From: a virus
Virus record (IMG/VR): IMGVR_UViG_3300008117_000229
Location: 1-29,914 of that record
DNA: 29,914 nt
Strand: one strand, 5' to 3'
Numbering within the stretch: the first letter of the stretch is position 1; each line of letters starts with the position of its first letter. A model generated the notes under the pieces. The model was not told where the DNA came from, made no database searches, and saw only the letters and a list, made by a program, of their open reading frames with translations. The position numbers were made by a program, and so were the translations under genes. Below are positions 1-29,914 of this stretch, piece by piece.

Positions 1-25
1 AGTACAATATACCTAAGGAGTAAAC

Positions 26-208
26 ATGAGTGGACGTGGATACATTGCGGAAGAACCCCCTCAAGCATGTCAAATGTGCGGGGTGATCGCAGAATGCAGA
101 CCATATGGTCCTAAGGATGAAGAAATTTGCTTTGAGTGTGCAATGAAAGACCGTGAGACTACAGAGCGTAAGATGGCAATATACCTATTTGGAGACGATG
201 ACGAATGA
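26..208 (+). CDS. Small zinc-ribbon-like protein, unknown role
   Basis: A 60-residue acidic protein. Cysteines at 15 and 18 (CxxC), 24, and 35 and 38 (CxxC) make two knuckles about 17 residues apart, the spacing expected of a small zinc-ribbon fold. No catalytic motif is visible. The start is supported by a strong ribosome-binding site (AAGGAG, about 14-19). The 3' end overlaps the next gene by 4 bases (ATGA), so the two are probably translationally coupled. Similar tiny Cys-pair proteins are common in T4-like phages. A DNA- or protein-binding adaptor role is plausible but is inference. Confidence 0.75.
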   Translation: MSGRGYIAEEPPQACQMCGVIAECRPYGPKDEEICFECAMKDRETTERKMAIYLFGDDDE

Positions 209-393
209 AATTCAGGTACTTAGTGAAGCACAATAAAATCACTACATCAGAAGTAAAGGCATACAGTGTCCAAAATGGTATACCAATGCAACAGGCAAAA
301 GAAATTCTTGTAAATCGTACAGAGCCTGTGCTACAATACAAAAGATTTTTCAGATGGGTAGATGTACCAACAGTTTATAAGGAACATGAATGA
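205..393 (+). CDS. Conserved-looking small phage protein, unknown function
   Basis: A 62-residue basic protein with no recognisable domain, signal peptide or membrane segment. It starts within the stop region of the upstream zinc-ribbon gene (ATGA overlap) and itself overlaps the MazG-like gene by 4 bases. The three genes therefore form a tightly coupled unit, and the coupling and strand support it as real. The segment from residue 20 to 50, rich in Gln, Lys and Val, looks helical. Function is unknown. Confidence 0.65.
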   Translation: MKFRYLVKHNKITTSEVKAYSVQNGIPMQQAKEILVNRTEPVLQYKRFFRWVDVPTVYKEHE

Positions 394-824
394 ATATTGA
401 TTTAAACAAATATAAGGATTTTGTAGAGGAAGTTACAAGTCAAGCTAGCGATGATCTTACCACTTTTCTTAGTCGGTGTGATGAGTTAGACGGTAACTAT
501 AATGTAGAAACACAGTCACATGGTCCTGATATTAATGTACCATTGCTACTGACAGCAGCATTAGGGCTAGCAGCGGAAACAGGCGAGTTTTGTGAAATTC
601 CTAAAAAGATATTCTTTCAGGGCAAACCACTTAATGAAGAAAATGTGTTTCATATGAAACGAGAATTGGGCGATGTTATGTGGTACTGGGTCAATGCATG
701 TAGGGCACTTAATCTTGATCCAAACGAAGTTATTGGAGAGAATGTGCGAAAGCTTGAGTCACGCTACCCTGGCGGAACTTTCGATCCTTATTACAGCGAG
801 AACCGCAAAGACGGTGATTTGTAA
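390..824 (+). CDS. mazG: MazG-like nucleotide pyrophosphohydrolase
   Basis: A 144-residue protein of the all-alpha NTP pyrophosphatase (MazG/dUTPase-2) type. The Mg2+-binding signature is visible as E63-x2-E66 with E69 in the first helix (AAETGEFCEI) and E92-x2-D95 in the second (RELGDVMWYW). Family members hydrolyse (d)NTPs to monophosphates plus pyrophosphate. In phages they have been proposed to clean nucleotide pools or alter host (p)ppGpp signalling, but the substrate cannot be told here. The length fits a single-domain phage MazG. It is translationally coupled to the upstream small gene (ATGA) and followed by a late-type promoter for the neck gene. The annotation of the fold is secure; the physiological substrate is not. 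Confidence 0.85.
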   Translation: MNIDLNKYKDFVEEVTSQASDDLTTFLSRCDELDGNYNVETQSHGPDINVPLLLTAALGLAAETGEFCEIPKKIFFQGKPLNEENVFHMKRELGDVMWYWVNACRALNLDPNEVIGENVRKLESRYPGGTFDPYYSENRKDGDL

Positions 825-839
825 TTAAGCCCTTCTCTA

Positions 840-847
840 GATAAATA
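840..847 (+). promoter_or_regulatory. T4-type late promoter octamer upstream of neck gene
   Basis: GATAAATA followed by C, one mismatch from the T4 late consensus TATAAATA. Its last base is exactly 20 nt before the ATG of the neck/kinase ORF, and the expected start site leaves a leader of about 14 nt that contains GGAG. Confidence 0.7.
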
Positions 848-866
848 CAATATCTGGAGAATTTTT

Positions 867-2204
867 ATGGCTTCACCTTACAATTTACAAGAATTAAAAG
901 AAAATCTTTTTCGTGATCTGAGATATCGTTTAGGTGACGGTATAGTTGATGTTGAACTTGATCCTGAACATTTTGAAGCAGCCTATCGTTATGCTGTTAG
1001 AATTTATAGACAACGGGCTCAAAACTCTACTATAGAATCATACACATTATTGACTATAGAAAAGAATAAAGATTCATACATTTTACCTGATGAATTTGTA
1101 AATGTAAGACAGGTATTTCGTAGAACAGTTGGGTTAGAAACAGGACCATCTGCAAGCAGTTTTGATCCCTTCAGTAGTGCAATTCTTAACACTTATCTAT
1201 TAAACTATAACTATGCAGGTGGACTGGCTACATACGATTTTTACGCACAGTACATTGAACTTGCAGCCCGTATGTTTGGTGGATACGTTATTTTTACATT
1301 TAATCCAGTAACGAAAGAATTTAAAATGGTTCGTGATCCAAAAGGAAGCGGTGAAAAAATTTTGATTTGGGCAGATATTCAACGACCTGAGATAGAATTA
1401 TTATTAGATCCAGGTGCAGGCATTTGGATAGGAGATTGGACACTTAGTCAGCTTAAATTGATTTTAGGTGAGGCACGTGAAAAGTTTGCAAGTATTGCCG
1501 GCCCAGCAGGTGGCACAACATTAAATGGGGCAACGCTTAAATCTGAAGGTAAAGCTATGCAAGATCAACTATTAGAAGATTTGCGCAGGTATGTTGACCA
1601 TAGCCAACCATCTATTGCCGACTATCTCATTACTGAACACGGTTTTAAAAAAGAATCTTGGGCTGGATCGCTAAAAGATGCGATTGCACACATATTTAAT
1701 TGGGAACGTGACCTACTAGAGGGTACTACTAAGTATGCACGTGAGTGGCGTGAACAAGTTGATCCATGGTGGAGTGAGAGATTAGGTATAAAAGATTTAA
1801 CTCCAAGATACATTTTACAGCAATGGGGCACCGAAGTAGGTCGTCAAAGCTTCCATGACGATATTTGGGTAGCAAGTTTAGAAAATAAACTACGTCAAAC
1901 TAAAGACGATGTGATAATTACAGACACACGTTTTCCCAATGAATTAGCAGCAATTAAAAGATTAGGTGGAATTACTATTCGTGTGCATCGTGGACCTAAA
2001 CCTGACTGGTACGATGATGCCATTGCGGTTAATAAAGGGCCTAGACATATTGGTTGGTCGCTTAGTAAAGATAGATTATCAAAGCTAGGGATACATCCTA
2101 GTGAATATATGAGTGTAGGACTAGCATACGACCATGAGATCCATAATGATAGCACTATTGATGACTTGTATAGTTGCGTAAAGCATATGCTGGAATTAAC
2201 CTAG
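867..2204 (+). CDS. Neck protein (gp13-like) fused to P-loop-less dNMP kinase (gp1-like)
   Basis: One uninterrupted 445-residue frame with two unrelated parts. Residues 1 to about 245 look like the T4-type neck/head-closure protein gp13 of marine T4-like phages (MASPY start, LG-x2-I-x-D-V-x-LD motif, helical C-terminus). Residues about 250-445 match T4 gp1, deoxynucleoside monophosphate kinase: A251-D252-Y, W265-A-G-S-L-K-D-A-I, Q319-W-G-T-E, W334, T352-D-T-R and the closing helix all align with gp1 features. The kinase's N-terminal P-loop (GKDT in T4 gp1) is missing. Alignment runs straight from the neck tail (SQPS, 246-249) into the residues that normally follow the P-loop. As written the kinase should not bind ATP. 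The ORF could be a genuine deletion fusion or a chimeric assembly. RBS GGAG precedes the start. It converges with and overlaps the HNH gene by 4 bases. Confidence 0.85.
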   Translation: MASPYNLQELKENLFRDLRYRLGDGIVDVELDPEHFEAAYRYAVRIYRQRAQNSTIESYTLLTIEKNKDSYILPDEFVNVRQVFRRTVGLETGPSASSFDPFSSAILNTYLLNYNYAGGLATYDFYAQYIELAARMFGGYVIFTFNPVTKEFKMVRDPKGSGEKILIWADIQRPEIELLLDPGAGIWIGDWTLSQLKLILGEAREKFASIAGPAGGTTLNGATLKSEGKAMQDQLLEDLRRYVDHSQPSIADYLITEHGFKKESWAGSLKDAIAHIFNWERDLLEGTTKYAREWREQVDPWWSERLGIKDLTPRYILQQWGTEVGRQSFHDDIWVASLENKLRQTKDDVIITDTRFPNELAAIKRLGGITIRVHRGPKPDWYDDAIAVNKGPRHIGWSLSKDRLSKLGIHPSEYMSVGLAYDHEIHNDSTIDDLYSCVKHMLELT

Positions 2205-2214
2205 TCTAATTCCA
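2191..2214. terminator. Hairpin centred on two convergent, overlapping stop codons
   Basis: A perfect 8-bp inverted repeat (TGGAATTA / TAATTCCA, 2191-2198 and 2207-2214) with an 8-nt loop. The loop holds CTAG (2201-2204), which is the TAG stop of both the neck/kinase ORF (+) and the HNH gene (-). There is no T-run on either side, so a classic intrinsic terminator is doubtful. It may instead stabilise or punctuate both mRNA ends. Confidence 0.45.
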
Positions 2215-2551
2215 AATCACCGCGTTTCCATACAACTTCTTTACGTCTTACAATTTCAATGCAATTAAGGCACACACTTCTGAGGTTGCTTAATTCATTA
2301 TTTTTAAGATTTCCATCTATGTGAAAAACTGTTATTTGACTATCATAAATTTTTCTAAAGCCACATAAATCACATGTGGGTTTTTTCTTGTATCCTGCAA
2401 TTTTCCAACTAGGTTGTTGCAGCGGAATTTGCTTGTTTTTTCTCCTACAATCCTCACATTTACTGCGGTAATGTCTAACTCCGTTACGATAGTAGTTAGC
2501 GGCGCAATGATTTTTATTGCATACTTTGCAGATAGGTCTAGACATAATCAT
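2201..2551 (-). CDS. HNH-type endonuclease-like zinc protein
   Basis: A 116-residue protein on the opposite strand from its neighbours, inserted between the neck/kinase ORF and the sheath gene. The N-terminal half has Cys pairs C8/C11 and C32/C35. The C-terminal half carries an HNH-like module: C60-x2-C63, the core VFHIDGN (H77, D79, N81), then C94-x2-C97. The two C-terminal Cys pairs would bind a structural zinc as in classical HNH nucleases. The His that often follows the last CxxC is replaced by Ile98, so catalytic competence is uncertain. The start could be M1 (2549-2551) or M3 (2543-2545). Lone HNH genes of this sort in T4-like phages are usually free-standing homing-type or unclassified nucleases. 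Mobility is inference. Confidence 0.75.
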   Translation of the reverse strand: MIMSRPICKVCNKNHCAANYYRNGVRHYRSKCEDCRRKNKQIPLQQPSWKIAGYKKKPTCDLCGFRKIYDSQITVFHIDGNLKNNELSNLRSVCLNCIEIVRRKEVVWKRGDLELD

Positions 2552-2561
2552 ATTTATTCTA

Positions 2562-2577
2562 ACTCTTCGGGAAGAGT
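2562..2577. repeat. Short inverted repeat between HNH and sheath genes
   Basis: ACTCTT-CGGG-AAGAGT, a 6-bp stem with a 4-nt loop in the divergent gap between the HNH gene and the sheath gene. There is no adjacent T-run, so it is more likely a structural or regulatory hairpin than a terminator. Support is modest because the region is short and AT-rich. Confidence 0.35.
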
Positions 2578-2604
2578 CAACGTACCGTTTTTTCTCAAAT
2601 TTTT

Positions 2605-2612
2605 AATAAATA
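2605..2612 (+). promoter_or_regulatory. Late promoter octamer upstream of tail sheath gene
   Basis: AATAAATA 55 nt upstream of the sheath ATG, further away than at the other late genes. The intervening leader contains a 4-bp hairpin candidate (AGGG / CCCT at 2623-2636) and an AAAGGA ribosome-binding site. Confidence 0.5.
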
Positions 2613-2666
2613 ATATTATACTAGGGAGTTAACCCTCAAAATCATAACATTAAAGGAATATTTAAA

Positions 2667-5600
2667 ATGGCTCTAACATCACCAGGCGTAGAAGTTACAA
2701 TAATTGATGAAAGTAATTATTCTCCTGCCCAAACTAATTCTGTACCTTTTGTGCTAATAGCTACAGCTACGAATAAAGCTAATCCTGCTAATACAGGAGT
2801 AGCTCCTGGAACAGTCGCAGCAAATGCTAATAAACTATACAAAGTTACAACACAACGTGATCTTGTTAATTTATATGGCAATCCATTCTTCTATAAAACT
2901 ACGAATGGAACTCCAATACAGGGTTACGAATTAAATGAATATGGTCTAGCTGCAGCATACTCTGTGTTAGGAGTTACAAATGGTTGCTGGGTACTACGTG
3001 CAGATATTGATTTGGCGAGTCTTATTGGTACTTTAACAAGACCAAAAGGCAACCCAGCCGATGGTACTTATTGGTTAGACACAACATCTACAAGATGGGG
3101 AATATTTGAATTTAATAAATCAACTGGTAAGTTTACAGAAAAAAATCCTATTGTTTTAGTTAATGATGCTGATCTAGTCGGTGGATATCCACTACAAAGT
3201 ATTGGTAACATAGGAGACTATGCAGTTGATGCAAGAGATCCAATAACTATTGATACCTTTAATCAAAGTCATTATTTTTATAAAACCCTTGCGAATAGTT
3301 GGGTACAAATAGGCACAGAAGATTGGCTAAAGGCTATTCCTGCGATAACTGGCACAGTTAGCAATCCAACATTAAATGCGGGAGCAACGTTTACTATCAA
3401 TATATTAGGTTCATTATTAAATTATAATACAACAATAACGGTGCCTGCAGCGCCAAATAATACTGCATTGGGAGTAGCGAATGCAATTAATAATTTAGGG
3501 TTCGGAGATTTAAGTGCAGATGTAACTAACGGTAGGTTAAATATTTACTTCTCTCCTGTACCAGACATCGAAGATCATATTCCTTATATGGAATTATCTT
3601 CAGGATTTACTGTGCTAACTGATTTGGGTATAGATTCATCAACTAGATATTATGCTCCTGAAGCATACAATGGCCCTTCATCGGCAATGCCATTATGGAC
3701 ACAAGGGCAACTTACTCCTCATCCAACTGGTTCATTATGGATTAAAACATCTGTAAGCGGAAACGGAATGAATATTAATTTAAGTAGATTTAGTGCAGCT
3801 ACATCTACATTTATTCAAAAGCCAGTGTCAATATATAGAAATCTAAATGAAGCGACTGCTCTTATTGATAGAACAGGTGGACAAAATATTCCTGCAGGTA
3901 CAGCAATAGGAATATTTAATACATTCCAAGAATCAAGTAATATTAGTAATAATATATATTTCTTTGAAAGATTAGCAACTGGTCCCACAGTAATTACTGG
4001 TACAGTAAATAATCCTGTACTTCCAAATAGTGCGCAAATTTACGCTGGTGTTTCGATGCCTGGTCAAGTAGGTACATTTGATAGCCCTTCATATTTAATT
4101 TCACTTCCAGCAGCTGGTGTAGTAGGGCCAACAGAATTTGTTACTGCATGGCAGGCTGCTAACATACCAAATACAACTGCAAGTGTAACAACGACAGGTG
4201 CAATACAGATTACTCATACTTTAGGAGGTGAGATTGGATTTACAGTTCTCCCAGGTACACCATATAGTAATGTATTAGATTTAGCTGGTTTATCCTATGC
4301 GACTAATTCTGCTGTTGAACCGTCTCCAGGAATTCGTATCGAATTCCCTAACCTACCACAATATTCAACCACGGGTGCTGGTACCGGTTGTACTATAAAT
4401 GCTGTTGTTTATACAGATAGATACATTTTAACAGGCATTCCAACAGGTGGTTCTGATTATAATGTAGGAGATCAAATTACTATTTCTGGTGCGTCTTTTG
4501 GATTAAATTTCCCAGCAAATAACCTAATTGTAGAAGTTACAGCAGTGAACTCAGGCGCAGTAACAGGAATAGCTTTTGTCTCTGGTGTCTCCGCTTTAGG
4601 ATATATAAGTTTGGTTTCTAATTGGAGAAAAATTACTTATACTGCTAATGAGGGAGCGCCATTTACAAATCCAATTGAAAATACAAATTGGTTCTATAGC
4701 ACAATTGACCAAGTTGATATAATGGTACAACAAGGAGGCGCCTGGAAAGGGTATAAAAATGTAAATTATGACAGTTCTGGCAATCCTATAATATCAGGAA
4801 CAAACGCTACGGATCCAAGAGGACCTATCATATCAGCAGATGCTCCAACTTCACAAAGTGATGGCACTCCTTTGGTGTATGGCGATCTTTGGTTAGATAG
4901 CAGCGATTTAGAAAATTATCCTGTAATTAATCGTTGGCAAAATGTTGATAGTGTAGATCAATGGGTCTTAATTGATAATACCGATCAGACTTCTGGTGAT
5001 GGCATTCTTTTTGCGGATGCACGTTGGGCACCCAATGGAAGCACAGATCCAATAAGTGACCCTATTCCAACTATAGTAAGCCTGTTAACAAGCAATTATC
5101 TAGATTTGGATGCTCCTGATCCAGATATGTATCCTCAAGGAATGTTACTATTTAATACACGTAGATCAGGTTACAACGTCAAACAATTTAGATCAAACTA
5201 TTTTAATGCATTGACATATGGTGATGTAGTTCTCCCAACAGTTAAAAGTGCATGGGTAACTGCAAGTGGATTAAAAGAAAACGGTAGTCCATATATGGGA
5301 AGAAAAGCTCAAAGAGCTATGGTTACACAAGCTCTAAGTGCTTCGATTTCAACTAACATGGCAATCCGAGAAGAAGATAATTTCTTTAATCTAATGGCAA
5401 CTCCGGGATATCCTGAATTGCAACCGCAAATGATAGCACTAAACAATGAAAGAGCGAACACTGCTTACATAATTGGTGATACACCAATGAGACTTAGTGA
5501 TCAAGCGACAGAAATTGACAATTGGGCTAAAAATGCAGCAAATGCGGCAGGCACAGGTGAAGATGGATTAGTTACACGTGATGAATACATGGGCTTGTTT

Positions 5601-6263
5601 TATCCTAGTGGTTTAGCAGATTTAGGAACAAATGGAAGATGTGCAGTTCCTCCAAGTCACATGATGTTAAGAACGTTCTTACGTAACGATACTATCGCTT
5701 ATCCTTGGCTAGCTCCTGCAGGGACAAGACGCGGAGTAATTGATAATGCAGTTCAAATTGGATATATCGATGCGCAGACAGGTGAATTCCAAGTTATAAA
5801 AAATCGTGTAGGTATACGTGATGTTTTATACAGTAACTTTATTAATCCTCTTGCATTCTTTACAAGTGTAGGATTGGTGAATTATGGTAATAAAAATAGT
5901 AAAGATACACAATCTGCGTTAGATCGCATTAACGTAGCAAGATTAGTTAACTATGTTCGTGAAAAATTACAGATTTTAGCACGTCCGTTTATATTTGAAC
6001 CTAATGATGCGTTAACTAGAAGCCAAATAACTTCAGTGGTACAAACATTGTTTGTTGATTTGGTAGCTAAACGAGGTATATATGATTACCTAGTTGTTTG
6101 TGATACTACAAACAATACCCCTGCCAGAATTGATCAAAATCAATTATGGATAGATATTGCAATTGAGCCAGTAAAAGCTGCTGAATTTATTTACATCCCT
6201 GTAAGAATTATGAATACAGGAGAAATTTCAGAGCGTGGAACTGCGATATTTGGTAATCAATAA
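2667..6263 (+). CDS. Contractile tail sheath protein (gp18-like), oversized
   Basis: A 1198-residue protein that begins with the sheath hallmark SPGVEVTIID. The usual sheath C-terminal core is recognisable: an IREEDNFFNLMATPGYP stretch near residue 900, NNERANTAYIIGDTP just after it, then AYPWLAPAGTRRG and the NPLAFFTSVGLVNYGNK region. T4 gp18 is about 660 residues, so roughly 500 residues are extra and lie between about 125 and 830. Those contain three GxxWLD/WIK-type modules (around 3058, 3720 and 4870), two related blocks that start ITGTVxNPxL, and a GxxYNVGDxITISG beta-module. The insertions probably decorate the outside of the sheath. The protein forms the contractile tube that surrounds the tail tube. 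AAAGGA precedes the ATG. Confidence 0.93.
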   Translation: MALTSPGVEVTIIDESNYSPAQTNSVPFVLIATATNKANPANTGVAPGTVAANANKLYKVTTQRDLVNLYGNPFFYKTTNGTPIQGYELNEYGLAAAYSVLGVTNGCWVLRADIDLASLIGTLTRPKGNPADGTYWLDTTSTRWGIFEFNKSTGKFTEKNPIVLVNDADLVGGYPLQSIGNIGDYAVDARDPITIDTFNQSHYFYKTLANSWVQIGTEDWLKAIPAITGTVSNPTLNAGATFTINILGSLLNYNTTITVPAAPNNTALGVANAINNLGFGDLSADVTNGRLNIYFSPVPDIEDHIPYMELSSGFTVLTDLGIDSSTRYYAPEAYNGPSSAMPLWTQGQLTPHPTGSLWIKTSVSGNGMNINLSRFSAATSTFIQKPVSIYRNLNEATALIDRTGGQNIPAGTAIGIFNTFQESSNISNNIYFFERLATGPTVITGTVNNPVLPNSAQIYAGVSMPGQVGTFDSPSYLISLPAAGVVGPTEFVTAWQAANIPNTTASVTTTGAIQITHTLGGEIGFTVLPGTPYSNVLDLAGLSYATNSAVEPSPGIRIEFPNLPQYSTTGAGTGCTINAVVYTDRYILTGIPTGGSDYNVGDQITISGASFGLNFPANNLIVEVTAVNSGAVTGIAFVSGVSALGYISLVSNWRKITYTANEGAPFTNPIENTNWFYSTIDQVDIMVQQGGAWKGYKNVNYDSSGNPIISGTNATDPRGPIISADAPTSQSDGTPLVYGDLWLDSSDLENYPVINRWQNVDSVDQWVLIDNTDQTSGDGILFADARWAPNGSTDPISDPIPTIVSLLTSNYLDLDAPDPDMYPQGMLLFNTRRSGYNVKQFRSNYFNALTYGDVVLPTVKSAWVTASGLKENGSPYMGRKAQRAMVTQALSASISTNMAIREEDNFFNLMATPGYPELQPQMIALNNERANTAYIIGDTPMRLSDQATEIDNWAKNAANAAGTGEDGLVTRDEYMGLFYPSGLADLGTNGRCAVPPSHMMLRTFLRNDTIAYPWLAPAGTRRGVIDNAVQIGYIDAQTGEFQVIKNRVGIRDVLYSNFINPLAFFTSVGLVNYGNKNSKDTQSALDRINVARLVNYVREKLQILARPFIFEPNDALTRSQITSVVQTLFVDLVAKRGIYDYLVVCDTTNNTPARIDQNQLWIDIAIEPVKAAEFIYIPVRIMNTGEISERGTAIFGNQ

Positions 6264-6268
6264 ATTTG

Positions 6269-6276
6269 AATAAATA
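6269..6276 (+). promoter_or_regulatory. Late promoter octamer upstream of tail tube gene
   Basis: AATAAATA followed by C. Its last base is exactly 20 nt before the tail tube ATG. The predicted 14-nt leader carries AAGGAG, giving the tube gene its own strong late promoter and RBS despite sitting just behind the sheath gene. Confidence 0.7.
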
Positions 6277-6295
6277 CAATTAAGGAGAAAAACAA

Positions 6296-6925
6296 ATGGC
6301 AACAGCATCAGAATCACTGTTTAATATGAGTATAGGGGCAGACAATACCCCTAGTACAGCAGCATTGTTGATGCCTAAGTTACAATACAGATTTAGAGTT
6401 TTGTTTTTAAATTTTGGAGTAGGTGGTTCAACACAAGAGTTGACGAGACAAGTAATTGATGTTTCAAGACCTCAAGTAAGTTTCACTGAAATTCCAATTG
6501 ATATTTATAACTCAAAATTATACCTAGTCGGCAAACATGAGTGGCAAATGACCACCGTAAACTTGCGTGATGATGCTACAGGAAGCGTAGCAAAATTGGT
6601 GGGTCAACAAATTCAAAAGCAAATGGATTTCGTTGAGCAAGCAAGTGCTGCAACAGGTCAAGATTATAAATTTCAAATTAACTATGAAATACTAGATGGT
6701 GGTAATGGCAATTCAACACCTACTGTTTTAGAAACTTGGGAATTATACGGTTGTTTCATACAAAACGTAAATTACAACACACTTAATTATGGTGAAAACG
6801 CACCAGTAACTATAAGTCTATCAATAAGATTTGATAACGCAATCCAAAGTCCTCTTGGTTCTGGTCTTGGTACTGCAGTTGGTCGTGCGTTAGGTGGAAC
6901 AACAGTAACAGGTATTGGTACTTAA
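6296..6925 (+). CDS. Tail tube protein (gp19-like)
   Basis: A 209-residue protein of the T4 gp19 type, which stacks as hexameric rings to form the inner tail tube. It has the expected early beta-strand (YRFRVLFLNFG), the VSRPQVSFTEIPIDIYNSK strand-loop, then WQMTTVNLRDD and a long beta-rich C-terminal half (YGCFIQNVNYNTLNYGENA). Length is close to T4 gp19 (163 residues) plus a longer Gly/Thr-rich tail. It sits directly after the sheath gene as in T4, with its own late promoter and an AAGGAG ribosome-binding site. The next gene encodes a longer relative with the same strand order. Confidence 0.9.
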   Translation: MATASESLFNMSIGADNTPSTAALLMPKLQYRFRVLFLNFGVGGSTQELTRQVIDVSRPQVSFTEIPIDIYNSKLYLVGKHEWQMTTVNLRDDATGSVAKLVGQQIQKQMDFVEQASAATGQDYKFQINYEILDGGNGNSTPTVLETWELYGCFIQNVNYNTLNYGENAPVTISLSIRFDNAIQSPLGSGLGTAVGRALGGTTVTGIGT

Positions 6926-6931
6926 TTATTA

Positions 6932-8101
6932 ATGTCTGGGTTCATTGACAACCTATTAGGTGAAAATCTCGGAGAAAATTTTCTGGGCGGATTATTCGGC
7001 ACAGAATATCTCCGAGATTTCCAACATGCTAGTAGAGTATTCCGTAGCGATTCTTATTCTTATAGTCCTAAACATAAGTTTTTATTTCATGTTACTTTTG
7101 AAATTAACTACGACCTAATAGGACTATCGCAAGCTTTTCCTGAAGGCACAAACACTCACTTTGGATTGGCTGTTAAAACAGCACAACTTCCAGGTTATAC
7201 GTTTGATACACACATAATGAACCAGTATAATCGTAAGAGGATTGTACAGACTAAGGTAAAATATGATGATGTTACAATAAAATTTCATGATGATAACGCA
7301 AATTTAATCAGAAATCTTTGGTATGCTTATTTTACGTATTACTATAAAGATAGCACACAAAATGCTAGCGCAAGTTCTTTAGCAGGATTAGGAAACGATG
7401 CAGCTAATATTCCGCAATTTGTCAATCAATTTGCGACAAACACATCTGCATTCGACTACAATAGACGTAATACATACGATAGTTCTATATATGGTGATAA
7501 CGAGTGGGGATTTATAGGTCAAAGTACAAACGATCAGATCACTGCGCTTTCAAATCTTACTGGTATTTCCAAAGCGCCTTTTTTTAAAGCAATCAATATT
7601 TTCGGATTTAATCAACATATGTTTGCTCAATATCGATTATTAAATCCAACAATAACAAGTTTTAAACATGATACTTATGACTATTCATCAGCCAATGGCA
7701 TAATGGAACACACTATGACTATTGGTTACGAGGGTGTTAATTATTATGAAGGTGGTATTGATGGCACAAGCACTGATGGTCAAGGCAATGCAGTAGCGGG
7801 CGATTTTGGCAAAGACTTATATGATACAATTACTAGTCCAATAGCAAGACCTGGTTCAACTGCAAAAATATTAGGAAAGTTTGGTTTAGTTGATTCGGCA
7901 GGTGGTTTAGTCAGTGATATTGCAAGTGGAAATTATTGGGGTGCAATCCTAACAAGCGGTAGGGCTTACAATACGTTTAAAGATGTTAATATAGGCAGCT
8001 TAGCAACTAGTGAATTAAAAACAGGTGCTTTAAACTCAATAACAGGTACACCTAACAGAAACACATTATTCAATTTTCCTTCATCAAAGACCCCTAGATA
8101 A
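6932..8101 (+). CDS. Tail-tube-like structural protein (gp19 paralogue / tube-initiator-like)
   Basis: A 389-residue protein whose first 150 residues repeat the layout of the tail tube protein: HKFLFHVTFEI, then VKTAQLPGYTFDTHIMNQYNRKR, then VTIKFHDDNANLIRNLW. The shared pattern is P-x2-SF/TFD, YN-x-K/R, then VT-x-K/NL/F-x-DD. It then diverges into Tyr/Asn-rich and Gly-rich sections. In T4, the non-gp19 tube-like proteins (gp48, gp54) start the tube in the baseplate, and this gene may play that part. That assignment is inference and relatives are often annotated only as structural proteins. There is no good Shine-Dalgarno. It follows the tube gene by 6 nt and is probably coupled. Confidence 0.75.
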   Translation: MSGFIDNLLGENLGENFLGGLFGTEYLRDFQHASRVFRSDSYSYSPKHKFLFHVTFEINYDLIGLSQAFPEGTNTHFGLAVKTAQLPGYTFDTHIMNQYNRKRIVQTKVKYDDVTIKFHDDNANLIRNLWYAYFTYYYKDSTQNASASSLAGLGNDAANIPQFVNQFATNTSAFDYNRRNTYDSSIYGDNEWGFIGQSTNDQITALSNLTGISKAPFFKAINIFGFNQHMFAQYRLLNPTITSFKHDTYDYSSANGIMEHTMTIGYEGVNYYEGGIDGTSTDGQGNAVAGDFGKDLYDTITSPIARPGSTAKILGKFGLVDSAGGLVSDIASGNYWGAILTSGRAYNTFKDVNIGSLATSELKTGALNSITGTPNRNTLFNFPSSKTPR

Positions 8102-8102
8102 T

Positions 8103-8459
8103 ATGGCCATTACAAATATATCGACCCAACTTGATAACACAGTAAAAGTTTTTAATAACTTTTATACCAATCCAGTTAATGTTAATGCAACAGATTATGA
8201 TGTGGTAAGATCATACTTTGTTGATGTATGTCAAAGCATTAATACTGCAGATAATTTTACAGCTATTCTTTTTAAAATAGCTGCATATACACAGGAATCA
8301 CCAATGACACTTTTAGACTATATAAAAGGTAAAGTTGGTTTAGAACTTAGTGCGACAATGGCGTACTATTTAAATAGTTTAAAGAGTAAAACTACTCTTT
8401 ATGGTGTAGCAAATCTTCCTGTACCAAATCCAAACGTTCAACGAAACATTCTTATTTAA
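8103..8459 (+). CDS. Unknown protein of the tail/head-completion cluster
   Basis: A 118-residue protein with no family I recognise. It appears mostly helical, with an Asn-rich N-terminus, a helical middle (residues 30-90) and a short Pro/Asn-rich end. It begins 1 nt after the stop of the tube-like gene and ends 2 nt before the gp4-like gene, with no independent RBS. It is thus co-translated within the late structural cluster, and a virion or assembly role is likely by position only. Confidence 0.65.
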   Translation: MAITNISTQLDNTVKVFNNFYTNPVNVNATDYDVVRSYFVDVCQSINTADNFTAILFKIAAYTQESPMTLLDYIKGKVGLELSATMAYYLNSLKSKTTLYGVANLPVPNPNVQRNILI

Positions 8460-8461
8460 AA

Positions 8462-8899
8462 ATGGCAAACTGGGCACAAGGCATATATGAAGTTAAGAAC
8501 CCAGAAAAATATATAGGTAATCGTAAACCTAAATATAGGTCTGGTTGGGAACTTACTTTTATGATGTTTTGTGACAACAACAATAGCGTATTAAAATGGG
8601 CTAGTGAGTCAATACGTATTCCATATCGTAATCCACTTACCGGAAAACAAACAATTTATATACCTGACTTTTTTATTTTATATGAAAATAAGTTTGGTCA
8701 AAAGCATGCAGAAATTGTAGAAATAAAACCTAAAAAACAAAGTTTAATTGAAAGCCGCGTAGCTAGCGCACGTGATCGTGCTACAGTGGCAGTTAATCAT
8801 GCCAAATGGGCTGCAGCAAATGCCTACTGCAAAAATCAAGGAATCACGTTTAGAGTAATAAATGAGGATAGTCTATTTTATAATGGTAAAAAGAAGTAA
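8462..8899 (+). CDS. Head completion protein, gp4-like nuclease
   Basis: A 145-residue protein matching T4 gp4 (also called gp50; about 150 residues), which is needed to finish DNA-filled heads before tail joining. A PD-(D/E)xK-type nuclease core of the TnsA kind is visible: E30 in SGWELTF, P68-D69 in YIPDFFI, and E87-I-K89 in VEIKPKK. The W45-A and IPYRNP stretches are typical of the family. It sits in a run of co-translated late genes, and its stop overlaps the late promoter of the small terminase gene. Confident for family. The exact DNA-trimming role is from T4 knowledge. Confidence 0.88.
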   Translation: MANWAQGIYEVKNPEKYIGNRKPKYRSGWELTFMMFCDNNNSVLKWASESIRIPYRNPLTGKQTIYIPDFFILYENKFGQKHAEIVEIKPKKQSLIESRVASARDRATVAVNHAKWAAANAYCKNQGITFRVINEDSLFYNGKKK

Positions 8900-8906
8900 A
8901 TAAATA
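8899..8906 (+). promoter_or_regulatory. Late promoter octamer upstream of small terminase gene
   Basis: AATAAATA followed by C, overlapping the stop of the gp4-like gene. Its last base is exactly 20 nt before the terminase ATG. The short leader lacks a clear Shine-Dalgarno. Confidence 0.65.
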
Positions 8907-8925
8907 CTATTATTATACGTAGATT

Positions 8926-9423
8926 ATGACTAAAAAATTATCAGAACTTTTTGAGCTTCCAACTGACGATCTCCCTAATATTGCGGAAGAATTAGTCATA
9001 GATGTTCCAGAAGAAGTAACAACTCAAGCTTATACTAATTTAGAAAAGATTGAAAACGCATTACCTCAGGTTCGTGGACTTGAGGCAAGCGATACTGAAA
9101 TGGATGAGTTGGCTGATCTAGCAAAGTCAAGTTATACAGATTTGATGGAACTAGGGATGCAAGTTGACAGTAGATTTGCAGCAGAAATATTCAGCACCGC
9201 AGGCACTATGTTAGGACATGCTATCACTGCTAAAACAGCTAAAGTGAATAAGAAGATTAAAATGATCGAATTACAACTTAAAAAAGCTGCGCTTGATGCA
9301 AAAGCTAATGACAAAATTAAAGAAATAGAAAACATACCCCAAGGATCAGGAACAACTTTAGTAGATAGAAATGAATTATTGAAATCTATATTGGGAAGCA
9401 AAAACGGAAATAATGATAAATAA
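8926..9423 (+). CDS. Terminase small subunit (gp16-like)
   Basis: A 165-residue, strongly helical protein, the same size as T4 gp16 (164). Residues 1-30 are acidic and likely flexible. Helices around 55-80 and 83-130 contain the RFAAEIFSTAGTMLGHAI and KVNKKIKMIELQLKK segments, which parallel the central coiled-coil of gp16 (PRHMEVFATLMGQM region). The small subunit recognises DNA and regulates the gp17 motor; no large subunit lies in this window. A Ser/Asp/Asn-rich tail follows the helices. The gene has its own late promoter. The assignment rests on size, helical pattern and place among head-completion genes, so other helical virion proteins cannot be excluded. Confidence 0.7.
   Translation: MTKKLSELFELPTDDLPNIAEELVIDVPEEVTTQAYTNLEKIENALPQVRGLEASDTEMDELADLAKSSYTDLMELGMQVDSRFAAEIFSTAGTMLGHAITAKTAKVNKKIKMIELQLKKAALDAKANDKIKEIENIPQGSGTTLVDRNELLKSILGSKNGNNDK
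9415..9422 (+). promoter_or_regulatory. Late promoter octamer upstream of the MKTF protein gene
   Basis: GATAAATA overlapping the last codons of the small terminase gene and ending exactly 20 nt before the next ATG. AGGA lies in the short leader. Confidence 0.7.
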
Positions 9424-9441
9424 TACTATAGGAATTGAACC

Positions 9442-10044
9442 ATGAAAACCTTTCGCCAATATTTAGTAGAAAGTGTGCGCACATATCGTTACACACTTAA
9501 GATAGCAGGAGATGTGGACAGTAAGTTTTTAGACTTATTGCGTATGAACCTCAAGAAGTTTGATCCTGTCAAAATTGAGGATCCTAAAACTACTCCAATC
9601 CAAAAAGATCCTTATGGATTTCCGGACATACACAACGAGCCAGTAACTATTATTAAGTGTGAATTTAAGTATCCAGCAACAGAACCTATGATTCAACAAA
9701 TGGTTCAATTAATGGGTAAAAACGTTAATCAAGTTCGTTTAATCACAACAGAATATAATGACAGTATTAACCATGAAATAGATCAGTATGCAAACGAAGC
9801 TAGTCATAGTCCATTACTACTTCATACAGAATTAGAAGATGATGGCAAAGAAGCAAGCAAAGATTATGCAAATCAATACTTAGATAAGGTTGTTCCTAAG
9901 AAACCAACATTTGACTATCAGTACAGTGCAAAAAGAACACCTGATAGTCCTAATAAAACAAAAGAGGGCATTCAAACAAAAAGTCCAATGACAAATGTAA
10001 ATCGCCCTTCTAAACCAGCAACAGGAGCTAGTTTTAACAAATGA
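9442..10044 (+). CDS. Probable internal head protein with capsid-targeting-like N-terminus
   Basis: A 200-residue protein of unknown family. The first ten residues, MKTFRQYLVE followed by S, follow the pattern of the T4 internal protein capsid-targeting sequence (MKTYQEFIAE then A). They end in L-x-E at the same position, and (L/I)xE is the recognition motif of the T4 prohead protease gp21. The middle (about 20-125) looks like a mixed alpha/beta domain (YRYTLKIAG, VTIIKCEFKY, QVRLITTEY). The C-terminal 60 residues are Pro/Ser/Lys-rich and disordered. It lies between the small terminase and a membrane/coiled-coil gene, and its stop overlaps the next start (ATGA). Packaging inside the head is inference; the peptide match is directly visible. 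Confidence 0.7.
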   Translation: MKTFRQYLVESVRTYRYTLKIAGDVDSKFLDLLRMNLKKFDPVKIEDPKTTPIQKDPYGFPDIHNEPVTIIKCEFKYPATEPMIQQMVQLMGKNVNQVRLITTEYNDSINHEIDQYANEASHSPLLLHTELEDDGKEASKDYANQYLDKVVPKKPTFDYQYSAKRTPDSPNKTKEGIQTKSPMTNVNRPSKPATGASFNK

Positions 10045-10256
10045 TAGATTTTACGACAAGTCAATTGACATGGATAGTTGTAGGCGCCTGCAGTTTAGGT
10101 GGCGGTGGCTATTTAACAATGACTTCGACAGTTGGTGATTTAGATAAAAAAATTGAAGTATCTAATGCCAAAGCAGAAGCTATGAATGAAAAACTGAGGT
10201 CATTAAAAACACAGTTAGATAGAATAGAAAATAAGATTGATTCGGGCAGAAAATGA
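10041..10256 (+). CDS. Small membrane-anchored coiled-coil protein
   Basis: A 71-residue protein with one hydrophobic segment at about residues 8-27 (QLTWIVVGACSLGGGGYL) and a charged heptad-like coiled coil from about 32 to 66. This bitopic layout is seen in spanin/holin-accessory and in small virion proteins, and the sequence alone does not decide. It overlaps both neighbours by 4 bases (ATGA), linking it in translation to the MKTF protein upstream and the 1405-residue virion protein downstream. A role with those proteins in the virion or during ejection is as likely as lysis. Confidence 0.65.
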   Translation: MIDFTTSQLTWIVVGACSLGGGGYLTMTSTVGDLDKKIEVSNAKAEAMNEKLRSLKTQLDRIENKIDSGRK

Positions 10257-13200
10257 AATCTAAAGATATTATAAAAGAAGCCAGTGTGATGGATGAACCA
10301 GGTGAGAAAAAAATACATAGAAATCCACTGGACCAACCACTATTTCCACCCCCAAAACAAAGACCTCCTACAGAAGGAGATAAATTCTTGGCAAGTATGT
10401 TACCTGGCGTAGGCACAGCAATGGATGTTAAAGACATTGCGGGCGGTGATTATTCTGCTATACCATATATGGCTTTGGGACTATTGCCAGGCGGTGGCTT
10501 ATTGAAAAAGGGTGCTAAAACCCTTGGAAAGAAACTTTTTGGTAAAGCTGATGATGTTGCTGCTATTACTAAACGTGATGCACCTGAACTAACTACACCG
10601 CAAAGAAGTTATAAAGAACTTGATCGTCCTGCAGTTCAAAGAAAAGCAGATGCAGACGCAGCAGCGGCTAAGGCAGCAAAAGATGCAGAAAAAGCAGCAA
10701 AAGATGCAGAAAAAGTTGGTCCTGAAAAAACAAGATTAAAGACTGATGATGACTTACCAATAGTAGGTAAAACACCAACAGCTCCTAGACAGTTAACTCC
10801 GCAAGAAAAAGCACAAGAACTATTAAAAGGTAGGGGTTTTAAACAAGAGCCTGGAAGCGTAAGTGGTTTTAGACCTAAAAGTAAAAGCACTAAAACAGAG
10901 CAACCGCCAAAATCAGATTTACCTCCAACAACAAGTGGCCCTAAATTTGATCCAAACAAAGAATATTCTACAGGTTTAACAGTTCAAAAACCTTTCTCAG
11001 GTCAACCTAGTAAAACAAGTCCTGCTCCTAAAGCACCTGATAAAGCTCCAATTGCGAATGATCCATATGCTCAAAGAAAAGTTGTTGCTGCAGACTTAGC
11101 TGGTCACGCTGCACTAATATATTATTTGATGAATATGAAAAATAAACGGGCAGAAGATGGTGCAGTTGGTACTAATGACGGTGCAGTTCAGGTTTCCTTA
11201 GATCCCTCAGTTGGTACAGGAGAAAAATCAGGTAGTGATTCTAGTGCAGCAAAAGGTGAAAAAACTAAAGATGAAAAATCTGCAGACAATCAGAGTCCAA
11301 ATGTTATAACTACACCGAAACCAGGTGAGACACCAACTGGTAATGAAAAAAATTCAAACAATCAACAAAATGTTAAACCATCTAGTGGAGAGCCGGAAGG
11401 AAAAAGTGATGGCAACGTTAGTAATGACGGAAAAAACAAAGGTAAAGAAACTGGACAAAATGACAAGAGTGAAAAGGGTACATCAGATTCAAGTTCATCC
11501 ATAAAAGGTGATGTACCGACTACAGGTGGAGATGGTGGCACATCAGATACACCTAGTAAAGATAAGAAAACAACCACCTCAGAACCACCTAAGCCTCCTA
11601 TTCAAAAAGATACAGGTAGTAGAGAAAAGGATAATGTTGATTTTCAAAATGATAAAAAGATGCAAAAACGTGAAAGACCTGATACAAATGAATCAGTCTT
11701 AAATAGATTAGTAAGTCTTTCTAATATAGGTACAGAAAAAATAACGGAGTCAAATACTATGAGTTTAGACATGAAATCAATGCTTCAATTACTAGATGAG
11801 GCATCAAAAATGGCCGATATAAAAGGCAAAAAGCATACTGGTAAGTATGGCAAAGAATACGATACTGATGAAGAAGGCGATGAAAAGTCTAAAAAGACTG
11901 AACCTGCTGAAAAGAAAGGACGCGGTCGTCCTAAGAAAGACTCTAATGTAGAAGCTGGTAAATATAAAGGTGCAGACGATGCAGCTAAACATATCATTGG
12001 TGGTAAAGCACCTAAGGGCAAATCAAATCTTCCAAGTAAAAAGCACACACTTAAAGATTGGTTTGAATCTAGTGAAGAAATGATCGCAGAAAGAGCAAAA
12101 AACAAATATGCTATTGGAATGGCTGCTGCTAAAAAGCAAGCAGGCTATGGTTCAAAACCAGCAACTGATCTTCCAAAGAGTGTGATTAAGAAGGGTCATG
12201 AAATTGCTAAGAAGATAAAAGAAGGGGGAACACAAATACCTAATCCTAATTTACCGCAGAAAAGTAAACTACCAGAGCCACCAGGCAATGTGGCGCCTCC
12301 TAGTTCAACAACTCAACGAAAGGCAGACCCAAATATGGCACCGGGTAGTAATGTTCAACCAGCCCCACAGCCTAAAAAACAAGATCATTTTGATCGTAGT
12401 AGCGATGAAGTGACAGAAACACTAAAAGGTGGTCAAAAGAATTTAGATAAGAATCATAACGGTAAGTTAGATTCACAGGACTTTAAAATGTTAAGATCAG
12501 GTAAAAAGAAAGTCAAAGAAGGTGTTAATTTCGCAGAAATGATGCGTGAAACACAAATGACTATTGAAGAAATGTTAGAAGGACTACAGCAAGAAATTGC
12601 TGAGTTTAAAGCTACAGGCAGTATGGGAGAGAAGTTACGTGATGCATTGGATATACATCGTCATAGTAACAAAGACAAATTAATGGGTGAAATGTCTATG
12701 ATGAGTCAGCCTGTTGTAGAACAACCAGTTGAAGAAAGCCCGTTTACTTATGCAGCTAAACAAGCTAAAGCATCAGGACAAGATAGCTTTAAATTAGGTG
12801 GAGAAACCTTCCCAGTTAAAGAATCTGAAGAAGTAGAAGAAAGTTTTCCTGCGTATGCCAAAGGAAATCAAAAATTTGGTAAAGATGGTATGGCCAAATT
12901 AAGAAACGCAGCACAGGACGGTGCCAGTGAAAGAAAAATGGATCAGATCAGAGACAAGCATAACAAATATAAAATGAAGGAAGATGGTCCTGGCTCAGCA
13001 CAACTATACGGTGACAGTGATAGGGACTTTAATCCAGTTAGATCACTTAAACAATTTGCAAACAAAGGCATTGATGCATGGAATGATTATGAGCAAGGGA
13101 AGAAAGAACGCTGGGATGCTGCTCTTGGTGGAAATGCCGGTTATATTCCAGGAACACTACCTAGATTTGATGTAGATAAAGATAAACCTGAAGGGGCGAA

Positions 13201-14470
13201 AGGCAAAATTCAAGAATTGCCTAAAACAGATTTTAAGATGAAGCCTGAACCTTTACCTGACATTACTGATCGTGAAAAGCCATACAGGGATGAAAGAACA
13301 GGTAAAATGGTTTATCCACCAAAAGGATTGAGTATTAGTGAACCATATGGAAAAGAAGCTATGAAAAAGAAACCCGTAAAAGAAAGTTTAGAATTTAATC
13401 TTTGGGACAGTCAACTTGAGAAAATGTTAAATGAAAGTCTAACTGTAACAACAACAAAAGGTGACCATGGTCAAGATGATAGCGTTAGTATCACTGCTAG
13501 TGGCGCGGACGCAGCAGACATAATGGCATTGGTACGCAATGCAGGGTTAGGTGGAATGGGAGGTGCTGAGGTTGCGCATGAACCTGAAGCTGAACCAGAT
13601 CAACAGCTTTCAGCATATGGCGCACCTATTTCAGTTGATGTGGTGTCAAAAGATGATATGAGTTCAGGTGACGACATGTTATCACTTATTCAAAAACTAA
13701 CAGGTTTAGAAACTGACATGTCACCAGAGGACAATGAAGAGGTATACACAGTTGATTCAGGTGAAGAAGATTCACACGATTATGAAAATGAAGAAGGTGA
13801 AGAAGATGAAAGCGAGAAGGAAGAGCAGGGAGAAGAAGGCTCTGATGAAGAAGATAGTGAAGATGAGGAAGAAAAAGTAGATGAAGCATATGGCCAAGCA
13901 GACGAAGGCAATGCATTTACCGGTAAATTAGCTCAAACACAACAAGGTGGTGAATTTGAGCTTGACGGTAAAAAGTATAAAGACACAAGTAGTTTAGAAG
14001 AAGGTGAAGGTATGTGTCAAGAATGTGGTATGTACGAAGGTGAATGCGGGCATGTGCGTGAAGGCGTTGTTCACACAGGCACAATTAAACCCACAGGTGA
14101 TGGTGGTGAAGAATATGTACCAGAACCAGGATATCGTGTAAGAGCAACTTATGATCAAGGATCTACTGAAAAGCCAAAAATGGGTTTTGTAAAATCAGAG
14201 CCTGAAATGAAGATACCTCAAGCAACTTCTCCACAGAAGCCACAGGATAATACAAATGAAAACTTAGAAAGTGCCCGCCCAATAGAAGAAGAACTAGCTA
14301 ACAGTGCTGATGACACTACAATGCAGGATATAAAGTACTTGATTAAGACACTTGCTGGTGGATTAAATGGAGAAAAGCGTGATCAAACAACCTTACCTTA
14401 TACTGCAGTAAAAGTCACTGAGAGTAAACAAATGATTAATGAATGGAAGAAATTAAGTGGTATAAAATAA
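10253..14470 (+). CDS. Giant low-complexity virion protein with multiple prohead-protease-like sites
   Basis: A 1405-residue, Lys/Glu/Ser/Pro-rich, largely disordered protein. Visible parts in order: an N-terminus MKSKDIIKE|A that fits the gp21 (I/L)xE cleavage rule; a Gly-rich hydrophobic stretch (43-98) and a second hydrophobic helix (277-293); a second MKSMLQLLDE|A peptide (507-516) at the start of a basic segment with an AT-hook, GRGRPKK (556-562); an EF-hand/dockerin-like loop D732-x-N-x-N-G...D740...D743; LNE|S (1059-1061); a strongly acidic tract (about 1155-1220); LEE|G (1248-1250); and a Cys/His cluster C1255-x2-C1258-x6-C1265-x-H1267. The start overlaps the upstream stop and a strong terminator follows. 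I infer a head-internal or ejected protein that is proteolytically processed. No enzyme domain was recognised. Confidence 0.75.
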   Translation: MKSKDIIKEASVMDEPGEKKIHRNPLDQPLFPPPKQRPPTEGDKFLASMLPGVGTAMDVKDIAGGDYSAIPYMALGLLPGGGLLKKGAKTLGKKLFGKADDVAAITKRDAPELTTPQRSYKELDRPAVQRKADADAAAAKAAKDAEKAAKDAEKVGPEKTRLKTDDDLPIVGKTPTAPRQLTPQEKAQELLKGRGFKQEPGSVSGFRPKSKSTKTEQPPKSDLPPTTSGPKFDPNKEYSTGLTVQKPFSGQPSKTSPAPKAPDKAPIANDPYAQRKVVAADLAGHAALIYYLMNMKNKRAEDGAVGTNDGAVQVSLDPSVGTGEKSGSDSSAAKGEKTKDEKSADNQSPNVITTPKPGETPTGNEKNSNNQQNVKPSSGEPEGKSDGNVSNDGKNKGKETGQNDKSEKGTSDSSSSIKGDVPTTGGDGGTSDTPSKDKKTTTSEPPKPPIQKDTGSREKDNVDFQNDKKMQKRERPDTNESVLNRLVSLSNIGTEKITESNTMSLDMKSMLQLLDEASKMADIKGKKHTGKYGKEYDTDEEGDEKSKKTEPAEKKGRGRPKKDSNVEAGKYKGADDAAKHIIGGKAPKGKSNLPSKKHTLKDWFESSEEMIAERAKNKYAIGMAAAKKQAGYGSKPATDLPKSVIKKGHEIAKKIKEGGTQIPNPNLPQKSKLPEPPGNVAPPSSTTQRKADPNMAPGSNVQPAPQPKKQDHFDRSSDEVTETLKGGQKNLDKNHNGKLDSQDFKMLRSGKKKVKEGVNFAEMMRETQMTIEEMLEGLQQEIAEFKATGSMGEKLRDALDIHRHSNKDKLMGEMSMMSQPVVEQPVEESPFTYAAKQAKASGQDSFKLGGETFPVKESEEVEESFPAYAKGNQKFGKDGMAKLRNAAQDGASERKMDQIRDKHNKYKMKEDGPGSAQLYGDSDRDFNPVRSLKQFANKGIDAWNDYEQGKKERWDAALGGNAGYIPGTLPRFDVDKDKPEGAKGKIQELPKTDFKMKPEPLPDITDREKPYRDERTGKMVYPPKGLSISEPYGKEAMKKKPVKESLEFNLWDSQLEKMLNESLTVTTTKGDHGQDDSVSITASGADAADIMALVRNAGLGGMGGAEVAHEPEAEPDQQLSAYGAPISVDVVSKDDMSSGDDMLSLIQKLTGLETDMSPEDNEEVYTVDSGEEDSHDYENEEGEEDESEKEEQGEEGSDEEDSEDEEEKVDEAYGQADEGNAFTGKLAQTQQGGEFELDGKKYKDTSSLEEGEGMCQECGMYEGECGHVREGVVHTGTIKPTGDGGEEYVPEPGYRVRATYDQGSTEKPKMGFVKSEPEMKIPQATSPQKPQDNTNENLESARPIEEELANSADDTTMQDIKYLIKTLAGGLNGEKRDQTTLPYTAVKVTESKQMINEWKKLSGIK

Positions 14471-14486
14471 TAAAACCACATTTTAG

Positions 14487-14515
14487 AATAGCTCGGATAT
14501 CCGAGCTATTTTTTT
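14487..14515 (+). terminator. Strong intrinsic terminator after the giant virion gene
   Basis: A perfect 24-bp palindrome (14487-14510; core GCTCGGATATCCGAGC) runs directly into a total of seven T residues (14509-14515), 17 nt after the stop codon. This is a textbook Rho-independent terminator. It separates the head-side cluster from the fibre/lysis cluster, whose own late promoter follows within 30 nt. Confidence 0.9.
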
Positions 14516-14538
14516 GGGCAGAAGCTTTGTAAAATTAC

Positions 14539-14546
14539 GATAAATA
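14539..14546 (+). promoter_or_regulatory. Late promoter octamer upstream of fibre gene
   Basis: GATAAATA followed by C, 24 nt before the fibre ATG and just downstream of the intrinsic terminator. It restarts transcription for the fibre/endolysin cluster. Confidence 0.7.
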
Positions 14547-14569
14547 CTAATATAAGGTAGAATTCCAAA

Positions 14570-16711
14570 ATGGCTCAAGAAACTATAGACTTTGGTGCAT
14601 ATCCGAACGATCCGGATTCCGACGCAATTAGAACGGCATTTCAAAAAGTTCAAAATAACTTTACCGAACTTTATGCGATACAATACTTAACAGGTGTTTC
14701 CCAAGTTATTCCAGGAGCCGGCTTACAGGTAGATAATACAACAGGAAATGTTACGATTACTAACAGAATTCCTAATATAACTATTCAAACCCAACCAGGA
14801 CTATCAATTGGTGTCACAGTTATACCAAATGCGAACGCTAATTCTGCAACAATTACTTCAGGATCTACTCCCTTTGTTTTAGGTTTTGCAAACAACGTTT
14901 CAATAGCTAATTTAACAGCAACAAGTAATTTACAAGGTAGACTTAATACAAATTCTAATGCACAACCAAATATTACAAGCGTAGGAAATTTAGTAAGCCT
15001 ATCTGTTGTAGGGAACGTAAATGCCAATAACTACAACGGAAATAGTGTGGCAGTGTCATCCATACAGGCAACTAACATCTCAAGTCCTGGAGCAACTACA
15101 CAACTTTTGTTAAACAACACAGGTAATATAGGAGCAAGTGCTAACTTAACATTTAGTGGTACGCTACTTAATTTAACAGGAAGTGCAAACATCAGTGGTC
15201 AACTTAGCATTGTAGGAAACACAACCTCAAATAATTATTTTGGAAATAGATTAATAAATGGCAATAGTAATATTACGATAAATGCAAACTCAACTATAGT
15301 TTTAACAAGCGCAAGCAATGCTACATTGACAGTTTCATCTACTGGAGCAAACGTAACAGGGATCGCAAACATTTCAGGTAATGCAACTGCAGCTAATTTC
15401 AGAACCGGCGGTCTAGTATCAGCAACAGGCAATGTCACTGGCAATAATTTCATTGGTAATTCATTAATAAATGGTAACAGTGAAATAGAAGTTAACTTGA
15501 ATAGCAATGTTGTAATAATTGCTAACAGTGTATCTACTGTAAACATTACTTCCGCTGGAGCTAACATTACAGGTTATGCAAATATATCAGGTAATGCTAA
15601 TTTAGGAAATTTAGGCACACAAATAATTACTGCAACAGGTAATATAACTGCACTAAATTTTTTAACAGGTGGTAACATTAGTGCAACAGGAAATTTAATA
15701 TCCAACAATATTAATGTTAGTAACGTAATCAGCGCAACAGGAAATATTTTTACAGCAAATGCAAATATTACAGGCTTTATTACTGCTACAGGAAATATAA
15801 CAGGTTCAAACTTATTAACTGGTGGGATTATAAGCGCAGGTGGCAATATTACCGGAGCTAATATATTTGGAACTAATATATCTGCTACTGGTATTATAAA
15901 TTCCTCATCAAACATTACTGCAATAGGAAATGTACACGGAAATTATTTTATAGGAAACGGAAGTCAACTTACAGGAGTAATCGGCTCAACACTTACAGGC
16001 ACAGCACCGTCAGCCAATGTAAGTTATTTTGCAAATATTACTACGTCTAACAATGCCAATACAGTTAATTATCTTCCTTTCGTTAATACAACAAGCGGCA
16101 ATGCTAATTTTATTGCAGATGCAAATTTAAATTATAATCCAAATTCAAAAGTGTTTACCGCTGGGGCTTTAAGTATTGTAGCAAATATAGCGGCAGGAAA
16201 TATTATTTTAACTGGCGGAGCTAACACTGCTAATTCTACAATTTCAGTAAGGAATATTACAACTGGGGCAAACACAACTACAGGAAAAATCACAGGAAAT
16301 TGGTCATTAACAGCTGGTTCGTTATTTGTCGCTACCTATGCTGACTTGGCAGAGTTCTACGCCGCGGATGAAAAAATAGAACCCGGTACAGTAGTTATGT
16401 TTGGTGGTGAGTATGAAATTAAAGTTTGCAACGAACAAAATTCAACTAAAGTAGCAGGAGTAGTTTCAACAGAGCCTGCTTATGTAATGAATGGAATGTT
16501 AAAAGGAGATTTTCCAACAATGGTAGCTTTACAAGGACGTGTGCCTGTCAAAGTTACAGGTAAAATTGAAAAAGGTGACATGTTAGTAAGTGCAGGAAAC
16601 GGCTGTGCAATGTCTGATTCTTTCCCAGCAGTTGGTTCAGTTTTAGGAAAAAGTTTAGAAAATTTTGATGGTGAATATGGAATTATCGAAGTTGCAGTAG
16701 GAAGATTATAA
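14570..16711 (+). CDS. Repeat-rich tail fibre-like protein
   Basis: A 713-residue Asn/Thr/Gly/Ala-rich protein. The N-terminus (about 1-50, with AIRTAFQKVQNNFTELY) resembles virion-attachment ends of marine phage fibre proteins. The centre is built from short beta repeats of the form ISATGNITGxNFxxGG. Two longer matching blocks contain LINGNS and GANxTGxANISGNA (around 15235-15590). GNYFIGNGSQLTGV (near 15950) is a common junction before fibre tips. The last 130 residues form a compact domain beginning ATYADLAEFY and including EPGTVVMFGG and VAGVVSTEPAY, a known fibre C-terminal module that may act in trimer maturation. Likely role: host or surface binding. The GH19 endolysin follows by 9 nt. 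Confidence 0.85.
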   Translation: MAQETIDFGAYPNDPDSDAIRTAFQKVQNNFTELYAIQYLTGVSQVIPGAGLQVDNTTGNVTITNRIPNITIQTQPGLSIGVTVIPNANANSATITSGSTPFVLGFANNVSIANLTATSNLQGRLNTNSNAQPNITSVGNLVSLSVVGNVNANNYNGNSVAVSSIQATNISSPGATTQLLLNNTGNIGASANLTFSGTLLNLTGSANISGQLSIVGNTTSNNYFGNRLINGNSNITINANSTIVLTSASNATLTVSSTGANVTGIANISGNATAANFRTGGLVSATGNVTGNNFIGNSLINGNSEIEVNLNSNVVIIANSVSTVNITSAGANITGYANISGNANLGNLGTQIITATGNITALNFLTGGNISATGNLISNNINVSNVISATGNIFTANANITGFITATGNITGSNLLTGGIISAGGNITGANIFGTNISATGIINSSSNITAIGNVHGNYFIGNGSQLTGVIGSTLTGTAPSANVSYFANITTSNNANTVNYLPFVNTTSGNANFIADANLNYNPNSKVFTAGALSIVANIAAGNIILTGGANTANSTISVRNITTGANTTTGKITGNWSLTAGSLFVATYADLAEFYAADEKIEPGTVVMFGGEYEIKVCNEQNSTKVAGVVSTEPAYVMNGMLKGDFPTMVALQGRVPVKVTGKIEKGDMLVSAGNGCAMSDSFPAVGSVLGKSLENFDGEYGIIEVAVGRL

Positions 16712-16720
16712 GGAGCTATA

Positions 16721-17335
16721 ATGATAACAGTGGAAATATTAAAACAATTGTGTCCAAAAACTAAAGAAAGCGTTTTACAAAAATATGCACTTTCTTTACA
16801 TGAGACAGCAGAATATTACGATATGTACGTTAACAAAAAACGTGCTGCAGCATTTTTAGCACAAGTTGCTCATGAAAGCGGCGGATTTAATTTTGTTAAA
16901 GAGAATTTAAATTACAGTGCTAAAGGTTTAATGGGAACCTTTAAAAAGTATTTTCCAACCGAAGCTTTGGCAAAAGAATATGAACGTAAACCAGAAAAAA
17001 TTGCAAATCGTGTTTATGGAAATCGAATGGGTAATGGTGACGAAGCTTCAGGCGACGGATATAAATTTTGCGGAAGAGGCCTCATTCAGTTGACTGGTAA
17101 ACAAAACTATACTAAATTTGCAAATGATTTAGGAATTAGTGTAGATGAAACTGTAAAGTATTTGGAGACACCTGAAGGAGCAGTAAGTAGTGCGGGTTGG
17201 TTTTGGGATACAAATAATCTCAATTCATACTGCGATAAAGATGATTTTATTGGATTAACAAAAAGAATTAATGGTGGAACGATTGGATTAGAAGATCGTA
17301 AGCATCATTATGAATTAGCACTAAAACTTTTATAA
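16721..17335 (+). CDS. GH19 chitinase-like endolysin
   Basis: A 204-residue glycoside hydrolase family 19 protein, which in phages cleaves peptidoglycan glycan strands. Family marks are clear: the catalytic acid E52 in AHESGGF, a second acid E61 in ENLNYSA, YGNRMGNGDEASGDG, the GRGLIQLTG substrate-groove motif (118-126), and NGGTIGLEDR near the end. There is no signal peptide or membrane segment, so export would need a holin; a holin-like gene lies about 9 kb downstream. A strong AAGGAG lies just before the ATG. Its position between fibre-type genes also allows a virion-associated, cell-wall-penetrating role. Confidence 0.93.
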   Translation: MITVEILKQLCPKTKESVLQKYALSLHETAEYYDMYVNKKRAAAFLAQVAHESGGFNFVKENLNYSAKGLMGTFKKYFPTEALAKEYERKPEKIANRVYGNRMGNGDEASGDGYKFCGRGLIQLTGKQNYTKFANDLGISVDETVKYLETPEGAVSSAGWFWDTNNLNSYCDKDDFIGLTKRINGGTIGLEDRKHHYELALKLL

Positions 17336-17336
17336 A

Positions 17337-19523
17337 ATGTCACAACCTATTTGGATAACTACTTCAGGATTTTTAGGAAATTTTCCTTCAACACCACCTA
17401 TTGAAATTGAATTAAAGGCTGAACCTGTTTATCCTGCATTACGTATTACTTACACAAAGCTAAATGGCACTTTTCCAGAGGGTGTAACTTTAAAAACTGT
17501 TAATAATGTTTGTGTAATTAGTGGTGATTTATCTGGTGTAGATTCTCCTACTAATTTTAAATTTACCGTAAGAGCCACTGATGAAGTAGGAAATATTGCT
17601 GATAGAACTTTTAATTTTACTTTGCTTACAGCAGAAGCTCCGACATTCGTTAGATTTTCAGGTAACTTAATTAGTGTAGTTGACAGTTTTTATGTTGATT
17701 ATAAAATTCAATATGAAACAAATGTACCGAATTTAACAGGCAAGTTTTTCATAAGCTCAGGTGAACTACCTCCTGGATTGTTTTTAAATGAGGACACAGG
17801 TGTAATTTCAGGTTATCCTGCAGCCCCAATTACGCTAAATGGTGAACCCACTGTAAAATATTACACTTTTACATTAAATTTTGCCAGTGTTTTGGGGAGC
17901 ATTTACACCACTTACATAATAACAGTTAATAATATACAATTAACAGCTAGTTATCCTAATCCAAGATTTCCTGTGATTTTAAATTATAAGCCTTTTGCTA
18001 TACCATTAAATCAATCTGATCCATATTATAGTTACTATTTAATTGATGGGAAAAAAATTCCTGTTCTTAAAAGTGGCGACTTTTTTAGCTTTAAAGTTAT
18101 AGGATATGATTTTGATGGTGGTACGTTGACATACAATTATGAAGGATTGCCTCCTGGATTAATAGGGGATACAAAAACAGGTTGGATAACTGGAGTTGTC
18201 AATATAGGAATAGGATTAAGTGAATATGTATTCAATGTGCATCTGACTAAAAACTCTAATGGATTAATGAGCGAGATTGTTGAATTTTCACTTATCGTGT
18301 CAAATGAAATTGTAAATGATATTGAATGGATATCACCAACTAATTTAGGTACTGTTTACAACAATTCAATAAGCACACTTAAACTTGAGGCTTCATCAAC
18401 TCAGAATTTACAATACAAATTACTTTCAGGTGCTTTGCCCCCAACATTAACCTTAAATAGTAATGGAGAAATTCAAGGCAGAATTCCATTCCAACCTATT
18501 GATAAATTATCAGTAACAGGCACAACAAATACGTTTGAATTTACTGTAGAAGCTTTTACTCCTCAATATCCTCTTGTCAAGAGTCAAAAAACTTTTAATT
18601 TGTCAATTTACCAATATTTTGCTGAGGTTACAGAAAATGTTTATATGAAAGCAAGTCCTCCAATATCAGAAAGAGAACTAATTAACCAATTATTAAATGA
18701 CACAACCTTAATACCAGATGAATATATTTACAGACCGAGCGACGAAAACTTTGGTAAAGCAAAAAATATAAGCTTTGTACATGCTTATGGAATAAAGGCC
18801 AATAACATAGACAAATATATTGAAGCTATACAAAAAAATCATTACTGGAGAAATTTAACTTTAGGTGAATTAAAAACCGCAATTGCAAGAGATGATGACG
18901 GTAACATAATTTATGAAGTTGTTTACAGTCAAATAGTTGATGATTATATCAATGACAAAAATAAAAGTATTTCAGAAGAAATACAATGGCCTACCTATGT
19001 AAGTGAGGAGTTAGGTCCATGGTTAACTAGTGAAGGATTTTTATATACGAGTTTTTCAGATTTAAGTTTTCCTTTACCTGAAAATCAAAATGTAGATTTT
19101 TTTACAAGTTTAACACCAGGATCTGAAAGATATTTTTATCCTGCTAGTTTGCCAAATATGAAAAAAAGAATCGAGCAAAATTTAGGGGTTGATTCTAATA
19201 GTAACTTGTTACCAAAATGGATGACTACACAGCAATTAAATGAAAGTGTAATTGGATATACTAGAGCATGGGTTATATGTTACACTGTACCAGGTAGATC
19301 CGAAGAAATTGCAAATAATATTAAAAATAATTGGCCACATAAATTAAATAATATTAGTTTTGTAGTTAATAGATTTTATGTGGATAAAAGTTCAACATTT
19401 AATTACAATACTTACTTAAGTATTCCGGGTTGGCAGGAATTACCTAGCGGTTATCCAAAACCTGTCAAAACAGATGAAAACGATTTGGTTATAACATTTC
19501 CCCAAAAAACAATTATACCTTAA
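17337..19523 (+). CDS. Ig-like (He_PIG-type) repeat structural protein
   Basis: A 728-residue protein whose first 420 residues hold four Ig-like repeats of the putative-Ig (He_PIG) kind, each with a turn like LPPGLxLNxxTGxIxG: about 43-65, 140-165, 268-290 and 364-385. The C-terminal 300 residues form a different domain with WPTYVSEELGPWL, RYFYPASLPNMKKRIEQN, WMTTQQ and GYTRAWVICYTVPGRSEE segments that I associate with large structural proteins of marine T4-like phages. It is probably a baseplate, fibre or fibre-connector protein; which of these cannot be settled. It begins 1 nt after the endolysin stop with no RBS of its own. Confidence 0.8.
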   Translation: MSQPIWITTSGFLGNFPSTPPIEIELKAEPVYPALRITYTKLNGTFPEGVTLKTVNNVCVISGDLSGVDSPTNFKFTVRATDEVGNIADRTFNFTLLTAEAPTFVRFSGNLISVVDSFYVDYKIQYETNVPNLTGKFFISSGELPPGLFLNEDTGVISGYPAAPITLNGEPTVKYYTFTLNFASVLGSIYTTYIITVNNIQLTASYPNPRFPVILNYKPFAIPLNQSDPYYSYYLIDGKKIPVLKSGDFFSFKVIGYDFDGGTLTYNYEGLPPGLIGDTKTGWITGVVNIGIGLSEYVFNVHLTKNSNGLMSEIVEFSLIVSNEIVNDIEWISPTNLGTVYNNSISTLKLEASSTQNLQYKLLSGALPPTLTLNSNGEIQGRIPFQPIDKLSVTGTTNTFEFTVEAFTPQYPLVKSQKTFNLSIYQYFAEVTENVYMKASPPISERELINQLLNDTTLIPDEYIYRPSDENFGKAKNISFVHAYGIKANNIDKYIEAIQKNHYWRNLTLGELKTAIARDDDGNIIYEVVYSQIVDDYINDKNKSISEEIQWPTYVSEELGPWLTSEGFLYTSFSDLSFPLPENQNVDFFTSLTPGSERYFYPASLPNMKKRIEQNLGVDSNSNLLPKWMTTQQLNESVIGYTRAWVICYTVPGRSEEIANNIKNNWPHKLNNISFVVNRFYVDKSSTFNYNTYLSIPGWQELPSGYPKPVKTDENDLVITFPQKTIIP

Positions 19524-19529
19524 TCTCAC

Positions 19530-19537
19530 AATAAATA
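19530..19537 (+). promoter_or_regulatory. Late promoter octamer upstream of second fibre-like gene
   Basis: AATAAATA, last base exactly 20 nt before the ATG at 19557, with GGAAGA in the short leader. Confidence 0.6.
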
Positions 19538-19556
19538 ATGTATTGGAAGAATATTT

Positions 19557-20585
19557 ATGAGTTCAATTAACACAAACAACATTAATGTAAACTACCCAGT
19601 AGCTGGAATTAATAATAGCACACAGGGATTTCGGGATAACTTTACCTCTATTAAAACTAATTTAGATACAGCAGGTGAAGAAATATCCGATTTACAAAAT
19701 AAGGCTGTCGTCAAAGCTGCATTAAACGGCTTTGAAGTTAACAATGATATGGCTAACACATTGATAAGCAATGCTTTAACGAGATCATTTAGAGCAAGTA
19801 CATATAACTTAGGCACTAATGTACAGGGAAATGTTACAATTAATGTTCCTGCAGCAGATGTACATTATGGTACAATAACAGCAAGCACAACATTTTCATT
19901 TGGGGGTTGGTCACCTGACGGCACAAAAAGCAGCATTGAACTTAGACTAGCAGTAGGTAATGCAAATGCTACTATTACTTTTCCAAGCACATCAACTGAT
20001 GTTAACAATGTGCCGTATAGTGGAATGTCATATACTGCATTATTGCTTGAAAATTATTCAAGCAATGCTGCTCCGGCTGCAAACACAACTTACACTAACC
20101 AAATTTCTATTCCAAATGGGGTTCAAAATCTTAACTTCATAATTTCAACTTTAAATTGTGGAAACACATTAGATATTTATCCAACAAATAGACCAATAAA
20201 ATCGACCTTTATTGCTAATGGAACACCAACTGTGTCAAACGTATCTGCAACAGGAAGCATAACTGCAGCAACAAATACAACTACAGTAACAGGATCGGGT
20301 ACGCTTTTTACTACTGAATTAGTCGCAGGAAGAGTAATATTAGATTCTGCAAATGCTGTTGTGGGTACCATTGCAACGATTGCAAGTAATACCTCCTTAA
20401 CTTTAACAGCAAATGCAACAACTGCAGTAGCAGGTGCATCATATCGTAGGCAATTGCCTATTGGTGGCATAGGAGACACGACAGGTGCTATTAGAACTGA
20501 TGGTAACTCCATATATCTTTGTACCGCAAATTACTCTGGTGGAAACACTACAATTTGGAAAAAAATCACACCTAGTTCTTACTAA
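19557..20585 (+). CDS. Second fibre-like structural protein
   Basis: A 342-residue Asn/Thr/Ala-rich beta protein. The N-terminal segment (NSTQGFRDNFTSIKTNLDTAGEE) resembles the attachment end of the larger fibre gene (AFQKVQNNFTEL). It continues with a small helical spacer, then beta structure. A C-terminal module around residues 225-300 (TGSGTLFTTELVAGRVI and TIASNTSLTLTANA) is a recurrent beta-domain in aquatic phage fibres. A short end (IYLCTANYSGGNTTIWKKI) looks like a tip. It has its own late promoter. Likely a fibre or whisker component; receptor unknown. Confidence 0.75.
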   Translation: MSSINTNNINVNYPVAGINNSTQGFRDNFTSIKTNLDTAGEEISDLQNKAVVKAALNGFEVNNDMANTLISNALTRSFRASTYNLGTNVQGNVTINVPAADVHYGTITASTTFSFGGWSPDGTKSSIELRLAVGNANATITFPSTSTDVNNVPYSGMSYTALLLENYSSNAAPAANTTYTNQISIPNGVQNLNFIISTLNCGNTLDIYPTNRPIKSTFIANGTPTVSNVSATGSITAATNTTTVTGSGTLFTTELVAGRVILDSANAVVGTIATIASNTSLTLTANATTAVAGASYRRQLPIGGIGDTTGAIRTDGNSIYLCTANYSGGNTTIWKKITPSSY

Positions 20586-20597
20586 GTAAATAAATGA

Positions 20598-20834
20598 ATG
20601 CAGCATCCATTTATTTCTGACCTTTCAGATAAATCTATTGAAGATTTATTAAAAACCATTTCGGACTTAAATCAAAAACTCAACTTTTCTTATCGTACCC
20701 AAAACGGGGCATTAATTAATCAACTCAAAATGGCATTAGAAAGTTATAATAGCGAGTATAAGAAAAGAATGGACGAAATATACAAGAAAAATAAAATTGA
20801 TAATAAAATTAACGTATCAGCAGACAAAAAATGA
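20598..20834 (+). CDS. Small helical protein, unknown function
   Basis: A 78-residue, mostly helical, Lys-rich protein (MQHPFISDLSDKSIEDLLK then a QLKMALESYNSEYKKRMDE helix). I have the impression that this pattern recurs in marine T4-like phages, but I know no function. It starts 12 nt after the fibre stop. An AATAAATG sequence just before it is a poor late-promoter match, so read-through is likely. It overlaps the next gene by 4 bases (ATGA). Confidence 0.65.
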   Translation: MQHPFISDLSDKSIEDLLKTISDLNQKLNFSYRTQNGALINQLKMALESYNSEYKKRMDEIYKKNKIDNKINVSADKK

Positions 20835-21451
20835 CAGCAAGAATAAAAAAATCCTTTTCTTTTCAAGCTGGTGTTTATTTCAACGAACATTTCTATCTTA
20901 ATTATTACACAGTTTCGATTTATTTTAATATTGAAACGGAATCAATATTAGAACAAGGTGTAGCAATGGAAAGAATTTCTTACTTTATTAATAATAATTT
21001 AGAAAGTTCGGTTTTTATAAATCAAACTAATCCATCACAGATAGAAAAATATATTGATGCGTCGATAAAAGTTTGTACGCTTCCAGCGGATCCGTTTGAT
21101 CAAATTATAGCTATAATGTTGGTTAAAAAATTAAATGCTATTATGGAAGGAAGGATGATCATAACTGATGTAAGTGTCACCTCACTTAGTAGTGATGACA
21201 TACATTGTTTACATTCAATTGAAGAAAACCATGGTCCATTTAATGAATTGGGCTGGTGGGACGAAAGTTCCCCAAAATATAATAGTCTCAAGTCAATTAA
21301 ATCCGCCAAATCTAAAAAATTAGTAAAACTAGTAAGACCAATTAATAATTGGGAAGATTTAAATTTAAGTTTTACTAGTAAGCCTGAAATAGACCTTCAA
21401 GAAAGGTCGGAAGTTGTTTTTTTAAATTTTGACAAAAAAACGGACAGATAG
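20831..21451 (+). CDS. Unknown protein, 206 residues
   Basis: A mixed alpha/beta protein with no confident family. The N-terminal 80 residues alternate beta-like stretches (YYTVSIYFNIE) with a helix (GVAMERISYFINNNLE). The middle contains LPADPFDQIIAIMLVKKLNAIMEGRMIITDVSV and HSIEENHGPF. The end is Lys/Ser-rich. A remote resemblance to T-fold (QueD-like) order was considered but the zinc-binding His residues are not evident. It is coupled to the upstream gene (ATGA) and is the last gene before the sigma70-type promoter of the replication/chaperone cluster. Confidence 0.6.
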   Translation: MTARIKKSFSFQAGVYFNEHFYLNYYTVSIYFNIETESILEQGVAMERISYFINNNLESSVFINQTNPSQIEKYIDASIKVCTLPADPFDQIIAIMLVKKLNAIMEGRMIITDVSVTSLSSDDIHCLHSIEENHGPFNELGWWDESSPKYNSLKSIKSAKSKKLVKLVRPINNWEDLNLSFTSKPEIDLQERSEVVFLNFDKKTDR

Positions 21452-21454
21452 TCT

Positions 21455-21483
21455 TTGCAAATTTTTGAATAGTTTGCTATAAT
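21455..21483 (+). promoter_or_regulatory. Extended -10 sigma70-type promoter for DnaE-like/GroES/clamp-loader cluster
   Basis: TTGCAA (21455-21460), a 17-nt spacer, then a perfect TATAAT (21478-21483) preceded by TGC, making an extended -10. The expected start site (about 7 nt after the -10) falls on or next to the A of the ATG at 21490, and no Shine-Dalgarno precedes that ATG. The mRNA should be leaderless. Confidence 0.8.
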
Positions 21484-21489
21484 TACAGA

Positions 21490-21999
21490 ATGCACACAGA
21501 TAAATTTGGTAGACAAATTTTAACCGAAAATGATTTATGCAACTTTTATTTAGCCGATCCGTCTAAAAATATTAAAAGTTGTATAATTGAGCATGACATT
21601 TCAATCTCATCAGATTTAGAAATACATAATCTACCTAACTTTATATCCTATGTAGAAGAAACCATTGACATAGAGACATGGGATAATTTACAACAACAAA
21701 AATTTTTTGTACCAGACAGTTATAGAACCTTTAATATTGCAGAGTATATTTTAGACAAATGCAACTCTGAAACGGAATTGCAACGTGCGGGACAGGAATT
21801 ACTTTTATATCAGGAGCGTAATTTATTTCCATTACTACTTTATTTAAAATATTTGGTAGATATTATGAAAAGAGAGAAAATTGTTTGGGGCGTTGGTAGA
21901 GGATCAAGCGTAGCTAGTTTTGTATTATATTTACTAGAGGTTCACAGAATAAATAGTTTGTACTATGATTTATCGATAGATGAATTTTTAAAATCGTAA
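21490..21999 (+). CDS. DnaE (Pol III alpha)-like palm fragment without catalytic aspartates
   Basis: A 169-residue protein. Its last 70 residues resemble the start of the palm of bacterial C-family DNA polymerases: a helix LFPLLLYLKYLVDIMKREK, then IVWGVGRGSSVASFVLYLL (133-149), then INSLYYDLSIDEFLK. Bacterial DnaE has GPGRGSAAGSLVAYALGI...DPLxYxLLFERFLN in the same order, followed by the PDIDIDF catalytic aspartates. This protein stops before those, so it cannot polymerise alone. The first 95 residues are not recognised. It is the first gene of a cluster that ends with a clamp loader, suggesting a replication-linked job such as nucleotide or primer-template binding, or modulation of a host polymerase. 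Function is inferred only. Confidence 0.7.
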   Translation: MHTDKFGRQILTENDLCNFYLADPSKNIKSCIIEHDISISSDLEIHNLPNFISYVEETIDIETWDNLQQQKFFVPDSYRTFNIAEYILDKCNSETELQRAGQELLLYQERNLFPLLLYLKYLVDIMKREKIVWGVGRGSSVASFVLYLLEVHRINSLYYDLSIDEFLKS

Positions 22000-22011
22000 G
22001 GAGAATAAAAA

Positions 22012-22275
22012 ATGTCAAAGTATAGAACAGCAAAAGGAAGCGTAGTAGATATGGGAGCATTATCTATACGTAATGAAAAAGTTAGGGCAGTTGGCAACAT
22101 GAGAGCAAATGCTAGGGGAGACCTAGTAGACAACCAAAATAGAATAATTCAGGGCGCATCTACAAGAGTACATGAAAGTTACAATAAAACAGTTGTAGCT
22201 GCTCCAAAACCTGTGATAAGTCAACCACCTGTGATAAGAAATCAATTTGATCTGAATAAATTCGACGAGGAGTAA
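22012..22275 (+). CDS. Small basic conserved-type phage protein, unknown
   Basis: An 87-residue protein beginning MSKYRTAKGSVVDMGAL, with a basic middle (RAVGNMRANARGD) and a Pro-rich, probably disordered tail ending in acidic residues. No domain was recognised. A good ribosome-binding site (AAGGAG) precedes the start. It sits between the DnaE-like fragment and the GroES-like gene in the sigma70-driven cluster, but this style of protein also occurs among virion components. Confidence 0.65.
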   Translation: MSKYRTAKGSVVDMGALSIRNEKVRAVGNMRANARGDLVDNQNRIIQGASTRVHESYNKTVVAAPKPVISQPPVIRNQFDLNKFDEE

Positions 22276-22285
22276 TAATAAATTT

Positions 22286-22645
22286 ATGAAATTTCAGTAC
22301 GAAGCTACAAAGGTTTCGGGGCTAAGAGCCTTAGGAGATAATATCATTGTTTGTGATATGTCTTTTGATATGAGGATTACCCAAAGTGGACTCATACTAC
22401 CCAGTGACGATATGAAAAACTCTGGTATACGCCCAAGATGGGCAAAAGTCTATGCACTAGGCCCTGAACAAGATTCAGTTAAAGTTGGGCAATATGTCCT
22501 AATTGCTCACGGTCGTTGGACTCGCGGTATTAAAATTGAAGATAGTGAAGGAGTAAAAACTATTCGTAGAGTTGATCCTAATGATATACTTTTAATTAGT
22601 GATGAACCTGTTCAAGACGATACTATGGGAGAAAAGGTAATTTAA
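22286..22645 (+). CDS. GroES-like co-chaperonin (gp31 analogue)
   Basis: A 119-residue Cpn10-fold protein. It has the opening strand LRALGDNIIVCD, a mobile-loop region (about 26-48, MRITQSGLILPSDD) with a hydrophobic ILP-like triplet at 37-39 for GroEL docking, and VYALGP, VKVGQYVLIAHG and the closing VDPNDILLIS strand. T4 uses gp31 to replace host GroES so that GroEL can fold the large capsid protein. This gene is likely to do the same. Its TAA overlaps the ATG of the next gene (TAATG). The RBS is weak (GAGGAG about 20 nt upstream). Confidence 0.88.
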   Translation: MKFQYEATKVSGLRALGDNIIVCDMSFDMRITQSGLILPSDDMKNSGIRPRWAKVYALGPEQDSVKVGQYVLIAHGRWTRGIKIEDSEGVKTIRRVDPNDILLISDEPVQDDTMGEKVI

Positions 22646-23004
22646 TGAAATGGTTTGATAATTGGTTCGCAAAAAAGTGTAAAGAAGCGTGGGAAAATTC
22701 TAATACTGGTATAAAGATAAGTGATAGGGATATAGAAATGCAAAAAGCTTTTGCTATGAATCAAGCTTCCATAAATAAATTACCAAGTTCATTAGCACTA
22801 CACCCTTCTCCAAACACTCAGTCAATAAATTTTCAAATTTATCCTGCTGTTGGAGGTCATGTAGTAGAGGTACATTTTGCAGAGCCAGCTTCTTATATTG
22901 TTAATAACGCTGTCCCGCAAAAGTCACTACACATAATACCTAATACAGAAGATTTGGGTATTGCTATCAGTAAAATTATTACATTGGAAATGCTTAAGAA
23001 ATGA
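22645..23004 (+). CDS. Unknown protein between co-chaperonin and clamp loader
   Basis: A 119-residue protein starting with an amphipathic Trp/Lys-rich helix (MKWFDNWFAKKCKEAWEN), a middle region with SINKLPSSLALHPS, then a beta-rich end (VGGHVVEVHFAE, SLHIIPNTEDLGIAISKIITLEML). No family was recognised. It overlaps both neighbours (TAATG upstream, ATGA downstream), so its translation is tied to GroES-like and clamp-loader proteins. Confidence 0.65.
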   Translation: MKWFDNWFAKKCKEAWENSNTGIKISDRDIEMQKAFAMNQASINKLPSSLALHPSPNTQSINFQIYPAVGGHVVEVHFAEPASYIVNNAVPQKSLHIIPNTEDLGIAISKIITLEMLKK

Positions 23005-23924
23005 AGAATCAATTATGGGTTGAAAAATATCGTCCAAGTACAGTAGACGAATATGTTTTTGTTGATAACAAACAAAAAGAACAAATACAGGGCTGGATAA
23101 CAGACGAATCAATTCCTCATTTACTTTTTAGTGGTGATCCCGGTACAGGTAAGACAACACTTGCTAAGGTTCTTATAAATGAATTAGACGTAAGTGAATA
23201 TGATGTACTAGAAATAAATGCAAGTCGTGAAAATAGCGTTGATGTTGTGCGAAATAAAATATTAGGTTTCGCACAAACTATGCCTTTTGGTGCATTTAAA
23301 ATTGTCTTACTTGATGAAGCAGATTATTTGACGCCACAAGGTCAAGCTGCATTACGTAGTGATATGGAAACATATCATCAAACATGTAGATTTATACTTA
23401 CATGTAACTATGAATACAGAATTATCCCTGCACTTAAAAGTCGTTGTCATCAAGTTCATATAAGTAAAACTGATTTGGCAGAATTTACAGCACGTGCCGC
23501 TACAGTTCTATTAAATGAATCAATTGATTTTGATATTGATGTACTTGACACATATGTTCGTGCAACATACCCAGACTTGAGAAAATGTTTAAATCAATTG
23601 CAAGTCAATAGTAGCACAGGAAAACTTGTTGCGATACAAGAAGTGGGTAACACAGAGGATGATTTACTAATTAAGGCTACAACACTTTTTAAACAAGGAA
23701 AAATTGCTGAGGGCAGGCAAGAATTAATGCAATATTTAGATATGCATCCTACAAGGTTAGAGGATATATATCGTTGGATGTATAACAATTTGGATCTTTG
23801 GGGAGACAATACGGAAAGCCGTGATGCAGCAATTATTAAAATTAGAAACGGTTTAGTAAATTTAACATTGGTAGGTATCCCTGAAATAAGTTTAGCAGCA
23901 ACATTAGCGGAGCTTACACAGTGA
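23001..23924 (+). CDS. Sliding-clamp loader ATPase subunit (gp44-like, RFC type)
   Basis: A 307-residue AAA+ protein close in size to T4 gp44 (319). It has the RFC box WVEKYRP (6-12), Walker A GDPGTGKT (45-52), Walker B VLLDEAD (102-108), sensor-1 region LTCNYE (N136) and the SRC arginine-finger motif (147-149), followed by a helical collar. It loads the gp45-type clamp onto primer junctions using ATP. In T4 the clamp is also needed for late transcription with gp33/gp55, which fits the late promoters here. The next gene is not the usual gp62 partner. Confidence 0.93.
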   Translation: MKNQLWVEKYRPSTVDEYVFVDNKQKEQIQGWITDESIPHLLFSGDPGTGKTTLAKVLINELDVSEYDVLEINASRENSVDVVRNKILGFAQTMPFGAFKIVLLDEADYLTPQGQAALRSDMETYHQTCRFILTCNYEYRIIPALKSRCHQVHISKTDLAEFTARAATVLLNESIDFDIDVLDTYVRATYPDLRKCLNQLQVNSSTGKLVAIQEVGNTEDDLLIKATTLFKQGKIAEGRQELMQYLDMHPTRLEDIYRWMYNNLDLWGDNTESRDAAIIKIRNGLVNLTLVGIPEISLAATLAELTQ

Positions 23925-24178
23925 GATATTTTTTAGTTACTTTTAAAAAGAAGGCTAATGGTCAAATTGACGAAGAGGTTGGCATTAGTAGACATCTTAG
24001 AAAAAATGATTTGCAAATGTGTAATATAATTCTAGATTACACAGAAAAAAAGGTATCAAAATGTCTTATTGACGGTAAGGTAATGCCAACCGATTGGGAA
24101 ACAATTAATGAATATTATAAAAAAGTTTATCCAAATTTGATACAAAGTCTAGAAGATACAAACAAACAGGGGCAATGA
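23921..24178 (+). CDS. Unknown 85-residue protein after the clamp loader
   Basis: Begins at a GTG codon that overlaps the clamp loader stop (GTGA). An 85-residue protein with a beta start (RYFLVTFKKK), DLQMCNIILDYTEKKVSKCLIDGKV and a helical end (DWETINEYYKKVYPNLIQSLE). It is far too short for gp62 (about 187 residues) and I see no resemblance. The stop codon lies in the loop of the downstream terminator hairpin. Confidence 0.65.
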   Translation: MRYFLVTFKKKANGQIDEEVGISRHLRKNDLQMCNIILDYTEKKVSKCLIDGKVMPTDWETINEYYKKVYPNLIQSLEDTNKQGQ

Positions 24179-24191
24179 GCCCCTGTTTTTT
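24164..24191. terminator. Bidirectional intrinsic terminator between convergent operons
   Basis: Stem ACAGGGGC / GCCCCTGT (24166-24173 and 24179-24186), extendable by two A-T pairs, with loop AATGA and followed by TTTTTT on the plus strand. On the minus strand it is followed by TTTGTT. The loop contains the TGA of the 85-residue gene, and the T-run overlaps the TAA of phoH, so one element ends both convergent units. Confidence 0.88.
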
Positions 24192-24963
24192 ATTCGTACA
24201 TTCTTAATATGTGTTCTATTAAGTAATGTCGTTGAACATCTTTGTAGTCAAACTCACAAAGTTTAATACCATCAATACCCTTTGTTTTAATTCTGTGTTG
24301 TAAATCTAGTAAACCATTATCAAGTTTTTTTCTGTCTGTTTGTTCTATGTCTCCTGTGATAATAATTTTACTTCCTAAACCTATCCTAGTCAAAATCATC
24401 TTGATTTGATTCGGTGTGCAGTTCTGTGATTCATCAACAATAATAAAGCTATTTTTGAAATTTCTACCTCGACAAAATGCTAGGGGTGCTATTTCTATTA
24501 TTTGTTCTTCTAGCATGTGGGTTATTTCCTTAGCTGTATAATAATCACGAAGTACATCTAACAATGGTCTTGTCCAAGGTTCCATTTTAGCGTTTAAATC
24601 GCCTGGAAGAAAACCATGTTTTTCATCATCAACACTTACTGCTGGTCTTGTTAAAATGATTTTTTCAATTTCTTGATTTTTTAGAGCTTTTATAGCTGCT
24701 AGCATAGCTAGATATGTTTTGCCCGTACCGGCTGGACCAGAAGCTATTACTATGTCTGTATTAGGATTTAATAACTCTAAAACGTAGGTTTCTTGATTTG
24801 TTGTTTTTGGAATAAGTTGTATTACTTTACTTTTTTTGGGTCTGTAAGTGTCAAACTGTATTGTATTTGTTTCGTGTGTGTAAAACGTCTGATTTGAATT
24901 TTTTCTTGAATTTGTCATTTTTGTGTCTGCTTTACGTAAAGCACCTGTTTTTCTCTTGCTCAA
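24190..24963 (-). CDS. phoH: PhoH-like P-loop ATPase
   Basis: A 257-residue PhoH-family protein. It has Walker A GPAGTGKT (76-83), a conserved TRPAVSVDDEKHGFLPGDL stretch (105-123), Walker B FIIVDESQN (173-181) and ITGDIEQTD (202-210). The N-terminal 60 residues are basic and unstructured-looking. PhoH-like genes are frequent in marine phages and were first linked to phosphate stress; other work points to RNA helicase or nuclease-type activity. The start is TTG with AGGAG six bases upstream, and no nearby in-frame ATG fits better. It is transcribed against the flanking genes and shares the bidirectional terminator with the clamp-loader cluster. No convincing promoter was found. Confidence 0.9.
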   Translation of the reverse strand: MSKRKTGALRKADTKMTNSRKNSNQTFYTHETNTIQFDTYRPKKSKVIQLIPKTTNQETYVLELLNPNTDIVIASGPAGTGKTYLAMLAAIKALKNQEIEKIILTRPAVSVDDEKHGFLPGDLNAKMEPWTRPLLDVLRDYYTAKEITHMLEEQIIEIAPLAFCRGRNFKNSFIIVDESQNCTPNQIKMILTRIGLGSKIIITGDIEQTDRKKLDNGLLDLQHRIKTKGIDGIKLCEFDYKDVQRHYLIEHILRMYE

Positions 24964-24984
24964 GTTTTTCTCCTATAAATTACA

Positions 24985-25001
24985 TTGAGTTGACTACTCA
25001 A
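24985..25001. repeat. Inverted repeat in the phoH upstream region
   Basis: TTGAGT and ACTCAA form a perfect 6-bp inverted repeat with a 5-nt loop, ending 22 bases before the phoH start. It could form a hairpin in the phoH leader or be an operator. It is short, so chance is possible. Confidence 0.35.
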
Positions 25002-25059
25002 AAAATATTTAGAACTATTAAGGACAGTTAAAATGATACATTTTTTAGCTTGAAAAGAC

Positions 25060-25067
25060 GATAAATA
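25060..25067 (+). promoter_or_regulatory. Late promoter octamer in the phoH / 25130 gap
   Basis: GATAAATA, 63 nt upstream of the ATG at 25130. It sits between the halves of a GGACAG...CTGTCC inverted repeat (25022-25027 and 25073-25078). It may be a second promoter for the downstream gene. Confidence 0.45.
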
Positions 25068-25113
25068 TTATGCTGTCCAGTAAATATCCAAAAATCGTAT
25101 CCAGCACTTTATA

Positions 25114-25121
25114 GATAAATA
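25114..25121 (+). promoter_or_regulatory. Late promoter octamer immediately before the 25130 gene
   Basis: GATAAATA followed by C, only 9 nt before the ATG. The predicted start site would leave about 3 nt of leader and there is no Shine-Dalgarno, so a nearly leaderless late transcript is expected. Confidence 0.6.
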
Positions 25122-25129
25122 CTAGTACT

Positions 25130-25756
25130 ATGAAAAATTTACCTGCAAACGAGTTTTTTAACGATTTAGATTATCCCAGCATTATTGACACTATTCATGG
25201 TGTTTACACAAGTGACGGGTCAATGACTATTTTATTGGATTTTGAACGTGTTTTAGACGAAGCTGATTTGTATGCTTTTAAAAACTGGGATTTGGGTGAA
25301 TTAGTTGACGGTCCTGATATCAAAAAATACACGGTTACTTGTATTTTTATGTGGCCAGAAAAACTCATGCCTGACCCTAGAGGTGGGAAACGTCTTTTAG
25401 GGATAGGATGTTCTGTGCATTTTAAGAAAACTAAAATTGAAGTCCCTATTGAAATTAAGACCTCAAACGATTATAAACCAGGAACACATTATCCTAAAAT
25501 GATCGAAAGATCGGTTTGGTTAGTTAGAATAGAAATGCCTAAACAATTGATGAATGAAATTAAAGAGGGTTCTATTGATTTAGCAGATCAAACTATAGAC
25601 TTAGATGAGTTAGAGGAAGCCTACGAACAAGATTACGATAAAGATACTGAGCAGGATGATAGTTTAGATAATATGGACGCAATGGGTCCTGCACAAATGC
25701 CAATGCCGGGACCTGCAACACCTGCTGGCCCAGCAGCACCAGGAGCCCCAGTATGA
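25130..25756 (+). CDS. Unknown conserved-type phage protein with Pro/Ala-rich tail
   Basis: A 208-residue protein. The first 150 residues appear to be a folded beta-rich domain (SIIDTIHGVYTSDGSMTILLDFERVLDEADLYAFKNW, then KLMPDPRGGKRLLGIGC). An acidic linker follows (about 155-185) and then a Pro/Ala/Met-rich, disordered tail (MGPAQMPMPGPATPAGPAAP). I recognise the pattern from aquatic T4-like phages but know no function. It is coupled to the next gene (ATGA). Two late octamers upstream suggest late expression, so a virion or assembly role is plausible. Confidence 0.7.
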   Translation: MKNLPANEFFNDLDYPSIIDTIHGVYTSDGSMTILLDFERVLDEADLYAFKNWDLGELVDGPDIKKYTVTCIFMWPEKLMPDPRGGKRLLGIGCSVHFKKTKIEVPIEIKTSNDYKPGTHYPKMIERSVWLVRIEMPKQLMNEIKEGSIDLADQTIDLDELEEAYEQDYDKDTEQDDSLDNMDAMGPAQMPMPGPATPAGPAAPGAPV

Positions 25757-26289
25757 AGCAATTAAATGAAGGATTAGATTATAAAGATTTTGTGGGACAA
25801 ATTATACCTACATTGAGCATTGATGAATATGAAGCTAAAACAGGAAGTGACGATGAAACGGTAACACTTGCTTTTATCGTTAAGGGTAAACAGGCAAGTC
25901 AGGATTTAGCAAGTTGGTTTGAAAAAGGTTACGATTTTGTAATTGATGCTCAAATTAGCAAAGGCGAAATTAGGCGTGGTAGACATGTTGTATTTGTTGA
26001 AATGGAACGCAGAACTAAAGTTCCAGAAAGAATAATAGAAATGCTAGAAGATTTAACCACATTGTCATCACTCAAATTAGAGGATTGGACTATTCAGGTT
26101 AATGATATTGAAATTAGTGCTGATATAGAGGAATTAAAATCAAATATAATTTTATCCCCGCATCTTTATAGAGAATCCAAAGAATCGGATCTAAATGAAA
26201 TGCGTGAGTTATCTGGCTTAGAACCACATAAACTTTTTAAAGAACAAGATAAAGAAATAAAAGCATATAAAGCAATCGCTGGATTATAA
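25753..26289 (+). CDS. Unknown protein coupled to the 25130 gene
   Basis: A 178-residue alpha/beta protein. The N-terminus MKQLNEGLDYKDFV contains LNE|G, a possible prohead-protease-type site at residue 6. The central part alternates strands and helices (VTLAFIVKGK, DFVIDAQIS, HVVFVEMERRTK). The C-terminus ends in a charged helix with DLNEMRELSGLEPHKLF. No family was recognised. Start and upstream stop overlap by 4 bases, and the holin-like gene follows 12 nt later. Confidence 0.65.
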   Translation: MKQLNEGLDYKDFVGQIIPTLSIDEYEAKTGSDDETVTLAFIVKGKQASQDLASWFEKGYDFVIDAQISKGEIRRGRHVVFVEMERRTKVPERIIEMLEDLTTLSSLKLEDWTIQVNDIEISADIEELKSNIILSPHLYRESKESDLNEMRELSGLEPHKLFKEQDKEIKAYKAIAGL

Positions 26290-26301
26290 AAAGGAGCAAT
26301 T

Positions 26302-26790
26302 ATGGGAACAACTTTACTAGCAAAAAAAGCGGATCATGGAAACAATGCATTTGGTGGCGTATTCGGGGATGTACAAGCAGATTCAAATAGTTTTGGAGCA
26401 CCGCAACCAATGCAACAACCAATGATGCAACAATCAATGCAACAACCAATGATGCAACAAGGGGCAGCATCACAGCCAATGTATAACACACAGGCGGGTG
26501 ATAACGCAGCACAAGGTGCAGAGTTCGTAAAGAATGACAACACAGATTGGATCAACAAAAAATGGCGTCCAGTTATGGGTTGGGTATATATGGCAACATG
26601 TACAGCAGACTTTGTTGTATTCCCAGTATTATGGAGCATATTACAAACATTACAAGGTGGTCAAGTTACAAGTCAATGGCAACCATTGACACTACAAGGC
26701 GCAGGATTATATCACATTGCAATGGGCGCAGTTCTTGGTATCGCTGCTTATGGTCGTACAAAAGAAAAAGTAGCAGGAGCAGCAGGATAA
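26302..26790 (+). CDS. Holin-like membrane protein with Gln/Met-rich N-terminus
   Basis: A 162-residue protein. The first 80 residues are Gln/Met/Pro-rich and probably disordered. The C-terminal half holds NKKWRPVMGWVYMATCTADFVVFPVLWSIL (about 85-114) and LTLQGAGLYHIAMGAVLGIAAYGRTKEK (about 129-156). These match the layout of the 3-TM holin family first described for gene transfer agents: KRWRP, a membrane segment, a WxPLTLQG link, then a second membrane segment. A holin would release the GH19 endolysin encoded about 9 kb upstream. AAGGAG precedes the ATG. The N-terminal extension is unusual for a holin and could regulate timing. Confidence 0.75.
   Translation: MGTTLLAKKADHGNNAFGGVFGDVQADSNSFGAPQPMQQPMMQQSMQQPMMQQGAASQPMYNTQAGDNAAQGAEFVKNDNTDWINKKWRPVMGWVYMATCTADFVVFPVLWSILQTLQGGQVTSQWQPLTLQGAGLYHIAMGAVLGIAAYGRTKEKVAGAAG
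26408..26461 (+). repeat. Two 27-bp tandem repeats inside the holin-like gene
   Basis: Two adjacent 27-bp units (26408-26434 and 26435-26461) that differ only at the last base. They encode two copies of a QQPMMQQ-type peptide, a site prone to slippage. Confidence 0.85.
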
Positions 26791-26791
26791 C

Positions 26792-26799
26792 CATAAATA
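26792..26799 (+). promoter_or_regulatory. Possible late promoter octamer upstream of dnaJ-like gene
   Basis: CATAAATA, one base from the late consensus, 35 nt before the dnaJ-like ATG and just ahead of a sigma70-type promoter. The gene may be read both early and late. Confidence 0.45.
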
Positions 26800-26800
26800 T

Positions 26801-26828
26801 TTGATTATTAACAAAGGTATGTTATAAT
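26801..26828 (+). promoter_or_regulatory. Extended -10 sigma70-type promoter for dnaJ-clpA
   Basis: TTGATT (26801-26806), a 16-nt spacer, TATAAT (26823-26828) preceded by TGT (extended -10). The -10 ends 5 nt before the ATG, so the transcript should start at or next to the start codon. No Shine-Dalgarno is present. Confidence 0.75.
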
Positions 26829-26833
26829 CAATT

Positions 26834-27637
26834 ATGGACCATTACAATACATTAGGCGTTGATAGAAACGCCTCACAAGAAGAAATAAAACAAGCCTATA
26901 GGAGATTAGCAAATATTCATCACCCCGATAGGGGTGGTGATACAGCTAAGTTTCAAGAGATTCAATCGGCTTACGACACGCTATCTAATCCCCAAAAAAA
27001 AGCAGAATACGATATGCCTTCTCATGGTTTTCCAAATCAAGGAGGTTTTGGATTCACAGGATTTCCTGGGGGATTTAGTTTTCACACAGGTGGTATAAAC
27101 ATTGATGATATTTTTGGCCAGATGTTCGGACATCAACGTCATCATATGCCAACATACAAAACTATAGTTACATTAACATTGGAACAAGTTTACAGTGGTG
27201 GAGATCAAGTATTAAGTTTTGTTACAAATAATGGACCTCAAACTGTTAGGATTGATATTCCTAAAGGAGTTGAAAATGGTCATCAAATAAGATATGATAA
27301 TTTAATTCCCAATGCACATTTAATCGTTGAATTTCGTGTACATGATCATCAGAAATTTCAAAGAACTGGATTAACACTTATAAGTGAAATAGATGTAAGT
27401 GTTCTTGATTTAATTGTTGGTACAACGATAGATTTTGTGACAATATCAGGGAAAACATTTAATGTTTTAATAAAACCAAAAACACAACCTGGAACTACCC
27501 TGCGTGTAAATGGACAAGGATTGACAAATGGACATAGTACAGGAGACCAATTATTGTTGATTAAACCATTCGTACCTGATAAAATTGACAATGATATACT
27601 AATGAGTATTTTGCACTCTAAAAATAAAGGAAATTAA
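26834..27637 (+). CDS. DnaJ-like co-chaperone (zinc-finger-less, CbpA type)
   Basis: A 267-residue protein with a complete J domain (1-62) that includes the HPD motif (H30-P31-D32) needed to stimulate Hsp70 ATPase. It also has a Gly/Phe-rich linker (about 65-100) and a C-terminal substrate-binding region (about 105-260, with [27 protein letters not shown] and [10 protein letters not shown]). There is no CxxCxGxG zinc-finger module, so it is a type II J-protein. No Hsp70 gene is in the window, so it probably acts on the host DnaK. It lies directly upstream of a ClpA-like gene (1-nt gap), suggesting that substrates are handed from DnaJ/DnaK to the unfoldase. Confidence 0.92.
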
Positions 27638-27638
27638 A

Positions 27639-29912
27639 TTGAATAATTCTGTTGAAATTGAATCAATTATTGAACAATCTATTGTTTTGGCTAAAGAAAG
27701 AAACCACGAATATTGCACAGTGGAACATTTACTTTTAGCTTTAGTTAAACATGTACCCTTCAAAAAATGCTTAGAGCAGTTTGGGGCTGATGTAGAAAAT
27801 TTATCAAAAGAATTGTCTAACTATTTGGATAGTTTAAAATCTATTGAAGTTATAGTTGATCAGGGACAAGAAATACAACCTAAAAAAACAAATAGTTTAG
27901 AAAGAGTTATTAATCGTAGCGTGACACAGGTACTGTTCACTGGTAGAAAAAATGTGACTACAGTTGATCTTTATCTCAGTATTATGAATGAAAATAATAG
28001 TCATGCAAATTATTTCCTTTTAAAATATGGAATACTCAAAAACGAATTTCTTCCTCATTGGCAGAAAACTTACAAGGGTGCAGAATATTCTGGGAATCTC
28101 ACTGATAGCCAAGCAAACGAAATTCTTGATGAATATACGATAAATCTAACAAAGATGGCACAAGAGGGAAAACTTGAGCCACTAATTGGTCGCAGTACTG
28201 AACTTAATGATATCATTAATGTTCTTGCTAAACGCTTTAAATCTAATGTATTGATGGTAGGTGATCCGGGTGTTGGTAAGACAGCTATTGCAGAAGGTCT
28301 TGCTACTATGATTGTTGAGGATAATGTTCCTGAATTCTTAAAGAACCATGAACTATACAGTTTAGAAGTCGGTATGCTACTTGCGGGCAGTAAGTATCGT
28401 GGTGATTTTGAAGAAAAAATTAAAAACATTATTGATGCATTGAATACGAAAAAGAAAGCTATCCTTTTTATTGATGAAGCACATACAATGAAAGGCAGTG
28501 GTAACACCAATAATGGTAGTATTGATTTTGCAAGCATGATTAAGCCTGCAATTACTAAGGGCACATTAAAGATTATTGCAAGCACTACTTGGGAAGAGTA
28601 CTACGAAAGCTTTGAGAAGGATCGTGCATTGATGCGTAGATTCTATCGTGTTGGTATTGATGAGCCAAGTCACGATAGCACTATTCGTATCTTACGTGGA
28701 TTAAGTCAAAGACTAAATGATTTTCATAATGTAAAAATCTCAGAGGAAGCAATTGAGGCAAGTGTTGATTGTTCTTCACGTTACATCCATGATCGTAAGA
28801 ATCCAGATAAAAGTATTGACTTACTTGATGCAGCCTGCGCTAAGCAACGTGTATTAGAAAATAAGGAAGCAGAAATTACTAAAGAGCTTATCTACGAACA
28901 AGTTGAACGATTTACGGGTGTTCCTGCAGATAAACTTAGTAACGATTACAGTGATAGAATTAAAACTCTTGAGCAAAATGTAAAGGATAAACTTTATGGT
29001 CAAGATGATGCTGTAAACAAGGTTCTTGAAAGAATCTATGTTAGCTTTGCTGGTATTAATAACGAAACGAAACCAGTTGGTAGTTTCTTGTTCTTAGGTC
29101 CTACTGGTACTGGGAAAACTGAACTTGCTAAACTACTCAGCAAGAACCTTGACATGCCATTGCTCAAGTACGATATGAGTGAATATGGTGAGAAACATAG
29201 TGTCGCTAAACTAATTGGTGCACCTCCTGGCTATGTAGGATACGGTGAAGGTAATCTAGGTGGTGGTAAACTAATAAATGACTTAAGCAAGAACCCATAC
29301 TCTATTATGTTGTTTGATGAAGTCGAAAAAGCACACCATGAAGTTTTTGACATTTTCTTACAATTACTTGACGAAGGACGTGTTACGGGAAGTAACGGCA
29401 AAGAAGTAAATGCTAAAAATTGTATCATCATCATGACAAGTAATTTGGGTGCAAGTGATAGCGAACGTAATGCGATTGGCTTCGGAGCCCAAGAAAAAAC
29501 AGGCGAAGATGACAAAGCTATGAAAGAGTTTTTTAAACCTGAGTTTAGAAATCGACTTGATTTAGTATGCAAGTTTAACAAATTAGATTCACTTGCAATT
29601 AAGAAAATTGTTGTTAAATTTACGGAAGATTTAAAAAAGGCTTTGAAAAACACACACGATATTAATTTAAATTTAAGTGAACCTGTGGTTGATTACATTG
29701 CCGAAAAGGGGTACGATAGCAAAATGGGTGCTAGACCATTAGCACGTAAAATTGACGAGTGGATTAGAGTTCCATTATCTAAAAAAATTGTTTTTGAAAA
29801 TGTTAAAAATGCTAACGTATTTGCAATACTAAAAGGTGATGAAATTGAATTTACAGTAACGCCAAAAGTTACTGCATTTGTTGGATATGATGGAGTAATT
29901 ACAGTTGAATAA
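27639..29912 (+). CDS. ClpA-like AAA+ unfoldase with ClpP-docking IGF motif
   Basis: A complete 757-residue two-ring Clp ATPase (E. coli ClpA is 758). It has an N-domain (1 to about 145), D1 with Walker A GDPGVGKT (208-215), pore loop YRG (253-255) and Walker B ILFIDEAH (275-282), then D2 with Walker A GPTGTGKT (487-494), pore loop GYVG (531-534), Walker B IMLFDEVEK (556-564) and sensor-2 GAR (697-699). No long coiled-coil middle domain separates D1 from D2, so it is ClpA-like rather than ClpB. I613-G614-F615 sits in the ClpP-binding loop position (IGL in ClpA, IGF in ClpX). The start is TTG with AAAGGAAA upstream. No clpP is seen, so host ClpP would be the partner. Confidence 0.93.
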   Translation: MNNSVEIESIIEQSIVLAKERNHEYCTVEHLLLALVKHVPFKKCLEQFGADVENLSKELSNYLDSLKSIEVIVDQGQEIQPKKTNSLERVINRSVTQVLFTGRKNVTTVDLYLSIMNENNSHANYFLLKYGILKNEFLPHWQKTYKGAEYSGNLTDSQANEILDEYTINLTKMAQEGKLEPLIGRSTELNDIINVLAKRFKSNVLMVGDPGVGKTAIAEGLATMIVEDNVPEFLKNHELYSLEVGMLLAGSKYRGDFEEKIKNIIDALNTKKKAILFIDEAHTMKGSGNTNNGSIDFASMIKPAITKGTLKIIASTTWEEYYESFEKDRALMRRFYRVGIDEPSHDSTIRILRGLSQRLNDFHNVKISEEAIEASVDCSSRYIHDRKNPDKSIDLLDAACAKQRVLENKEAEITKELIYEQVERFTGVPADKLSNDYSDRIKTLEQNVKDKLYGQDDAVNKVLERIYVSFAGINNETKPVGSFLFLGPTGTGKTELAKLLSKNLDMPLLKYDMSEYGEKHSVAKLIGAPPGYVGYGEGNLGGGKLINDLSKNPYSIMLFDEVEKAHHEVFDIFLQLLDEGRVTGSNGKEVNAKNCIIIMTSNLGASDSERNAIGFGAQEKTGEDDKAMKEFFKPEFRNRLDLVCKFNKLDSLAIKKIVVKFTEDLKKALKNTHDINLNLSEPVVDYIAEKGYDSKMGARPLARKIDEWIRVPLSKKIVFENVKNANVFAILKGDEIEFTVTPKVTAFVGYDGVITVE

Positions 29913-29914
29913 TT

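Follow-up and report, generated by a model that had tools for sequence, protein, structure and literature searches.

In phage T4 the prohead protease gp21 cuts after L/I-X-E, and gene 21 holds a second start inside the gene. The core proteins gp22 and gp67 are each cut into several fragments, and Alt is shortened at either end (PMC9026906). A C-terminal propeptide of the SPN3US protease has been proposed as a prohead-targeting or packaging signal (PMC7411985). The T4 IPs, Alt and the giant-phage ejection proteins are precedents for cargo that is ejected with the genome (PMC5694885, PMC7411985). Polyvalent proteins are long, multi-part phage proteins which are thought to be packaged and processed (PMC5512222).

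The window analyzed here, a stretch of 29,914 nucleotides, is a fragment (29.9 kb) of a T4-like jumbo myovirus. The reading frame at 10253-14470 on the plus strand was open throughout, as described in the initial annotation; it encodes 1405 residues from an ATG start that overlaps the stop codon of a 71-aa ORF (10041-10256). It was accepted as a true gene because its relatives keep both the gene order and the protein sequence. The features of the gene are collected in Table 1, in which A1 is the first alignment of relatives and A2 a wider set of 20 members aligned at the best-covered sites. PHI denotes [ILMVF], and a vertical bar the point of predicted cleavage.

Table 1. Features of the gene and its product, with coordinates in the window.
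Feature	Coordinates	Strand	Remarks
Whole gene, 1405 aa	10253..14470	+	long form; predicted prohead-core precursor, rich in sites and for the most part disordered
Residues 1-502, lineage-specific N-terminal extension	10253..11758	+	window protein, L001-L007 and L010 only (A1)
E9, IKE|A	10277..10279	+	IKEA in 3/7 aligned rows; elsewhere ITEW, LTEW, VNEW
Conserved GGAG, Shine-Dalgarno core	11746..11749	+	9 nt upstream of the M503 ATG in the window, 6-9 nt across 7/7 long forms (those readable there; related rows)
E499, ITE|S, predicted site closing the N-terminal extension	11747..11749	+	PHIxE|S in 8/8 long forms
Predicted product of an internal start at M503, 903 aa	11759..14470	+	equals the short form of relatives
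E516, LDE|A	11798..11800	+	PHIxE|A in 12/12 (A1), 17/20 (A2)
AT-hook-like GRPKK, residues 554-564	11912..11944	+	12.8 bits, Pfam cut-off 17.4
EF-hand-like loop, residues 730-746	12440..12490	+	12.9 bits, Pfam cut-off 25.4
E756, VKE|G, predicted site	12518..12520	+	7/8 rows (A1), 6/20 (A2)
E863, VEE|S, predicted site	12839..12841	+	8/10 rows (A1); badly aligned in A2
E1061, LNE|S, helix-to-strand boundary of a small domain	13433..13435	+	PHIxE|[SG] in 10/10 (A1), 20/20 (A2)
Internal copy of tail-like motif, LIQKLTGL, residues 1146-1153	13688..13711	+	
E1211, VDE|A, predicted site 3' of the acidic tract	13883..13885	+	5/6 aligned rows
E1250, LEE|G	14000..14002	+	partly conserved: 5/9 (A1), 7/18 (A2)
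Cys/His cluster C1255-x2-C1258-x6-C1265-x-H1267	14015..14053	+	putative metal site
E1270, VRE|G, predicted site	14060..14062	+	8/9 rows (A1); 1/10 (A2), alignment poor here
E1390, VTE|S, predicted site that would free the C-terminal tail	14420..14422	+	9/9 (A1)
C-terminal tail SKQMINEWKKLSGIK, putative scaffold-like docking motif	14423..14467	+	shared with the scaffold C-terminus

Uncultivated virus contigs carrying the family numbered 14 with the window protein as the query and 78 with a short-form relative as the query. In total 73 distinct sequences longer than 600 aa were collected, all from uncultivated relatives of the jumbo phages RaK2 and PA5oct; the members readable over their full length, start codon to stop codon, have 705 to 1676 aa. 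The family is previously unannotated. The window protein gave no match in the annotated phages searched by protein or DNA, nor in the prokaryote genomes searched; no PHROG, Pfam or NCBIfam domain scored above its cut-off, and no PDB family fits. Polyvalent proteins differ in this respect, as they carry recognizable enzymatic domains, often a metallopeptidase (PMC5512222), whereas none of either type was found in the window protein by the Pfam, PHROG and NCBIfam searches. The protein is predicted to be mostly disordered: disorder-promoting residues (K, R, E, D, S, T, P, G, N, Q) make up 71% of its composition, and the AF2 model of residues 503-1405 had a mean pLDDT of 48.9, with 544 of 903 residues below 50 and values above 70 solely in short helices and small beta elements.

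Four (I/L)xE sites followed by small residues had been reported, and the tetrapeptides IKE|A, LDE|A, LNE|S and LEE|G do stand at residues 9, 516, 1061 and 1250. The count was incomplete, the strict motif [IL]xE[ASG] occurring six times when ITE|S at 499 and IKE|G at 657 are included. Shuffled sequences gave 2.8 +/- 1.6 (P about 0.05), and the original four-site observation is therefore barely above chance. The wider motif PHIxE|[ASG] was found 16 times against 5.5-5.6 expected (P < 0.0005, 2000 shuffles) and was enriched in all 14 members tested, distant clades included (z 2.9-6.5). None of six control motifs was enriched (mirror, E-to-D, spacing -1, spacing +1, polar P3 and non-small P1'). 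In a de novo profile around all Glu residues of the family, P3 was the sole position with marked hydrophobic enrichment (1.47-fold), and P3 alone was likewise marked around the Glu residues of the scaffolds. Hydrophobic P3 and small P1' occurred jointly around Glu 574 times in the family against 330 expected and 188 times in the scaffolds against 115, with a much smaller excess in other ORFs (903 against 792).

The site Glu was conserved in 0.73 of comparisons in A1 against 0.46 for other Glu (P = 0.001), and the difference held after flank identity was subtracted (P = 0.006). The four sites first listed fared unequally: those at 516 and 1061 are conserved, the one at 1250 is conserved in part (5/9), and the one at 9 is not (3/7). 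At residue 9 the site is lost where the flanks are kept, the pattern that the initial annotation had named as refuting, which was not the case at 516 and 1061. The P2 residue varies at these two conserved sites. In A2 the last site lies 11-15 aa from the end of the protein in 18 of 20 members. Six sites absent from the earlier list (499, 756, 863, 1211, 1270 and 1390) were as well or better conserved, those at 756, 863 and 1270 being less clear in A2.

Three relatives, G012 (333 kb), G033 (361 kb) and G013 (250 kb), carry both the family gene and the scaffold, and in each genome every ORF was scored for site enrichment against shuffles of itself and ranked. The scaffold came first in all three and the protease third in two. 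The family gene ranked 5th of 374 ORFs in G012, 4th of 420 in G033 and 3rd of 243 in G013. Disorder does not explain this ranking, because the family gene stayed in the top three when only disordered ORFs (at least 200 aa and rich in disorder-promoting residues) were compared. As a positive control, the same ranking placed T4 gp22 first and gp21 second, with no other input, and the RaK2 scaffold first; it is applicable to any other phage whose protease is of the gp21 type.

An S77 gp21-type prohead protease was found in the relatives RaK2, PA5oct, Phosso, G012 and G013. Family searches identified both this protease and the MCP in G012 and G013, where a separate scaffold gene lies between the two and the family gene lies elsewhere; in G033 the ORF adjoining the scaffold resembles the G012 protease. 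The MCPs of the lineage contain LLAE|SSAGTTTAG near the N-terminus, in agreement with the L/I-X-E specificity of gp21 (PMC9026906). Neither MCP nor protease (PF07068, PF03420) was found in the window or its closest contigs, all of which are fragments; both of these, and the scaffold, come from relatives that are more distant.

The window protein ends in WKKLSGIK, and most members outside a clade that ends in LDSL terminate in W(K/A)(K/T)L[AS]GI(K). The scaffold C-terminus in the same genomes is VIDxKRLAGL. A C-terminal tail of the form [PHI]xx[KR][KR]LAG[LI] was present in the family, except in the LDSL-ending clade. In G012 and G013 the scaffold and the family gene are the only ORFs with L[AS]G[ILVM] among their last residues; in G033 a third, unrelated ORF of 98 aa does so. 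All 35 distinct scaffolds compared, and all 61 of a second, partly overlapping set, keep the scaffold tail although the residues just upstream of it vary; the same tail ends the scaffolds of PA5oct, RaK2, Phosso and Atu_ph07. An unguided comparison of full-length profiles aligned family and scaffold at their C-termini alone (P 0.0025, probability 11.8%), which is a weak likeness in a motif that is short and was spotted before being tested. Membership of the scaffold family by homology was rejected on this comparison, as only the tails aligned; there was no blastp match between family and scaffolds at 1e-4 and no homology over the scaffold length. Among 34 distinct C-termini, 20 have a PHIxE site 9-19 aa from the end (4.6 expected), and the tail would therefore be removable. 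The LDSL-ending clade is large and has the C-terminus TILNKLDSLK and the N-terminus MDFKDILTQLDSLK, so that one motif stands at both ends; no scaffold was found on the five contigs of this clade that were read.

At the other end of the protein, long forms carry an extension of about 500-720 residues, and the short forms (L008, L009, L011-L014) begin at the position of window residue 503. These short forms have their own Shine-Dalgarno sequence at the start matching M503. The GGAG retained in the long forms requires GAG (15% of Glu codons) after ACG (4% of Thr codons) or GTG (10% of Val codons), and it is kept though the preceding residue alternates between Thr and Val. The simplest reading of these sequences is that an older gene, with a start that probably still works, received the extension by in-frame fusion; T4 gene 21 likewise has a second start (PMC9026906). 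Since M503 has kept a ribosome-binding site, one gene probably gives two products, of 1405 and 903 aa. Most short forms have LSE|A or LNE|A at residue 15, and such a site also stands at the internal start in the long forms. Cleavage at E516 of the short form would free a peptide of 14-15 aa resembling the T4 capsid-targeting sequence (CTS). An N-terminal CTS-like pattern made a weak genome-wide mark of head proteins, with 26 instances in G012 (15.7 expected) and 10 in PA5oct (13.5 expected).

We consider it likely that the gene encodes a prohead-core protein which acts in the manner of those T4 core proteins that gp21 cleaves. That part of the earlier virion-polyprotein proposal which called for a head-associated precursor with many gp21-type sites was supported by the enrichment, the clean controls, the ranking and the conservation of Glu. 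Like T4 gp22, gp67 and gp68, the family protein has dense PHIxE|[AS] sites, its relatives encode an S77 gp21-type protease, and it ends as the scaffold of its own lineage does. It differs from them in being much longer, in lying outside the portal-protease-scaffold-MCP cluster, and in having no homology to the scaffold over its length; gp22 itself has no LAG[IL] tail. A possible resemblance to T4 IPI-III and Alt lies in a short N-terminal helix that ends in PHIxE|A and would be removed, Alt being trimmed at both ends (PMC9026906). Unlike these proteins, the family adds a scaffold-like C-terminal tail predicted to be cleavable and many internal sites, its N-terminal peptide is of 14-31 aa, and it has no enzyme domain.

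How such a protein would enter the prohead, be cleaved and be expressed from two starts, and what would become of its pieces, we infer as follows. The protein would be made during head assembly and would enter the prohead core by means of short helical tags, the main one being the C-terminal [PHI]xxWKKL[AS]GIK, of the scaffold C-terminus kind, and the second the N-terminal helix. Once the shell is complete, a gp21-type (S77) protease would cut after Glu at PHI-x-E|[SAG] between small modules. The best supported of the predicted cuts are at 499, 516 and 1061, with 1061 the strongest, followed by 756, 863, 1211, 1270 and 1390. Cutting would split the chain and free the tags: the N-terminal peptide of the short form would come off at E516 and the tail at E1390. 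Most peptides would leave or fill the head, and some modules may remain with the DNA. In the clade of the window a segment of about 500 residues would have been added in front, with M503 retaining its ribosome-binding site.

On this account a large and previously unannotated gene family of RaK2-like jumbo phages gains a proposed function and mechanism, and we propose that the T4 capsid-targeting sequence has a C-terminal equivalent here, one that the scaffold shares. If the tail suffices for prohead entry, it would offer a new means of packaging proteins into giant capsids, and it could serve as a simple predictor of which uncharacterized jumbo-phage proteins enter the head. A more specific form of the proposal, which we put forward only tentatively, is a fast-evolving, dual-start "string of beads" precursor in which the scaffold tail serves as a removable ticket to the prohead and the chain is then cut by the prohead protease into small DNA- and metal-binding peptides. 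It would amount to a polyprotein strategy by which many peptides are loaded into a jumbo-phage head from one gene, with the C-terminal tail as a portable capsid-targeting signal, the mirror of the N-terminal CTS of T4.

The many sites, the scaffold-like tail and the disorder also match the behavior of T4 gp22, gp67 and gp68 (PMC9026906), as they would if the protein were an accessory co-scaffold, wholly degraded and leaving no functional piece in the virion. That reading seems somewhat unlikely to us: the rapid gain and loss of modules (705-1676 aa) and the conserved small domains, such as the one after E1061, suggest that cargo is carried too, and PA5oct gp281, the positional counterpart, is annotated as detected by MS in virions.

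The AT-hook and the EF-hand had been described as modules of the protein. Both were found at sub-threshold Pfam scores and in a minority of the 73 members, RGRP in 28 and an EF-type loop in five, and the EF-type ligand positions are lost even in the close relatives L003 and L004. The protein was accordingly rejected as an EF-hand protein (loop with ligands in 5/73; 12.9 bits against a cut-off of 25.4). The acidic tract is present in the window protein and is not universal in the family. Of the Cys/His cluster the CxxC pair held up, being present in 71/73 members, and the full CxxC...CxC/H form was found in 35/73. Such Cys pairs and RGRP motifs, together with the other motifs noted initially and the precedents of the T4 IPs, Alt and giant-phage ejection proteins (PMC5694885, PMC7411985), are what would be expected of a cargo polyprotein from which cleavage frees peptides that bind DNA or metal and pass into the host together with the genome. 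We regard this too as rather unlikely, since no enzymatic or known effector domain was found and the AT-hook and EF-hand are not conserved.

Family and scaffolds differ in their preference at P3. The scaffolds use mostly [LI]xE[AS], which is 8-fold enriched in them, whereas in the family [VM]xE[ASG] (about 4-fold) exceeds [LI]xE[AS] (2.5-fold), and the V/M-x-E-G form is rare in scaffolds. Some V/M sites may therefore stay uncut. The same scarcity in scaffolds of V/M-x-E-G, which is about 4-fold enriched in the family, would suit repeats of PHIxE[SAG] that are structural linkers in an uncleaved, disordered virion protein, and the VKES/VKEG repeats could be a linker habit. We nevertheless judge this reading improbable, because the same motif puts scaffold and protease at the top in the same genomes and in T4, the P3 and P1' preferences are specific, and the sites at 516 and 1061 are conserved despite a varied P2. 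The head propeptides and ejection proteins of the giant phages SPN3US and phiKZ are similar to the family in that long propeptides contain several sites and are processed after Glu, and a C-terminal packaging signal has been proposed for the protease. Their sites are of the S/A/G-x-E type, by contrast, and in the family polar P3 ([STNQ]xE[ASG]) was not enriched and A/S/G at P3 around Glu stood at 0.89-fold.

The gene is surrounded by tail and neck genes, and the protease and MCP are not adjacent. Its 5' neighbors encode a fused head-tail adaptor/dNMP kinase, the tail sheath, the tail tube (two genes), a head-closure protein of the gp4-like kind, and two conserved proteins, one of 165 aa and one of 200 aa. 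On the 3' side come a 713-aa ORF without assigned function and an endolysin gene. The neighboring sheath, tube and gp4-like genes would suit a tail or neck component such as a tape measure, which is very improbable given that the tape-measure-like protein of RaK2 is a different gene, adjoining the portal, and that the family protein has predicted disorder and a scaffold tail.

The gene order upstream of the ORF is that of Pseudomonas phage PA5oct and Klebsiella phage RaK2. At the corresponding position PA5oct has gp281, annotated as a structural protein detected by ESI-MS/MS, which lies directly 3' of the 200-aa neighbor protein, as the family gene does in G012; gp281 and RaK2 ORF049-ORF051 are virion structural proteins of the same locus. 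Homology of gp281 to the family was rejected, there being no significant overall similarity (probability 0.5%). LAG[IV] motifs (LAGV and LAGI) adjoin KES or EES in gp281, and RaK2 ORF050 contains LSGI.

Among the ORFs of three large relatives (G012, G033 and G013) ranked by enrichment for the gp21-type prohead-protease motif PHIxE[ASG], a 635-786-aa protein stood second in every genome. It had no match in Pfam, and may be a further substrate of the head protease. Enrichment was also seen in a cytidylyltransferase-like protein (PF01467) of the same genomes, possibly an enzyme packaged in the head.

Within the family of the 1405-aa protein, an extra module is inserted in member L012 (family alignment columns about 1190-1340) and includes a hydrophobic segment that looks membrane-like; its absence from the near-identical L011 and L014 shows that modules are gained or lost within the protein. 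Members of a related clade (L071, L076-L104) start MDFKDILTQLDSLK and end in TILNKLDSLK or close variants, with one motif common to both ends in place of the scaffold-like LAGI tail.

The 200-aa protein encoded upstream begins MKTFRQYLVE/S, and its relatives MRSLKKYIME/S or MKNLRHYISE/S (slash, predicted cleavage); these N-termini are similar to the T4 capsid-targeting pattern. Its counterpart in Pseudomonas phage PA5oct, gp282, is annotated as MS-detected. A small ORF among the head and tail genes, which overlaps the 1405-aa gene at its start, showed a weak match to PHROG 739 (E 6e-5), a family of Rz-like spanins. In the window, a single ORF encodes a fusion of head-tail adaptor Ad2 with deoxynucleoside monophosphate kinase; in Klebsiella phage RaK2 and in PA5oct the two are separate genes. 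Genes for a co-chaperonin-like protein, a DnaJ-like protein and a Clp-type ATPase also lie near one another in the window.

Coordinates of the features described
Feature	Source	Position
635-786-aa site-rich protein	G012	L136:15531-17519
	G033	55664-57571
	G013	153099-155459
Cytidylyltransferase-like protein	G012	L123:10906-12606
	G033	340501-341817
	G013	226031-227155
Ad2 adaptor/kinase fusion	Window	867-2204
200-aa upstream protein	Window	9442-10044
Spanin-like small ORF	Window	10041-10256
Co-chaperonin-like	Window	22286-22645
DnaJ-like	Window	26834-27637
Clp-type ATPase	Window	27639-29912
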